The translations under genes were made by a program, and so were the position numbers. From a virus: DNA of 57,704 bases. The first letter of the stretch is position 1. The number at the start of each line of letters is the position of its first letter. This document shows, one piece after another, positions 1 to 57,704 of this stretch. The notes beneath the pieces are model-generated. The model did not search any database. It was not told where the DNA came from and saw nothing but the letters and a program-made list of their open reading frames with translations. The stretch lies in IMG/VR virus record IMGVR_UViG_3300042884_001115, positions 1-57,704 of that record; one strand, given 5' to 3'.

Positions 1-3
1 AAA

Positions 4-1239
4 TTAAAGTCCCAAATCGCTTAAATCAACATCATCAAAATCTTCATCATCTTCACCACCCATCGCATCTTTGTAATCTTGTTCTTTTAATTCTTTAACA
101 ATATCATCAACCATTCTTTGAATGATTCTCTGCCCTTCAGGTTCTCCTTTAAGAATCTTTTTGGCCAAAGTCATAAACTCCTCAGCATTTAATGCTGAAA
201 AACGCATAAACAAATAATGTTGGATATGTTTCATATCATCTTCGAATAACTCCATTGGATATGTTGCAACAAACTTTTCCCAGAAAATTGGTCCCAAACG
301 AGAATCCCAAATTTCTGATGGTAATGAATCTTCAGCACTTAATACCATTTCAGCTTGTCTTGGGTCATCAGGTAATCCGTGTGTTCCAAATACCTCGTAA
401 ACCCCTTTAACTAACTCATGAACAAGTAATGGGAATGTAACGGCTCTCGCCTTTACTGTTGGTGGATCTGTTTCAGGGTCAAATTCAGATTGTCCCATTT
501 GACCACCACCACCTCCGGCCATTCCTTCCATATCAGGAAATATCCAATAAGCGTGTTCCATTAAAGCTTGAGTTACTGCGTATAGATTCATTAATTGTGG
601 ATTAATGTCGTTAATCTCATCTCTAACCATAACATACATATGACCACCTTTAAAAGCCGCTCCTTGAATTAATGAATTGATAAATCTTCTTTTTGCTCTT
701 TCCAAGTTAAAGTTTTCAATGTCTCCCATAAGTTCTTCAACTTCTTCTTCACTTGGCATTTCAGGCTCACTTTTCATTCCTTCAGCAGCACCCATAGGTT
801 GCATTACAAGTTGAGCATCGAATTGCATCGCTCCTTCAGGAATACCCAATTCATCTTTAACAAGTTTAACTGCAAGTGCTTCAAGTTCTTCTTTGTTTTG
901 TGATTGGATCATTATAAGTCTTTGCATCGCTTGACCTACGGTTCCCATCAACTGCATAAGAGCGTTTGATCCTTGAATGGTTCTTGTATCTCCCATTGCC
1001 ATTCTAACTTTATCAACTGAGTCCTTGAATCTTTTAGAAGATATTAACTCAATAAAGTCTCTATCCATTTCTGGCATAGCAGGAAAATTATGAAACGGTG
1101 TTTGTTTTCCTGTAATCTTTCTCTCGACATCTCCGGCCATCCTTTCAGGTCCTTCGTAGTCGATTGGGGCTTCCATTAAGTTTAATAATTCTTTTTTGGA
1201 TATACCCTCAGTATATAATTTTTTTCTAATATTTCTCAT
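4..1239 (-). CDS. Conserved-type phage protein of unknown function, 411 aa
   Basis: I do not recognise the family. The protein is soluble-looking, with no signal peptide or membrane segment. It is Met- and Glu-rich, with a glycine run (GGGGG) near residue 245 and a strongly acidic tail ending DDVDLSDLGL. The N-terminus contains LLNLMEAP, a possible T4-type prohead-protease site (L-M-E before A) at residues 21-24. The gene sits one base after the stop of the acidic protein upstream and probably shares that gene's late-type promoter motif at 1755-1765. A virion or head-associated role is plausible from operon context only. The frame is complete within the window, with the stop at its left edge. 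Confidence 0.8.
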   Translation of the reverse strand: MRNIRKKLYTEGISKKELLNLMEAPIDYEGPERMAGDVERKITGKQTPFHNFPAMPEMDRDFIELISSKRFKDSVDKVRMAMGDTRTIQGSNALMQLMGTVGQAMQRLIMIQSQNKEELEALAVKLVKDELGIPEGAMQFDAQLVMQPMGAAEGMKSEPEMPSEEEVEELMGDIENFNLERAKRRFINSLIQGAAFKGGHMYVMVRDEINDINPQLMNLYAVTQALMEHAYWIFPDMEGMAGGGGGQMGQSEFDPETDPPTVKARAVTFPLLVHELVKGVYEVFGTHGLPDDPRQAEMVLSAEDSLPSEIWDSRLGPIFWEKFVATYPMELFEDDMKHIQHYLFMRFSALNAEEFMTLAKKILKGEPEGQRIIQRMVDDIVKELKEQDYKDAMGGEDDEDFDDVDLSDLGL

Positions 1240-1240
1240 T

Positions 1241-1741
1241 TTATTTCAAATCGATTCCAAGTTTATTGAATGTTAGCCAATTTGGTATATGACCTTTTCC
1301 TTTTCTTCCTGCTTTAGGATCCGGTTTTGGTCCAGGTTTTGGGTTATAAGGAGTTTTAGGTGTTGTTTTAGGTTTAGTTCCAGGAGTTACCTTCGTTCTT
1401 TCTTTTTCTTTTGTTCCCGGTAACATTACAGGTAAATCCATTTCTTCATCAATTTCCATATCTATGTCTCTCATATCCCTTTCTCTTTTTTCAGGAGTTC
1501 TAGGATAAAAATCGTCACTTGCTTCAGGAGTTCTAGGATAAAAATCGTCACTTTCTTCAGAAGTTCTAGAGTGAATATCCTCATAATCTACGAATTCTTC
1601 TTCATCATCATAATTGATATCATCATAATTTACGAATTCTTCTTTATCGTCAAATCTTTCTTGTTCAGAAATTACACGACCTCTATTGTAATTAAAAAGA
1701 TATTTAATATCCTTTAATTCTTCATTTAATTTATTTTTCAT
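1241..1741 (-). CDS. Disordered acidic/proline-rich protein, 166 aa
   Basis: Almost entirely low complexity. A helical N-terminus (LNEELKDIKYLFNYNRG) is followed by an acidic Asp/Glu/Tyr segment, three 11-residue repeats of the type SDDFYPRTPEA, and a Pro/Lys/Thr-rich basic region (residues about 108-150). The short segment EEFVNYDDINYDDEEE recurs in the 478-aa protein at 10452-11888. The N-terminal LNEE..I..L..YNR pattern is echoed at the C-terminus of that same protein. ISE at residues 25-27 could be a prohead-protease site. It heads a two-gene late-type operon. Function unknown; a scaffold-like or internal head protein is a guess. Confidence 0.75.
   Translation of the reverse strand: MKNKLNEELKDIKYLFNYNRGRVISEQERFDDKEEFVNYDDINYDDEEEFVDYEDIHSRTSEESDDFYPRTPEASDDFYPRTPEKRERDMRDIDMEIDEEMDLPVMLPGTKEKERTKVTPGTKPKTTPKTPYNPKPGPKPDPKAGRKGKGHIPNWLTFNKLGIDLK
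1491..1589 (-). repeat. 33-bp in-frame tandem repeat, three copies
   Basis: Units begin at 1491, 1524 and 1557. The first two are nearly identical (tcaggagttctaggataaaa...); the third is diverged. They encode 11-residue repeats (SDDFYPRTPEA type) in the disordered protein. Copy number is likely to vary between relatives. Confidence 0.85.
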
Positions 1742-1754
1742 AGATATTTTTTTA

Positions 1755-1765
1755 TTATAAATATC
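1755..1765 (-). promoter_or_regulatory. Late-type motif GATATTTATAA
   Basis: Read on the minus strand, the TATTTAT core lies 13 bases before the ATG of the acidic protein gene. It matches the motif found before other structural genes here. Confidence 0.5.
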
Positions 1766-1773
1766 AAGGTTTT

Positions 1774-2058
1774 TTATTCTGGCACCATATAATATTGATG
1801 ACCCAAAGAATAATACATAAATTGTCCTTTTTTTCTTAAAACATTATTTATATTCTCTTGATTATCAACTTTAACACCAACAATTTTTTTACCCTTTGGT
1901 AATTTTCTTCCAGGATGCGTGTTTAACACATCTTCAACAGGATCCAAATAGTATTTAAGTTTTTTAATTAAAGTTTTTTTATCACCAACAACACTAATAC
2001 CATATTGTTTGCAAAGTGATTTAATTTCGGGTAATTCGAGTTTGTTTAAGTCTTCCAT
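1774..2058 (-). CDS. Small SAP-domain protein, 94 aa
   Basis: Residues about 3-37 (LNKLELPEIKSLCKQYGI... followed by GDKKTLIKKL) match the two-helix SAP motif, a short DNA-binding fold (L..L.V.ELK..C...G...G.K..L). The remaining about 55 residues are basic, then end YYSLGHQYYMVPE. It probably binds DNA, perhaps during packaging, replication or nucleoid control; the target cannot be told. A strong host-type promoter (2063-2094) ends so close to the ATG that the mRNA would be leaderless or nearly so. Confidence 0.75.
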   Translation of the reverse strand: MEDLNKLELPEIKSLCKQYGISVVGDKKTLIKKLKYYLDPVEDVLNTHPGRKLPKGKKIVGVKVDNQENINNVLRKKGQFMYYSLGHQYYMVPE

Positions 2059-2062
2059 ACCA

Positions 2063-2094
2063 CAAAGATATGAAAATTATTTGATTTGGCCAAA
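2063..2094 (-). promoter_or_regulatory. Bacteroidetes-type promoter for the SAP gene
   Basis: On the minus strand TTTGG (2094-2090) is followed after 19 bases by TATCTTTG (2070-2063), matching the Bacteroidetes consensus TTTG / TAnnTTTG. The ATG begins only four bases past the -7 box, so a leaderless transcript is likely. The promoter overlaps the 3' end of the preceding gene. Confidence 0.65.
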
Positions 2095-2316
2095 TGTGGT
2101 ATTTGAAAAATAACATTTGTATTTACTATCAAAGTAGTTCCAAGAAGGTTTTCTATTCATTTCTTTATCATAAAACCCTTTGTGATAAGCTTCATTAACA
2201 ATTCGTTTCTCGTCTTCTTTGACTTGATTTTTAATTATAGTTAAAGCCAACTTTGTTTCTTCAGAAAGTCCTTCCGTTTTAGATAATTCTAAGATTTTTT
2301 TTTCGATTGGTCCCAT
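2077..2316 (-). CDS. Hypothetical protein, 79 aa
   Basis: Not assigned. The first half is helical and charged (EKKILELSKTEGLSEETK). The second half has aromatic residues in the pattern AYHKGFYDKEMNRKP-SWNYFDSKY. No membrane segment or cysteine motif. It is separated by 20 bases from the tagged gene on its right (2336-2923) and ends inside the promoter of the SAP gene. It begins at ATG in an AT-rich leader without a Shine-Dalgarno sequence, as is usual here. Confidence 0.6.
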   Translation of the reverse strand: MGPIEKKILELSKTEGLSEETKLALTIIKNQVKEDEKRIVNEAYHKGFYDKEMNRKPSWNYFDSKYKCYFSNTTFGQIK

Positions 2317-2335
2317 AGTGATAATAATTATATGA

Positions 2336-2923
2336 TTATAATTCTTTTAGGTCAACATCCACATCAATTGGGATGCCGTATTTTTCTAATTTTTTATAAA
2401 AAAGATCATAAACTTCTCCTCTTAAGTAACCAAGAAGATCACTACTTTCATAATTAGATTGAGCTTCAAAATAAGCCGCTTCTATTGTGTCATTTACCTC
2501 AATTTCATTATCGGTACCTTCTTCATACATATTGAAATTAATCGTTCCTTGATCATCAACATACACAAATATGTCAACCCCAAAGTTTTCTCCTAATTTA
2601 CCAAACGGGGTTACTTCAATAACTTCAATTCTTGTGTCAAGATTACCCCAACTACTTTTCAGATCATATGTTTTATCTTCAATTTCATTTTTTAGTTTTT
2701 CAACCAAATTTCTAAAACCACCGTTGTATTCATACCAAATGGGTCTAATAAGTTGGAAGTCTTCGTTTGTATTTTTTCTAATTTCAGATATATCATAGAT
2801 AACATCATCAAGATGTGGTTCTTCACCCATCTTTTTTTGTTTATTCCATACCGTATAGCAAAGTTTTCGAAGGTTATCTTCGGTCAGTTTGTTATATTGT
2901 GATTCTGTAATTATTATTTTCAT
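2336..2923 (-). CDS. MKIIITESQ-tagged protein 1, 195 aa
   Basis: Last gene of a five-gene run sharing an N-terminal peptide (MKIIITESQYNKLTE). Residues 13-15 are L-T-E and residues 5-7 I-T-E, both fitting the T4 prohead-protease site (L/I-x-E). The body (about 180 aa) has a mixed alpha/beta look with segments such as VIEVTPFGKLGENFGVDIFV. It resembles its neighbours only weakly beyond the tag. The start overlaps the upstream stop as ATGA, so translation is coupled. Body function unknown; by context a virion-internal protein is proposed. Confidence 0.8.
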   Translation of the reverse strand: MKIIITESQYNKLTEDNLRKLCYTVWNKQKKMGEEPHLDDVIYDISEIRKNTNEDFQLIRPIWYEYNGGFRNLVEKLKNEIEDKTYDLKSSWGNLDTRIEVIEVTPFGKLGENFGVDIFVYVDDQGTINFNMYEEGTDNEIEVNDTIEAAYFEAQSNYESSDLLGYLRGEVYDLFYKKLEKYGIPIDVDVDLKEL

Positions 2924-3246
2924 GACCCCGCTTCGATATATTTTACATCAACATTAAATTTATTTTCAAAAGAGTTTTTAATCATATCTAACACTTTTTC
3001 TTTTTTGATTGGGAACCAAGATTCTAAGTTGTTTAAATATTTTTTTGATATCCACAATCTACCATCAGATTTATCATATTCAATAAACGGCTCGTTATCA
3101 ATGTTCCAAACATCAGTTTTATCCCAAATAACAATATAAGAATCAAGATAAGAAGGTTCATTTTCATCTAAGGTATCATCTACGAGTGATTTCATAAAAT
3201 CATTCATTAGTTTTTTTTTCTGAGATTCTGTAATTATTATTTTCAT
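2920..3246 (-). CDS. MKIIITESQ-tagged protein 2, 108 aa
   Basis: Start chosen at the ATG ending at 3246 because MKIIITESQ then begins exactly as in its paralogues; an upstream TTG adds two residues with no support. The tag reads MKIIITESQKKKLMND: I-T-E at 5-7 is present but residue 15 is Asn, not Glu. The body is acidic and aromatic (SYIVIWDKTDVWNID) and resembles the bodies of other tagged genes only in general composition. TAATG overlap with the upstream gene and ATGA overlap with the downstream gene. Function unknown. Confidence 0.78.
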   Translation of the reverse strand: MKIIITESQKKKLMNDFMKSLVDDTLDENEPSYLDSYIVIWDKTDVWNIDNEPFIEYDKSDGRLWISKKYLNNLESWFPIKKEKVLDMIKNSFENKFNVDVKYIEAGS

Positions 3247-3596
3247 TACCAATCAGTTCTTGGATTTTCGTTTATAACATTGAGTAGTTTAAATTTAAAA
3301 TTATTTTTTCCCAAATAGTTTTCCAAATTTAATTTCAAGTCCCACAAATAGTCACCAACATCAAATGTGTCAAAAATTGTATCTATATAAATAATTATTC
3401 CTAACTCAACAACATTATCAGTCTTGTATGCCGTTACCACATCAATTTTTGTGATTGCTTCGTAATTATCTCCATATCCACCTTCATCATAATAATCTTC
3501 TTCTTTTATGTTATCAGCAATGTCTTTCCAAGCCATATCAACCGCATTTTGAAATGTTATAGTTTTTAATTGTGATTCTGTAATTATTATTTTCAT
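3246..3596 (-). CDS. MKIIITESQ-tagged protein 3, 116 aa
   Basis: The tag is MKIIITESQLKTITFQ, with I-T-E at residues 5-7 and I13 retained, but no Glu at 15. The body has alternating hydrophobic strands (KIDVVTAYKTDNVVELGIII) and a C-terminal amphipathic helix region. The 23-base sequence encoding the tag (gattctgtaattattatttt plus cat on the plus strand) is almost identical to that of the next two downstream copies, implying recent duplication or recombination of the tag. Function unknown. Confidence 0.78.
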   Translation of the reverse strand: MKIIITESQLKTITFQNAVDMAWKDIADNIKEEDYYDEGGYGDNYEAITKIDVVTAYKTDNVVELGIIIYIDTIFDTFDVGDYLWDLKLNLENYLGKNNFKFKLLNVINENPRTDW

Positions 3597-3598
3597 TT

Positions 3599-4150
3599 CT
3601 AATAAATAGTAACCAAAGGAACCGTTACATCATATCCTGTAACAGGTAAAATTATTTCATTCATGCAATCTTGAACAACATCATTAACTTCTTCTTGGAT
3701 TTCCCAACCTATATCTTCATCTTGCAAAGCCTCATCTAAGGTTAGATGTCTTCCATCCTCCATAAGAGTAACGGAACCTCCAGGTAAAGTTTTTCCATAT
3801 AGAAAAACATCATAATCTCTATATTCCATATTAGTGATTTCCCACTCAAAATCATAACCACCAACTGATCTCTCACTAAAATCTTTTGTCGAGAATTTCT
3901 TGTTTTTTAATGTATTTATAAATTTTTTAACAAATACCTCATCCCCAACTAATTCTTGAAATTCTGTTTGAGCATGTAACTTATCGGTAAATTCGGTTAT
4001 ACCCCAAAATTCAAGTTCATCTCTATCAAATCTAATTTTGTTACCTTTTTCTAACTCTTTTTTCCAATACTTAATAACCGCACCAATACCTTTATTTCGG
4101 TAAGATTCTTTAATAAGACCATATTGGTTATCAGATATTATTATTTTCAT
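3599..4150 (-). CDS. MKII-tagged protein 4, 183 aa
   Basis: The tag is MKIIISDNQYGLIKES. I-K-E at residues 13-15 followed by Ser fits an (L/I)-x-E cleavage site; residues 5-7 (I-S-D) do not. The body is soluble, with GGYDFEWEITNMEYRDYDVF and a C-terminal VTGYDVTVPLVTIY. Two bases separate it from the neighbouring tagged genes on each side, so the five genes form one operon. Function unknown. Confidence 0.78.
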   Translation of the reverse strand: MKIIISDNQYGLIKESYRNKGIGAVIKYWKKELEKGNKIRFDRDELEFWGITEFTDKLHAQTEFQELVGDEVFVKKFINTLKNKKFSTKDFSERSVGGYDFEWEITNMEYRDYDVFLYGKTLPGGSVTLMEDGRHLTLDEALQDEDIGWEIQEEVNDVVQDCMNEIILPVTGYDVTVPLVTIY

Positions 4151-4152
4151 AA

Positions 4153-4527
4153 CTATCCAATATTAGCCCCACTTACCTCTTTTATTTCAATATCAGGAAA
4201 AAGTCCTTTAAAGTAATCATAAACTGCATTTTTTAAATGTCTTGATATTATATGGTAAGGTATATATTCTTCCATGTCTCTATCTATTGAATAATCGTAA
4301 TATACGGTTTTTGATGGTATTCTATATACAAATAAAGGTTCCCCAGTTTCGTTCATTAGATAAATTGATCCTGGCCATTCACCCCAACCTTTAACATCTT
4401 TAGAAATGGTCTTTAAAAACAACTTCTTATACTTCGGATATTCGTCCTCATACTTAGCATCAAAACGATCCCTTTTATAAGTTTCGTTGATTAAATCAAG
4501 TTGATGTTGGGTTACAATGATTTTCAT
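4153..4527 (-). CDS. MKII-tagged protein 5, 124 aa, operon leader
   Basis: First gene of the tagged operon. The tag MKIIVTQHQLDLINET places I-N-E at residues 13-15. The body is basic and aromatic (YKRDRFDAKYEDEYPKYKKL; WGEWPGSIYLMNETGEPLF). A late-type motif (4531-4540) lies 3 bases upstream of the ATG and a strong terminator (4551-4584) isolates it from the LRR gene, so the tagged genes are an independent transcription unit. Function unknown. Confidence 0.78.
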   Translation of the reverse strand: MKIIVTQHQLDLINETYKRDRFDAKYEDEYPKYKKLFLKTISKDVKGWGEWPGSIYLMNETGEPLFVYRIPSKTVYYDYSIDRDMEEYIPYHIISRHLKNAVYDYFKGLFPDIEIKEVSGANIG

Positions 4528-4530
4528 ATA

Positions 4531-4540
4531 AGATAAATAC
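4531..4540 (-). promoter_or_regulatory. Late-type motif GTATTTATCT
   Basis: TATTTAT core 3 bases before the ATG of the first tagged gene. Because the upstream LRR gene ends in a terminator, a promoter is needed here and this is the best candidate. Confidence 0.5.
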
Positions 4541-4550
4541 TTTGTAAAAC

Positions 4551-4584
4551 AAAAAACCCCCGATCAAAAGAAAGAAGGGGGGTT
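4551..4584 (-). terminator. Rho-independent terminator after the LRR gene
   Basis: On the minus strand AACCCCC and GGGGGTT arms enclose a 15-base loop and are followed by TTTTG...TTTT. It lies directly downstream of the stop at 4606. Confidence 0.8.
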
Positions 4585-4605
4585 ATGTTTTTATTTAATT
4601 TGATA

Positions 4606-5988
4606 TTAACTATGTGTAAATAAGTTGAAGTCTTCATCCTCTTCAGCTCTTCTGAACACTGATTGTGGTAGAACTTGTTGTGGATTAGATCCTCCTAAGT
4701 TTAAAACCATAAGGTTTGGCATATCACCAATACATTCAGGTAACATTTGTAAATCAGGATTATTAACTAACGATAAATATTGTAGGTTTTCTAAACCACA
4801 GATCGCTTCAGGTAGAGATGCGACACATCCAACGAAGTTAATTGCGTTTAGTTGTTTGAATCTTCCAATGTCGTTAGGAATATTAAGTGAGATCTTGTCT
4901 CTTGATGTATTTTTAAATGTAAGTCTTTTTAATGTTGTAGGAAGAGTAGCAAAAAATTCATCAAATCCGTAAAGTGCAATAAACTTAGATGCCGAATCAC
5001 TTGGGTAGTCGATAACAACTTTTTCCCCTTTATCACCCGCCAATGACTTCATGAATTCAGGTTTGAAGAATTGTTTTAACCCTTCTTCATTTGTATTTAA
5101 GAACTCAATTAAATTGATTTGTCTGTCGTCAGCATCCATGAATTGATTATCAGGGAAGTGGAATTGATAACGATTTGCTGGAAGTCCTGAAACCTCACCA
5201 GTTTCTTTTCCGTAAGTTTTGAAAGTTGTTGGTGTGTTTGGAATTACAACATATAAAGGTCCTTTAGCAATATATCTTTCAAACCAAGTATATCCTGGTG
5301 ATGAGGTGCACCAATTGGTTTCTCCTCTTCTTGCCTCATTATGTGATCCACCGTAGAAACAAGCGGCCTCTTTTCCTAATGGTCCTGTGTTTGAAATTTT
5401 AGCAACCGTCCAATCTTGACCTCTATAAACGATGTCAGCCCCAGGGTGAGCAAATGTCTGAGATGCTTCTTTTTTCTCAGCGGCAGTTGCCTTAGTTTTT
5501 TCTAAACTGAAATCTTTAACTTGATCATATAAAGTCTCAGGAGTTAGTTTATTAATATCTCTAAACTCTTGAGGTAATCTATTTTTGAATCTTTCAAACT
5601 TTTGAAGGTTTGTTGTGACTTTATATAAGTCTTCCATGAAAAGGTCTTGGAATGACTTTAATGCCGCTTTATATTGACCTGATTGTGGATCAGTAATCAT
5701 TAATGGGTGATCTGCCGGTAACTTAGGTGTTACAAAGTTTTTTAATAACCACTGAGCATATTTTCCAATTTTAACCTTTTCCATTTGTTCAGGTTTAACA
5801 TTATCAATATCCATTCCTTCTGGAATTTTTGTGGTTGGGTCGGCTGCGATAAGTGCGAATAATGTTTCAAAAGGCATAATACCTCTTTGACCTCTTTCCT
5901 TTGGTTTTACGAACTTATCGAATAATACTTGAAATCTTGAACTTTCAACAATAAGATCTCGTAATAGACTAGTGAATCTAAGTGACAT
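4606..5988 (-). CDS. Leucine-rich-repeat protein with a WCTSS-motif domain, 460 aa
   Basis: The C-terminal part (about residues 345-445) holds LRRs: LPEAICGLENLQYLSLVNNP and LPECIGDMPNLMVLNLGG fit the LxxLxxLxLxxN pattern. Before it (about residues 185-260) is a domain with GETNWCTSSPGYTWFERYI and GPLYVVIPN, a pattern I associate with uncharacterised proteins of large phages. The N-terminus (MSLRFTSLLRDLIVESSRF) has I-V-E before Ser at residues 13-16, the same place as in the MKII-tagged proteins. LRRs usually bind proteins, so this may be an ejected or virion protein that binds a host target. It has its own late-type motif and terminator. Confidence 0.8.
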   Translation of the reverse strand: MSLRFTSLLRDLIVESSRFQVLFDKFVKPKERGQRGIMPFETLFALIAADPTTKIPEGMDIDNVKPEQMEKVKIGKYAQWLLKNFVTPKLPADHPLMITDPQSGQYKAALKSFQDLFMEDLYKVTTNLQKFERFKNRLPQEFRDINKLTPETLYDQVKDFSLEKTKATAAEKKEASQTFAHPGADIVYRGQDWTVAKISNTGPLGKEAACFYGGSHNEARRGETNWCTSSPGYTWFERYIAKGPLYVVIPNTPTTFKTYGKETGEVSGLPANRYQFHFPDNQFMDADDRQINLIEFLNTNEEGLKQFFKPEFMKSLAGDKGEKVVIDYPSDSASKFIALYGFDEFFATLPTTLKRLTFKNTSRDKISLNIPNDIGRFKQLNAINFVGCVASLPEAICGLENLQYLSLVNNPDLQMLPECIGDMPNLMVLNLGGSNPQQVLPQSVFRRAEEDEDFNLFTHS

Positions 5989-6001
5989 AATAATTTTTTT
6001 A

Positions 6002-6014
6002 TTAATAAATATTC
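6002..6014 (-). promoter_or_regulatory. Late-type motif GAATATTTATTAA
   Basis: TATTTAT core about 13 bases before the ATG of the LRR gene, minus strand. Confidence 0.45.
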
Positions 6015-6029
6015 GTAAATAGTAAAAAA

Positions 6030-6869
6030 TTAATAATTCATAATCAATAATTCTTCCCCCATATTTTGTTTCTCACCTTTCTTGGCGGAAGCTGCTTTTG
6101 CAAACTCTTTTTTAACCCAAGTGTATTGATCTTCGGGGAACCATTGGTGAAGAAGTTCAAAGTCATAATAAGATAATGAAAACTTACCTTTAACTCCATG
6201 TAATACATTTGCCAATCTCTCGTGGTCTTGACGATCAAAGTCGTGGTTGGAGTAATAATTTTCAGTTTTCCAATACGGTGGATCCAAATAAATGTAAGTC
6301 GATGGTGAGTCATACTTATTAATCACATCTGCAAAATCCATATTTTCAACATCAGTAATCTTTAAAAAGTGATCCACCCAATCAGGTTTAGATAACTTAT
6401 CTCTAAACGTAAGATATTTTGATTTGTATTTTCCTTTAAGGTCAATAAAGTTAGATGTTTCAGGTTTTGATCCACTGAAAACTTGTGTTAGAATATAAAC
6501 GTATTTGGCTGCCACCTCATAATCGCCAGGTTCTACGCTGAAACCTTCATTAAAAACTTCAGCCTGAAAACTGATAAATTGTTGTTTGTATATTTCAGGT
6601 GTAAGATCCTCACCTTGTTTTTGACAATCAATTGAGTTGATTGCTCTTAACAATTCAGTTGGGTTTTGAACACACTTGAATAGGTTATAGTTTAGTGGGT
6701 TAAAGTCGTTATAAACCACTTTATTTAAATTAGGAAATTGTTTTAGGTCCATATTATAAAAACACCAAAACATTCCTCCGAAAGTCTCTAAATAGACCTC
6801 CATATTTTTGTCGTAGAATGGAACAATCCATTTACCAATTTTACTCTTACCTCCGATATAGCTCAACAT
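6030..6869 (-). CDS. dam: DNA adenine methylase, Dam/D12 class, 279 aa
   Basis: N6-adenine methyltransferase using S-adenosylmethionine. The N-terminal SAM-binding motif YIGGKSKIGKWI (residues 4-15), the VYNDFNPLNYNLF segment and the catalytic DPPYW near residue 196 are in the order of the D12 family (Dam, DpnM, T4 Dam). Length is normal for the family. GATC would be the usual target but cannot be confirmed. It likely protects phage DNA from host restriction or affects packaging and replication. No late-type motif precedes it; instead an ACTATAATT element lies 5 bases from the ATG, suggesting earlier expression. Confidence 0.9.
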   Translation of the reverse strand: MLSYIGGKSKIGKWIVPFYDKNMEVYLETFGGMFWCFYNMDLKQFPNLNKVVYNDFNPLNYNLFKCVQNPTELLRAINSIDCQKQGEDLTPEIYKQQFISFQAEVFNEGFSVEPGDYEVAAKYVYILTQVFSGSKPETSNFIDLKGKYKSKYLTFRDKLSKPDWVDHFLKITDVENMDFADVINKYDSPSTYIYLDPPYWKTENYYSNHDFDRQDHERLANVLHGVKGKFSLSYYDFELLHQWFPEDQYTWVKKEFAKAASAKKGEKQNMGEELLIMNY

Positions 6870-6874
6870 GATAT

Positions 6875-6883
6875 AATTATAGT
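6875..6883 (-). promoter_or_regulatory. Candidate early/middle element ACTATAATT
   Basis: The same nine bases occur just before the Hc1-like gene (9884-9892) and the 29-aa leader gene (25704-25712). They resemble a -10 box. Confidence 0.3.
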
Positions 6884-6928
6884 TTTTTTATTATTTATTT
6901 TCAACTGAATAGTAATTAAATTATAGGT

Positions 6929-7090
6929 ATGGAAGAACAAAAAGCAACAGAAGTTAAGTGTAAAGCTTGTGAAGATAGTAGACAAGTTAAAAATACCCAA
7001 AGATTTGTTTTATTTTTTGGTGGGATATTTTTCTTTTTTGGCGTATACGGTATTGTATCGTTTATTAAAGACATTATCTCCCTTTTTTAA
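6929..7090 (+). CDS. Small membrane protein with CxxC, 53 aa
   Basis: One of only four supported plus-strand genes. It begins [16 protein letters not shown], a hydrophilic head with a CxxC pair (CKAC), then [20 protein letters not shown], a single hydrophobic segment, ending [12 protein letters not shown]. Likely an inner-membrane protein with an N-terminal cytoplasmic head; function unknown. Its stop overlaps the 3' end of the convergent dnaJ by four bases. Confidence 0.6.
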
Positions 7091-8013
7091 TCCCGATCAA
7101 ATTTAACAAACTGATTTACAATTAAATCACCAACACTATCTAATTTGAATCCTTTTGATTTCACTCTTAAAGGTTTTGACGTGTCAATGTTTTTTGGTAG
7201 TTTAATATTCAAACTACTTTCAGGATGTGGAATGGTTATTGTCCCACTTTTTAACTCATCAATATTCATAAAACAATCATACACCAAATGATTTCCAACT
7301 TTGTTGAATCCGTTTTGTGGTTTTAGATCAACTCTAATTATTAGATCACCATACATTCCATTTTTAAAATCACCAATTTGAGATAATCTTAAAAATTGTC
7401 CATTATCAATTCCATGTGGAAGTCCCACTTCAATTGTTTTCATTTCAGGTCTTGATCCAACACCAGAACATAAAAAACAAGCATTTATTAAAATGTGACC
7501 TTTACCTTGACATGACTCACAAACCGATTGTGCAACTTGGGTGAACATTCCTGATCCAAATTGTCTTAAAATCACACCAGATCCATTGCAAGACACACAG
7601 GTTCTCTTATCACCACCTGATCCATTGCAAGGATCACATTTAGTTTGTCTTTTATAAGTTAGGTTATGTTTTTTTGATAAATAAGAATCCAAAACACCAA
7701 TATTGACGGTGATATTTGTAACGTGAGCTTGTCGATTTTGCGGTCTTTGTTTTTGACCAAATAAGTCATTAAACATTTCGTTGAAGTTAAACCCTCCTCC
7801 ACCAAATGGATTTTTTCTTTGTTGGTCGTATTGTTGTCTTTTTTGTTCATCACCCAATACATCATAAGCCGATGATATTTTTTTAAACAGGTCTTCATTT
7901 CCACCAATATCGGGATGATTTTCTTTTGCTAATTTTCGATACGTTTTTTTGATTTCATCTTGTGTTGCGGTTTCGCTAACACCTAAAACGTCATAAAAGT
8001 TTTCATTATTCAT
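7087..8013 (-). CDS. dnaJ: DnaJ (Hsp40) co-chaperone, 308 aa
   Basis: Type I Hsp40 layout. The J domain (residues about 5-68) has the catalytic HPD at 33-35. A Gly/Phe-rich linker ([14 protein letters not shown]) follows, then four CxxCxGxG zinc motifs ([24 protein letters not shown] and the variant CFLCSGVG), then a short substrate-binding region containing GDLIIRV. It is about 60-70 residues shorter than cellular DnaJ, mostly at the C-terminus. The protein would stimulate the host DnaK and deliver phage proteins to it; no DnaK or GrpE is visible in the window. Phages more usually borrow the host protein, so this is notable. Confidence 0.93.
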
Positions 8014-8042
8014 TTATTTATTAAAAAGGGTATATTTTGTAT

Positions 8043-8684
8043 ATGAACTATTTAGTAGTATTGTTTAAAAATAAAGAAAGAAAAAAAATAATCAATAAGT
8101 TTCAGACATTTGAAAGGTGTAATGAATTTTATAATAACTTATTGAAAAACAACGAGTCTGTTATTTTTGATAAAAAAATTGAAAACACAAAAGAATGTGT
8201 ATTTGAACTTGGTTTATTAGAAAAGACTGATTCCAACTTTGATTCGTTGTTTGTTAAAGACAATATGGGTAGACAAGTTAAAGTTGAAATTGACGATCCT
8301 GAATATAAGATTATAAAAATTTCAAACTATAAACTTGAAGAGATGTTGTTTGACGTATCTTTAAATAAAAAGATTTCTGTTGATTTTTTTATAAAAAAGT
8401 ATCTATCAAAAAATTCAATTAAACTTATTTCTTGTTTAAATAACAAGATAGTCCTTCAAAATGATAGTGATGTTAATTTGTTTTCTTTGAAAAATGAATT
8501 TGAATCGGAAAGATTTCTAATGTCATTATCTAACTATATGATTTCTCAAAATAGATCGGACACCATTTTAGTTAGTGAAAGTTCTAAAGAACAAAAAAAA
8601 TATTTATATGATTTGTTAAATGGTATGGGTATAGATAAGAAAATCTTATACCGGAAATCAACTACGTTTAAAGAAAGAAGATAA
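8043..8684 (+). CDS. Hypothetical protein, 213 aa, plus strand
   Basis: Start set at the ATG at 8043; a TTG two codons upstream would add only two residues. The protein is Lys-rich and soluble. It begins MNYLVVLFKNKERKK and has the segment FQTFERCNEFYNNLL, typical of small phage proteins, but I cannot assign a family. It diverges from dnaJ with about 30 bases between the starts and converges on the gene at 8658-8966, overlapping it by 27 bases. Confidence 0.65.
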   Translation: MNYLVVLFKNKERKKIINKFQTFERCNEFYNNLLKNNESVIFDKKIENTKECVFELGLLEKTDSNFDSLFVKDNMGRQVKVEIDDPEYKIIKISNYKLEEMLFDVSLNKKISVDFFIKKYLSKNSIKLISCLNNKIVLQNDSDVNLFSLKNEFESERFLMSLSNYMISQNRSDTILVSESSKEQKKYLYDLLNGMGIDKKILYRKSTTFKERR

Positions 8685-8966
8685 CTTCTCTTTTAAAGTT
8701 TTTTTGGGGATCTCAACCTCTTCTTTGGGTAATGGTGTTTGGTAATCTTCGTGAATAAAAACATGTTCCACACCAGAAATATCAATTGAAAACCTTTTAT
8801 GTTGGTGATCAATTTTTCTAAAATTAGTTTGGACTTTTTTGTAATCGTCATTATTGAGTTCGTAGACACATATCATCTTTCCATCAGGAAACAATGACTG
8901 TAGTCCATCGGTGATAAGGGCAATGTTCTCTAAGATCCCATCAACACTCTTTTTATCCTCTTCCAT
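8658..8966 (-). CDS. Hypothetical protein, 102 aa
   Basis: Begins MEEDKKSVDGILENIALITD; the middle contains GKMICVYELNNDDYKKVQTN and HKRFSIDISGVEHVFIHED, then a Lys-rich tail ending KLSSFFKRS. Soluble, no recognised motif. Its 5' end overlaps the 3' end of the next gene by 37 bases and its 3' end overlaps the convergent plus-strand gene. Confidence 0.55.
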   Translation of the reverse strand: MEEDKKSVDGILENIALITDGLQSLFPDGKMICVYELNNDDYKKVQTNFRKIDHQHKRFSIDISGVEHVFIHEDYQTPLPKEEVEIPKKTLKEKLSSFFKRS

Positions 8967-9130
8967 AATGATAACTCTTCTTTTGTTGGTATAATTTCAT
9001 CCTTTTTAATTTGTTTCAATGAGTCAATGATTCGTTTTTTCTCATTTTCAAGCTCTTTGTTATCTTTTTCCATTTCACTCTTCAACCAACCCACCGCTTG
9101 TTCTTCTCGTGTCAATAATTTCTTCTCCAT
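8930..9130 (-). CDS. Small charged helical protein, 66 aa
   Basis: Highly charged, predicted as a single long helix or coiled coil (LKSEMEKDNKELENEKKRI), with an amphipathic end WKRIKRVLMGS. It overlaps both neighbours in other frames: 56 bases with the gene upstream and 37 with the gene downstream. That is consistent with a coupled cluster but also lowers confidence. No family recognised. Confidence 0.5.
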   Translation of the reverse strand: MEKKLLTREEQAVGWLKSEMEKDNKELENEKKRIIDSLKQIKKDEIIPTKEELSLWKRIKRVLMGS

Positions 9131-9503
9131 CGTCTAATTTTTCTTCAAAAATATCAAATTTTAATAATTGTAAACTTTCTAACTTTTCCTTTTCAAAAAT
9201 CTTTTTAAGTTCATCAATTTTTTGTTTTAATAAACTTTCTTTCATTTCAATTTCTTTATTATATGCTATAATATTTTTAATGTTTTCAACGGTTTTGTTT
9301 AAAACATTTTCATTAAACTCACTAACAAATGAAAAAAATCTTTTGTTTTCATTCACTTTTTGATTTTCAATTATTTTGTCTTCTTGAACATATTTTTTTG
9401 GGATTTTCCAATGATTAGGAAATTCAATGTCTACAGTTAAATAATTTTTTAGTTTTCTAACTGAAACTAAATATTCGAATATATCTTTGAGTTCGTTATA
9501 CAT
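9075..9503 (-). CDS. Hypothetical coiled-coil protein, 142 aa
   Basis: The N-terminus MYNELKDIFEYLVSVRKLKN leads into a structured part with FPNHWKIPKKYVQEDKIIE. A long Glu/Lys coiled coil follows (KESLLKQKIDELKKIFEKEK), then an acidic tail. I have a general memory of similar proteins in uncultured large phages but no function. The stop of the upstream membrane protein gene is two bases away. Confidence 0.65.
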   Translation of the reverse strand: MYNELKDIFEYLVSVRKLKNYLTVDIEFPNHWKIPKKYVQEDKIIENQKVNENKRFFSFVSEFNENVLNKTVENIKNIIAYNKEIEMKESLLKQKIDELKKIFEKEKLESLQLLKFDIFEEKLDDGEEIIDTRRTSGGLVEE

Positions 9504-9504
9504 A

Positions 9505-9705
9505 TTATAGATATTTTGTTAAAATATAGGTTATTAGATAAGTGATGAAAAAATAGTTGGATATTTTTTCCCAAATTGAGTATCTCATTTCAGAAGGGTT
9601 CTGACTTAAAATGTTTTTAATAATTCTAAAAATTCCGTTCATCACATAAAGTGTTGAAAGGATAAAAATAAAAAGGGAAAAAATATCCAAACTAATCATA
9701 ATCAT
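9505..9705 (-). CDS. Two-TM small membrane protein, 66 aa
   Basis: Two hydrophobic segments, at about residues 3-27 (DIFSLFIFILSTLYVMNG) and 49-65 (NYFFITYLITYILTKYL), flank a short polar loop. Small two-TM proteins in phages include holins, superinfection-exclusion proteins and inert membrane proteins; nothing here decides. Its ATG overlaps the TGA of the Hc1-like gene (ATGA), so the two are probably co-translated. Confidence 0.6.
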   Translation of the reverse strand: MIMISLDIFSLFIFILSTLYVMNGIFRIIKNILSQNPSEMRYSIWEKISNYFFITYLITYILTKYL

Positions 9706-9872
9706 TTTTTTCTTTCTTCAAGAATTTCGCTTCTTAATTGTTGTAAAAGAGTTTTAAGATCTTGAGATGATTTTCTTGCTCTTGTTCCGGCACTTTTGTT
9801 TCCAGAATAAAACTTTGTTACATCTAAGCTCAATTGTTCAGTAAGCTCTTTAATTTTCTCTAATGTTTCCAT
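9702..9872 (-). CDS. Histone H1-like (Hc1-type) DNA-binding protein, 56 aa
   Basis: The sequence runs METLEKIKELTEQLSLDVTK, then FYSGNKSAGTRARKSSQDLK, and ends TLLQQLRSEILEERKK. The G-N-K-x-A-G-T-R-A-R-K core followed by a leucine-heptad helix matches the small Hc1/histone-H1-like proteins common in Bacteroidetes. Those proteins bind DNA non-specifically and compact it. A phage copy could compact replicating DNA, help packaging, or act on the host nucleoid. An ACTATAATT element lies 11 bases upstream of the ATG, and the stop is coupled to the membrane protein gene downstream. Confidence 0.75.
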   Translation of the reverse strand: METLEKIKELTEQLSLDVTKFYSGNKSAGTRARKSSQDLKTLLQQLRSEILEERKK

Positions 9873-9883
9873 TTGTTATTAAA

Positions 9884-9898
9884 AATTATAGTTTATTT
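9884..9898 (-). promoter_or_regulatory. Candidate promoter element AAATAAACTATAATT
   Basis: Fifteen bases, identical to those before the gene at 25610-25699, 11 bases from the ATG of the Hc1-like gene. The spacing and TATAAT-like core suggest a -10 region. Confidence 0.35.
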
Positions 9899-9935
9899 CA
9901 CTAAATAATACTATTCAATATTATATTAGTAAAGT

Positions 9936-10409
9936 TTAGATAATAAGATTATTATCCAAAGATTTATATATGTTATAAATAAGGTCTAAATCAACTTGTG
10001 TAAATGGTTTGTCTTTGTTAAACAAGTCGTTAAAAAAAACGTCTATTGATTCTCTAATTTGTTCCTTTTCTTGTTTATAGAATATTTCATCAAATAAAGT
10101 AAAAAAGTATTTGTAATGATCTCCATCCATTCTGAAGATAATACTTTCTTTTTTAAAGTTCTCTACTGTTTTTTTCCAACACCAATCAAAATGATTAATA
10201 TCATCCTCATTAGTCATTTTAACTAAGGTTTCATTTTTTTCATTTTTTGACCCTAAATATGTGCTTTTAATTAGTAGATGTAGACTATAGGAAAAATCAT
10301 AATACAACTCCATTTTTTCAGAAATTATATTATTAGCCCTAAACCACGTATCAACGTCTTCAGGATTTAAATTTTTGGTGATATAGTTAAAAAAATTATC
10401 CATAGTCAT
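9936..10409 (-). CDS. Hypothetical protein, 157 aa
   Basis: Soluble, helical and aromatic-rich. It begins MTMDNFFNYITKNLNPEDVD and contains NHFDWCWKKTVENFKKES and HYKYFFTLFDEIFYKQEK, ending SLDNNLII. No catalytic motif stands out. It is flanked by 63 bases on its left, toward the Hc1-like gene, and about 40 bases on its right, and has no clear late-type motif. Confidence 0.65.
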   Translation of the reverse strand: MTMDNFFNYITKNLNPEDVDTWFRANNIISEKMELYYDFSYSLHLLIKSTYLGSKNEKNETLVKMTNEDDINHFDWCWKKTVENFKKESIIFRMDGDHYKYFFTLFDEIFYKQEKEQIRESIDVFFNDLFNKDKPFTQVDLDLIYNIYKSLDNNLII

Positions 10410-10451
10410 TACTAACTATGGATAATATAGGTTAAGGTATTTTATTGTAAA

Positions 10452-11888
10452 TTATTGAGTTTTTCTATTGTATCCCATTAAATCTTGAATTCTATCAAAC
10501 TCTTCGTTCAACTTTTTACTTTCTTTCTCATTTACATTTTCTTCTAACTTATTTAGAACTGATTGTGAAGTCTTTTTTCCTTTTCTTGATTTTAAAGATC
10601 CTCTTTCAGTGTGTTCGCCAGCTTGGTCTACAGGTTGTGGTTGTCTTTTATAAGATGCTTCTTGTTGTTCTTGACCATAGAGATTGTCTTTATAATTTTT
10701 AAAGAACTTTTCTCCTGTTTTACTTGGAACTACATTACCTAAAGCATTTCCATCTTTGTCAACTTGAGCGTTTCCTGTTCTTGAAGATCCTTTTAATAAA
10801 TCTTCTATCCACTCCTCATTAGGTTTTATTTCATCATAAACTAAATTAGTTTGACCTGGATATGAAAAAGCATCAATGTATTCATCGACTGCATCCGATG
10901 GTGTGTATTTTTTTCTATTACCCTTTTTTAATCCACCATTTTCAGTTGGGAATTTTTGAGTTTCTTTCATCTCATATTTTGAACTTTCGTCGTTCATACC
11001 TTTCAAATAATCAGTCATTTTTTTAGCAACACTTTTCAAATAATTTTCATTTTCTTTCTTGTCTGCTTTGTGAACTCTTTCATACTCTCTAAAACCTTTA
11101 GGTTCTGATTTTCTGAATTTTTTATCTTCGTTTACGATTTTTTCGATAAAATCGATTAAGTCTGTTTCAGTAAATAGAATACTTTCATTAACTTTTGATT
11201 TTTTTCTCATGTAAGATTCTTTAACGTCAAATGTTTCCCCATCCAACTCAAAAGTTTTTTTACCTTTCTTTTTAGCCATCATAGCGGCATAGGCGAATTC
11301 TTTACTTTCATCAGTTTCACCTTCTCCTACTTCTTTTTCAAACTCTACTTCATAAAGTTGTTCTGTTTCATCTTGTTGTTTTCTTAACATTTTGAAATCT
11401 TCGGAGTCAATCCTATTATTTTTGTTTTTGTCTAATTTACGTTGTTTACCATGAAGTTTTTCTGTTATTTCTTCTTCATCATCACTATGTCTATATTTAG
11501 TTTTGTATGATGGCATGTCACGAGGCATTCTTAGTTCAGGATAATATTCTTCTTCATCGTCATAATTAATATCATCATAATTTACGAATTCTTCATCGTC
11601 ATCATCACCTAAACCATATTTAGTATTACCATAGTCAATATCATCTTCAAATTCCATAACTTCAGATGAACCCTTCCAACCACATTCCATACACTCTTTT
11701 TCTGTCACTTCTGATGAACCGCATTGTTCACATGTTTCACCCTCTTGAACATAATCAAACTCGTTTGTGTCATACAAATCTGTTTCCTTTTTAAGGTTCA
11801 ATCTATTCATAATAGATTCTGCTTTTTCGTGAATACTTTCTTTAAGTATTTTTTCAAATCTTGATCGGATATATTGTTTTTGATTCAT
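10452..11888 (-). CDS. Acidic phage protein with zinc ribbon and EF-hand-like loop, 478 aa
   Basis: Domains in order: a helical N-terminus with ILKES (possible L-K-E protease site at residues 15-17); a zinc ribbon (about 50-72; CEQCG and CMECGWKG); an acidic stretch carrying EEFVNYDDINYDDEEE, shared with the protein at 1241-1741; an EF-hand-like loop DKNKNNRIDSED (about 151-163); long charged low-complexity segments; and a C-terminus LNEEFDRIQDLMGYNRKTQ, echoing the N-terminus of the 1241-1741 protein. The EF-hand loop suggests calcium binding. It is preceded by a good late-type motif, so a virion or assembly protein is likely. No homologue of known function recognised. Confidence 0.75.
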   Translation of the reverse strand: MNQKQYIRSRFEKILKESIHEKAESIMNRLNLKKETDLYDTNEFDYVQEGETCEQCGSSEVTEKECMECGWKGSSEVMEFEDDIDYGNTKYGLGDDDDEEFVNYDDINYDDEEEYYPELRMPRDMPSYKTKYRHSDDEEEITEKLHGKQRKLDKNKNNRIDSEDFKMLRKQQDETEQLYEVEFEKEVGEGETDESKEFAYAAMMAKKKGKKTFELDGETFDVKESYMRKKSKVNESILFTETDLIDFIEKIVNEDKKFRKSEPKGFREYERVHKADKKENENYLKSVAKKMTDYLKGMNDESSKYEMKETQKFPTENGGLKKGNRKKYTPSDAVDEYIDAFSYPGQTNLVYDEIKPNEEWIEDLLKGSSRTGNAQVDKDGNALGNVVPSKTGEKFFKNYKDNLYGQEQQEASYKRQPQPVDQAGEHTERGSLKSRKGKKTSQSVLNKLEENVNEKESKKLNEEFDRIQDLMGYNRKTQ

Positions 11889-11900
11889 TTTTCTTTTTAT

Positions 11901-11912
11901 TTTATAAATATC
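11901..11912 (-). promoter_or_regulatory. Late-type motif GATATTTATAAA
   Basis: TATTTATAAA about 12 bases before the ATG at 11888; one of the best matches to the motif. Confidence 0.5.
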
Positions 11913-11915
11913 TTA

Positions 11916-12659
11916 TTATTTTGTTTTAGTCATTTCTTGATAAAGTAATTCGAAAATGTAGTTCTTATCCAACCCATAGTTTTTCGAGACACTGTCAACC
12001 GCACTTTTTACTGATTCATTTTCAAAAATGTTTAAAGATCCAATATCACCTTGATTACAATACGGGAACGTTTTACATTTCTTTTTTACTTGAACAAATT
12101 TTCCTCCTTTGTATAGTGGTTTTTTATAACCAGCAAAATCTTTTTTCTTTAGTGATTTTGCCCAAATTGCGGGTTGTGAATATTGTCCTGAAGACGCCGA
12201 TGTCGTGGCTTCTTTAGTTTCAGTTTTTTTCAATTCAGAATCTTCCACATCTAAACTTTCTCTTACTGTTTTTACATTTTTTGTAATATCACCCTTTGTT
12301 GTTGAGAATAATGGCATAGAATATCCACCCGCAGATCCTGCACCTGTAGCTTCAGTGTTTTCTTCTTTTTTTCCTTTTTCAGATAAAATTGATTTTAAAA
12401 AATCATTCAAGTCTTCAGGGTCATTTAAAAACTCTTTAATTTTTTTTCTGATTTGGTTATTTGATAATTTTTTATTTTTTATCAAGTTATAAATCTGAAG
12501 AAGATCGTCTTCGTCTTTTAAAAAACTTAAATAATCTCTTTTTTTGTTTTTACCTTCTTTCATTTCAGCATCAATCAGTTTATTGATTTCGTATCTTTGT
12601 TTCGGCCTAACACCACCACTAACCAAACCTGACTGAAGTTTTTGTATTATATCTTCCAT
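11916..12659 (-). CDS. Conserved-type phage protein, 247 aa
   Basis: A helical N-terminal half (residues about 1-90, Lys-rich) is followed by two related Ala/Ser/Gly segments, ATGAGSAGGYSMPLF and ATTSASSGQYSQPAIWAKS. Then comes a basic segment with YKGGKFVQVKKKCKTFPYC and NQGDIG, and a C-terminal helix. Proteins with this KKCKTFPYCNQGD-type segment are familiar to me from uncultured large phages but have no assigned function. The start overlaps the upstream stop as TAATG. Confidence 0.7.
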   Translation of the reverse strand: MEDIIQKLQSGLVSGGVRPKQRYEINKLIDAEMKEGKNKKRDYLSFLKDEDDLLQIYNLIKNKKLSNNQIRKKIKEFLNDPEDLNDFLKSILSEKGKKEENTEATGAGSAGGYSMPLFSTTKGDITKNVKTVRESLDVEDSELKKTETKEATTSASSGQYSQPAIWAKSLKKKDFAGYKKPLYKGGKFVQVKKKCKTFPYCNQGDIGSLNIFENESVKSAVDSVSKNYGLDKNYIFELLYQEMTKTK

Positions 12660-12904
12660 TACATGTTTCTAAATTTAGACTCCCAATATCCTTTTTGATG
12701 ATACATCATGTTAAAGTATTCTTGAAAAGATTTTATGACAATGTCTTTTACGTGATTTTTATATTTTCCTCTTTGAAGTTCTGTGGATATTTTATCCATT
12801 AGTTTATCTTCAAATTGTTTAGACGTGTTGGAGTCAAGAAAACTTTTTATTTCTTTTCTGATCATCACTTCAATTTCATTCTTATCTGTTTGTGTCAGTG
12901 CCAT
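12659..12904 (-). CDS. Small helical protein, 81 aa
   Basis: Predicted all-helical and charged: MALTQTDKNEIEVMIRKEIK at the start, FEDKLMDKISTELQRGKYKN in the middle and a Tyr-rich end FNMMYHQKGYWESKFRNM. It may oligomerise through its amphipathic helices. It is translationally coupled on both sides (shared bases at 12659 and 12904), inside the block with the lysis genes. No known function. Confidence 0.65.
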   Translation of the reverse strand: MALTQTDKNEIEVMIRKEIKSFLDSNTSKQFEDKLMDKISTELQRGKYKNHVKDIVIKSFQEYFNMMYHQKGYWESKFRNM

Positions 12905-13317
12905 TATTTTAAAAGTGCTATGTAGGTTAATGGTGCTATGATTACCGCAGAGATTATATTATATAAAGTATTTTTAGTTTTGATTCTTTTATTTTCTTCT
13001 CTAAGACCTTTATTCTCTTCTTTGATGATTTCAATTGCTTTGTTTTTTTCACTAATTATTTCTCTATTAAGACTATCTTCTTTTTCCCACGAATCGTTTT
13101 CTTTTTGTAGAATTTGTGTTTTTTTGTTGAGTTCATAAATCTCCTCTTTATAAGTTTTTACAACCTCTTGCAACTTATCGTAGTTATTTAAATCTAATAG
13201 TATTTGTTTTGCCACAGGATAAGGAATACACATTTGAGAAGTGTCAGAGTTATTCTTTTGTGAAAGAAACCCTAAACACAAAAAAGTGAAAATGATAAGT
13301 AATATATTTTTTTTCAT
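12904..13317 (-). CDS. Spanin-like coiled-coil protein with signal and C-terminal TM segments, 137 aa
   Basis: Start chosen at the ATG at 13317 (MKKNILLIIFTFLCLGFLSQ), an obvious signal sequence or anchor; the longer reading begins inside the upstream gene. After it comes CIPYPVAKQILLDLNNYDKL, a long coiled coil (about residues 45-110), and a C-terminal hydrophobic segment IISAVIIAPLTYIALLK. The signal / coiled coil / TM layout and position beside an amidase resemble phage spanin or Rz-type lysis proteins. The family assignment is inferred from architecture, not from a conserved motif. Confidence 0.65.
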   Translation of the reverse strand: MKKNILLIIFTFLCLGFLSQKNNSDTSQMCIPYPVAKQILLDLNNYDKLQEVVKTYKEEIYELNKKTQILQKENDSWEKEDSLNREIISEKNKAIEIIKEENKGLREENKRIKTKNTLYNIISAVIIAPLTYIALLK

Positions 13318-13318
13318 A

Positions 13319-13672
13319 TTAAAAGTTATATCTTTTTTTAAACAAACTATCGATTTTTTTCTTGTCCGCACTTTTAATTTCGTCTTCCTTGATAGTATAG
13401 TAATTATTAATTTCGTTTCGTTGTAATTTAATTTTAGTAATTTTTGTATCAATATCTTTAATTTGTGATCTATATAATTTTATAGAATCTTTAATATCCT
13501 TTTGAAGTTTTTCAATATCCTTAACCTTTTGATCAATTTGTTCCAACTTATATTTATTCAATTCACTATGATCTGGTGTTGGTGTAAAAACTCGAACTAA
13601 TAAATACACAAAAATCACCCCCAATATTGTAAGAGTGATTGTTTTCCAATTATATACAAAAAAGTCCTTCAT
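13319..13672 (-). CDS. Spanin-like membrane-anchored coiled-coil protein, 117 aa
   Basis: An N-terminal membrane anchor (KTITLTILGVIFVYLLVRVF, residues about 10-29) is followed by an about 80-residue coiled coil (ELNKYKLEQIDQKVKDIEKL onward). This is the topology of an inner-membrane spanin (Rz): short cytoplasmic tail, one TM, periplasmic coil. It lies directly before the signal-bearing coiled-coil gene and close to the endolysin. Together they could form the disruption complex that spans the periplasm. The assignment is by architecture only. Confidence 0.65.
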   Translation of the reverse strand: MKDFFVYNWKTITLTILGVIFVYLLVRVFTPTPDHSELNKYKLEQIDQKVKDIEKLQKDIKDSIKLYRSQIKDIDTKITKIKLQRNEINNYYTIKEDEIKSADKKKIDSLFKKRYNF

Positions 13673-14265
13673 TAATCTTCAAGTCTTGATGAGACAATTT
13701 TACTCCATTTATTTTTAAATTTTTCGTAGAATGATTGAATCTTGGGAATCATCTCCAAATATTTCTCATCCAATTTCATCATTTCACCATTGATATAGAT
13801 TCCATTTGGTTCTTTAATAGTGTAGAAAAACTCCAAATCTAACTCCAAAATTTTACCTGACCATTCAACATTATCATGGTAAACTTTTAACTTATCAAAC
13901 TCCGCCAATTCAGCGACTTCAGTTCTAAATTCATCAACGGTTTCAACAAACGCATTTTTCTCATCTGTTGTTAATTGGATGTCAGCCTCTGTTTTACCGT
14001 TTAAAACCAACAAATTACCTTGAATTTTATATGTTTTTTGTTTGTCTTTTGGTTTTCCGATTTCATCAGAATCTTTTTTTGGTTTTTTATCATCAAAAGT
14101 TTCTTCAGCGTCAATCTCAAAATCAACTTCTTCTTCTTCTTCTTTTTGTTCAATTAATAAACCATATTGTTTTCTGATTTGTTTTTTTGAACTTTCATTA
14201 ATATTTTTAGAAAGAGCCCTTCTTGATGCTTCAATTAAATTTTTTATTTCTTCGTAGTTATTCAT
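13672..14265 (-). CDS. Hypothetical protein with capsid-targeting-like N-terminus, 197 aa
   Basis: The N-terminus MNNYEEIKNLIEASRRALSK is strikingly like the T4 internal-protein targeting peptide (short, with a final L/I-x-E before Ala): L-I-E precedes Ala at residues 10-13. A disordered acidic linker (EEEEEVDFEIDAEETFDD) follows. Next is a compact domain (about 75-165, YKIQGNLLVLNGKTEADIQL) and a helical C-terminus. It overlaps the amidase gene by 8 bases and shares the late-type operon starting at 16192. Function unknown. Confidence 0.7.
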   Translation of the reverse strand: MNNYEEIKNLIEASRRALSKNINESSKKQIRKQYGLLIEQKEEEEEVDFEIDAEETFDDKKPKKDSDEIGKPKDKQKTYKIQGNLLVLNGKTEADIQLTTDEKNAFVETVDEFRTEVAELAEFDKLKVYHDNVEWSGKILELDLEFFYTIKEPNGIYINGEMMKLDEKYLEMIPKIQSFYEKFKNKWSKIVSSRLED

Positions 14266-14851
14266 TTTTCAATAATTTATTAAACTTTTCAAAGTCAAAT
14301 GCCGGACTTAAATCCGTAACATTTGAATCAAAATTTGCTCTTGTTATAATACCCATAAAAGTTTCAATCCCTTTTATTTTTGTATTATGTCCAACAAAAT
14401 TTAAATTTATGTTATGTTTTTTTGACAATTCTCTACAAAGTTCTGCAGTTTTTTCATATTGAACTTCAGTATAAGGTTGCCAAAAATAATTATCCCTCCA
14501 CTTTTTCTCCACCACTTTGTCTTTATAAATATTGCCAATCCAATTAATGTGATACTTTCTTAGAGGAACTTTTTCTAACCAACCTAAATTTTCTAAACTA
14601 ATGACAATAGATTTGTAGTTAATTGTGACACTATTGAAATAATTACTATCCATGTTGTCATCAAGAGTTTGAAGTATTTTCCCATCTCTTGATATTAAAT
14701 AATGTGGTAATCTTGGTGGTTTACCTAAAAAACGATGTTTTAATGACACCATGAAATCAATCAATGGTCTTGAGGTATGAATCAAAATTATTTGTGTTTT
14801 TTTATCTACGTGTGAATAGTCAACATCAAATTTTGATTCAATAATATCCAT
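14258..14851 (-). CDS. N-acetylmuramoyl-L-alanine amidase (endolysin), 197 aa
   Basis: Amidase_2/PGRP-like zinc amidase that cuts the bond between MurNAc and the stem peptide of peptidoglycan. Putative zinc ligands are visible: His25 in ILIHTSRP, His near 153 in VGHN, and Asp near 179 in TDLSPAFDF, matching the usual H...H...D(PGPAF) pattern. The PHYLISRDGKI segment is also typical. There is no signal peptide, so release would need a holin. It lies beside two spanin-like genes and a multi-TM protein, forming a lysis block. Confidence 0.85.
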   Translation of the reverse strand: MDIIESKFDVDYSHVDKKTQIILIHTSRPLIDFMVSLKHRFLGKPPRLPHYLISRDGKILQTLDDNMDSNYFNSVTINYKSIVISLENLGWLEKVPLRKYHINWIGNIYKDKVVEKKWRDNYFWQPYTEVQYEKTAELCRELSKKHNINLNFVGHNTKIKGIETFMGIITRANFDSNVTDLSPAFDFEKFNKLLKNE

Positions 14852-14854
14852 ATT

Positions 14855-16192
14855 TTATTTTTTATAAGATAAAACTCTAACATTTTCTTCAGAAGAGTCA
14901 ACACTATTCTCTTTTTGTTCTTCAATTTGAACGGGAACCTCAACAATCTTTTCAACTTCTTTGATTACCTCAACGATTTTTTCAACTTCAACAATCTTTT
15001 CTACCTCTTTGATTACCTCAACAGGAACATGAATTATTTTTTCAACTTCAACAGGAACCTCAACGATCTTCTCCACTTCTTTGATCACCTCAACAGGAAC
15101 CTCACGAATAACCTCAACAATTCTATCTACGGGAACTTCACGAACAACTTCAACCAATCTATCAACGGGAACCTCAACGATTCTCTCAACTTCTTTAATT
15201 ACCTCTACAGGAACCTCAACAATTCTGTCTACGGGAACTTCAACGATCTTTTCTACTTCAACGATTGTTTCAATTACTTCGGGTTCAACTTGGGGTGTAT
15301 GATGTGTTAAATAACTTTCAGGTATTTCAATTTCATCCTCTTCAAAAATTTCTTCAATAACCGGTTTAGTTTCCTCTTCCTCTTCTTTTTTTCTTCTATA
15401 AGCAATGAATGCCTGATTTGTGGATATAACAAGAGCGATTGCCAATGGGTCAAATACGAATATTAAAGTTAGAATAAAAAAGTTGGCAGTTGTTTTAATG
15501 TTCCATCCTGTGATCTCACTTAAATATTTAATAGATCCTAACTCACCAGACTCAATTTCTTTTGATGCCATATCCAAGATCTTTGTATCCAAACTTGTAA
15601 TACTATCATTTATGTTATCTATTTTTTTTGATAAAGTATCTCTATTCTGTTGAGCAATTTTTAATTGGGTTTCAAAAGATCTTCTATTTTGATTATTTGC
15701 TCTAGTAATAACAATTCCCGTTTGTCTATCAACAGATTGTGTTGTGGTATTTGTTGAAAGTGCCATTCTAAGACTTGTTATGTCTTTATCTAAAACGGAT
15801 TTTTCTTTTTGAGTTTCTTTTTTGATTTGTTCGAACCTTTTCTTTTTTACTTCGATGTTTTCAATTTTTTTGTTTTGAATCTCAAGTCCTGCAATACTTT
15901 TTTGAAATCCTGTAGATAAAAGTCCGTATATACCAACAGATGTTAGAATCGATAAGATTACAATTGCAAAAGTTAAATAGATCTTTAACGATCCATAAAT
16001 GTTTTTCCAACTATTATGAAGATAAGTGGCAATTGATAATTTGGATACTTCCAAAAAACTACCCATGATGATTACAGGAATTGCAACCCCTGAAAATATG
16101 ATGGATAAACCATAAACACTATAATAAGCCGCAGTTCCCGAAAGACCTAACGCACAAAATAACAATAACCAGGGTAATAATTTTCTATTCAT
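14855..16192 (-). CDS. Four-TM protein with long Val/Glu repeat tail, 445 aa
   Basis: Hydrophobic segments lie at about residues 5-25, 28-48, 70-95 and 238-262. A coiled-coil region (about 100-220, with SIAGLEIQNKKIENIEVKKK) lies between TM3 and TM4. After an acidic stretch (EEIFEEDEIEIPESYLTHH) comes about 120 residues of imperfect repeats (EKIVEVPVEVIKEV type). A similar repeat occurs in the protein at 23214-24269. The repeats may form an extended rod or linker. It heads the lysis-block operon behind a late-type motif. A holin-like role is possible but the size is unusual; function unassigned. Confidence 0.75.
   Translation of the reverse strand: MNRKLLPWLLLFCALGLSGTAAYYSVYGLSIIFSGVAIPVIIMGSFLEVSKLSIATYLHNSWKNIYGSLKIYLTFAIVILSILTSVGIYGLLSTGFQKSIAGLEIQNKKIENIEVKKKRFEQIKKETQKEKSVLDKDITSLRMALSTNTTTQSVDRQTGIVITRANNQNRRSFETQLKIAQQNRDTLSKKIDNINDSITSLDTKILDMASKEIESGELGSIKYLSEITGWNIKTTANFFILTLIFVFDPLAIALVISTNQAFIAYRRKKEEEEETKPVIEEIFEEDEIEIPESYLTHHTPQVEPEVIETIVEVEKIVEVPVDRIVEVPVEVIKEVERIVEVPVDRLVEVVREVPVDRIVEVIREVPVEVIKEVEKIVEVPVEVEKIIHVPVEVIKEVEKIVEVEKIVEVIKEVEKIVEVPVQIEEQKENSVDSSEENVRVLSYKK
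14926..15262 (-). repeat. Coding repeat: V-E-V-P-V / V-I-K-E-V units
   Basis: Imperfect tandem units built on EKIVEVPV, DRIVEVPV and EVIKEV, encoded by recurring aacctcaacgat/ttctttgattacctc blocks on the plus strand. The related array is at 23788-24095. Confidence 0.85.
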
Positions 16193-16207
16193 TTAATTTC
16201 TTTTATA

Positions 16208-16218
16208 ATATAAATATC
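16208..16218 (-). promoter_or_regulatory. Late-type motif GATATTTATAT
   Basis: TATTTAT core about 15 bases before the ATG of the four-TM gene; probable promoter of the lysis block. Confidence 0.45.
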
Positions 16219-16260
16219 AAAATAACTGAATAGGTTTGAAATATAAACTCTATAAAAAAT

Positions 16261-16390
16261 AAAACCCTCACCGGCGCCGATGAGGGAGTGTAGTTTCATT
16301 CTACCGTATAGATAGAATTGGGGATTTTCACCCAGGGAGCTTCGTGTCCCATTCCGCCGAGTTGTAAGGGTAATCTCGGTTCAACCCTTA
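16261..16390 (-). ncRNA. Structured RNA with 5' pseudoknot and terminator (candidate sRNA or 3'UTR element)
   Basis: Read on the minus strand, five structural elements follow each other with almost no spacer. First is an H-type pseudoknot: AAGGGT pairs with ACCCTT while its loop CCGAG pairs with the downstream CTCGG. Next are small stems GGGA/TCCC and TGGG/CCCA, then a perfect ATTCTA/TAGAAT hairpin (16298-16318), then a GC-rich terminator. The first stem overlaps the stop codon of the gene at 16388-16927, so the RNA is either its 3'UTR or a processed sRNA. No tRNA cloverleaf or tmRNA signature fits. Confidence 0.6.
16265..16286 (-). terminator. GC-rich rho-independent terminator
   Basis: CCCTCA and TGAGGG arms around a GC-rich centre, followed on the minus strand by TTTTATTTTTTAT. 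It ends the structured RNA and separates it from the lysis block. Confidence 0.8.
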
Positions 16391-16927
16391 AAGATAAATA
16401 ATAGTTATTTTTTCTTTATTATAAAACTCCAAAGTTACTCTTTTAGATTTTTTTTCTTCTTTTTTTGTTTTTAGAAATTGCCCGTCTTTTGAAAATGCAG
16501 ATGTTATTATATTAAAAAAATTACCATCTTTATTTATTAAAATTTCAACGTATTTGAAATGCTCGTTGTCTTCATTATTATTTCTTTTTTTTACAAAAAT
16601 AATTTGGTCGTTTTCAGGTTTTTCGGTCTCAAAAGAATTATAAATTTTATCTAAACTATTTTCAAACAGATCCTTTATCATTGAATCAGGGACTGCAAAT
16701 CTGGGTGGTTGCTCAAACTTAGATTTTCTTGTTTCAAGATATTCATTATACATATCAACTAAGTCGTCATAACTTTCTTTACCAAATCTTTCTTTTCTTT
16801 GGTGATGAGTTGATTTTAATTGAATTAATTTATTATCAATAATTTTAGAAAATAGGGTTGTTCCTCTATATTTCTGTTTTCTTGTTTCAGATAATACAAT
16901 ATTTTTTAAAACAGATAATAAATTCAT
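16388..16927 (-). CDS. Hypothetical protein, 179 aa
   Basis: Start set at the ATG at 16927, since the longer TTG start would place the late-type motif inside the gene. It begins MNLLSVLKNIVLSETRKQKY; L-S-E before Thr at residues 12-15 is a possible prohead-protease site. The middle is basic and helical, with RFAVPDSMIKDLFENSLDKI. The C-terminus looks like a small beta-rich domain (VEILINKDGNFFNIITSAFS). Function unknown. It lies between two structured-RNA loci. Confidence 0.65.
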   Translation of the reverse strand: MNLLSVLKNIVLSETRKQKYRGTTLFSKIIDNKLIQLKSTHHQRKERFGKESYDDLVDMYNEYLETRKSKFEQPPRFAVPDSMIKDLFENSLDKIYNSFETEKPENDQIIFVKKRNNNEDNEHFKYVEILINKDGNFFNIITSAFSKDGQFLKTKKEEKKSKRVTLEFYNKEKITIIYL

Positions 16928-16930
16928 ATA

Positions 16931-16940
16931 ATATAAATAC
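16931..16940 (-). promoter_or_regulatory. Late-type motif GTATTTATAT
   Basis: TATTTAT core 3 bases upstream of the ATG at 16927, just after the terminator of the RNA upstream. Confidence 0.45.
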
Positions 16941-16966
16941 AAAAAGGGTGAGAAAACTCACCCTTT
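16941..16966 (-). terminator. Rho-independent terminator of the 17.0-kb RNA
   Basis: A 10-bp AAAGGGTGAG / CTCACCCTTT hairpin with a four-base loop, followed on the minus strand by TTG-TATTTATA. It lies upstream of the protein gene at 16388-16927 and therefore must end a separate transcript coming from the right. Confidence 0.8.
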
Positions 16967-17088
16967 AATTTTTCGGTCCGATTCGAGGAATTTAAACCCG
17001 ACACACTAACCGCGGTGTCACGACGACTTACGACCCCAGGAGTAAGCTTCCCGACAAACTTGATTGACTATATCTTTCGTCGTTTGTG
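16945..17088 (-). ncRNA. Promoter-to-terminator small RNA (candidate), about 140 nt
   Basis: There is no reading frame, but a strong promoter lies on one side (17092-17123) and a terminator on the other. In order, the predicted stems are: ACAAAC/GTTTGT near the 5' end; GCTTAC/GTAAGT with a 10-base loop; GACAC/GTGTC; TCGGG/CTCGA with loop TTTAAATTC; then the terminator. The fourth stem resembles a tRNA T-arm superficially, but no matching acceptor strand, anticodon arm or CCA end exists. It is GC-richer than its surroundings, as selected structured RNAs are in AT-rich genomes. Function unknown. Confidence 0.65.
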
Positions 17089-17091
17089 ATA

Positions 17092-17123
17092 CAAAGATAA
17101 TAGAAATATTTAAATTACCAAAA
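17092..17123 (-). promoter_or_regulatory. Bacteroidetes-type promoter P1 for small RNA
   Basis: TTTTGG (17123-17118), 18 bases, TATCTTTG (17099-17092) on the minus strand. Box sequences, spacing and the following TATCACAAAC are shared with P2 about 200 bases upstream, so the two promoters are duplicates. Confidence 0.8.
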
Positions 17124-17129
17124 CTTTTT

Positions 17130-17290
17130 TTTTCAATTTAAATATTTTTTTTTGGGTGGATTGAGTAGGATAGTTATTTAGTATCTTAATCGTTTCCCAT
17201 TTTCCTATCAACTTAAGATTCTTTAATCCCAAGCCACTTCTACTCATCCAGTCAGTTAGATATCATTCTGACCTTTACCCGTTGTTTGTG
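17130..17290 (-). ncRNA. Second small RNA (candidate) with pseudoknot-like pairing
   Basis: Lies just downstream of promoter P2 and has no reading frame. Pairings visible on the minus strand: GGTCAG/CTGACT hairpin; a closing helix GGATGAGTAG with CTACTCAATCC; ATCTTAA/TTAAGAT; and GATAG/CTATC interleaved with the latter as an H-type pseudoknot. No terminator is evident before P1, so it may read through into the RNA at 16945-17088 or be processed. The RNA is bounded by A-runs near 17130-17155. Function unknown. Confidence 0.55.
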
Positions 17291-17293
17291 ATA

Positions 17294-17325
17294 CAAAGAT
17301 AAGTGTTTTTTTTAAACTGCCAAAA
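17294..17325 (-). promoter_or_regulatory. Bacteroidetes-type promoter P2 for small RNA
   Basis: TTTTGG (17325-17320), 18 bases, TATCTTTG (17301-17294), minus strand; lies just after the sigma-factor stop codon. Same boxes, spacing and start region as P1. Confidence 0.8.
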
Positions 17326-17330
17326 CTTTT

Positions 17331-18131
17331 TTATAGATAATCAAATAACTCTGAAGAATCATTTCTAAGTCTACGAAGAGCCTTTTCTTTGATCTGACGA
17401 ACACGCTCCTTTGTAAGACCAAAATCAGAACCGATGTCTTCCAATGTTCTTGGAGTTCCTGTTAGACCAAAGTAATCACCAACAATCGACTTTTCACGAT
17501 CATCCAATACGTTTAGAAGTTTTAACATTTTATCTTTTAAAATGTCTTTGGTGTCAAATACTGCATCAGGTAATTCTGCGTCCTTATTTGAAATCATATC
17601 CAATAATGTATCTCCGTCTTCATTGATATTCATATCTAAGTCTATCATTGAAGGTAGTGATGCAAACTTGTCTTCAAGTTTTTTACCTGATTGTTCAACT
17701 TCTTTTTTTGCTCTTTGAAGATCCTGAACAACATTGACTGGTAGTCGAATAGTTCTTGAATTATCATTTAAAGACTGGATGATTGATTGTTTGATCCACC
17801 ACACCCCGTAAGATATAAATCGAAGATCTTTGTTCCAATCAAAGTTTTTAATGGCCTTCATAAGACCAAGATTTCCTTCAGCAATTAGATCTGATAAATC
17901 AAGACCTTGATTTTGATATTGTTTTGCCACCGTAATAACAAAACGAAGATTTCCTTCAATTAACTCTTGTTCGATTCTTCGTCTTTCGGACATTGGCGTA
18001 TCTTCTGACTTCATTTTTTTAGCCAGCTCACGCTCCCGTTCTGCGGTCATTACCTTAATTTTTCTAATGTCTTTAAGGTAATGCGAAATTTCCTCCTGAT
18101 TAATAGGTGCTCCTGTGTTTTTGTCCTTCAT
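17331..18131 (-). CDS. RpoD-like sigma factor, 266 aa
   Basis: A sigma-70 family protein of the short Bacteroidetes primary type. Visible parts: region 1.2 (ISHYLKDIRKIKVMTAERER); region 2 core (GNLRFVITVAKQYQNQGLDL, then DLIAEGNLGLMKA); the -10 recognition part (RFISYGVWWIKQSIIQSLND, then SRTIRLP); region 3; and region 4.2 helix-turn-helix (LEDIGSDFGLTKERVRQIKE). It should bind host RNA polymerase core and redirect it, perhaps to phage late promoters. It has no late-type motif of its own and its stop abuts small-RNA promoter P2. Unlike T4 gp55, it keeps region 4. Confidence 0.93.
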   Translation of the reverse strand: MKDKNTGAPINQEEISHYLKDIRKIKVMTAERERELAKKMKSEDTPMSERRRIEQELIEGNLRFVITVAKQYQNQGLDLSDLIAEGNLGLMKAIKNFDWNKDLRFISYGVWWIKQSIIQSLNDNSRTIRLPVNVVQDLQRAKKEVEQSGKKLEDKFASLPSMIDLDMNINEDGDTLLDMISNKDAELPDAVFDTKDILKDKMLKLLNVLDDREKSIVGDYFGLTGTPRTLEDIGSDFGLTKERVRQIKEKALRRLRNDSSELFDYL

Positions 18132-18140
18132 ATATTTGTT

Positions 18141-18665
18141 TTAAAGTGATTTTGAGTATTCTTCTAATTTTTCTTTTTCGATTTCAGATAACGATTCCAT
18201 ACCTTGTTCGCTAATCTTATCAAGTAATTCATCAAGAGTTAGATTACAAACATTTGGTTTTTTGAAATGTAAAAATAAATCAGAAAGGTCCATAAATGTG
18301 TCTTCACCATTTAGATCTTTTGTTCTCAATCTTGGTGGTGTTGGCTTACGTTTTTTTGGTGTTGTGTTTCTTAACGACATTAAATGATTTAGGTTGTCTT
18401 CATCAAAGTTTGAAGAGTAATCTTTTGATTTTTTTGTAATGAAGTATTCAAACCCTTCAAGTTCTTCATTGATAAAAAACATTACATCTGAAACGTCTTG
18501 AAAATCTCCTTTGTATGCGAAATGGAAAATTGCGTGTCTTTCACCATACATGAACTTAACTTGACCGCTAGTCATGTGTTCCGCTAATTTGGTTCCGATT
18601 TCTTGTGTCTTTTCTTCTGTGTTTTCTACTGTGTCGTTGTAATATGCAAAAAGTAAGTAATTCAT
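18141..18665 (-). CDS. Hypothetical protein with Bacteroidetes-type C-terminal helical hairpin, 174 aa
   Basis: The N-terminal part (residues 1-85) looks like a compact alpha/beta domain (MNYLLFAYYNDTVEN; YGERHAIFHFAYKGDFQDVS). A basic Pro-rich linker (TPKKRKPTPPRLRTKD) follows. The C-terminus, LTLDELLDKISEQGMESLSE then IEKEKLEEYSKSL, matches the short helical hairpin often found at the end of Bacteroidetes membrane rhomboid-type proteins. That suggests acquisition from the host group. Function unknown. It is followed by the sigma gene after only 9 bases and has its own host-type promoter. Confidence 0.7.
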   Translation of the reverse strand: MNYLLFAYYNDTVENTEEKTQEIGTKLAEHMTSGQVKFMYGERHAIFHFAYKGDFQDVSDVMFFINEELEGFEYFITKKSKDYSSNFDEDNLNHLMSLRNTTPKKRKPTPPRLRTKDLNGEDTFMDLSDLFLHFKKPNVCNLTLDELLDKISEQGMESLSEIEKEKLEEYSKSL

Positions 18666-18687
18666 ATGTGTGTTTTTAATTGTTCTA

Positions 18688-18721
18688 CAAATATACGAAT
18701 AAAGTTGGGATTTGTTACAAA
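18688..18721 (-). promoter_or_regulatory. Probable Bacteroidetes-type promoter for the 18141-18665 / sigma unit
   Basis: TATATTTG (18695-18688) fits TAnnTTTG; a TTTG (18721-18718) lies 22 bases upstream, slightly longer than the usual spacing. The leader to the ATG at 18665 is about 20 bases. Confidence 0.5.
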
Positions 18722-19528
18722 TTATCCAATTCTTTTTTGTGAAATTTTAAAATACTCTTCAGATATTTCAGAACCTAAGAAATTTCTTTCTGTTTGAATT
18801 GCGGCTTTTGCCGTTGTTCCACTTCCCATAAATGGATCATAAACCAAATCATTTGGGTTTGTCCAACTTATTATATGATCTTTAACAAGTTGTATCGGAA
18901 ATATTGCGGGATGTTTATATGCAATTTCATCTTCTTGACCATTTTTTGATGTTTTATATGTCCAAACGTTATATCTCTGACCATATTCTTGTATTATTTT
19001 TTTCTTCCGTTCAATCATGGTCCCATCTACTTGTCTTGAGGTATTTTTTCCCCAACTACCTACTTGTCCCGCATAAACATTTTTTCGATCTTTTATTGAA
19101 TTAAATGTTTTTGGTTTACCCTTAGATAAAACAAACATATACTCAAAAATTTGATGGTATCTATTTGAAGATGGATTTGAAAAATTATTTTTCATATAAA
19201 TCATAGTATCATGAATATTAAATCCAATTTCTTTGAAAAACAATGCCTGTCTAAAAGATGTTCCTGTTTCACTACCTTTCTCCGTTCCATCACCCACAAC
19301 CCAAACTAAAATTCCACCTTCTTTAGTAACTCTTAAAAGTTCTTTTGCAATATTTTCAAAATCAAAAGAATATCCATTAAATTCTGTTTTTTTACCGGTA
19401 ACATAATTATTATATGATCGTAAATCATCATAAGGTGGTGAGGTAACAGTTAAATCTATGGTATTATTAGGAATTTTAGACAAGGTATTTAAACAATTTT
19501 CATTGTAAATTTTATTGAGTTCTATCAT
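18722..19528 (-). CDS. Site-specific DNA methyltransferase, beta class, 268 aa
   Basis: Catalytic motif IV TSPPY at residues 29-33 precedes the SAM-binding motif I (YDPFMGSGTTAKAA, near residue 235). This circular order is typical of beta-class N4-cytosine/N6-adenine enzymes of type II systems. Length is normal. The target site cannot be read from sequence. It overlaps the gene upstream (19512-19973) by 17 bases; that gene has nuclease-like features, so the two may form a restriction-modification pair. Distinct from the Dam enzyme at 6030-6869. Confidence 0.92.
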   Translation of the reverse strand: MIELNKIYNENCLNTLSKIPNNTIDLTVTSPPYDDLRSYNNYVTGKKTEFNGYSFDFENIAKELLRVTKEGGILVWVVGDGTEKGSETGTSFRQALFFKEIGFNIHDTMIYMKNNFSNPSSNRYHQIFEYMFVLSKGKPKTFNSIKDRKNVYAGQVGSWGKNTSRQVDGTMIERKKKIIQEYGQRYNVWTYKTSKNGQEDEIAYKHPAIFPIQLVKDHIISWTNPNDLVYDPFMGSGTTAKAAIQTERNFLGSEISEEYFKISQKRIG

Positions 19529-19973
19529 ATATTTTAAAAAATTTATTTGCTGCCATGGATTTGTTCTTACCCAAATTTAAATTTATTATGTCTTCTTTTG
19601 TCACTTCAATAAATGAAAGTTTTCCATCAACTATTTGTCTTTTATCTATTAATACATACCTATCTAAAGAATTTAATTTTTCATTAAATCCTTCTTCAGT
19701 AACATTTCTACCAAATCCAACTTCTTTAGAGGATGCAAAACTAACACTATCTGTTATACTTCTAATTTCACTTTTAGTTCCGTCAGATTCTTTAACATCA
19801 AATGAAGAATTTTCATTTTGTCTAATACCATTTTCAGATCTTTTATGTATATATTCACCAACCCTACCTAGCATTCTTCCGTCATTGAACATTTCTATTG
19901 TGTCTTTTATACTTAACCCAAAACCTTTTGCAACTAAATTCCAATCTACATTGTGTTCATTTATTTTTTTCAT
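19512..19973 (-). CDS. Putative PD-(D/E)XK-like restriction endonuclease partner, 153 aa
   Basis: The core SSFDVKESDGTKSEIRSITD resembles the beta-hairpin active site of PD-(D/E)XK nucleases (D-x(n)-E-x-K), with Arg in place of the usual Lys. It is preceded by a helix GRVGEYIHKRSENG and followed by FASSKEVGFGRNVTEEGFNE and RYVLIDKRQI. It lies upstream of and overlaps the methyltransferase, as restriction genes often do. Small for a restriction enzyme but within range. The assignment rests on motif plus context and needs a profile search. An alternative is a DNA-binding specificity or control protein. Confidence 0.5.
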   Translation of the reverse strand: MKKINEHNVDWNLVAKGFGLSIKDTIEMFNDGRMLGRVGEYIHKRSENGIRQNENSSFDVKESDGTKSEIRSITDSVSFASSKEVGFGRNVTEEGFNEKLNSLDRYVLIDKRQIVDGKLSFIEVTKEDIINLNLGKNKSMAANKFFKIYDRTQ

Positions 19974-20019
19974 AATATTTTATTCTATATTAAAACAAAT
20001 CTAACAATAATATTTCAAT

Positions 20020-22392
20020 CTACAAAACTTTTGACAAATTATTTTCTTTTTTAATTTTCACCACATGGTCACCCCATGATGACACAGCGCTATTATGCGA
20101 TATAACAAACACTTTTTCAAAATAATCCTTAATTTTCACAAAGAATTCATATACCATATCTAAGTTCTCAGGAGATATTTTACCAAAGACTTCGTCTAAT
20201 ACAACCAGGTTGGGAGTTGGTAAACTACATATCTTAGTCAATACTGCTCTTAACGCTAATGACGATAAAGTTTTCTCATATCCACTTCCTGAAGTCATTA
20301 GTTTTTCAACCCCAGTTCCATTATCAATCATCATAAACTCAACTTCATTCTTGTCGTTAATTCTTATTTCCATTTTGAAATAACATGAATCTTCCATAAG
20401 TCTTTGAAGTTCTGTATTGATTAAAGGCATCATAGTTTTCATAATCATTTTTGAAATTCCATTTTTACCATAAAGTTCCAAATAGATCTTAAAGATTTTT
20501 TCTTTCTCTTCTTCCTCTTTAATTTTAACAATCATTTTTTTGTTGTTATCAATCTTTTCATCAAGTGATTTAATTGATCCCTCGTTTGTTAAAATTGAAT
20601 TACTGATCGTTCTTCTTTGAAGTTCCAATTCATCTAATCTAACGTCAGCTTTGATCAACAACGAATCAATCTTTTGGTTTTCAGAAATCTTATCTTGTAT
20701 CTCTTCCCAACGTTTAATCTTATCGTTTAATGAACCGATCTTTAAATCACAACTTTCAATCGAGATTTCATATTTCTCTTTAACCAACTTATTTTTTTCA
20801 TATTCATCAAACTCTTTTTTAAGTTTCACAAAACTTTGTTCTTTGTTGGATAAATCCGTCATAAGTGTTGTTTTTGTGTTTTTTTGCACAATAAGTCCAT
20901 CTAATTCTGCGATTTTCGAATTTGTGATTGCTGCGTTCATTAACTCAATTCCACAGTGCTCACATTTGATTCCACCTTCAACGGAAGATTTTAATTTGTT
21001 GATTGATGCGATTTCAGTGTCAATTTGAATAACCTCTTTATAAACATTGTTATATTGTTCTTTAACCTCATCATGTTTATCCTCATGGTAAAACTCAGAT
21101 GGTTCAACGACTTTGATTTCAGATATTTTTGTTAAATAACCTGACTTCTCACGTTCAATTTCTTTTATTTCATCTTTGGTTTTATCAGGATTTAATAAGC
21201 TTAACTCTTGATCAATGTTGGTATGTTTTCTTTTTAACATATCATCACGATATGTTTTTCCTTTTACAATTGCCTCATCAACTTCAGATAAACTTTTTTT
21301 GCTTTCGGCGATTGTATTCTTTAATTCTATGATTGAAGTTTGGTGTGTTTCAATATCATTTTTTAATTGTTCTGAAGAATATAGATTTGATATTTTTTGT
21401 TTTGAAAACTCTGAATAGATTTCTTTTGCAACCTCTTCTTTTCTTTTCAAAAACTCAAGACCCATAAATCTTGACAACACCTGACCTCTTGCCGTTGGTT
21501 TTGATTCCAATAAGTCCTCAAGGTTTGATCCTGTTGTAAGGATCGTCATTAAAAAGTCCTCCTTTGTCCCAATTGAGTTTTTAATGAAGGATTCTGTTTC
21601 CCTTCTTTGTTCTCCCGTAAAATTTAATAAAGAGCCATCTGACAACTTTTTAAAGAAATCCAATTCGGTTTTGACATTCCATTCACCTTTTTTGGACATC
21701 TTTCTTTCGATGTTTCTAACAATAACATAATCTTCACCATCAATTGTGATTTCACCTTTAACATGAACTTTGTCTTTGTTTGAAAATCGGTTAAATATTT
21801 CTTCGGCCTTTGTTGTCTTTGTTGTTTCGTTAAAAAACAAGAACATTAAAAGATCCACCGTTAATACAGTTTTTCCACCAAAATTAGGAGGATCAGATTC
21901 AACCACCACAATACCATTCAACGCATCAAAATTTAATCTTTGATTTTCACCGTATGATAAAAAGTTTGAAAACTCAATATTTCTGATATACCATTTCTTA
22001 AATTGTGCTGAAGTTTCTTCATCACCAGACATCTTATTCTCAACCATTCTGTTGATGTTTAACACATCATCAGTTTTGTCTTCATGTCCTTTTGATTTAA
22101 GGTAATTGGTAATAAGATCAAGTTGGTATTGTGTGTCAGTAATATTCACCGACACATCAATACTTTGCATAGTTTCACTTTCAACGTTCTTTGCCTTTGT
22201 TAAAACATTAACGTTTGTTGTATTATACTTTTTGGAAAAATAATGCTTTACACTTTTGATTTTATCTTGTGTAAAGTTTTCTGGTAAATCTTCCCAAACA
22301 ACTTGTATAATGGGATTTTCAAATTTTGAAAAGTCCAAATCTTTTATCATAATATTATAATTGAATAATTTTGGTGGATTGAATAAATCCAT
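20020..22392 (-). CDS. 46: SbcC/Rad50-like recombination ATPase (T4 gp46-like), 790 aa
   Basis: An SMC-like ATPase that works with the SbcD/gp47 nuclease in end resection and recombination-dependent replication. An N-terminal extension of about 130 residues precedes the ATPase head. Walker A is SDPPNFGGKTVLTVDLL (near 169, first Gly of the P-loop replaced). Long coiled coils flank the zinc hook KCEHCG (near 477). The signature region is SGSGYEKTLSSLALR and Walker B is LVVLDEVFG (near 729). The true start could be Met15 (MIKDLDFSKF). The partner nuclease lies about 2 kb away, after four small or membrane genes. Confidence 0.92.
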   Translation of the reverse strand: MDLFNPPKLFNYNIMIKDLDFSKFENPIIQVVWEDLPENFTQDKIKSVKHYFSKKYNTTNVNVLTKAKNVESETMQSIDVSVNITDTQYQLDLITNYLKSKGHEDKTDDVLNINRMVENKMSGDEETSAQFKKWYIRNIEFSNFLSYGENQRLNFDALNGIVVVESDPPNFGGKTVLTVDLLMFLFFNETTKTTKAEEIFNRFSNKDKVHVKGEITIDGEDYVIVRNIERKMSKKGEWNVKTELDFFKKLSDGSLLNFTGEQRRETESFIKNSIGTKEDFLMTILTTGSNLEDLLESKPTARGQVLSRFMGLEFLKRKEEVAKEIYSEFSKQKISNLYSSEQLKNDIETHQTSIIELKNTIAESKKSLSEVDEAIVKGKTYRDDMLKRKHTNIDQELSLLNPDKTKDEIKEIEREKSGYLTKISEIKVVEPSEFYHEDKHDEVKEQYNNVYKEVIQIDTEIASINKLKSSVEGGIKCEHCGIELMNAAITNSKIAELDGLIVQKNTKTTLMTDLSNKEQSFVKLKKEFDEYEKNKLVKEKYEISIESCDLKIGSLNDKIKRWEEIQDKISENQKIDSLLIKADVRLDELELQRRTISNSILTNEGSIKSLDEKIDNNKKMIVKIKEEEEKEKIFKIYLELYGKNGISKMIMKTMMPLINTELQRLMEDSCYFKMEIRINDKNEVEFMMIDNGTGVEKLMTSGSGYEKTLSSLALRAVLTKICSLPTPNLVVLDEVFGKISPENLDMVYEFFVKIKDYFEKVFVISHNSAVSSWGDHVVKIKKENNLSKVL

Positions 22393-22393
22393 T

Positions 22394-22723
22394 TTATTTT
22401 TCTAAACCTAAATCTTGATTAATTGAAATGAACTCAGGATTTTCTTCTTTAAATGCAACATTCCCCCCAAATTCATTATTAATTTTTGAAGATGCTTCAT
22501 CATTTGGAATGAAACTAAATGCTGTGTCAACAATCTTGTCTTGAACAACATCATAGTTCATTTCTTGTCCATTTGTTTCAATTTTTAATTCATCTTCTTT
22601 TAACTTTGCAAGTTGTTGTTGAACCAACATGTCAAATGCTTTTTGCATTCCTGATTTTTGTTGTGCCAATCTTGCGTTACGTTTTGCAACTCTTTTTTTG
22701 TGTTCTTTAGCGTTCTTCCCCAT
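22394..22723 (-). CDS. Basic-headed small protein, 109 aa
   Basis: Strongly basic N-terminus (MGKNAKEHKKRVAKRNARLA), a helical middle (KAFDMLVQQQLAKLKEDELK) and an acidic C-terminus. It may bind nucleic acid or be a small assembly factor; no family recognised. It lies one base from the SbcC-like gene and its start overlaps the 50-aa gene upstream. Confidence 0.65.
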   Translation of the reverse strand: MGKNAKEHKKRVAKRNARLAQQKSGMQKAFDMLVQQQLAKLKEDELKIETNGQEMNYDVVQDKIVDTAFSFIPNDEASSKINNEFGGNVAFKEENPEFISINQDLGLEK

Positions 22724-22859
22724 TTTCTTGTGTGTTTAAATTATTATTTTCTTCATTAGTTTCTTCAACTTCGTCATTAACTACGATCTGAACTGGTCTT
22801 GGAAATAATTGATCCATTCCAACTCCGAGATTTACTTCGATAACTTTTTTTGTTTCCAT
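22707..22859 (-). CDS. Small acidic protein, 50 aa
   Basis: METKKVIEVNLGVGMDQLFP begins a short hydrophobic/acidic peptide that ends in Asn/Glu repeats (EETNEENNNLNTQENGEER). Its 17-base overlap with the next gene and coupling into the recombination cluster support it as real. Function unknown. Confidence 0.5.
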   Translation of the reverse strand: METKKVIEVNLGVGMDQLFPRPVQIVVNDEVEETNEENNNLNTQENGEER

Positions 22860-22869
22860 TTATTTATTT

Positions 22870-23217
22870 TTAATTGTTATTAGGTCTATTTTCTTCAAAC
22901 CATTCTATTACACCATTCAACGCCCAAACGGCACCTGCAGATGTGATTCCATCAAAGAATATGGAAAAATATTTATTAAGTCCAACAAATTCGTGCCATG
23001 GGGCAAAAAGTGTTAATGACAAGAAAAATCCTACCCATGTTGATGTGCATAACATACAGGATATTAATCCCGATAAAAACTTTCCTATCCCATTAAATGC
23101 ATAATAATCAGAGTTTCCCCATTTATGTATCCAATTTCTTAATCCATTAAATATTGACCCATACACCAATATTGTTGTCATTCCGTATGACGCCAAAATC
23201 CACATTAAAATTATCAT
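22870..23217 (-). CDS. Multi-TM membrane protein with CxxC, 115 aa
   Basis: Three to four hydrophobic stretches: residues about 1-25 (MIILMWILASYGMTTILVYG), 45-70 with SGLISCMLCTSTWVGFFLSL, and 85-105 (FDGITSAGAVWALNGVIEWF). The CMLCTSTW motif places two Cys within a membrane-adjacent helix. Small phage membrane proteins with this kind of C..C.S.W motif exist but their role is unclear. ATGA overlap with the downstream gene couples it to the repeat protein. Confidence 0.65.
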   Translation of the reverse strand: MIILMWILASYGMTTILVYGSIFNGLRNWIHKWGNSDYYAFNGIGKFLSGLISCMLCTSTWVGFFLSLTLFAPWHEFVGLNKYFSIFFDGITSAGAVWALNGVIEWFEENRPNNN

Positions 23218-24269
23218 AATCTTCTATTTAAGTTTGATCCCCTCAGAAGATAAGCCTGATTTTGGTTACCATTCAAAAGTTCTCGGTTTATTTTTTCTAA
23301 CTCTTTTATTTGTTCATTCTTTTGTTGAAGTTCTCCTCTAAGATTTTGTATCGTCTGCTGAAGAAGTTTCAATTTTTCATTGTTTAGGTTTTCTTCTAAA
23401 CTTATTTTAAGTTGTTGTAATTCAACTTCTTTCATAGACAATGTAGTTTGAAAATTACTTTCCATTCCGTCTATTTTAGATGACATTTCATCTTTAAGAT
23501 CATTAAAATCATTTTCGTTTTCGTCTAAAGTTCGTCTAAGTTCGTCTAATTCTTGATCCTTTTTAGACATTTCATTTTGGAAAATACTTTCCATTTCTGT
23601 CGTTTTAGTGGAAGATTCTTGTCTGATGTTGTCAATTTCAGTGGTCTTAATCGAAATTTCTCCGTTTAAGTGTTCTATTTTTGACAACAATTCATTCAAC
23701 TGTTCGGAATTTCTTAACAGTTCAATTTCCAACTTGGCGTTTTTTTCACCAAGTTCGTTTATTTGAATGTCGTCAGTGGTATAAATTATTTTCTCAACCA
23801 CTCTATCAACCGGAACTTCTTTAATAACTTCCTTAACAACTACCTTGTCAACAGGTATTTCTTTTGTGACCTCAACAATCTTCTCCACTTCTTTGATTAT
23901 CTCAATCGGAACCTCAACAATCTTTTCTACCTCCTTTACAACATTAACAGGAACCTCAACTATCTTTTCAACTTCCTTTATTATTTCTACAGGAACCTCA
24001 ATTATCTTTTCAACTTCTTTAATTACCTCAACCTCTTTGATGACTTCAACTGGAACTTCCACACGTTTTTCACGGATTACCTCAATTTCTACCCGTTTTT
24101 CCTCTCCATTATCCGTTTTTCCCAAAAAACCATATTTTTTAATATCAAATCCTTGTTTGAAACATAGGTATATGAAATTATCAATATCCTTAATTTCTTG
24201 TGATTCACAAAATGCAGACACCGCCTGCATTATTTCCTTATTAAATATTTTGGAGTTTTTCGAATCCAT
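23214..24269 (-). CDS. Coiled-coil protein with Val/Glu repeats, 351 aa
   Basis: Start set at the ATG at 24269; the TTG five codons upstream lies deeper in the SbcD-like gene. Residues about 1-58 form a small domain (MDSKNSKIFNKEIMQAVSAF, then FCESQEIKDIDNFIYLC). Residues about 60-160 are imperfect repeats such as VEKIVEVPVEIIKEV, resembling the tail of the four-TM protein at 14855-16192. Residues about 170-340 form a long coiled coil (NAKLEIELLRNSEQLNELLS). A rod-like, possibly multimeric protein of unknown role. It overlaps the SbcD-like gene by 29 bases. Confidence 0.75.
   Translation of the reverse strand: MDSKNSKIFNKEIMQAVSAFCESQEIKDIDNFIYLCFKQGFDIKKYGFLGKTDNGEEKRVEIEVIREKRVEVPVEVIKEVEVIKEVEKIIEVPVEIIKEVEKIVEVPVNVVKEVEKIVEVPIEIIKEVEKIVEVTKEIPVDKVVVKEVIKEVPVDRVVEKIIYTTDDIQINELGEKNAKLEIELLRNSEQLNELLSKIEHLNGEISIKTTEIDNIRQESSTKTTEMESIFQNEMSKKDQELDELRRTLDENENDFNDLKDEMSSKIDGMESNFQTTLSMKEVELQQLKISLEENLNNEKLKLLQQTIQNLRGELQQKNEQIKELEKINRELLNGNQNQAYLLRGSNLNRRL
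23788..24095 (-). repeat. Coding repeat: V-E-K-I-V-E-V-P-V / I-I-K-E-V units
   Basis: Imperfect repeats of about 14 residues, with the same peptide pattern as 14926-15262 in a different gene. Synonymous codons differ between units. Confidence 0.85.
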
Positions 24270-25020
24270 TTTCAATATCTTCAAATGATTTTATGGAGAA
24301 CTTCAAAAATGGTTTTGGGTTTGGTAAATCAACGTAAGAATAATCTTTTGTTTCAACATCATAAATACCATAACCATGTTTTCCAATACTCTCACCAATG
24401 TTTTGTTGGATTGGTGATCCGATCATATAACCTTTACCGGTCTTGAATTTGAATTCTTGTCTTTTGTGAATATCTCCACATAATACAGTTTCAAGTCCAT
24501 CAAACTTTTCGACATCATACGCTTCTTCACCAAAGTCAAAACCAAGATCGGTTTTCATTCCTTGAATTGGTCCGTGAAACAATCCAATTCTTTTACCTTT
24601 TGATTCTGTAATGTCAGGTGGAATATTTCCTTGATATTGTGAATACACACACCAACTAATGTTTTCGTCCTCATAAACACCTCTGTCTTTGTAATAATAA
24701 ATGTTTTTACTATTTAAAGAACTAATGATTGGTGATAAAGCATCCATTCTTTCGGTGTTATTTACCAAAAAGTCGTGGTTTCCAGGTATAATAATTGTTT
24801 TTGCAACAAACGAACATTCGGTCAATAACCATCTAACCATCTCAATAAGTTCAGGTGTCATTTGGTTTTTAGAATGAACTAAATCTCCTGTAAAAACAAT
24901 ACGATCAGGTTCTAACTCTCTCCATTGTTCAATGGCAGTTTCCAAAATTGATTTATACAAATCATGATCTTTAAAAAGACGGATGTGTAGGTCAGAAAAA
25001 TGTATTAGTTTTTTAATCAT
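24241..25020 (-). CDS. 47: SbcD/Mre11-like nuclease (T4 gp47-like), 259 aa
   Basis: Calcineurin-type metallophosphoesterase. The motifs are in order: FSDLHI (residues 8-13), FTGDLVHSKN (near 43), IPGNHDFLVN (near 78), LFHGP (near 148) and LCGDIHKR (near 180). The metal ligands D, H, D, N, H, H are all present. It is shorter than cellular SbcD and lacks a capping domain, like T4 gp47. It pairs with the SbcC-like gene at 20020-22392 for end processing. Confidence 0.92.
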   Translation of the reverse strand: MIKKLIHFSDLHIRLFKDHDLYKSILETAIEQWRELEPDRIVFTGDLVHSKNQMTPELIEMVRWLLTECSFVAKTIIIPGNHDFLVNNTERMDALSPIISSLNSKNIYYYKDRGVYEDENISWCVYSQYQGNIPPDITESKGKRIGLFHGPIQGMKTDLGFDFGEEAYDVEKFDGLETVLCGDIHKRQEFKFKTGKGYMIGSPIQQNIGESIGKHGYGIYDVETKDYSYVDLPNPKPFLKFSIKSFEDIENGFEKLQNI

Positions 25021-25252
25021 TTAATTGTTGTTTATCATTACAATATACCTCAAATGGTGGTTTATATGGGTCGTCTTGAATTGGAAAAGGATTCACCGGT
25101 ATTGGAACTCTAAATGGTTCAGAAATATCAATCTTACTACTTTCTTTCACCAAATCCATCTTTTCAAGAATTGGTGCAATATCGATGTTCTTATCTTCTA
25201 ATTTTCCATGAAGGTAACCTTGTAACCAAATATAAAATTCTTTGTGTGTCAT
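25013..25252 (-). CDS. Hypothetical protein, 79 aa
   Basis: Begins MTHKEFYIWLQGYLHGKLED, an aromatic helix, and ends in a Pro-rich segment (FRVPIPVNPFPIQDDPYKPP). No recognised family. It is coupled on both sides: its start overlaps the previous stop as ATGA and its end overlaps the SbcD-like start by 8 bases. Confidence 0.6.
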   Translation of the reverse strand: MTHKEFYIWLQGYLHGKLEDKNIDIAPILEKMDLVKESSKIDISEPFRVPIPVNPFPIQDDPYKPPFEVYCNDKQQLND

Positions 25253-25395
25253 ACTAATTCTCTACAATAAAGATTAATTAAAATAGCCCTTGCCAATTTG
25301 AATTCTTTCGCTCTATTAAGTTTTAAACCATAAAGGTTTGCAATACTTTGAAGGTGTGGATACGCCTCAGTAATAGTCATTTTTCTTGTTTCCAT
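25249..25395 (-). CDS. Small helical protein, 48 aa
   Basis: METRKMTITEAYPHLQSIAN followed by a basic amphipathic helix (LNRAKEFKLARAILINLY). It fills an otherwise empty gap; TAATG overlap upstream and ATGA overlap downstream make it convincing as a coupled gene. Function unknown. Confidence 0.6.
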   Translation of the reverse strand: METRKMTITEAYPHLQSIANLYGLKLNRAKEFKLARAILINLYCRELV

Positions 25396-25613
25396 TAGTC
25401 GATAAACAATTCGAAGTCTGCATTCACATGACTACATTCATTACACATGTAAGTTGGGAATGGAACAATTGTGTCTTCATGACTTCCTGTTAATAATTTT
25501 GGAACTTTCTTCAACATTGTTATTTCTTTGAAGAACTTTGACTCACACTTTTCACATTTAATTGTTTCTTGTTGTCGTAAGTCGATTTTTGGTCTGATAA
25601 TATCGTCGCTCAT
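25395..25613 (-). CDS. Zinc-ribbon-like small protein, 72 aa
   Basis: Two CxxC pairs, CEKC (about residues 19-22) and CNEC (near 57-60), are separated by about 35 residues, consistent with one zinc site. Surrounding sequence: ETIKCEKCESKFFKEITMLK and PTYMCNECSHVNADFELFID. Possibly a nucleic-acid-binding or adaptor protein in the replication cluster. Coupled to its neighbours by overlapping start and stop codons. Confidence 0.65.
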   Translation of the reverse strand: MSDDIIRPKIDLRQQETIKCEKCESKFFKEITMLKKVPKLLTGSHEDTIVPFPTYMCNECSHVNADFELFID

Positions 25614-25699
25614 TTTATAATATAATTTATGTTTATTTTAATTATTTCGTTGTCCCAAGTAGTATTGGTATAATAAATGGGTGTAGTTGTAGTTTCCAT
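25610..25699 (-). CDS. Possible leader peptide, 29 aa
   Basis: METTTTPIYYTNTTWDNEII then KININYIIK. It starts 5 bases after an ACTATAATT element and overlaps the zinc-ribbon start as ATGA, which suggests a translated leader rather than a protein with its own job. Low confidence. Confidence 0.35.
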   Translation of the reverse strand: METTTTPIYYTNTTWDNEIIKININYIIK

Positions 25700-25703
25700 A
25701 TCT

Positions 25704-25718
25704 AATTATAGTTTATTT
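25704..25718 (-). promoter_or_regulatory. Candidate promoter element AAATAAACTATAATT
   Basis: Identical over 15 bases to 9884-9898; positioned to transcribe the small genes and SbcD to its left. Confidence 0.35.
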
Positions 25719-26576
25719 TTTAAGTTTAGTCAAATATTGTTTCATATCCATTTCTAAAATTGTGTTGATTGTTTTTTTAGATACTCGATATTCGTGATAT
25801 TCCCTCTCATCAGTAATCAACACCACAATACATCCTAATAATTGTATGTTTTCATACTTCGTTCCTTCCAACATTTTTAAAAGTAACTTACCATAAAAAG
25901 GTAATTGTGTGTTGTAGTGTCCCAACGCATTATCAGGTAGATCTTGAAATGGTTTTTTCATTTGTTTTGTATAACGGGTGACCACAAAGTTTTTTGGTTT
26001 ATTACTTTTCCAGTCTGTTATTAAAATACCCAAATTACCATTTGTTCCGACAACCAACCAAACCTTATCGGGTTGACCTGTATATTCTAATTCAGGATGC
26101 CCTAAAACCATCTCCGTATCGATCAATTCACATCCCCTCTCTTTAAGAAGTTCAATATAATGTTTTCCCGCCATAATCATAGAATCACTTTTGACTATTT
26201 GTTCGGCATCACAATCAAATATTGGTTGACGAACTTCCTTTTCAATGCCAAATTCTTTTAATGTGTGTTCCTCTAACAAGTAGTGACAACGAGATCCAAG
26301 ATTTGTTGATTTTCTTCCTAATTCAGCCCACTCATTAATTAATCTTTCGGCTTCATCAGGATCACCACCGGCTTTATTAAAGGCCGCTTGTTCAGTCGGA
26401 AACTCGTCATAAAAAAGTTTCATTACTTTTGAAACAGATGGAAAATCAGATCTTAATTTTCCGTCTTTATCCAACATTGTATATTTGTGACTTTCCTCTT
26501 CGAAGGTTAGTTGTAATTCTTTCTGTTTTTCGGATATGATTTGTCTAATCTCCTCCGCTATTTTTTTTAACTCCAT
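25713..26576 (-). CDS. PD-(D/E)XK (RecB/Cas4-like) nuclease, 287 aa
   Basis: The nuclease core is visible: ELEYTGQPDKVWLVV (near residues 162-176, catalytic Asp in QPD) and ILITDWKSNKPKNF (near 184-197, D-W-K). This is the D...D/E-x-K pattern of RecB-family exonucleases. An N-terminal helix and RCHYLLEEHTL may supply a further motif, and YHNTQLPFYGKLLLKMLEG-type aromatic helices follow, as is typical. A likely role is DNA end processing in replication or recombination, or host DNA breakdown. It shares one base with the primase gene. Confidence 0.8.
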   Translation of the reverse strand: MELKKIAEEIRQIISEKQKELQLTFEEESHKYTMLDKDGKLRSDFPSVSKVMKLFYDEFPTEQAAFNKAGGDPDEAERLINEWAELGRKSTNLGSRCHYLLEEHTLKEFGIEKEVRQPIFDCDAEQIVKSDSMIMAGKHYIELLKERGCELIDTEMVLGHPELEYTGQPDKVWLVVGTNGNLGILITDWKSNKPKNFVVTRYTKQMKKPFQDLPDNALGHYNTQLPFYGKLLLKMLEGTKYENIQLLGCIVVLITDEREYHEYRVSKKTINTILEMDMKQYLTKLKK

Positions 26577-27475
26577 TATTTTATTATACGATAATATTCA
26601 TCTTTTATCTCACCTCGAAGATCGGCAATATCCTTATCATCAGGTAATTTGATTAATTTAATTCTACCCCACATTTCACCACCATTTAACTCGTGGTAAA
26701 GTTTTACAGCGTTTTCCCAAGCGTCACTATCCAAACATATTGTTATGTTGCCTTTAGCTTTCATATATAATGTCTCAAACAATAGTTCAGACATATGTTT
26801 TCCAAGCATCGGTATTGAGTTTTCTAAAAACAATCCGTCAAAAGCACCCTCAACTAAAAAGATGTCTTTGTTCCAATCAATTAGATTTTCCCAAAATATG
26901 ATCTTATCTTTTTCTGCCTCAGGATTCTTGTATTTGGCTTTTGACATTGGATTCCAACTTCTTGCAATATAATAGTTTAACTCACCATTTTTATTATAAG
27001 ACGGAACCACAATACGACCTGAGTGATCACCTTTATCACAAAATCCAATACCATACCTTTCAATCATCTCATCAGTAATACCACGACTTTTTAAATAATT
27101 CATGGCTTGTCTTCTAACGGGATATACCGGACTTGAGTCTTTGAATAGAGTGAAAGAGTCAGGAAGTTTAAGTGTTTTTTTAGGTCTTTCTCGTTTTACA
27201 ACGGTTTCAGGTTTTAAAACATTATATAGTTTCTTATGTTTTTTATTTCCGTATTTATCAAAAATTCTACCCAAAGGTCCGTGTGTTCCCTCACTATCAC
27301 CACAACTCCAACATTTATATACGTTGTCTATGTAATTAACCTCTAAATTATGTTTGTTTCTATCATCATCACAAACAGGGCAATTGAAGGATATTTGACC
27401 GCGATTAGGATAGTGAAGTCCGTGATCTCCAAGAACCTCCTCTAATAATTCAACTAACGCTTCATTTTCATCCAT
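26576..27475 (-). CDS. DNA primase with zinc finger and Toprim domain, 299 aa
   Basis: An N-terminal zinc motif (FNCPVCDDD near 31, YKCWSCGD near 53) is followed by a DnaG-type catalytic part: YGIGFCDKGDHSGRIVVPSY, then Toprim motifs LVEGAFDGLF (near 210) and CLDSDAW (near 249). It lays down RNA primers at the fork. No helicase domain is fused, unlike T7 gp4; the helicase must be elsewhere. TAATG coupling to the gene upstream and a shared base with the nuclease downstream place it in a replication operon. Confidence 0.9.
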   Translation of the reverse strand: MDENEALVELLEEVLGDHGLHYPNRGQISFNCPVCDDDRNKHNLEVNYIDNVYKCWSCGDSEGTHGPLGRIFDKYGNKKHKKLYNVLKPETVVKRERPKKTLKLPDSFTLFKDSSPVYPVRRQAMNYLKSRGITDEMIERYGIGFCDKGDHSGRIVVPSYNKNGELNYYIARSWNPMSKAKYKNPEAEKDKIIFWENLIDWNKDIFLVEGAFDGLFLENSIPMLGKHMSELLFETLYMKAKGNITICLDSDAWENAVKLYHELNGGEMWGRIKLIKLPDDKDIADLRGEIKDEYYRIIK

Positions 27476-27729
27476 TATTTTTTTACCTTCCTTTTTTCTA
27501 AAATATTGATTAACCCCTGAACATCACCAAACTCGGTAAATCTAATATGGGGATCTGTATTGAATATGTCAACATACCACTCTTCGTCTTCTTTTACCTC
27601 ATCGTTAGCACAACTGATAAATTCCAATCCGTCAGCGATTCTGTAAGTGTAATAGTAAAAAGGTTCGTCAAACCCTTCGGTGGACTCTTCTCTTTGAAAA
27701 CCCAGTAATTGTATTTCTTTTTCTGTCAT
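27475..27729 (-). CDS. Hypothetical protein, 84 aa
   Basis: Begins MTEKEIQLLGFQREESTEGF; acidic and aromatic (DEPFYYYTYRIADGLEFISC), a form common in small phage proteins with one beta sheet. It is coupled to primase by TAATG and is the first gene of the leftward replication operon, opposite the plus-strand fibre island. Function unknown. Confidence 0.6.
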   Translation of the reverse strand: MTEKEIQLLGFQREESTEGFDEPFYYYTYRIADGLEFISCANDEVKEDEEWYVDIFNTDPHIRFTEFGDVQGLINILEKRKVKK

Positions 27730-27787
27730 ACCTAAAATATAAAAAACATCTTTTACTTAATCAACTACACAAAGTTTTCTCTTCATT

Positions 27788-27798
27788 TATATTTATTA
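27788..27798 (+). promoter_or_regulatory. Late-type motif TATATTTATTA, plus strand
   Basis: Lies 5 bases before the ATG of the plus-strand fibre island. It is the only copy pointing right, which supports the motif being directional. Confidence 0.5.
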
Positions 27799-27803
27799 CT
27801 GAT

Positions 27804-28022
27804 ATGCCAACGCAAATTACAATTTCCTCACTTTCGGGTCTTTCCCCTTTTGATGTATATACATGTGATACAGGTTTCACAACTTGTGTTTATGTTGCAA
27901 CAATCACTTCGGGAGATATACCTTACGTTTTCAATCTTCCAATTATATTGGAGGGTATGGGATCTTTTAGTGTAAAAGTGGTTGATAGTAATGAATGTGT
28001 GGTAACTGAAACTTTAACATAA
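27804..28022 (+). CDS. Small fibre-associated protein, 72 aa
   Basis: Likely paralogue of the protein at 36549-36854. Both are about 70-100 aa with a conserved aromatic stretch (IPYVFNLP here, LPFLFNLP there) and a C-terminal VDSNEC/IDSEGCE segment. It begins MPTQITISSLSGLSPFDVYT and is beta-rich. Its role is probably in fibre or baseplate assembly, because both copies sit directly beside fibre genes. Confidence 0.65.
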   Translation: MPTQITISSLSGLSPFDVYTCDTGFTTCVYVATITSGDIPYVFNLPIILEGMGSFSVKVVDSNECVVTETLT

Positions 28023-28023
28023 T

Positions 28024-29514
28024 ATGGCTTGTAATGATTTAGGTTTATTTGCTCTTGACACATCCGCTAGTTTGGATTTGTGTTTATCTGCACTTACAAC
28101 TACGGTATACGGAGATAGTTTGGTAATTGGTGAAGAGATGTATATTGATTCAGGTTGCACGATGCCTTTAGCATCAATATATTTGAGTAACGGGTCTAAT
28201 TTATATTCAACAAATGGTTCAGGTGAAATTACAGGAGTTTCAGGTTGTTCTTGTAATTTTTTAGGAAATTTTTCATCAGCTTCAGATCCTGAACTTTCTT
28301 GTTTATCACCATTAGATTATACCTTGTATGGTTCTGATTTAAACATTGGGTCTATTGTATACACAGATTCAGCTTGCACAACCACAGCATTAATTTCTTA
28401 CTATTCTGATGGTGTTGATGTTTATGATGTTGATAGTGCTGGTGAAATATTAGGAATATCTGCCTGCACTTGCACAGGAACATTTTGTATTCAAAATGAT
28501 ACAACATACGACGACACATATGAAATTGCAGGAACTTATGATGGTCAGTCATATTATACAGGTGAATCGACAAGTTTTGTAATTTATTACTCCACAGGTG
28601 AAACAAGATGGTGTTTAGCTCAAAATCTTGGTGATCCTTGTGATCAATTCGGACCATATGGTAGCACATCCTCTTGTCCTGATTTAGATGATAGTGTTCT
28701 TTATTTTGGTCCATGCACAACAACTACAACAACAATTAATCCTTGTTCTACGTTAGATTTGGAAGCGGTTTTTGATTGTTATATACCACCAACACCTTCT
28801 ATAACACCATCATATACACCAACACCAACACCGACAATGACACCGACAAGTTCGGCAATTTGTGGTGGTGTTTCAATGGTAGTTTCAAAATTAGGTATAT
28901 CACCAACTCCAACACCTTCGTTTACACCGACACCAACTCCAACTCCACAAGTTGATAGACCTTGCAATTTTTCGGGTGAAGTTATATTTAATACATTTTC
29001 TGAAATTATACAATGTGCAAATAGTAAAAAATTCAGAGATTGCTTTACAGGTATTCAATATTTTACATCAGATTTGGTTTTGGTTTCAGGAACTACATCA
29101 CCAAAAGAAGGTTATGTATATAACGCAATAATTAACGGACAAGGATATTGTGTAATTTATGATGGGTTATTTGAAAATATAAGTGGTGTGGATACAATTC
29201 AGTTATTAACGGAAATAGGATCAACTACAGATGGTGCTTGTTTAAACTGCGTTCCTGAATTAACACAAACTCCAACTCAAACACCTACTCAAACACCAAC
29301 ACCGACTCCAAGTCCTACACCATGTGTTCAGTTTGAATATACAATTGTTAATGACAGTCCATCTAAAATATCAATATCTTATTTTAGTTGTGAAAATGGT
29401 CCTTCTTCAATTTCTATGAATCCAAATACTTCAATTTATTTGTGTTCAGCAACAACACCAGTATCCAACAACCCTCAAAACACTCTAATAACAAATACAG
29501 GATTTTCTTGTTAA
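28024..29514 (+). CDS. Fibre-like protein with duplicated domain and Thr-Pro linkers, 496 aa
   Basis: Two related domains at about residues 20-75 and 95-150 (YGDSLVIGEEMYIDSGCT and YGSDLNIGSIVYTDSACT, each ending GxxSxCxC). A Trp-containing domain follows (DGQSYYTGESTSFVIYYSTG, then ETRWC), then Thr-Pro linkers (YTPTPTPTMTPTSS; TPTPSFTPTPTPTPQ; TPTQTPTQTPTPTPSPTP) between further Cys-containing beta domains. It looks like a segmented receptor-binding or surface-displayed fibre protein. The only structural genes on the plus strand are this and its small partner. Confidence 0.75.
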   Translation: MACNDLGLFALDTSASLDLCLSALTTTVYGDSLVIGEEMYIDSGCTMPLASIYLSNGSNLYSTNGSGEITGVSGCSCNFLGNFSSASDPELSCLSPLDYTLYGSDLNIGSIVYTDSACTTTALISYYSDGVDVYDVDSAGEILGISACTCTGTFCIQNDTTYDDTYEIAGTYDGQSYYTGESTSFVIYYSTGETRWCLAQNLGDPCDQFGPYGSTSSCPDLDDSVLYFGPCTTTTTTINPCSTLDLEAVFDCYIPPTPSITPSYTPTPTPTMTPTSSAICGGVSMVVSKLGISPTPTPSFTPTPTPTPQVDRPCNFSGEVIFNTFSEIIQCANSKKFRDCFTGIQYFTSDLVLVSGTTSPKEGYVYNAIINGQGYCVIYDGLFENISGVDTIQLLTEIGSTTDGACLNCVPELTQTPTQTPTQTPTPTPSPTPCVQFEYTIVNDSPSKISISYFSCENGPSSISMNPNTSIYLCSATTPVSNNPQNTLITNTGFSC

Positions 29515-29544
29515 AAAAAAATATCGTCTAAAAAGACGATATTT
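29512..29544 (-). terminator. Bidirectional terminator between convergent genes
   Basis: A 9-12 bp perfect hairpin (ATATCGTCT/AGACGATAT, loop AAAA). The nine A's on the plus strand give a U-run on the minus transcript, so it ends the RuvC transcript strongly; it can also end the plus-strand fibre transcript. Confidence 0.8.
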
Positions 29545-29569
29545 CAAATTATCGGTATTTTAAACGATA

Positions 29570-30178
29570 TTATTCCCAAATACCTTTATGTCTCATAAAG
29601 CCTAACGCACAAGTATAAGCGTCAGTTTGATCAAAGTTTTCTTTTTTAAGTGTATTATTTTTGGTATATAACCATTTGATTTGAGGTTCTCTTTTTGCAA
29701 CCTTTTCCCAAATTATCATTTTCTTATCAACATCTTTTGGAAGACCCCCAAATAGAACGTGTTTCTTTTTATCGTTTTCCTGAACTAATTCGGGAAATGC
29801 AAACTTTCTTGAATTGTATGTTGAAATAAATTCGGGAACAATTCCAAATATGTTGTATATCTCTTTGAAAACAAAACTATTAAATCTTAATAGGGTTTGA
29901 ATTGTATATACATTGTTAGAATTTAATAAAGGCTCTTCAATTACGATTCTTACAATTCCAAGATTTTTATATTGTTTTAACTTCTCTGAAAAAATTTCTG
30001 ATTTAAGTAATAACTCTTTTAATTTATCATCGTCATCTTTATCCATTTTAGGTCTTGGTGAAACGTGGGTAAGTTCTAATAACTCTTGAGTTTGGATGTC
30101 GAATAACGCCCAACCAATTGTTTTGGTTGATATATCAAGTCCCAAGACTTTTGGTGTGTTTTTCAGATTTTTTGCCAT
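29570..30178 (-). CDS. RuvC-like Holliday-junction resolvase, 202 aa
   Basis: RNase H-fold core: VLGLDISTKTIGWALFDI (catalytic Asp15), IVIEEPLLNSNN (acidic residues near 80) and a C-terminal DQTDAYTCALGF (acidic residues near 187-190). It lies alone, followed by a strong terminator. The likely role is resolving branched recombination intermediates before packaging, the task done in T4 by the unrelated endonuclease VII. Other RNase H-fold nucleases cannot be fully excluded. Confidence 0.85.
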   Translation of the reverse strand: MAKNLKNTPKVLGLDISTKTIGWALFDIQTQELLELTHVSPRPKMDKDDDDKLKELLLKSEIFSEKLKQYKNLGIVRIVIEEPLLNSNNVYTIQTLLRFNSFVFKEIYNIFGIVPEFISTYNSRKFAFPELVQENDKKKHVLFGGLPKDVDKKMIIWEKVAKREPQIKWLYTKNNTLKKENFDQTDAYTCALGFMRHKGIWE

Positions 30179-30235
30179 AAAAATTGTTTGTATTAAATTA
30201 TTATAAGTGAAAAGAATTAAAATTAAAGTTTTTGG

Positions 30236-32731
30236 TTAGAAATCTAATTTTACCACGTATTGTTGGATTCCTTGTCGTAAAACAGGTGATTGTAATTTCG
30301 ACATAACAAGAATATCTTCATTTTCATCTAATAATGCAATTTCCGTAACATAAGATTGAGTCCCTTTTGTCCATGTTGGGTTTTGGGACACCAAAAATTC
30401 AGAAGAACTTAAGTTTATCTTATATTTCATTTCGTAGATCGTTGCTTGAATATCTGTCTCTAAATTTCCATAGAAATAATATTCATCACCAAAGTTTAAT
30501 TGTTGACCTGTCGCACCATTAGGAACAAGTGTAACATAATCATTTAGATTGTAGAATGGAGCGCTGTCATAATTTTCAGCAGTAATTGTAAATGTCGTCG
30601 CCGTTAATGATTCTTGTGTTACATATCCATTAATAAATAAACTACTTACTTGTTGTGTAAAATCAATCATCTTCCAACTTTCAGGGTTTGGTCTTTGTCC
30701 CGTAGGAACTCTTTGAGCTAATACTTGGAATTCGGTCGCGTAAAAACCTGCAGGAACAACACAACTTGGACAAATAGTTGTTGTGGTTGTAATTAATGGA
30801 CTTGTGGTTGTAGTTGTTGTTGTAAAAGGAATTGTTGTAGTTGTGGTTGTTGGTGTAAAACCTGGTTGAACTAAACAAGGGAAATCACCTCCGAATCTAA
30901 CCGCAACATTTTTTGGTGTTTCAGGTGAACAAACATTTTCAGTTCCAACTACGTTCACATAGTAATTACAATGTAATGAATTAGTAAAGTAATTAGTGTT
31001 TGTTAATCTATAAGTCACCCACATTGTTTCACTACCACCAGTTAAAACTCCTGTCGTATTAGAAACACCACAAGTGTTTGGTGTTAATAACGAAACTTGA
31101 GGTGCCGGTAAAGTCCAATTTCGATTTGACTTATATGAAAGTGCCGCAACCAATTCTTCGTCATCTATTATTATCATTTTAGAATCGGGATAAACTTTAC
31201 CAACTCTACTTGGAAGTCCATTTGGTTGTGCAAATGTGTCCCATAAATTGTAATATCTCAATCCAGGTTTATTCATGTTGGACGAAATATTTGATTTTGT
31301 ATATTGAACTGTAAATAAGTTTTTACCTTCGAACCCTGGAGGATCAACATAGAATGTTTGACCAAAACAACATTCAGAATTTTTATGCCACATTATTGTT
31401 GGCATGTGTAACTTAAAGTTTCTTGCTTGACCTTGTGTGTTTTCAGGGTTTTGTGTGTCATATGGTTCTAAAGCAAATTTTTCACCATAAAAGAAATCTA
31501 TTGTTTGATTAGTATAATGAATAATTGCAATAGCCTTTTGATCTTGCGGTGTCACAACTTGTTTTTCACCAAAAGAGTTATAATAATAAACATCGTCTGT
31601 AGATGTTTGAGCACTTGTTGTATAACCAAAGTATTCTTTTTGACCGATATAATTAATTGATCCAAATTTGGTATAGTCTTGGTATTGTGATGACAATAAA
31701 CCTGCCGGACTTTCAGTCCACGGAATATTCATGTTCCAAATTTTGACATCAAATTGATCCGTATCACAAACTGATTCAAAATCAATAACACTTTGAGCCC
31801 AATGCGGTTCAGGTGTAAAACTATCATACAAAGGAACCATTTGTGGTGGATATATTAATGTTCTTGCAATACAATCACTTGAAAGATTGGTAAAGTCGGG
31901 TGTTGGTCTATCTAATGTTAATTTATCATTACATACCGCAACGATTCTATATGTTAATATTGAAAAACAAGAATTAACATTTTTCAAACAATCAGGTGGT
32001 GGTGGTAAAGGACATTGAGCACTTGGCGTAGGTGATATACAAGGTGTTTGAGTTGGGCTTGGTGTCGGTGTAGGTGACGCACAAGGGTTTGATAATGTTG
32101 CCGATGGAGTTGGTGTAGGTGTTGGTGTTTGTCCTACCGATGCCGATGGTGTTGGTGTCGGGAAATTAGAACAAGAACAATCATTTTTTGCAAACCCATC
32201 ATAATATATTGTAATAAAATCACCAACTTGTGGTGTATTATTATTTTGACTATTACAATCTAATCGATATACGTTGATTTCATTTGACCCATTTAACGTT
32301 GACATATTAACAACATAATTTGGTGTCACAACATATGAATTATTAACAAGAGCCTTCCAATTTACAGTTGACGCTGTTGTGTTTCCTGTAAAAAACCCTC
32401 TCATTGCAGCTCTATTATAAACAGATTCAATTTGCGAATCCATAAATGGAATACCATAAAGGTTTGTTTGACCTTCATCAACCAAATAAGGATATTTAAT
32501 ATATTGTCTATTTGATTCAGGAACTCCTGAACTATTTTGAGCATTAAATTGAGGTTCCAATACAACGGTGTTTGATTGGTTATAAGTGTTTGGTAGTTTA
32601 TTATAAGATATTTCACTATCACCAATAGCAAAATATGTGATATTGAATCTACCTTCAGACAATCTTTGTCTTCCCGTGTCAGTAACTCGGGTGTTAACCA
32701 AACCTGATGTATTTTTAATTATGTAGGCCAT
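30236..32731 (-). CDS. Large fibre/baseplate protein with Thr-Pro and poly-Thr linkers, 831 aa
   Basis: The N-terminus (MAYIIKNTSGLVNTRVTDTG) resembles attachment domains of large-phage structural proteins. It has a Thr-Pro-Ser linker (PTPTPSASVGQTPTPTPT, residues about 190-245) and a poly-Thr linker near 635-660 (TTTTTIPFTTTTTTTSP). The C-terminus is beta-rich. Its linkers match those in the plus-strand fibre at 28024-29514, suggesting shared evolution. Late-type motif 4 bases upstream of the ATG. Probably a tail fibre or baseplate-associated structural protein. Confidence 0.75.
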   Translation of the reverse strand: MAYIIKNTSGLVNTRVTDTGRQRLSEGRFNITYFAIGDSEISYNKLPNTYNQSNTVVLEPQFNAQNSSGVPESNRQYIKYPYLVDEGQTNLYGIPFMDSQIESVYNRAAMRGFFTGNTTASTVNWKALVNNSYVVTPNYVVNMSTLNGSNEINVYRLDCNSQNNNTPQVGDFITIYYDGFAKNDCSCSNFPTPTPSASVGQTPTPTPTPSATLSNPCASPTPTPSPTQTPCISPTPSAQCPLPPPPDCLKNVNSCFSILTYRIVAVCNDKLTLDRPTPDFTNLSSDCIARTLIYPPQMVPLYDSFTPEPHWAQSVIDFESVCDTDQFDVKIWNMNIPWTESPAGLLSSQYQDYTKFGSINYIGQKEYFGYTTSAQTSTDDVYYYNSFGEKQVVTPQDQKAIAIIHYTNQTIDFFYGEKFALEPYDTQNPENTQGQARNFKLHMPTIMWHKNSECCFGQTFYVDPPGFEGKNLFTVQYTKSNISSNMNKPGLRYYNLWDTFAQPNGLPSRVGKVYPDSKMIIIDDEELVAALSYKSNRNWTLPAPQVSLLTPNTCGVSNTTGVLTGGSETMWVTYRLTNTNYFTNSLHCNYYVNVVGTENVCSPETPKNVAVRFGGDFPCLVQPGFTPTTTTTTIPFTTTTTTTSPLITTTTTICPSCVVPAGFYATEFQVLAQRVPTGQRPNPESWKMIDFTQQVSSLFINGYVTQESLTATTFTITAENYDSAPFYNLNDYVTLVPNGATGQQLNFGDEYYFYGNLETDIQATIYEMKYKINLSSSEFLVSQNPTWTKGTQSYVTEIALLDENEDILVMSKLQSPVLRQGIQQYVVKLDF

Positions 32732-32735
32732 TATT

Positions 32736-32746
32736 GAATAAATATT
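32736..32746 (-). promoter_or_regulatory. Late-type motif AATATTTATTC
   Basis: Core TATTTAT 4 bases before the ATG at 32731. Confidence 0.4.
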
Positions 32747-32758
32747 ATTCTTTTAATT

Positions 32759-34831
32759 TTATGTAATTGGAGGTGCCGGGTTTAATCTTGGGTTAAGAAG
32801 AAATACCGAACAACACTGACAATTATTTATCGTAGGGTTTGTCATTGTTAAGTTATATGAACCAATATCATTTTCACATCTTCCACTTGGGTCATTAATT
32901 ATATTATTTGTTGTCGTTCCACTAACAACTTGATTACTCACCAAAGTAATTGTATTTGTATAAGTATTTGTTGTTTGTGCAACTCCAATAGAACCTGTTC
33001 TAACACAAGGACCTGTCAACGGAGTTATATTTAACATAGTATTTGTCAAAGTCATAAGTCCTGTTCCAACTATCGTTGTAAAATTATCATATGTTGGTTG
33101 TGGTGAAAGTGTTGTTGGGTAATAACTAAACGTTGAAGTCATAACCAAATTAAGATCTATTGTAACACCTGCAGGTAAAGTAGGTGCCGTTATAGTAAAT
33201 AATCCCGTGCTATAGTTTACATTCAACACGACTGAATATGATACAGGTGGTGTATTATTTATCACAACAGGTGAATATAACCCAATATTATTTAATGAAT
33301 CTTTCGCATAAACTATATAAGACCCCGGTGTTAGTCCGTTGAATATCGGAGATGCTTGATAATTTATACCATCGACCGAATATTCGTATGGTGCAATACC
33401 TCCACTTGCGGTTAGTGTTATACTTCCCGTTTCTTCACATAAGGCATCATTTATTGCTGCATTGACATTTATTGTATAACCAGTGGAACAATCACCAGTC
33501 AGAACAAACATTTCTAAAACTTCAGGTTCACCATTAACAACCCAATTACTAATTGGTGGATCTGATGGATCATTACTTGTTAATGTGAGGTATGGGTTTG
33601 TATAACCTGTCATAACCCATTGATTAGGCGTTGATCCTGTATTCCAATAAATCAAATATTGTCCCGTTGACGAGGTCCAACTTGGTTGTCCATTAATTTC
33701 GTTACTTGGGTCTAATCCAATATTTAAAGTGTCTGTTGGTGAGTCTGAATTTCCTGTATTTATAATTAATGTAACACAAAGATTGGTGTCTCCTTTAACA
33801 ATTGCAGGTATTTGACATGGACCAACATAAGATTCAATTATTTGGTATTGACTATCAGATTCAACCACCCAATCACCTGTAGTTCCTGAAGGATAATAAG
33901 TTGTTCCTGTATAAGTGTTGTATGGGCTTATATTTTGACAATCTAATGTTTGACAAAAATACCAAGTTTCATATTCTGTATTCCAAAATACATAACCATA
34001 CGTTTCACCCAAATATTGTATTTGGTAATATGGTTTTCCGTTTTTAAGTCCAAGACTTTCGGCTGAAATATAAGTTAAAACTTCACCTGTAATTCCCGTC
34101 ATAACAAAACACATACCAGATATGGTTAATGTTTCTGCCGTTAAAACACAAGTGGTGTTCGCTGTAAAATCACCATAGTAATCAGTCACAGTTGCTGAAT
34201 ACTCACCAACACCTAAATTATTAAGGGCTGGTGCAAAACTTCCGATCTCCCAAAATATAGTATAAGGTGGTGTTCCTCCTGTAATCGCTAATGTCGCAGC
34301 GCCATCAAAAGATCTATCGTTGGATGGGTTTTGAACAATACACTCAACGTCCATTGGGAATATTGTAATAACATCACATTCGTTAGGTGGTTTTACCGTT
34401 GGTATTGTTGGTGGACATTGGTTGTTTTGACAAATATCCGTTATTTTAATTGGTATTTGAGACTCCCCATCAAATTGAGGAAATACTTTACTACAAATAT
34501 TATATGTTTGTCCTTCTTGTAATGTTTCAACAACAATAAGATCATTACAATCTACATAAGTCACATCAACATTTGTTTCTAAACTTCTTATAAAATAACA
34601 ATAACATTGACAAGAACATGTTGTTCCTGTGTTTATGTCAATATCATAGGTTATATCACATTCCATTTCACCTAAACTCAAAACATAAAAACAAGTGTCA
34701 GGAGTTTCACCCAAATCAATAATGTTAATGGATACGTAACTTTCAGAATAAGCACTTAATCCACTGTAATTAGAAATGATTGGTTGGTAACCTCCATCAC
34801 AAGAATATAGTATATAACAGTTTTCAATCAT
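32759..34831 (-). CDS. SprB-repeat-like surface/fibre protein, 690 aa
   Basis: Contains SprB-type repeats, for example TGGTPPYTIFWEIGSF followed by NNLGVGEYSATVTDYYG (near residues 190-230), and ASGGIAPYEYSVDGINYQ followed by LTPGSYIVYAKDS (near 470-515). Two copies of a Trp/Tyr-rich domain are also present (NGKPYYQIQYLGETYGYVFW; STGQYLIYWNTG), resembling one in the 496-aa plus-strand protein. The N-terminus is Cys-rich. It likely forms part of a fibre or decoration facing the host surface. Late-type motif upstream. Confidence 0.75.
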   Translation of the reverse strand: MIENCYILYSCDGGYQPIISNYSGLSAYSESYVSINIIDLGETPDTCFYVLSLGEMECDITYDIDINTGTTCSCQCYCYFIRSLETNVDVTYVDCNDLIVVETLQEGQTYNICSKVFPQFDGESQIPIKITDICQNNQCPPTIPTVKPPNECDVITIFPMDVECIVQNPSNDRSFDGAATLAITGGTPPYTIFWEIGSFAPALNNLGVGEYSATVTDYYGDFTANTTCVLTAETLTISGMCFVMTGITGEVLTYISAESLGLKNGKPYYQIQYLGETYGYVFWNTEYETWYFCQTLDCQNISPYNTYTGTTYYPSGTTGDWVVESDSQYQIIESYVGPCQIPAIVKGDTNLCVTLIINTGNSDSPTDTLNIGLDPSNEINGQPSWTSSTGQYLIYWNTGSTPNQWVMTGYTNPYLTLTSNDPSDPPISNWVVNGEPEVLEMFVLTGDCSTGYTINVNAAINDALCEETGSITLTASGGIAPYEYSVDGINYQASPIFNGLTPGSYIVYAKDSLNNIGLYSPVVINNTPPVSYSVVLNVNYSTGLFTITAPTLPAGVTIDLNLVMTSTFSYYPTTLSPQPTYDNFTTIVGTGLMTLTNTMLNITPLTGPCVRTGSIGVAQTTNTYTNTITLVSNQVVSGTTTNNIINDPSGRCENDIGSYNLTMTNPTINNCQCCSVFLLNPRLNPAPPIT

Positions 34832-34837
34832 ATAATA

Positions 34838-34848
34838 TTATAAATAAT
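34838..34848 (-). promoter_or_regulatory. Late-type motif ATTATTTATAA
   Basis: Core TATTTAT 6 bases before the ATG at 34831; it touches the stop codon of the glycosyltransferase gene. Confidence 0.45.
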
Positions 34849-35828
34849 CAATTTTCGTATTTTTTTATATATGATTTCATGTTTTCGATGTATTTAATTG
34901 TCGAACTGTTTTTATCTATGTAATTAAAAAAGTTTTCATCCTCCTTTAATTTTAAAATGGGGTCAATATTAATATAATCACCTTTATAGAATTTTGTAGT
35001 TTTTAGATCATCTGTAACACCTGCCATGTGTAATATGTTTTTTGAGTTATAAATCTCAATAGTGTCAGTAGCCCATGAAAAATCAAGATCTGAAATTATT
35101 TTTGTTTCGTATTCATACAACCAAAGATTCCACAACACGGCCCACATTTCTGCGGTCCAAAATTGTATTTGACCTGGATTGATTGGGAAACGTTTTTGAT
35201 AATCTAACATCTGATCGTATAATTTTATTGAGTCTTTATACATTTTATCCCATAGTTCACAATTTGTGTTTTTAAAAAGGTATTGACCTCCTCCTGAATT
35301 TTTTTGATTTTGTTTAATTGTGTCAACATCAACTCCAACAACATTTGCCATTTCAGAAATGAGTTGTCCTTTCTCAGAATTTGGGTTTTGACTTTCATAT
35401 CTTTTACAACAATCCATAATGTAGTTATATCCAATATATCCAATCGTATCTGACATGTAACAAACCTCATCATTCAATAACCGATCAAAACTCGGTAGTT
35501 CGTTAAAAATAATATCTGAATCGTGAAGAAAAAATAACTCACCATGTTTCGGATTTTTTTGAATCCACTTTGAAATTAAAAATGGTTTTATTGATGGTAT
35601 ATAATGTTTTTTAATTCTTTCATCAACAAAGTGATGAACATTAATCCCAAGATCTTTCAACTGTAAAGATTCTCTTGACGGTTCATTATTTTCATTTTGT
35701 AAACTAAAAATAACGTGGATTTGATTGGGATTGATTCCTTTCTCTATGAAATTATGAACGTATAGTTTGATTTGCCAAATAAAATATGGCACGTCAGGTT
35801 GTGCGGTAACAAATAAAATTTTTTCCAT
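34848..35828 (-). CDS. Putative glycosyltransferase, GT-A type, 326 aa
   Basis: Begins with a Rossmann-like strand (MEKILFVTAQPDVPYFIWQI). The GELFFLHDSDIIFNELPSF segment near residues 95-113 carries the D-x-D metal/nucleotide-sugar motif. Later GGGQYLFKN, QFWTAEMWAVLWNLW and ILHMAGVTDD are typical of GT-A-type acceptor/donor regions. It lies between a SprB-like fibre gene and a Ser/Thr-Gly-repeat fibre gene, so these Thr/Ser-rich structural proteins are plausible substrates. The sugar and family number cannot be given; it could instead modify host surface glycans. Confidence 0.72.
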   Translation of the reverse strand: MEKILFVTAQPDVPYFIWQIKLYVHNFIEKGINPNQIHVIFSLQNENNEPSRESLQLKDLGINVHHFVDERIKKHYIPSIKPFLISKWIQKNPKHGELFFLHDSDIIFNELPSFDRLLNDEVCYMSDTIGYIGYNYIMDCCKRYESQNPNSEKGQLISEMANVVGVDVDTIKQNQKNSGGGQYLFKNTNCELWDKMYKDSIKLYDQMLDYQKRFPINPGQIQFWTAEMWAVLWNLWLYEYETKIISDLDFSWATDTIEIYNSKNILHMAGVTDDLKTTKFYKGDYINIDPILKLKEDENFFNYIDKNSSTIKYIENMKSYIKKYEN

Positions 35829-35866
35829 AAAGAAAAATTAAATAAAAAATATATAAAGTGAATTGA

Positions 35867-36526
35867 TTAAATTTGTGTTACAGTAACAATTAAAGATGGT
35901 ATTACAGGTCCGTAAGTTGGGGCTCCATCAAATGACATAAATGTGTTTGTTTGTGATGCAGTCCATAAAATTTCATAATAATCACCGGCATTTGCCTGAT
36001 CAACCCAATTCCATGCCGCAACTACTCTATCTCCATTTGCACCATCTAAAGTTATTTGAGTGTTTGTTTGTGCTATTGATGAATTATTTCTACTTAACCA
36101 AATAAAAACTTCTGATTTAGTTCCACTATTTTTTTCTAATTGTGCCGAAAACTGTATATTATAAACACCATCATTAGTCACAATAAATTCACTACTATTG
36201 TTAAGTGTAACATCCAAAGACCCTGTTGTTGTATCCGCACTCATTTTATATGTTGTGCCAGCAACACCAATTGGTTGATTTACCGATGATATAAACGATC
36301 CCCAAGCTCTTCCTGATCCATCTTGACCTGAAGTTCCACTCGTGCCTGAACTTCCACTAGTTCCACTCGTGCCTGTAGTGCCACTAATGGCCGATGCAAC
36401 TTGTTGGATTGTTGCTTTAAAAGATGATCCTGCAGGATTTTGACTAGTATCTCCCGTTACCACAACGTGAATAAAATCTGTTAAACTAACACCCGATACT
36501 TGAGCTTGATCCGTTAATAGTGACAT
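35867..36526 (-). CDS. Collagen-like/C1q-like tail-fibre protein, 219 aa
   Basis: The N-terminal attachment segment (MSLLTDQAQVSGVSLTDFIH) leads into a Gly-x-Ser/Thr repeat (GTTGTSGTSGSSGTSGTSG, residues about 50-68). A C-terminal jelly-roll domain follows (YKMSADTTTGSLDVTLNN; DGVYNIQFSAQLEKNSG), resembling C1q/TNF-like trimeric heads. Short trimeric fibres of this layout are often receptor-binding proteins. Strong late-type motif upstream. Confidence 0.75.
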   Translation of the reverse strand: MSLLTDQAQVSGVSLTDFIHVVVTGDTSQNPAGSSFKATIQQVASAISGTTGTSGTSGSSGTSGTSGQDGSGRAWGSFISSVNQPIGVAGTTYKMSADTTTGSLDVTLNNSSEFIVTNDGVYNIQFSAQLEKNSGTKSEVFIWLSRNNSSIAQTNTQITLDGANGDRVVAAWNWVDQANAGDYYEILWTASQTNTFMSFDGAPTYGPVIPSLIVTVTQI

Positions 36527-36534
36527 TTTTTATT

Positions 36535-36545
36535 TTATAAATATT
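36535..36545 (-). promoter_or_regulatory. Late-type motif AATATTTATAA
   Basis: Core TATTTAT 8 bases before the ATG at 36526; among the clearest matches. Confidence 0.5.
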
Positions 36546-36548
36546 TGA

Positions 36549-36854
36549 TTATTGGAAATCGTATTCGTCTCCCGACATAAAAAAGAAATACTCGAATGTT
36601 TGGAATTGTTTTTTCTTACTAAAATCTTCCTTTGGTTGACAATAAATTATTTCACTAATTTCACAACCTTCACTATCAATTAATTTTAATAAGAGTGCGG
36701 GTGCCGTATCAAATAATGGTGGTAAATTAAATAAAAAAGGAAGTGTTGTTCCACTACCTAAATATTGACATTGATTTCCATATACATCACAAGCAATACC
36801 ACTAAAAGGTGGTGTTAGATTATTTGACGATATTACTAAAACTTGATTTGCCAT
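36549..36854 (-). CDS. Small fibre-associated protein, 101 aa
   Basis: Start set at the ATG at 36854, which overlaps the upstream stop as TAATG; an upstream TTG would add three residues. Likely paralogue of the plus-strand protein at 27804-28022: SSNNLTPPFSGIACDVYGNQ, TLPFLFNLPPLF and LIDSEGCEISEI align with that protein. Function unknown, probably accessory to the SprB-like fibre gene with which it is coupled. Confidence 0.65.
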   Translation of the reverse strand: MANQVLVISSNNLTPPFSGIACDVYGNQCQYLGSGTTLPFLFNLPPLFDTAPALLLKLIDSEGCEISEIIYCQPKEDFSKKKQFQTFEYFFFMSGDEYDFQ

Positions 36855-39040
36855 TAACCACAACTAACACAAGATATATCGTAATCAATAACCAACTTAA
36901 CAATGACCTCATTATCTTGTAATGGATTTAAAGGAACTATTTCACATCCTTTTGGTATATCTTCACATGTTGTAGTTATTGTTATTCTATTCGACACTAT
37001 ATCAACAGTAGTTCCTGAAATACCCAAGAATGAATCTAAAGTTTCAACAATTGTTTGCGCCCATAACGTGTCTGTTGGATAATCGGTTGATCCACTTGAT
37101 GTATAGAATTGTGTTTGGGCAGATTGTGATCCAACTTGTGCATATATTGAAAACGTTGCTTCGTTTATAATACAGTTTGTATCTCCACTTGTCAGATCAG
37201 TAAATCCTTCCAAATACATCGCCCTCATACTTCTTTTAGTTACCGTTCCCGTATCTCTAAAAGTGTTATCACATATGTTATAATATCTATAATCACCATA
37301 TCTTTTAGTTCCTTTTAATTTAATTGTTTTTGATAAAGAACAACCTTCATTATCAACAACAGTTAAAGTGTAAGTTCCTGCAGTCAAACCTGTTACAGTA
37401 GATCCTGTTTGACCATTAACGTTACTACCCCATATTAAATTGAAAGTAGGAACCCCTGATAAAATATATGCGGTAATTGCACCATCATTACCATTAATTG
37501 GTTGCGACGCAATTAAATTAAAAAATACATTTTGACTATTATCAATATACACATTATATGTTTGAATACAACTTGGTGATCCTGAATCTTGAACCGTCAA
37601 GGTATAATTACCATATTTAAGATTTGTAAATGTGGATAAGAAAGTTGTTGTGGTCACAGGACTATAAGTTGGTCCCGTAAGAGTGAATATGTATGGTAAT
37701 GTTCCTCCCGTTGAAACTGTGACATCTAAAATACCGTTATTACTACCACAAGTTGTTCCTGTTGTTGATGCTGTAACCGTAAATAAATTAACAGATGTTA
37801 TATTAGTTGTTGCAGTATAAGTGCAACTTGTTGATTGAACGGTAATTAAATACGTTCCATTTGGAAGTCCGTTGAATGTTTGAGTTGGGTTTCCTAAACT
37901 TCCAACTTGTTGTGTTCCACTTGTTCCTGATATTGAAATTAATAAACTTGGTTCTGTGCTCAATCCATTATCAACTATAACCTGAATAGATCCCGAGTTT
38001 TGAGAACAAAAAGATGGTGTCGTGTTAACTGCAACCGTAGTGAATGAATTCGGTGTTAACATTGACACTGAATCATAGATGGTGCATAGTCCCGCATCTG
38101 TAACTAAAAACGAATAATTACCTGATGATAGTCCAGTAAATGTCACTGATGATGCGAACGTAATATCAACTTGACCTGACGAACCACTAAAGAAATAAGG
38201 TGGAGTTCCTCCTGTTACAATAAATTCGACTTCACCGTCATTAGCAAAACAAGTTGGTTGTGAAATAACAATAAACCCACCTGAACCTAAAGGATCTACG
38301 GCTTGAACATTAAATGATTGTGTATCAGAACAATTGCTAGGATCTGTTACTGTAACTATATAAGTTCCACCCGTTAAACCAGTAACTGTTGTTCCTGTTT
38401 GTCCATTAACATTTGACGACCAATTTATTGTATATGCCGATGAAGGTAATGTTAAACCTGTAAGAAATATTTTTCCACTTCCAACTCCATTACAACTTGC
38501 ATCATCAACAACATAACCACCAAAAGTAAAACCTGTTGATGGTGTAACAATTACTGAAGCCGTGATTCCTGTGCAACCACCACCATCATCAGCAACTATA
38601 TAATATGTTCCTGCTGAAAGAGATGTAAAATTATAATAGTTAGTTGCGACTTGTGATGAGGTGACTAAATTATTAAGTCCATCATATAAACTAAAAGTTG
38701 CAATATTATAAACCCCAGAAGTGTATCCCGTAATAGATCCATTGTTTAATCCGCATGTTGTGTTTTCAGAATCAATCGTTGCGGTTGTTCCTGATGAAAC
38801 ATAAACGGCCTGAACGTAATTATTTGACGATCCATCAACAACTTGTAAAAAATATGTATCAGCGGTAATACCTGAAACACCATAAGAAGTTGTGGTTGCT
38901 GAGGTTGGTAAACTACAACCTGAACTAATACATGTTACGGCAAAAGGGGGTGTTGTTCCTGTAATATCAAAGTATAACGCTCCTGATCCCGTATTACTAC
39001 AGTCTCCAGTTACACTATAATTATAAATTGTTATACTCAT
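36854..39040 (-). CDS. Multi-repeat SprB-like fibre protein, 728 aa
   Basis: About seven tandem beta repeats of 75-85 residues. Examples: NGQTGTTVTGLTGGTYIVTV, TGGTPPYFFSGSSGQVD, VTFTGLSSGNYSFLVTD and TVTGLTAGTYTLTVVDNEGC. The G-T-x-P-P-Y and L-x-x-G-x-Y-x-x-x-V-x-D signature is that of the SprB repeat of flavobacterial gliding adhesins. The last about 150 residues form a separate domain resembling the end of the 995-aa baseplate protein next door. Probably a long flexible fibre. TAATG coupling on both sides. Confidence 0.8.
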   Translation of the reverse strand: MSITIYNYSVTGDCSNTGSGALYFDITGTTPPFAVTCISSGCSLPTSATTTSYGVSGITADTYFLQVVDGSSNNYVQAVYVSSGTTATIDSENTTCGLNNGSITGYTSGVYNIATFSLYDGLNNLVTSSQVATNYYNFTSLSAGTYYIVADDGGGCTGITASVIVTPSTGFTFGGYVVDDASCNGVGSGKIFLTGLTLPSSAYTINWSSNVNGQTGTTVTGLTGGTYIVTVTDPSNCSDTQSFNVQAVDPLGSGGFIVISQPTCFANDGEVEFIVTGGTPPYFFSGSSGQVDITFASSVTFTGLSSGNYSFLVTDAGLCTIYDSVSMLTPNSFTTVAVNTTPSFCSQNSGSIQVIVDNGLSTEPSLLISISGTSGTQQVGSLGNPTQTFNGLPNGTYLITVQSTSCTYTATTNITSVNLFTVTASTTGTTCGSNNGILDVTVSTGGTLPYIFTLTGPTYSPVTTTTFLSTFTNLKYGNYTLTVQDSGSPSCIQTYNVYIDNSQNVFFNLIASQPINGNDGAITAYILSGVPTFNLIWGSNVNGQTGSTVTGLTAGTYTLTVVDNEGCSLSKTIKLKGTKRYGDYRYYNICDNTFRDTGTVTKRSMRAMYLEGFTDLTSGDTNCIINEATFSIYAQVGSQSAQTQFYTSSGSTDYPTDTLWAQTIVETLDSFLGISGTTVDIVSNRITITTTCEDIPKGCEIVPLNPLQDNEVIVKLVIDYDISCVSCG

Positions 39041-42027
39041 TATGCGTTACAGTAAGTTTCAAAGTTTATTCCAACATTCAATTCAAAATCATCGAAATTT
39101 GGTAAACAATTATTATTAAAGACCACTAATTCATTTGTATCTTCATCAATATTATAACTATAACCACTTGTTAGTAAACCATCCAAAGCGTCTTGTAATC
39201 CTTGTAACCATTGTGAACTTGATGGATAACCTGAAGTTCCGATTCCTGTAAAGAAACCATATTGTGTCACAAGTAATCCGTTTATTCTTATATCAACAAA
39301 CCAATTTGAAACTGTTGAGTTTAATTGACACTGACCAGGGTTAATACCTTGTGATGTGAAATAGTCTTGGAGTGTTTGGTTCAATACCACACCAAATGAT
39401 GTTGTGTTTGGATCTGTTGTCCAAGGATATAACCCACATGTTACACTTTGAACAGGACAATCGTAAACATAAAGTTGTGTTGTAAGACTACATGGTTTAC
39501 AAGGAACAGGAAGTATTTTACAACCTTCTTGTCTTCTCCATACAAACTTTTGTCTATGAAATATTGAATTTTCTAATCTAACCCCTGTGTTCCAAATTGT
39601 GGTTGCCGGAACCATTTGTTCTATAAACTGAATCCAATAATCACCCATACCATTAACAAAATCAATCATCGTTTGGTATGTATAGTTATTGTTTGGAACT
39701 CCTGCCAATTTTTGTGATTCTAAATATCTCCAATAAATTGATTGTAATGTTGGGTAACCCCCAGTTTTTCCATCAGTAATAAATTGACGATTTCGGGTGT
39801 TAATCATATTTCTCCAAAAGGTCTGCGCAAACTCAAAGAAAGTTTTTTGTTTTGGTTTTGGAACTATTGTTGTCCAATCCACCCCACCTAATTTAGGATA
39901 TGGGTTAGGAATACTACAAGGTGATGGTGGTGTATAAAATAAACCTTGTTCTGGTATTGGGAAATTATATTGATTAGACATATACCACACGTCATATGAT
40001 AATCCTTGACCAGGGTTTAACATTATATCAACGTTTTTAACGTTCAACACTAAACATTCTTCACCAACTTCATAGTATGCGTTGAAGTTTCCTTCGAAAC
40101 TTGTTCTTAATGTTGGGTTTGTATCGACCCAACTTTTCTTATTGTCTGAAACTCTTCGTAACACATAACCCATATCCATATATGGAAAATGTCTATATCT
40201 TTGTAGATATTCTTCTCCGTAGTTAAATGGAAGTATTTGTGTTTGATAATTTGGGTTATTTCCTGTGAATACCTGATTTGTTGGAATTGCAAACTCGGGC
40301 ATTCTATGTTGTGGAGTTGATTCAAACCAACCTCCTCCAATTTGAAAGAAATATGTTTCGGTTGCCGTTGGCATTTTTGGACAACCAAATTCATCAACAG
40401 GATAATCATTTCTTGTGGTCAACACATTTGTGTTAGTTGATGTAGTTGTAAAACCTGTATATTGTATTCCTTGAATTGAAAATACGTCTGCGGTGTCTAA
40501 AACCGGTATTTGAGTTGTTAAAGTTCCTAAACTAATTTGAGCGTATTGTTGATTAAACTCACTCATATTGATTCGTTGATCAGCAACATAAACATATTCT
40601 TGGAAATCAATTAAAGCGTCAGGAGCCCCAATCATTCTTAAAAGAGCCTCAATAGATTTTCTTGTCCCTTTTGATTTGAAAAGATATGCTGAATTTACAA
40701 TTATATTTCTATAAAATTGATAATTAACTTCTTCAGGTGTTGGTCCAATTTGAAGACCAGGGAAAGTATTTGGTTGAGTTGTGAATACCGCTTGTAATAA
40801 CTCTTCTTGTGATATTGGTGAAAAGTTTGTAACCCAACCTAATGTCTGTGCTAAATTTTTAAGTAATTGTGAAGGTATATCGTTTTTAACCGTGTAGTGA
40901 ACACTATTAATATTACCTAAAGCACTTATAAATGTTTTTGTTTCATCAAAACTTCTTCCATAAATTTGAAGTAATTTTTCAAATCTTTGATCTGGCGTAT
41001 CAAATTCTTTTAATGCTCCTGTTGTTAAAAACCTTGATAATATGTTTGTTTGATATTGATCTAAATTAATTGCAAAGTCATTAATTTTTGTTAAATAATT
41101 ATCAAACGAAACTGATGTTATATCAATATTCCATAATCCTGCTCTTGGCCAAGTCGCGGTTTCTTTTGTAACCGAAACAGTCCCATCTTCTTGTTCTCTT
41201 GGAACAACAAATTGTGCGGTGTAAGCAGGTGTTATTTGTCTGTTTAATAAAAAGTTTTCAACAGGATCGAAATTTGTATTAAACACTCTATTTGTTTCAA
41301 AATCACTAGGTCTAATTACTAAATAATCAAAAGATATTGTTGCCCCACTAAACGGATCACCATCAACAATAAGTTTTAGTGTTGTCGATGAATTATCTGT
41401 TGGATATAAATAATTTACAGGATATTGATTACCATTTACATACAAGACATATTTTTTGAACTCCCTTGTCATGTTTCTTAATGGTGACACATCCATTTCG
41501 TTAAAACGCATATTGGTATCACTATTAATCGAATAATCGATTTCAAATGGGTTTTGAATTGACGACAAATAAACCTCAAATGTTGTGTCATTTTCAACCG
41601 AATCAAATGTAATGTTGAATGCGGTTTCTTGAGTTATAAATGATGGGTTTGTTGAATTAACTTCCAACCCCGCAGGAAAGTAGTTAATAATTTTTGTAAT
41701 TGAAGTTGAAAGTCTTTTAACTAACGACCCGTATTGGGTAAAATTTGTAACTTGTGATAAATCATAATTCGGATAAACCCTGTAGTTGTTTGCCAATATA
41801 ATATTAGCCTCAGCCTGACTTTCTATATTAATAGACTCTAAGTTAATTGGGTCTGAAAAAGTCCCTATGTTAAAAGTCCTGTTTTGTTTTTCAGATATAC
41901 CTGTGGTAAAATTAAAATTTGCTTGCGTTAAACCACCACCAGTAACAAGTTGAACTCCGACTAAATTGTTTGAGAACTCGTTAGCAGCACTACTTTGAGG
42001 TGGACAAGTAAATTTATTTGTTGCCAT
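39040..42027 (-). CDS. Tail-protein-I-like baseplate protein, 995 aa
   Basis: The central part (about residues 320-480) resembles phage tail protein I / P2 gpI-type proteins. It contains AINLDQYQTNILSRFLTTGA, FEKLLQIYGRSFDETKTFIS and NSAYLFKSKGTRKSIEALLR then MIGAPDALID. Before it is a beta-rich region, and after it a Trp/Tyr-rich region (SQKLAGVPNNNYTYQTMIDF). The C-terminal about 130 residues end GINFETYCNA and resemble the end of the neighbouring SprB-like protein, perhaps a shared fibre-docking domain. Likely a baseplate periphery protein linking fibres. Confidence 0.75.
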   Translation of the reverse strand: MATNKFTCPPQSSAANEFSNNLVGVQLVTGGGLTQANFNFTTGISEKQNRTFNIGTFSDPINLESINIESQAEANIILANNYRVYPNYDLSQVTNFTQYGSLVKRLSTSITKIINYFPAGLEVNSTNPSFITQETAFNITFDSVENDTTFEVYLSSIQNPFEIDYSINSDTNMRFNEMDVSPLRNMTREFKKYVLYVNGNQYPVNYLYPTDNSSTTLKLIVDGDPFSGATISFDYLVIRPSDFETNRVFNTNFDPVENFLLNRQITPAYTAQFVVPREQEDGTVSVTKETATWPRAGLWNIDITSVSFDNYLTKINDFAINLDQYQTNILSRFLTTGALKEFDTPDQRFEKLLQIYGRSFDETKTFISALGNINSVHYTVKNDIPSQLLKNLAQTLGWVTNFSPISQEELLQAVFTTQPNTFPGLQIGPTPEEVNYQFYRNIIVNSAYLFKSKGTRKSIEALLRMIGAPDALIDFQEYVYVADQRINMSEFNQQYAQISLGTLTTQIPVLDTADVFSIQGIQYTGFTTTSTNTNVLTTRNDYPVDEFGCPKMPTATETYFFQIGGGWFESTPQHRMPEFAIPTNQVFTGNNPNYQTQILPFNYGEEYLQRYRHFPYMDMGYVLRRVSDNKKSWVDTNPTLRTSFEGNFNAYYEVGEECLVLNVKNVDIMLNPGQGLSYDVWYMSNQYNFPIPEQGLFYTPPSPCSIPNPYPKLGGVDWTTIVPKPKQKTFFEFAQTFWRNMINTRNRQFITDGKTGGYPTLQSIYWRYLESQKLAGVPNNNYTYQTMIDFVNGMGDYWIQFIEQMVPATTIWNTGVRLENSIFHRQKFVWRRQEGCKILPVPCKPCSLTTQLYVYDCPVQSVTCGLYPWTTDPNTTSFGVVLNQTLQDYFTSQGINPGQCQLNSTVSNWFVDIRINGLLVTQYGFFTGIGTSGYPSSSQWLQGLQDALDGLLTSGYSYNIDEDTNELVVFNNNCLPNFDDFELNVGINFETYCNA

Positions 42028-42932
42028 TAAGCGATGATGTTGTTAAATGCCTTTGAGAAGTCAATATTTTCACCACGATCTTGTCTAACTTCATAAAGAA
42101 GAGCATTAAACTGATCTTTAATTTCATACAAGTTGTATTGTTTGTATATATTGTTATTAGAATCGTAAATGGTGTAAATACCATCCTCAATAGATTTAGT
42201 TTGATTTCCATAAAGAGCAATTGCAAGTGTTGAGATGTCTTGGTCGACGATTTCAATTTCCACGCTTATTGGATTAAAAAATGTATTTGTTATTATAATA
42301 TTTTGATTTGGCTGACCAATATAAGGTGTTGCGCTTGGTTTATTAGTCGGCGACGATGAAGGTGATAATGTGCAAAACAATAAGTTTGTTGATCCTTCAA
42401 CATATCTATATCTTATCGATTTTTGAATTGTGTTTGTTAAGTTCTGAACAACAGGTTCACAATAGAAAGATGAGGTTATAATTCTAAAGAAGTTTGGTAT
42501 TTTAGTCCCATCTGGATTTAAATATTCAACTCTAAAACCAACTAACCCTTGATTTACAAATTTATTTCTTGACTGAGCGGGAACATTATTCAAATCAATT
42601 ACAATTCCTTTAACATTTGGTAATGAAGATAAAACTCCACAATCTGTAATTGTTGTTCTAATTTCAGCCGGTCTTATCATCAAAGAATAAATCCCCAATC
42701 TATTGAATTGATCTGCAGGTAGTTTTAAATTATATAATCCACCCAAAATCTCAACGGTGTTTCCTCCCGTTGCGTTATTATTGAAATAAGGTCTAAGAAC
42801 GTCTTGTGCGTTCAAAGTCGTTAATGAAAAGTTTTGTGTGTCGTCTCTTGATTCGGTATAAACCAAAACAATCTGCACGTCTTCGGGACTTACATCTGCC
42901 GGTCTTATAGTTCCATAGTTACCAGTTGCCAT
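42027..42932 (-). CDS. Tail/baseplate structural protein, 301 aa
   Basis: Beta-rich with no recognised catalytic motif: MATGNYGTIRPADVSPEDVQ, NFSLTTLNAQDVLRPYFNNN and FVNQGLVGFRVEYLNPDGTK. A short Ser/Pro segment (TLSPSSSPTNKPSATPYIG) divides it near residue 200. Coupled by TAATG to the tail-protein-I-like gene downstream. A structural role is inferred from position; a T4 counterpart cannot be named. Confidence 0.7.
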   Translation of the reverse strand: MATGNYGTIRPADVSPEDVQIVLVYTESRDDTQNFSLTTLNAQDVLRPYFNNNATGGNTVEILGGLYNLKLPADQFNRLGIYSLMIRPAEIRTTITDCGVLSSLPNVKGIVIDLNNVPAQSRNKFVNQGLVGFRVEYLNPDGTKIPNFFRIITSSFYCEPVVQNLTNTIQKSIRYRYVEGSTNLLFCTLSPSSSPTNKPSATPYIGQPNQNIIITNTFFNPISVEIEIVDQDISTLAIALYGNQTKSIEDGIYTIYDSNNNIYKQYNLYEIKDQFNALLYEVRQDRGENIDFSKAFNNIIA

Positions 42933-42950
42933 TCTTTTTTTATTACTTTT

Positions 42951-42960
42951 TTATAAATAG
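42951..42960 (-). promoter_or_regulatory. Late-type motif CTATTTATAA
   Basis: Core TATTTAT 18 bases before the ATG at 42932, the longest spacing among the set, in the 28-base gap between two structural genes. Confidence 0.45.
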
Positions 42961-44136
42961 TTATGTTGATACTTTTTCTACTGTAAAATATTTGTATCCG
43001 TATTTTTCTAAATCACCAACGTTATCCACCTCACCCAATCTCATAACATTTTCTAAAGGAGTGTATTTCCCCCTTTCTATATAAACATTAGTTATAATTT
43101 CAGGTTGGTCAATAACATTTAATAATGCTTCGTTTTTTGTTAGGGCTGATAATACTGTATCACCCGAAACAATACCATATGAATCAGCAAAATATATTGT
43201 GAAATCTTCATAATCATGATAGATAACACCATTCATTGTATATGCTGTATATGTGTTAGTTATGTCAGGCCCATAATAAGTTCCAATCGCACCTGTGGTT
43301 CCTGTTACTTGTATTCCTAACTTGAACTTCCCTCCTGATAAATTCACTTTGGGTCCAAATTGAGCTAAGTCATTCAAAGTCGATTCTGTTATACCTGTAA
43401 TTGGAAATGGAACAGATGTGTAGTTGTATGAATAATAATCACTTACGTTTGTGTTTGAATCTCCCGTAAAAAGATAATCATAACTTATTGGAGTTGCAGA
43501 CCATGATCCCCCAGCAGGAAAAAAGGTTATTGATCCTTGTGGATTTGGTATTGTTGCCGCACTATATGGTGTTATAACAGGTTTTTGAACTTTTGATATA
43601 CCCCACGGTGAGTTAGCGGTTAGAGTTATAGTATAGTTATTAATTGAATTTGGATAGGTGTGTGTTATAGGTGATATACCTAAAACGGCTTGTGGTGGTG
43701 TTCCGTCACCCCAATCCAGCGTATATGTCACAAGTTGTAGAAACTTTATTAGTTCTAAATCTGATGTGTTGTAAAATGTATATGAATAAGGAGTTATTGT
43801 GTCTGCTGTAACAATAAAGTTATTTAATACGTCAGCTTGTAATATTAAACCATCAAAAGGTGAATAATAACCTAAATCAACCGTAGACTCAGTAATCATT
43901 ATGTTTACAGATAGACCAGTTAAAAATGAAGTTCCACCTGTGTTTCCACTTAAAACATAATCCATTGGTAGATATACCCCTGTTGTTCCTGTTGTAGTAG
44001 CACTTACCGTAGATCCCGTTAAACAACATGGATCAATAATTGTTGTTACGTCAGTTTCACCTGTATACGGAACAAAAACTAAATCACCTTTGATATTCCC
44101 TGGTGATACCGTAAACTTATATTCTTGTAACTCCAT
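42961..44136 (-). CDS. Structural protein with PKD-like domain, 391 aa
   Basis: Residues about 135-185 contain YTLDWGDGTPPQAVLGISPI, then THTYPNSINNYTITLTANSP. The W-G-D-G-T and H-x-Y-x-x-x-x-x-Y-x-x-x-L-x-A signature is that of the PKD (Ig-like) fold common in surface proteins. The remainder is beta-rich and Thr/Tyr-rich. Likely a tail or baseplate component with an exposed adhesive domain. One base shared with the gene upstream. Confidence 0.75.
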   Translation of the reverse strand: MELQEYKFTVSPGNIKGDLVFVPYTGETDVTTIIDPCCLTGSTVSATTTGTTGVYLPMDYVLSGNTGGTSFLTGLSVNIMITESTVDLGYYSPFDGLILQADVLNNFIVTADTITPYSYTFYNTSDLELIKFLQLVTYTLDWGDGTPPQAVLGISPITHTYPNSINNYTITLTANSPWGISKVQKPVITPYSAATIPNPQGSITFFPAGGSWSATPISYDYLFTGDSNTNVSDYYSYNYTSVPFPITGITESTLNDLAQFGPKVNLSGGKFKLGIQVTGTTGAIGTYYGPDITNTYTAYTMNGVIYHDYEDFTIYFADSYGIVSGDTVLSALTKNEALLNVIDQPEIITNVYIERGKYTPLENVMRLGEVDNVGDLEKYGYKYFTVEKVST

Positions 44137-44942
44137 TATGGATTAACGTATTCATACCATTTTATCGGTGAGTTCAAATCTCCAACTCGTAAAGTTGTTG
44201 ATGTTGAAAACACTTCATATGTTTTATTTGTGTAATTCATATCCACCTTATAATAAAAATAGTCCGCATTATTAAATTGGAACTTACTTGGTGTTATTAA
44301 ATCTTGTCTTGTATTTGTCATTTGTTTGAAAACTCCTTGTCTTGCATCAAAGAATTTGGCCGTCATATAAAAAGTTGATATATCAATAAAGTCTCTATTT
44401 CTTAACCAATAAATAAAAAATCCTTCTTTATCTGATCCAATATAATCTAATGACATAAATGGTCTTTTGATTTCAACTAACGGAACTAAATTACTTAATG
44501 TTGCCGTTTGAGTTAATCCTTGTTGAGTTGGTAAAATAACAGAAAGATAAATTTGTTGTGTTCTTTCTTCTGTTGTATCATAAAAATCCAACTTGAAAAA
44601 TGACTTAGTAAAAGGTTTTGAAAAGTAATAAACGTCTTGAACTGAAAATCCATTATTCAAATATGAATTAGTCCAGTTTCCTACTGTGTTTGCCGTTATT
44701 GGTGATGAATAATCGTAGAAATTAAATTCGTAATTAATAAAACTTTCAGTGTTAGGAAAAATATTATGTGCAAATCTTGCAATTTCAAAATCTGCAGGTG
44801 CTCCCGTAACTTGTTTTAAAACGTCAACTTCATATTCTGAAATACTGTCATCACGACCCATAAAGTCCCATTGCATGTTAATTGGTATATTAACAAACTT
44901 ATCGATGTCGTCTTTTACTATTCTAATTCTATTCGCATTCAT
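44136..44942 (-). CDS. Tail/baseplate structural protein, 268 aa
   Basis: Start set at the ATG at 44942 (MNANRIRIVKDDIDKFVNIP); an upstream TTG would add six residues. The protein is beta-rich and aromatic (FINYEFNFYDYSSPITANTV; EGFFIYWLRNRDFIDISTFY) with no recognised family. It overlaps the 3' end of the 599-aa gene by 14 bases. A structural role is inferred from its place in the baseplate cluster. Confidence 0.68.
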   Translation of the reverse strand: MNANRIRIVKDDIDKFVNIPINMQWDFMGRDDSISEYEVDVLKQVTGAPADFEIARFAHNIFPNTESFINYEFNFYDYSSPITANTVGNWTNSYLNNGFSVQDVYYFSKPFTKSFFKLDFYDTTEERTQQIYLSVILPTQQGLTQTATLSNLVPLVEIKRPFMSLDYIGSDKEGFFIYWLRNRDFIDISTFYMTAKFFDARQGVFKQMTNTRQDLITPSKFQFNNADYFYYKVDMNYTNKTYEVFSTSTTLRVGDLNSPIKWYEYVNP

Positions 44943-46728
44943 CGGCAATCGGATCTGCAATTGTTGTTATGTTCGCAGGAACTTGACCTATTGTCGCGTA
45001 GTCACTAGGTATATTATAATTTTCGGGTGTAATTCTAAATATTGTATTTTTATATGGATAATGTGAGTTGTTTAAAAACGGATAATCAACCCCAACCCCA
45101 TCAGTATCAATAAATCCATACGGATAAAGATCCCTCCATCTAAACAACGCATTTGTTGTTGAGTAATAAGCGTAATCAGGAATACCAACCACATTTTCAG
45201 AACTTCCTTCTTCAATATAATCAGAGAAAGCCCTAATTTGTATTTGTGAATGTGGTGAATAAAAATATCCAAATTGGTTAGTAACACTTTGTGGTGGTTC
45301 TGATAATTTGAACCAATTTGCATTATAAGTTATTTTATGTTGGTATTCTGAAATAACTCTTTCAAATTGTTCGAAATCATTCCATTCACAAAAATCTCCA
45401 TCAATAGTATCTCCTGTAGTTAAAAAGTCATTATAAAAGAATGGACCTTGACCCACTAATGAAGTGTATTGATTTTGATTAATCAGGGTATTTGAATCAG
45501 GATTGTTTTGATCCCACCAAGTTTGTGGTTGGAAGTTATCTAAATATGTGTTAAAATACCACCCTTGTTTTAGTCTTTGAGTCCACCCAAAATAACCTCT
45601 CCAAATTGTTGTAAAATATAAATTAGACACAGGTCTATCTTGATTATCTTTTAATCCGTTTATATCAACATCACAATTGAATGATAGATTATAAGATCTG
45701 GATCCTTCTTTAACTGATGTTCTTTGTCTTTGATTTGGAGTTAATACTTTTACTTCACATTTCTTTTTATCGAAATAAACATTTTGTTCAAATCCTGCGT
45801 TTGTTAAAACAGAACAATCATAATTTGTAATTATTTTGTGTTTTCTAACATAATATTTTGATATGGTGTCAGCAGAATTGGCCAAATTTATTATTCGTTT
45901 AAAAGTTCCTTGAGTGTTTGTAAAGAAAGTTGTTCCTGTATATCCAACGTTTCTAAGATTGAAGATATAGATGTCTGATCCTGATGCGGGATCTCCCAAA
46001 CTTGTAACTTGAAAAAATGAATTACCGTTATAGTTTATTGATAATTGAACAAATTCACCTACCGATAATCCGTGTGGGACAGGACATTTAAACTGAATAT
46101 CTCTAACTAAGTTATCAGTTCCTGCTTTTATATAAAAAGGTATACCATCTGAAGCAATCCAACTCCAAGAAAGAGTTGTTTGTGGTTCAATAGCATAAAG
46201 TTGTTTATTGTAATCGTTGGTATAAGCGTAACTTATGTAATGTGACCAGTTATATGTGGACGCACTAACTTTATAAAAATCCAAATGTCTTCCATTACCA
46301 AAAGTATATCCTGAAACATCATAGTCGGTTCTAATAAAGTCGAATTCAGGATATTGTGGAAAACCATCCCATAAAACAGATTGGTCTGTCGCATTAGGTG
46401 GAACAGAAGGAATTCCTTGATAGTAATACGCCACTGCGTTGTTTACTGCGTTTGTATAATATAAATTGTCTCTGAATGGTGTGTAGTTAGTTGATCCGGT
46501 ATAAGCATTTTCAAATAAAATGGTAAACTTTGTTACGGGTCTAAAAGTGGTTGATAATTGTCTTTCCTCATCAAATACCGTGGCCAAGTTTAAATCAACA
46601 CTTCTATCAAACTCAATGATTTCTTTATTACTCTGTGCAAAAGGAACATTAATAAACTGATCGGTTCTTGGTGCTCCTTTAAACCTTTCAGTTGATAATA
46701 TAATATTTGTTGTTGGATCTACTGTCAT
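44929..46728 (-). CDS. Tail/baseplate structural protein, 599 aa
   Basis: A large soluble beta-rich protein rich in Tyr, Asn and Thr (SASTYNWSHYISYAYTNDYN; TIWRGYFGWTQRLKQGWYFN). I recognise no domain. It shares one base with the 1870-aa gene upstream and overlaps the 268-aa gene downstream, so it is part of the continuous late tail operon begun at 52340. Probably virion structural. Confidence 0.68.
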   Translation of the reverse strand: MTVDPTTNIILSTERFKGAPRTDQFINVPFAQSNKEIIEFDRSVDLNLATVFDEERQLSTTFRPVTKFTILFENAYTGSTNYTPFRDNLYYTNAVNNAVAYYYQGIPSVPPNATDQSVLWDGFPQYPEFDFIRTDYDVSGYTFGNGRHLDFYKVSASTYNWSHYISYAYTNDYNKQLYAIEPQTTLSWSWIASDGIPFYIKAGTDNLVRDIQFKCPVPHGLSVGEFVQLSINYNGNSFFQVTSLGDPASGSDIYIFNLRNVGYTGTTFFTNTQGTFKRIINLANSADTISKYYVRKHKIITNYDCSVLTNAGFEQNVYFDKKKCEVKVLTPNQRQRTSVKEGSRSYNLSFNCDVDINGLKDNQDRPVSNLYFTTIWRGYFGWTQRLKQGWYFNTYLDNFQPQTWWDQNNPDSNTLINQNQYTSLVGQGPFFYNDFLTTGDTIDGDFCEWNDFEQFERVISEYQHKITYNANWFKLSEPPQSVTNQFGYFYSPHSQIQIRAFSDYIEEGSSENVVGIPDYAYYSTTNALFRWRDLYPYGFIDTDGVGVDYPFLNNSHYPYKNTIFRITPENYNIPSDYATIGQVPANITTIADPIADECE

Positions 46729-49700
46729 TATTCTCCTGTTGCTACGTAAAGTTTATAAAAACGATTGATTGCCGTTTTTCCATTATTTAAACCAAAGTAG
46801 AAGTGGTATGGAGCCCCAACAACAACTGATTGAAGTGCGTTTGGTCCCGTTGGTATTCCTTGTGACGAAACAGGAACAGGTTGTCCTTGAACGACCCCGT
46901 TTGAGTTTGCATCAGGGTTGTTATTTAAGAAGTTTGATATAAAACCAAATCTAGTAGTTGGTGTTATATATTTTTCTTGTGGTGATGTAAAATCTAAATC
47001 TTGATATCTTTTTTTGGTAAATCCTGTTGGGAAAGTGTTTGTATACCAATTATTATCTTCAGATCCAAATATGTTAGGAGTTCCGGCCGAATTTTGTGGT
47101 AAAGATATAGTCCATCTATAATGTGGAACTTCTTGAGATTTAGAATACCCAAATTTTTCTTCAATAAGAGGATTAAAACTATACGTTTCAATTCCTGGTG
47201 ACATTATTTTTCTATATCTTTCTTCATTAGTGTTTGATGAGAAAAATAACCCCATTATTGGTTTTATTTCATCGGAGTTTATCTGTCCTGTAGTTCCGTT
47301 TTGATTATCACCAAAATATATATAAGTATTGTTTGGTATATTCTCTGTAATGAATGGTGAAACTTTCCACTCTGAGTTTATTGATAACATTTGAGACCAG
47401 TCCCCATCAATTCTGTAACCACCTCGGGTGCTATTAAAGAATTGGATAATCCCTTTTCCTTCTGTAGAATTATCTCCAACAGTAATTGGTAACATTCGTT
47501 GTCTTACACCCTCATTTAGAATACGTGACAAAAATCCTAATTGTATAATGTCAGAATTATCTTGATATGAAGTGGCCTTTAGTTCATCGGAATAATACGA
47601 ACCAAAACCGTCAACACCAGAACAACATATTTCATTAATAAAACTATCTCTTGGTCCTAAATCAACCACAGTTGTTGGGAACTGAATTTGTTTTTGATTA
47701 TATCCTAAACCAGGGAATTCTAAAATACTCTGAGGTAAATTTGGGTTAGCGATTGGTGAATTTTTTCCAACAAATTGTTGTGTATTATCATTCCATGGTG
47801 ATGATCTATAATAGAAAGTATTTGATATTTCATTATATAAAATCACATCTTCACAATAATCATAATTTGGTTGTGCAAACCCGTTGAATGTTGTTCTTTT
47901 ATTAAAATTAAACATATATAATGTTCCGTTAATCCAATTGTTTTGGAACACTTGTGCAAAAACACCTCTACAGGCTGCAAAATTCATGGTGAATCTTGTT
48001 TTCCATTCTAAAAATAATCTTGCGTCTCTAAAATATTCAGGAATTAAATATAACTTTCTAAATACAGGTATATTAGTTTCTTGATAATTCAATAAACAAT
48101 AACAACCATTTATCATACGATTAGTTGGAACCGAACATTGACCTTGCGGAACAACACCTACATTCTGACCTGATCCTGAATAACAAGCTAAAGGCACCAT
48201 ACCTTCACAAGTTAAAGTGTTTGTAAGAGCCTGAGTATCAGGGTCTAAGTCAAATGATTCACCATTTATTAAATCACCTCCGGTAGATACAACAGGTTGA
48301 GATTCAACACCAGATTCGGTAAAGAAAGCAAAATTATCATTTTGATGTAGGGCAAATCCTGTTTGTGGTCCTGCACCATTTTGAACATCAGTTGAGGTTG
48401 GTAACCTATCACTTCTCATTACAATTCTACTTGGGTTATTAAAATTAACCCCAGGTAGTCCATATCTATAATATGCTGGTGAATATAACGCCGAAAGGTT
48501 TCCACCATTTGATGCAGCAATAAACGATCCATTTTGGTATCCGTAGTATTGATCTTTTTGACAATCTGCATTACAACCTGACCCGTCATTAGTTTCAGCA
48601 AATCCTGTAAATGTGTTTTTAAACCATCCAAGATAAGTTCCACCCACCATGTAATAATTTTGAGTTAATGGTATTGTTCGTAGACCATTAGTTTGTAAAA
48701 AAGAAGTAGTTGAGTTGTTATTGGTAGGCCACAACGAAGGGACAGGTGTGTATAAAGTTGCGTTGGCCGGTGCCGAAGTATCATCAGTATTCAAATAATA
48801 ATAAGGTAAGTTTGAAGTGAATCCACTATATTGAGATGGATCAATACTAAATGTGTATGAAGGAAAATACAACTGACTAACATTATTGGTTGGCGTGTCG
48901 TGTTGAGCCGGTTTAAGTCCTGTTGATGGTAATGCTTGTATTGGTATGTTTAAATAGTAATTTCCCGTAACAGAAGGTCCTGTTCCGTATGATTTACCAA
49001 ATATTCTTGATAGATCATAATTTATTTCTTGTTTAGGTGAAAACGGATCAACCCCTCTTACAAAAACACAAACTTCAAAATTTTCATAATTATACATTGT
49101 TTTTATAACATCTGTAATTGCCGATGAAGATGGAAAATTCCCCACAGGATTACAAGCTGGTATTGTAAAAGATATGTTGTGTAATAAATAACTACTTGGG
49201 TAAAACCCTGAAGCTCCTTGATTCGCCAAAGATAAAAAGTTGTTTACTGTCATACCAGTGACTAATTGGAAATACTCCATGTCAGTGGTATATTTAAGGA
49301 AAGATTGTTCCACATTTGAATTTCCTGATACGGGTAATTGACTAACTTGTGGTGATACTATTTGTATTGTTGCCGGTAATGATGTTGTTCCGTTAGGATT
49401 ACTTGGATCGGCATAGTTGATAGTAATTGCCGTTTGACCTGTTATCGTAGTTCCTGTGATTGCATTATTATCAAATTGATTGGTTGTTGCTCCCGTTAAA
49501 AGATTTAAACCACCACTTAATTGTGGGTTTTGAAAAGTTAAGAAATTACCAACCCCTAAAGAAAGAGTTGATCCTTGATTCATTAGAACAACAACAACTT
49601 GATCTTCATAAGGTGTAGATCCTCCTAAAGTTGGGTTAACTGTAGTTTTAATTCTATTTACACCTGTTCCACCAGGTGCTGAAGTGCTACTTTTAAAGTA

Positions 49701-52340
49701 TTTGTCTCGTGTGTTAAATTCATTAAGTTTTTGAGAAAAAGTTACAGATGTTGGGTAACCAAAATATCTTTCGTCTTTCCCACTGTTTTGTTTTGCGGTA
49801 AATAAAAATGGTTGAGGAGCCTTTAACAAGTAACTTATCGGTGAAATATATTCATTTGGACTTGTAGAACTAATAGCGTCATAACCCGAAGCGATACGTG
49901 TAAAATCTAATGTCGCTCTAGCAACCACATCAACAGTTACCTCATCGTCTTGAACAAGTGTAACTAAAGATTTACAAGGTGCGAATGGTTCATTGTCATT
50001 CGCATCAACAGTAAAATTAGGATGTTCAATATTATATGATGCAGAATAATTTACAGGTGCTATTAGTGTGTTTGGTGTTGATAGTTGTTGTGATCCTCCT
50101 GAAGTGCTGTTTTGTGCCGCTTCATCAATCTCATTTTGAACTGAGTTGGTGTCGAAGTCATCACTCATGTCTGCATTTTTACAATCACAATCACAACTGG
50201 TACAATCAGGATAAGAAATCATAGGTAAACCAATTCTTGGGAATCCTTTGATTTTAACCGCCGCAAAAATTGCAAAAGCGGTAAATGTTGCCGCTAAAGC
50301 AATCGAAAATGCCGCCTTGGCAATTAACAGAAATTGTTCTAAAAGAAGTCTAACGGCTTTCAATATTGCACCCGTATCGACTACAGGACCTGCCAAACTA
50401 ACACTTATTGCACTCAATTGAGTTTCAATTATGTCTGATGAATTTGAAATAACTTCTTGGGTGCTATAAAACGCATCACGAGTCAAAACTATACCCAATA
50501 TAATTAAAACATATTTTAATATTGGCCAAATAAAAGAAATAAAATGGGCAACAAATAATAAAACTAATATTGGAAACGTTAATATATTAATTAATATGTT
50601 GAAGACAAAAAATATCGGGTCGAAGTTTTTTATAATATCATTTACAGGAAACGTATTAACCGTTGATTTACAACTTCTATTATCAATTTCTTTAATACCC
50701 AAATGTTTTGCCCTACCAATTCCATTTTTATATCGATCCAAAAACATTGCAGTTGTATAAACTTTATTATATTTGAATTCATAAAAGGTGTCTTCACAAT
50801 CTATCGCATCTTGAGTATTAGCATAATCATCCCAATCGGTGCTAAACGCATACGATTTATACACATCAAATAAATCTTGAGGATATGATGTAAATGAAAT
50901 TGATTGAGGTGATGATGGATTAACTGGTGTGGCGATAATCTGAAACTGATCTCCTACATTAAGTTGTATTGATTCAATACTTCCTAAATAAACTTGACCA
51001 TTAATTAATATTTGATACGATTCTACGTTTGTTGTTTGTGGACTCGCGAAACCAACATTCTGTGAAATAACGGCCGTAAAACCTGAAATCTGTCCCGCCG
51101 CTAGTGTATAGTTATATGTTCCTGCATTATTCGGATCGAAAGGGTCTGTATTTGAATTGATCCATCCATATTCTTTAACATTTGGAACTAGAAAGTCTGC
51201 CCTAAGAAAACTTCCTTGTAGTCCTTGTTCGTTTTGCCATTTAAACTTGAATCTGTATTTTCCTTTTGTGGGTATACCTTTTGTCGGATCATTTGATATG
51301 ACTTGTTGGCCGAATTCATTGGTGAACACATAATCCAAATTCATAGGGACATTCAACAAATAAGTCCCGTTATCATCAATAACCTTTCCTCCTTCTTCTA
51401 TTTCATATCTTTCTAATATAGGTAATCCGTTAACATCTGAAAATATAGTTTGTCTAATTGCTTGTATTTCACCAGGTCCTGCAACTAATTCACAAAGATT
51501 TCCTGTATTATTTTTTGGTTTACAACTCACCTTCAATGCATCATCATCTGTTGTTGATATGATTGATCCCATGAATATTGCGGTGGGTTGTATGTTGATA
51601 TTCGCTTGTTTAGTTAAATCAAAATCAACTCTTGTAATACCAACTTGACATAACTCAGCGTCACCCCAAAAAGGACGAACATCAACATCAAATACCAAAT
51701 TTTTAATTTGTGGTAATTCTCTAAGGTTTGTGGATGATTTAAATCTAGCACCATTAACTTGAGTTTCAGTTGCTAAACCTTGTTGTATTAAATCTTGTGG
51801 TGCCAAAGAAAAACAACCAATGTCAGATAAGTCAACATCCATTACGATTGTTTGAGTTCCAACAGGAACACCAAAGATCATAAAGTCACCACTTTCATTT
51901 GTTGTTACAGTAAAACGATAATACTTATCATATACCTCTATATACGAATTATCCATTAGAACATCTCCTTTGTTCGGAAATGAACCTGTTGATGTATGTC
52001 CGTTATAAGATGGTAATTTAGGTAATAAGTTATATCTATACCCTTCTTCGTTAGTATCTGTTATACTCTTATACGGATATAGTTCAGAAATTACAGGGTT
52101 TAATTCGTCCGCTTCTTCCAATGGTATGAAGACGGAAACTTTGGCATTTGGAAGACCAAATCCATTGTTTACAAAAACTCGACCGACTACAACACCGTAG
52201 TCTGCACAAAATCTAGTATAAAGATCGTTGGCCAATATCTTTAAAGATAGTATCTCTAAAGATTCCCAATCTTGTTCTAAATTTACATTTATATATTTGT
52301 CTTGACCGACTTCGGTTCTTATTCTATACGATTTTGGCAT
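46728..52340 (-). CDS. Giant tail/baseplate protein with membrane-like segments and Cys cluster, 1870 aa
   Basis: The N-terminal region (about residues 55-120) resembles a carboxypeptidase-regulatory-type beta sandwich (VVGRVFVNNGFGLPNAKVSV), with a second NESGDFMIFGVPVGTQTIVM segment. Residues about 575-700 contain several strongly hydrophobic segments (FVFNILINILTFPILVLLFV; AAFSIALAATFTAFAIFAAV), followed by a Cys-rich CTSCDCDCKN near 712-721. Membrane-like helices are unusual in a baseplate protein and suggest contact with, or insertion into, a host membrane. The C-terminal two-thirds are beta-rich fibre-like. Position next to gp6 suggests a gp7-like or periplasm-penetrating role. Confidence 0.75.
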   Translation of the reverse strand: MPKSYRIRTEVGQDKYINVNLEQDWESLEILSLKILANDLYTRFCADYGVVVGRVFVNNGFGLPNAKVSVFIPLEEADELNPVISELYPYKSITDTNEEGYRYNLLPKLPSYNGHTSTGSFPNKGDVLMDNSYIEVYDKYYRFTVTTNESGDFMIFGVPVGTQTIVMDVDLSDIGCFSLAPQDLIQQGLATETQVNGARFKSSTNLRELPQIKNLVFDVDVRPFWGDAELCQVGITRVDFDLTKQANINIQPTAIFMGSIISTTDDDALKVSCKPKNNTGNLCELVAGPGEIQAIRQTIFSDVNGLPILERYEIEEGGKVIDDNGTYLLNVPMNLDYVFTNEFGQQVISNDPTKGIPTKGKYRFKFKWQNEQGLQGSFLRADFLVPNVKEYGWINSNTDPFDPNNAGTYNYTLAAGQISGFTAVISQNVGFASPQTTNVESYQILINGQVYLGSIESIQLNVGDQFQIIATPVNPSSPQSISFTSYPQDLFDVYKSYAFSTDWDDYANTQDAIDCEDTFYEFKYNKVYTTAMFLDRYKNGIGRAKHLGIKEIDNRSCKSTVNTFPVNDIIKNFDPIFFVFNILINILTFPILVLLFVAHFISFIWPILKYVLIILGIVLTRDAFYSTQEVISNSSDIIETQLSAISVSLAGPVVDTGAILKAVRLLLEQFLLIAKAAFSIALAATFTAFAIFAAVKIKGFPRIGLPMISYPDCTSCDCDCKNADMSDDFDTNSVQNEIDEAAQNSTSGGSQQLSTPNTLIAPVNYSASYNIEHPNFTVDANDNEPFAPCKSLVTLVQDDEVTVDVVARATLDFTRIASGYDAISSTSPNEYISPISYLLKAPQPFLFTAKQNSGKDERYFGYPTSVTFSQKLNEFNTRDKYFKSSTSAPGGTGVNRIKTTVNPTLGGSTPYEDQVVVVLMNQGSTLSLGVGNFLTFQNPQLSGGLNLLTGATTNQFDNNAITGTTITGQTAITINYADPSNPNGTTSLPATIQIVSPQVSQLPVSGNSNVEQSFLKYTTDMEYFQLVTGMTVNNFLSLANQGASGFYPSSYLLHNISFTIPACNPVGNFPSSSAITDVIKTMYNYENFEVCVFVRGVDPFSPKQEINYDLSRIFGKSYGTGPSVTGNYYLNIPIQALPSTGLKPAQHDTPTNNVSQLYFPSYTFSIDPSQYSGFTSNLPYYYLNTDDTSAPANATLYTPVPSLWPTNNNSTTSFLQTNGLRTIPLTQNYYMVGGTYLGWFKNTFTGFAETNDGSGCNADCQKDQYYGYQNGSFIAASNGGNLSALYSPAYYRYGLPGVNFNNPSRIVMRSDRLPTSTDVQNGAGPQTGFALHQNDNFAFFTESGVESQPVVSTGGDLINGESFDLDPDTQALTNTLTCEGMVPLACYSGSGQNVGVVPQGQCSVPTNRMINGCYCLLNYQETNIPVFRKLYLIPEYFRDARLFLEWKTRFTMNFAACRGVFAQVFQNNWINGTLYMFNFNKRTTFNGFAQPNYDYCEDVILYNEISNTFYYRSSPWNDNTQQFVGKNSPIANPNLPQSILEFPGLGYNQKQIQFPTTVVDLGPRDSFINEICCSGVDGFGSYYSDELKATSYQDNSDIIQLGFLSRILNEGVRQRMLPITVGDNSTEGKGIIQFFNSTRGGYRIDGDWSQMLSINSEWKVSPFITENIPNNTYIYFGDNQNGTTGQINSDEIKPIMGLFFSSNTNEERYRKIMSPGIETYSFNPLIEEKFGYSKSQEVPHYRWTISLPQNSAGTPNIFGSEDNNWYTNTFPTGFTKKRYQDLDFTSPQEKYITPTTRFGFISNFLNNNPDANSNGVVQGQPVPVSSQGIPTGPNALQSVVVGAPYHFYFGLNNGKTAINRFYKLYVATGE

Positions 52341-52356
52341 TAAAAAATCAGTTTTT

Positions 52357-52366
52357 TCATAAATAG
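52357..52366 (-). promoter_or_regulatory. Late-type motif CTATTTATGA
   Basis: Core TATTTAT 16 bases before the ATG of the 1870-aa gene, in the 76-base gap after the gp6-like gene; probable start of the long tail operon. Confidence 0.45.
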
Positions 52367-52416
52367 TTTATTTCCTATTTTGATAAAAATAATTCTATTT
52401 TGAAAAAAATAAATCC

Positions 52417-54258
52417 CTAAGAGAAATTGACTGATTTTAAGTTCAAAACTCTAATATTAATATCTTTGTTTGGATACCTTACTTGGTATATTTGTGTTGG
52501 TGTTGCGAACAAAGTATCTGCCGTTGGTTGGATTTGTCTTGTTGCAGGATCTGAATATGGCATTGATGTTTGTGCTGATGAATATTGACCTCCGACTTGA
52601 TTGAAGAATGAAATGTCAGATATACTAACAATACCATTTTCGGCTTGTATCAATCTTCTAAGTTCAGAGATATTAACATTTTGTCCTAATTGTCTAACTA
52701 AAGGATTAAAGAAGTCTCCAACTATTTGAATTGTTTTAGAAATTATTGCTCCTTGATTTTGACTATTATCTAACACAACATCTACCGTAACTGCCAAGTC
52801 AATAATATCTGCAGATTCAATTGATATGTAATCATTTATCATTCTATAGTTAGATAGATAATTTGCAACATTTTGTTTTAAAGTATTAGACACAACATTT
52901 GTTAATGTTCCTGTCGTATCATAAGACAACATTTTAATTCTAATTTTATTATTTTCTTCAGTGATTGCGACTTTAGCAGGAGCCCCAAACTGAGATGGCA
53001 TTGTTCTAATAATAGAATCGTAATCGTTTACGGTTACCGCTCTTTTTTGTGCCGCGAAGTTAAATGAAACCATGTTTCTAACATCTTCGGTTGTTGGTGG
53101 GTTTGCTCCTCCAATTGCTGCAGTTACGTTATTACATTGTAAACTATTGATTACACTTCGGTTTACACTATCAGATGGTCCATTAACGGCAAATGACACA
53201 GTTCCAACTTGGTTAATTGTGTTAATACCCAAATTACTTGACAAACCACCACCAATTCTATACTGAACAAATAGTGTTGTATTTGGTGGAAGAGCCGCTC
53301 CCATTGCGTAATTGTTAGTATATCTACTAAGATCGAAACCTTTTCCATCAATAGCAAATTGTCTTAATTGTTCATCAGCAGATATATTTCCACCACCAAA
53401 AGTCATTTTACAGAAACCTTCAGGTGTATATTCAGAAATAAACTTGTTTGTTGTTGTGATGTATGTTCCAACCTTAATTCCCGGTTGATCAGATGTTTTA
53501 GTTGGGTCTTCAACAAACACTCTATCTTGAACCAATGCGTCAACCTCAAACCATCTTTCTTGACCTAATATTAAAAAGTCTTGTGGATTAGGTATTGTAG
53601 AATATTGTGTTCCCGGTTTTAATAAAACACTTGTGATTCCTAAAACATTTTTTTCAGGTAAAAATAATTCTAAATATGGTTTAGAATCATTTGGTGTAAT
53701 AACTCTTTTATATACTTTTGTAATACCATTAACAACAACTTCTCTTTTAACGATTGTATAATTCAATAACTTACCACTTGAATCGAAGTTAGGTATTTTA
53801 ACTCTATTTGGTGATCCTTCAGCGTTTATTGGTGATGCGAAATCAATATCATAAACGGTTTCAAATGGTTGTCCACCACCATTAACTTGTGATCCTCTTC
53901 GTAGAATACCACAATATCTTAAATCTTCTCTATCACCAAAAGCAGGAACCGTAATTGAAAAGTCAATCAACGCAACCGATGGTCTTTGTCCGGGAACTTT
54001 AAGACCATATGTTCTAGCAATATTATATACTGAATTTTTTTGTTGTGCAAATTGTAATACGGTTTCTTGAATACTCCTATCAATTTGATAATTTAAATTA
54101 TCTGTTACCGCAGCATTCATATCTAACATTACCGAGAAAATACCCGCATCGTTAAAGTTTTGAACTAAATCAGGATAATAAGTTCTTGTAAAATTAATTA
54201 ACTCGGTTCTAACTCCTTGAAAGTCCCTTACTGTATATGAAATCTTTTTTTCTGCCAT
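52417..54258 (-). CDS. 6: Baseplate J / T4 gp6-like wedge protein, 613 aa
   Basis: Begins MAEKKISYTVRDFQGVRTEL. The conserved early part (FTRTYYPDLVQNFNDAGIFS; MLDMNAAVTDNLNYQIDRSI) is typical of the gp6/baseplate-J family. The C-terminus has VANYLSNYRMINDYISIESA, the small domain following the J core. It forms the inner ring of wedges around the hub. The gp25-like gene precedes it by 6 bases, the same order as in many T4-like tail modules. Confidence 0.85.
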   Translation of the reverse strand: MAEKKISYTVRDFQGVRTELINFTRTYYPDLVQNFNDAGIFSVMLDMNAAVTDNLNYQIDRSIQETVLQFAQQKNSVYNIARTYGLKVPGQRPSVALIDFSITVPAFGDREDLRYCGILRRGSQVNGGGQPFETVYDIDFASPINAEGSPNRVKIPNFDSSGKLLNYTIVKREVVVNGITKVYKRVITPNDSKPYLELFLPEKNVLGITSVLLKPGTQYSTIPNPQDFLILGQERWFEVDALVQDRVFVEDPTKTSDQPGIKVGTYITTTNKFISEYTPEGFCKMTFGGGNISADEQLRQFAIDGKGFDLSRYTNNYAMGAALPPNTTLFVQYRIGGGLSSNLGINTINQVGTVSFAVNGPSDSVNRSVINSLQCNNVTAAIGGANPPTTEDVRNMVSFNFAAQKRAVTVNDYDSIIRTMPSQFGAPAKVAITEENNKIRIKMLSYDTTGTLTNVVSNTLKQNVANYLSNYRMINDYISIESADIIDLAVTVDVVLDNSQNQGAIISKTIQIVGDFFNPLVRQLGQNVNISELRRLIQAENGIVSISDISFFNQVGGQYSSAQTSMPYSDPATRQIQPTADTLFATPTQIYQVRYPNKDINIRVLNLKSVNFS

Positions 54259-54264
54259 ATAATA

Positions 54265-54723
54265 TTAAATATTGATAATAATAAAATCACTCGATTCAAA
54301 AGCCGAATCTGTTATTCTATAATCTATTTTGATTTTTGCTGTGTGTTCTAATGTTCCAATGTTTGTAACACGAAACTCTCTTTCACCATTTTTATTTACC
54401 GTATAACCTTTGTCTTCTAAACCAGCAGAACCTGGTTCAACGGATATGTTAGTGATTTGTAAATTTGGCATGTATGTTCCAACACTACTTTTGATCTCAG
54501 CCTCTATATCAGAAAAAGTTGGTCCGTCTAGTGGTTCAAAAATAAATTCATAAAGTCTTGTTCCAAAATCGGGTAAAAAATATCTTGATCCTTTTCTTGT
54601 TAAAATTAAATGAACTAAGCTTGACCTTATTTCACCCTCAGTTGAATTAGTAACGTCTAAATATCTTCCCGTAAAAGAATCTACAAAAGGAAAAGAAATA
54701 CCATAAGTTATACCATTTGCCAT
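54265..54723 (-). CDS. 25: Baseplate wedge gp25-like (GPW/gp25) protein, 152 aa
   Basis: Small lysozyme-like-fold wedge component. The LILTRKGSRYFLPDFGTRLY segment with EFIFEPLDG (near residues 38-68) is the GPW/gp25 signature (R.G...P.FG..L...L.EP). IKIDYRITDSAFES near the end is also typical. It sits at the inner wedge near the tail tube and sheath start. Late-type motif 5 bases upstream. Confidence 0.9.
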   Translation of the reverse strand: MANGITYGISFPFVDSFTGRYLDVTNSTEGEIRSSLVHLILTRKGSRYFLPDFGTRLYEFIFEPLDGPTFSDIEAEIKSSVGTYMPNLQITNISVEPGSAGLEDKGYTVNKNGEREFRVTNIGTLEHTAKIKIDYRITDSAFESSDFIIINI

Positions 54724-54728
54724 ATCAC

Positions 54729-54739
54729 ATATAAATATA
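54729..54739 (-). promoter_or_regulatory. Late-type motif TATATTTATAT
   Basis: Core TATTTAT 5 bases before the ATG of the gp25-like gene. Confidence 0.45.
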
Positions 54740-54771
54740 AGTTAGGTTTTTTTTAAGTAAAAATCCTGCAA

Positions 54772-54960
54772 TTAAATTAATGCGACAATTTTACCATCAA
54801 TAGTCTTTATATCATTAGATTCGTATTCAAACTCAACAAATTTTTGATTAAGTATGTATTCGTTAATAGATTCGGTTATAGGATAACAACTCAAACATTC
54901 TATAATCGGTGTTGTTGTTGATTTATATTTATAATATCCTATTTCATAACCCCATATCAT
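54772..54960 (-). CDS. Small hypothetical protein, 62 aa
   Basis: Starts at an ATG inside the end of the flavodoxin-like gene: MIWGYEIGYYKYKSTTTPII, then ECLSCYPITESINEYILNQK and an acidic end. A longer same-frame reading exists but would overlap the flavodoxin gene widely. Its aromatic content, CLSC motif and coupled start make it plausible. Function unknown. Confidence 0.45.
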   Translation of the reverse strand: MIWGYEIGYYKYKSTTTPIIECLSCYPITESINEYILNQKFVEFEYESNDIKTIDGKIVALI

Positions 54961-55711
54961 CAATGAATTTTTTGTGGGATTTTTTGTAAGAAGATTTACT
55001 TTCGTCATCATCATCAGTTGTATATTGCCAATTCCAATATAGTTCTTTATTAGGACTAAATCCATAGAATTTGTGGACCTCTTTTTGAATTTCTGTAACA
55101 TTTTCACCATTCCAATTTTGACCAACACAAATAAAACCTGTTTCAATACCTTCAACTATATTTTTTTCACCTAAAGTCCTGTATCTATTTTCAATCCAAG
55201 TTAAACGTTCTATTAGATTTTGATAAAACATATTGGCCTGTCCCCATCTAACCGAACTAAAGAATACCACAGCGTCTGATTCAAATAATTCTTTACTGAC
55301 TTTCCATAATTCATCTGTTTTATTATTTAAACTTGCCCAACACCTATGATGTCCTGAAGGGTTTTTTTTATCATCTTTAAGTAATGATTTTAAAATACCA
55401 CAACTATTTCCTTCTTCCCTTGAAACATTTCCTTCACAAGGAAAAATCTTAAGTTCTGACACATCCATAAAAACTGATTTGTCACCAAGTTCTTCATTCA
55501 AATACATTGCAAGTATCTTTGATTTTGGAACATCTATCTTTTTAGGATCCCAATTAAATCTATTTGAGCAACTCAACAATAAAACTTTGTCTTTTTTTTG
55601 TAGAATGTCTAAAGTTTGTTTTAATTTTTTTGCACCATCTTCTTGGACTAGTTCTTCCAAGAGCATCATTTTTCTAATCTTTTGAATTTCTTCTTGAATA
55701 ATGTTTGACAT
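54944..55711 (-). CDS. Flavodoxin-fold (NADPH-dependent FMN reductase-like) protein, 255 aa
   Basis: The core starts DKVLLLSCSNRFNWDP at about residue 37 (first strand and phosphate loop). VFFSSVRWGQANMFYQNLIE near 150-170 is the FMN-loop region of the FMN-reductase family. Additional Cys (FPCEGNVSREEGNSCGILKS) resemble iron-sulfur flavoprotein relatives but no full cluster motif is clear. An N-terminal extension (MSNIIQEEIQKIRKMMLLEE) ends in L-L-E, a possible protease tag. It lies just after nrdA and may supply electrons to ribonucleotide reductase or serve redox control; the role is inferred. Confidence 0.72.
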   Translation of the reverse strand: MSNIIQEEIQKIRKMMLLEELVQEDGAKKLKQTLDILQKKDKVLLLSCSNRFNWDPKKIDVPKSKILAMYLNEELGDKSVFMDVSELKIFPCEGNVSREEGNSCGILKSLLKDDKKNPSGHHRCWASLNNKTDELWKVSKELFESDAVVFFSSVRWGQANMFYQNLIERLTWIENRYRTLGEKNIVEGIETGFICVGQNWNGENVTEIQKEVHKFYGFSPNKELYWNWQYTTDDDDESKSSYKKSHKKFIDDMGL

Positions 55712-55712
55712 A

Positions 55713-55723
55713 CAAATAAATAG
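55713..55723 (-). promoter_or_regulatory. Late-type motif CTATTTATTTG
   Basis: Core TATTTAT a single base before the ATG at 55711. With such a short gap the transcript would be leaderless, or the motif is not the promoter here. Confidence 0.35.
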
Positions 55724-55750
55724 TTTAGATATGTAAAAAAACTAATAAAT

Positions 55751-55775
55751 AAAAAATCCCGACCTAGCTCGGGAT
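55751..55775 (-). terminator. Rho-independent terminator after nrdA
   Basis: ATCCCGA/TCGGGAT hairpin with a six-base loop, followed on the minus strand by TTTTTATTTATTAG. It isolates nrdA from the flavodoxin-like gene. Confidence 0.85.
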
Positions 55776-55800
55776 AACACATTGGATATTTGTTTTTGTT

Positions 55801-57704
55801 CTATGAAGAACACCCAAAACATTCAAAATCAGAATTGTTTGGTTTTGGTGGTAAGTTTAAGTGAGAATAGTCAACTTTCGGTGGTTCAGGAGTTACTCTT
55901 GGTTTTTCTTTTTTTGATATATCCATCGCCAAGTGTTTTGCCCCTGTTGATATCGCTTTAGTCCTAACATAATAACAAAGAGTCTTCAAACCTTTTTCCC
56001 AAGAATGGAAATGTGATGAGGTAATCTTTGATAAAGTTGGATTTGCCATATAGATATTCATCGACTGTGATTGATCAATAAATGGTGCTCTTTCGGATGC
56101 CATATCAATTAATTCTCTTTGTGAGATTTCCCAAATAGTTTTATACTTAGGAATTAAATGCTCAATTCGTTTAACTTTCTTATTATAGTTTTTGTCTTCA
56201 GGATCTAAATAATTATTAAAATTGATATTTTGAATTGATCCCTCGTTGAAAATAATTTCATTTTTCAAGTCTTCTGACCAGATTCCAATTTTTTCAAAGT
56301 CATTAATTAGATATTTATTCACAATTAAAATTTCACCTCCAACTACTCGTCGGTTAAATAACGCTGAGTGAGCTGGTTCTGTCATTTCAAATGAACCTGT
56401 GATTTTGGCTGAAGATGCCACGGGCATTTGTGCTGTGAATAATGAATTACAAACACCATACTGAGACACGCTATTTTTTAACTTGTTCCAATCCCACATT
56501 CCTGAAAGTTGTGACTCATTCAATCCCCACATATCAAATTGGAATTCTCCTTTTGACATCGGTGATCCTTCAAAGAAAGTATATGGTTCATAATTACCAT
56601 TCATACATAACTGATTACTTTCATAAATGGCTGCGTAATAAATGGTTTCAAAAATGTCTTTATTTAACTTTCGTGCTTCTTCAGACGTGAAGATATAATC
56701 CATAAGATAAAACACATCAGCTAATCCTTGTGTTCCAATTGCAATTGCTCTTTGTTCTAATCCACCTTTTCTTCCTTTCTCAGTAGAATAGTTGTTTATT
56801 TCTATAACTTTATTTAATGAACGAACAACTTTTCTAACTTCAGAAAATAATAATTCAAAATCAAATTTATTATTAACAACAAAGTTTTTCAAAACCATAG
56901 ATGACAAAGTGCAAATCGCTGTGGTCTTTTCATCTGTATATTGGTAAATCTCATTACACAAGTTAGATTGTTTAATTACACCAATATTTTGATGGTTTGA
57001 CTTTCTATTAGCACTATCTTTAGAACATAAATACGGAACACCAGTTTCAACTTGAGACTCAATGATTTTTGTCCATATATCTTGTGCTTTGATTTTCTTT
57101 CCAAGACCTAAACTAACAGCTTTATTATAGTTTGTTTCATATTCATCACCATAACATTCTTGTAGTGGTTTTAGTCCTGCTTTTACTATATCATTTGGAC
57201 AAAACAAATACCAATCTGAATTGTTTTTAACCGCTCTCATGAAGTTATCAGGTATCCAAACTGCGGTAAATAAATCACGAGCTCTAAGTTCTTCAGCACC
57301 TGTATTCTTTTTTATTTCAAGAAGATCAATAATATCTTTATGCCATGGTTCTAAATAAATTGCGGCACTTCCCGGTCTTCTTCCTTGTTGATTAAAGAAT
57401 CTAAGAGACTCATTAACAATTTTCAAATATTTTAAAAGACCTCCAGCATAACCACCTGAAGTTGTGATTCGACTTTCTTTACTTCTAATGTTAGACATTG
57501 ATAAACCAATACCTGCAGCATCTGATGAAAAAGTTGATATATCATTTAAAGTGTCCAACAATCCTTGTCTTGAATCCGAATTGTTATAGTGAAGAACACA
57601 AGATGCCAACTGAGGAACTTTTGTTCCTGAATTGATCATAATTGGTGTTGCTTTAGAAATTAACTGATTTGAAAGTGAGTTGTAGTATTCCAAAGCCTCA
57701 GTTA
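55801..57704 (-). CDS. nrdA: Ribonucleoside-diphosphate reductase large subunit, class I, partial (N-terminus beyond window)
   Basis: The reading frame is open to the window edge, so about the first 120 residues are missing; the apparent first residue is not a real start. All active-site features are visible. PQLASCVL carries the first redox Cys. SNLCNEI carries the thiyl-radical Cys. TTAICTLSS carries the redox partner. FECFGCSS is the C-terminal CxxC pair that is re-reduced by thioredoxin/glutaredoxin. PGSAAIYLEPWHKDI, MPVASSAKI and the NrdA C-terminal helices also match. It supplies deoxynucleotides for phage replication. A terminator follows at 55751-55775. Confidence 0.95.
   Translation of the reverse strand, partial: TEALEYYNSLSNQLISKATPIMINSGTKVPQLASCVLHYNNSDSRQGLLDTLNDISTFSSDAAGIGLSMSNIRSKESRITTSGGYAGGLLKYLKIVNESLRFFNQQGRRPGSAAIYLEPWHKDIIDLLEIKKNTGAEELRARDLFTAVWIPDNFMRAVKNNSDWYLFCPNDIVKAGLKPLQECYGDEYETNYNKAVSLGLGKKIKAQDIWTKIIESQVETGVPYLCSKDSANRKSNHQNIGVIKQSNLCNEIYQYTDEKTTAICTLSSMVLKNFVVNNKFDFELLFSEVRKVVRSLNKVIEINNYSTEKGRKGGLEQRAIAIGTQGLADVFYLMDYIFTSEEARKLNKDIFETIYYAAIYESNQLCMNGNYEPYTFFEGSPMSKGEFQFDMWGLNESQLSGMWDWNKLKNSVSQYGVCNSLFTAQMPVASSAKITGSFEMTEPAHSALFNRRVVGGEILIVNKYLINDFEKIGIWSEDLKNEIIFNEGSIQNINFNNYLDPEDKNYNKKVKRIEHLIPKYKTIWEISQRELIDMASERAPFIDQSQSMNIYMANPTLSKITSSHFHSWEKGLKTLCYYVRTKAISTGAKHLAMDISKKEKPRVTPEPPKVDYSHLNLPPKPNNSDFECFGCSS

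Follow-up and report, generated by a model that had tools for sequence, protein, structure and literature searches.

A predicted phage GT-A glycosyltransferase and its probable poly-threonine acceptors on virion proteins

Results

The window, as we call the whole 57,704-nucleotide stretch of virus DNA that was analyzed (IMG/VR record IMGVR_UViG_3300042884_001115), encodes a predicted glycosyltransferase whose relatives occur in near-constant company with threonine runs on capsid, tail, and fiber proteins. We judge it likely, from sequence comparisons, that the enzyme O-glycosylates poly-threonine tracts of the phage's own virion proteins. The same near-constant co-occurrence leads us to propose that the enzyme probably coats the virus particle with sugar.

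A GT-A enzyme that sequence profiles do not reveal

The enzyme gene and its conserved motifs are as follows.

34848..35828, minus strand: PHROG 4417 protein, predicted soluble GT-A glycosyltransferase, 326 amino acids (profile match, AlphaFold model, conserved motifs, hydropathy)
35514..35525, minus strand: H-D-S-D motif, residues 102-105, predicted DxD metal/UDP-sugar site (41-sequence alignment)
35142..35156, minus strand: T-A-E-M-W motif, residues 225-229, nearly invariant, predicted active-site region (41-sequence alignment)
35019..35030, minus strand: H-M-A-G motif (H-x-A-G), residues 267-270, nearly invariant (41-sequence alignment)

The open reading frame is intact, begins with ATG, and lies in a run of minus-strand genes; a record-wide search found a single copy. 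The PHROG 4417 profile, annotated "unknown function," matches the protein over its full length (E 2.1e-68; residues 6-319 to profile positions 3-290 of 293); a function is proposed here for this family. Pfam and NCBIfam profiles gave no match to the window protein at E ≤ 1. Weak matches to PF03407 were seen in just 3 of 41 family members (best E 0.0094), and no GT8 profile appeared among the weak Pfam matches of the 41-member family, the resemblance to GT8 being at the level of fold.

An alignment of 41 diverse homologues was used both for AlphaFold modeling and for scoring motif conservation. The resulting model (pLDDT 96.1, pTM 0.93) was matched best by glycogenin in VIA-align (Z 16.1, rmsd 3.4 over 227 residues), followed by LgtC (Z 14.6), UGGT (14.5), GlyE (14.1), and LARGE1 (13.8). 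Foldseek agreed on the GT-A class, with a modest TM score of 0.44 for UGGT, and among viral models it retrieved LP65 Orf49 of a Lactobacillus phage (TM 0.70). Glycogenin and the other GT8-type enzymes LgtC and GlyE, together with UGGT (GT24) and LARGE1, have the fold and the DxD motif in common with the window enzyme, but identity over the aligned region is 6-13%, and a sequence-profile match to them is not convincing. The acceptors of glycogenin and UGGT are proteins or glycoproteins. Within the H-D-S-D motif, D103 and D105 are invariant across the 41 homologues, and the H-M-A-G motif resembles HxxG, a metal-ligand motif in the C-terminal part of GT8 enzymes. The model and the conserved motifs indicate that the window protein is a GT-A fold glycosyltransferase. 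They bear out the original prediction of a GT-A enzyme with an H-D-S-D motif; the fold is predicted with confidence even though sequence profiles do not reveal it. No membrane segment was found in the protein (highest 19-residue mean hydropathy, 0.86), and by hydropathy it is not a membrane-spanning protein of the serotype-converting Gtr type.

Threonine tracts in the window

The genes adjoining the enzyme gene and the candidate acceptors are listed below.

35867..36526, minus strand: collagen-like (GTSG-rich) fiber-like protein, directly upstream of the enzyme gene (weak tail fiber PHROG matches)
32759..34831, minus strand: protein rich in Thr and carrying SprB repeats, encoded just downstream of the enzyme gene (Pfam, composition)
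30236..32731, minus strand: predicted fiber or baseplate-associated protein, 831 amino acids, best candidate acceptor (poly-Thr tracts, fiber-bait counts)
30776..30850, minus strand: poly-Thr tracts T6, T7, and T5, residues 628-652 of the 831-amino-acid protein, mixed Thr codons (tract and codon scan)
32021..32161, minus strand: Thr-Pro/Ser-rich linker, about residues 191-237 of the 831-amino-acid protein, possible second acceptor (sequence)
28024..29514, plus strand: second candidate acceptor, a 496-amino-acid protein on the opposite strand that contains Thr-Pro repeats and a T6 tract (tract scan)
28717..28734, plus strand: T6 tract, residues 232-237, codons ACA ACA ACT ACA ACA ACA (codon scan)

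The enzyme gene had been described as lying between two fiber genes rich in Thr, Ser, and Pro. Its immediate neighbors are indeed virion-like and rich in threonine and serine (Thr + Ser, 12.8 + 14.2% and 13.3 + 7.8%), and their repeats and context suggest that they are fibers. The poly-Thr and Thr-Pro tracts, however, are in other genes, 30236-32731 (minus strand), the second gene downstream of the enzyme gene, and 28024-29514 (plus strand). Fiber glycosylation was the better supported of the two functions first suggested for the enzyme, since the family co-occurs with virion poly-Thr, but its likely targets differ from the two adjacent genes.

Other features of the region were noted. Baseplate wedge genes lie at 52-55 kb of the window. 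For one of these genes, six records of nearest named relatives were found, and four of the six are Flavobacterium myoviruses. SprB, a Pfam repeat named for a Flavobacterium adhesin, also occurs just below the Pfam cutoff in a predicted fiber protein at 36854-39040. A RuvC-like resolvase gene (PHROG 159; 29570-30178) is located within the fiber cluster.

A gene with a run of at least five threonines (T≥5) was present in 73 of 80 near relatives of the window. Its commonest position was two genes downstream of the enzyme gene (56 loci), and in 34 loci such a gene lay four genes downstream on the other strand. Seven near relatives lacked one: the sequences of L006, L030, L056, and L068 end no more than 650 bases past the enzyme gene, that of L046 ends 1.7 kb past it, and those of L016 and L028 end 3.4-3.8 kb past it. 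A 1,456-amino-acid protein near the enzyme gene in another locus (L176:309-4679) has 19 separate runs of at least five threonines.

Family distribution and C-terminal tails in Bacillota phages

Relatives of the enzyme were found in 74 of 50,697 phage records, whose hosts are Lactobacillus, Enterococcus, Staphylococcus, Lactococcus, one Chryseobacterium, and a few more. Among genome_contigs, 39 loci carry relatives and are for the most part Bacillota prophages. Two scans of virus contigs found 216 and 511 stretches with relatives, of which the best 80 of 216 and the best 80 of 511 were kept. In most phages examined, the enzyme gene is located in virion modules.

In Bacillota phages and prophages, the enzyme gene normally comes after a major tail or capsid gene. 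Forty-four upstream-neighbor proteins were collected by taking the protein just upstream or, where a small gene intervenes, the nearest larger upstream gene (L084 is not among them). Half of these (22/44) match PHROG 88, a major tail protein family, and major head families are matched by others; most end in threonine runs at the C terminus. Of the 39 genome_contigs loci, 36 (all except L102, L119, and L126) have a T≥5 tract on the coding strand in the 1 kb upstream of the enzyme gene; the figure for other large genes at those loci is 12 of 261. In 155 of 156 tract genes of Bacillota-type loci, the last tract is within 25 amino acids of the C terminus.

Several named phages carry more than one such protein. 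The capsid and tail proteins of Lactococcus phage 1706 both terminate in poly-T plus HHD, and phiFL2B, SA2, and VPE25 each have tracts on more than one gene. In Lactobacillus phage Bacchae (L084), the gene two positions ahead of the enzyme gene encodes a T7-tailed protein, and in Chryseobacterium phage MA9V-3 the protein immediately upstream of the enzyme contains Thr/Ser arrays. Small proteins of about 113-122 amino acids lie just upstream of the enzyme gene in L090, L092, L100, and L116; some look by eye like a fibronectin-type domain, after which come several Thr runs linked by KP, KA, or EKP.

Threonine tails track the enzyme gene

To compare loci with and without the enzyme, tail protein and capsid baits were trimmed of their poly-Thr tails before searching, and loci missing the stop codon or the 1.3 kb downstream of it were dropped. 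Among major tail protein loci (73 usable of 80), 18 had both the Thr tail and the enzyme, 54 had neither, 1 had the enzyme only, and none had the tail only. Capsid loci (68 usable of 76) gave nearly the same distribution (18 with both, 49 with neither, 1 with the enzyme only, 0 with the tail only). At the enzyme-only locus L284, an 83-amino-acid protein with T11 and T7 directly precedes the enzyme gene, and at the enzyme-only locus L305, both genes have frameshifts. The Enterococcus-type tail protein (64 usable loci of 79) was tailed together with the enzyme in 25 loci; 27 loci had the enzyme only, 12 had neither, and none was tailed without the enzyme.

Fibers of the window type were sampled with baits lacking tracts. 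The 138 loci obtained were reduced to 73 distinct proteins by removing 51 loci whose protein was identical to one already included, 13 with less than 6 kb upstream, and 1 that was cut. Threonine tracts and the enzyme occurred together in 62 of these, the enzyme only in 5, neither in 6, and tracts only in none. Loci around the 995-amino-acid neighbor were uninformative as controls, as the enzyme-negative ones end within that gene or a few kilobases after it. At the level of whole records, tracts of six ACN codons were present in 6/6 enzyme-positive phages; the whole records of Flavobacterium immuto, LR756508, and Microcystis Mel-JY01, which are relatives of the window's baseplate gene, contained neither the enzyme nor any ACN × 6 tract.

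Adjacent genes can travel together, and linkage therefore accounts for part of the association. In its strongest form this explanation holds that the tail and enzyme genes are neighbors co-moved by recombination and that the Thr tail and the enzyme have other roles. The two genes do usually abut in Bacillota loci, and few independent pairs fall on supported branches. Adjacency was addressed by looking for a Thr run in a further gene whose end lies over 0.6 kb upstream of the tail gene. Such a nonadjacent gene, encoding a capsid or small head-module protein, was tagged in 19/19 enzyme-positive loci and in 1/39 enzyme-negative loci (58 usable of 80). Co-movement also fits poorly with the shared ending of unrelated proteins in phage 1706 and with the aquatic phages, where the tracts are encoded two genes from the enzyme gene or on the other strand. 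We regard it as unlikely, although it is the strongest of the alternatives. Taken together, the tail, capsid, fiber, and nonadjacent loci indicate that candidate Ser/Thr acceptor segments on virion proteins track the phage-encoded enzyme.

The effect is confined to threonine. T≥5 runs were found in 79 of 464 genes of enzyme-positive loci and in 2 of 1,272 genes of enzyme-negative loci; no residue other than Thr gave a comparable pattern, runs of each of the others occurring in 0-1 genes of enzyme-positive loci. ACN repeats are simple sequence, but it is extremely improbable that the tracts arose as slippage microsatellites or as low-complexity noise in AT-rich genomes, given this specificity, the mixed codons (none of 403 distinct T≥6 tracts is a single-codon repeat), and dinucleotide shuffling of the window, which yielded its four tract matches in 0/100 trials; microsatellite origin was rejected on the codon mixing.

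Exceptions and phylogenetic independence

The large co-occurrence counts overstate independence because few supported independent changes occur on the trees. The tail protein tree has 10 changes of tail and 11 of enzyme, with 4 well-supported independent pairs that are nearly always concordant (p 0.125). There is one enzyme change on the capsid tree and there are two on the fiber tree; supported independent pairs number only 4, 2, and 2 in the tree tests, which are therefore statistically weak.

Exceptions occur in both directions. L255 has a T10 tail and no enzyme relative in its 39-kb prophage record, the tail being on a 105-amino-acid head-module protein (L255:2495-2812), and L350 has a T6 tract and no enzyme in its record. 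Two bacterial metagenome-assembled genome (MAG) loci, L119 (Hymenobacter) and L126 (Arachidicoccus), have enzyme relatives with no nearby Thr tracts; these are possibly cellular or decayed phage copies. Six marine loci (L133-L138) combine the enzyme with proteins rich in Thr-Pro/Ala-Pro and have no T≥5 run, L134 and L136 being assigned by composition alone; this pattern suggests a looser acceptor rule or a different target. The window's own tracts do not adjoin its enzyme gene.

Host surface and DNA as alternative substrates

Modification of host surface sugars was the second function originally suggested, and excerpts of two papers attribute a host-surface role to some phage glycosyltransferases (PMC12619734, PMC10202952). 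For the window enzyme to alter host surface polysaccharide, as in superinfection exclusion or seroconversion, is improbable: nothing in the data points there, the protein is soluble (best 19-residue hydropathy, 0.86) with no membrane segment, its gene is in a tail module here and in virion modules in most phages examined, and the association with Thr tracts would be left unexplained.

Glycosylation of phage DNA bases, which excerpts of PMC12619734 give as a role of other phage glycosyltransferases, is less probable still. In Bacillota phages the gene sits in a virion module, and its association is with tracts in proteins and is confined to threonine. T4-type DNA glucosyltransferases are GT-B enzymes, and the fold of the window enzyme is closest to glycogenin and other GT-A enzymes.

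Threonine tails in shifted frames

In VPE25, L091, and L117, the capsid gene has no in-frame tail, and an open −1 frame running across the stop encodes a long Thr tail. The 0-frame ends of these genes are GCA AAG TAA, CCA AAA GCG TAG, and TCA AAG TAA. The SA2 tail protein has T8 and then ends ...ACT CCC TAA, and its +1 frame carries on with further Thr runs. The shifted-frame poly-Thr sites are at the capsid stops L086:7749, L091:9902, and L117:3071 and at the tail protein stop L083:7707. L088 and L125 were also flagged; their shifted reading resembles an ordinary overlapping gene or a broken gene.

Tail proteins extended by frameshifting occur in siphophages such as SPP1 and Listeria PSA. Likewise, the Thr tails of VPE25, L091, L117, and SA2 cross a stop in a shifted frame, but what they append is a Thr tag, not a folded domain, and frameshifting here is inferred. 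The arrangement suggests that a programmed frameshift may tag a fraction of the capsid or tail subunits.

Discussion

In the mechanism that we propose, a soluble, cytoplasmic, metal-dependent GT-A enzyme would draw sugar from a nucleotide-sugar donor and add it to threonines of poly-Thr, perhaps also Thr-Pro, tracts, either during assembly or earlier. The tags of Bacillota phages would be C-terminal tails on major tail, major capsid, or small head-module proteins. In the window phage and its aquatic relatives they would be internal tracts of fibers, foremost the products of 30236-32731 and 28024-29514. We lean toward a broader picture of single-enzyme, mucin-like tagging in Bacillota prophages and Bacteroidota-type aquatic phages, some with a programmed frameshift for partial tagging; one GT-A enzyme would recognize poly-Thr tags on any virion protein that a given phage glycosylates, be it capsid, tail tube, small head protein, or fiber. 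The benefit is a matter of speculation; a hydrated sugar coat, for example, might confer protease resistance, hide the surface, or alter receptor contact.

Virion O-glycosylation of mycobacteriophages, Che8 among them, was reportedly described by Freeman et al. in Cell Host Microbe in 2023. In Che8, the capsid protein ends in ...NKTGS and the tail protein in ...YSDGS, and neither has poly-Thr. None of the 74 phage records carrying the enzyme is a Mycobacterium record. Excerpts from the mycobacteriophage literature describe glycans on the C termini of capsid and tail tube proteins (PMC12619734), their O linkage (PMC11652166), and their shielding of phages from antibodies (PMC12619734, PMC11652166, PMC11256854). 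That system and the proposed one are alike in having a phage-encoded glycosyltransferase and in the C termini of capsid and tail proteins as glycan sites, which in the proposed system are predicted; the window phage differs in that its tracts are on fibers. The original remark that fiber glycosylation would be unusual for a phage holds in that glycosylated phage virions are rare, but excerpts from three papers already report them for mycobacteriophages (PMC12619734, PMC11256854, PMC11652166). In the open-licence PMC literature, we found no description of poly-Thr tags and no function for the family; virion glycosylation was described there, in the excerpts covered, for some actinobacterial phages only. 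Within that literature, virion glycosylation itself is known, and the enzyme family, the poly-Thr tag, and the fiber targets appear to be new.

The family is widespread (74 phage records, 39 genome loci, and more than 500 virus-contig stretches), and poly-threonine is its probable acceptor code, which suggests a compact pair of enzyme and peptide tag. If this is true, sugared virion proteins would be readable from genome sequence, the prediction would extend to prophages of Enterococcus and Lactobacillus relatives and to Staphylococcus phages, and the effect of the coat would become directly testable.
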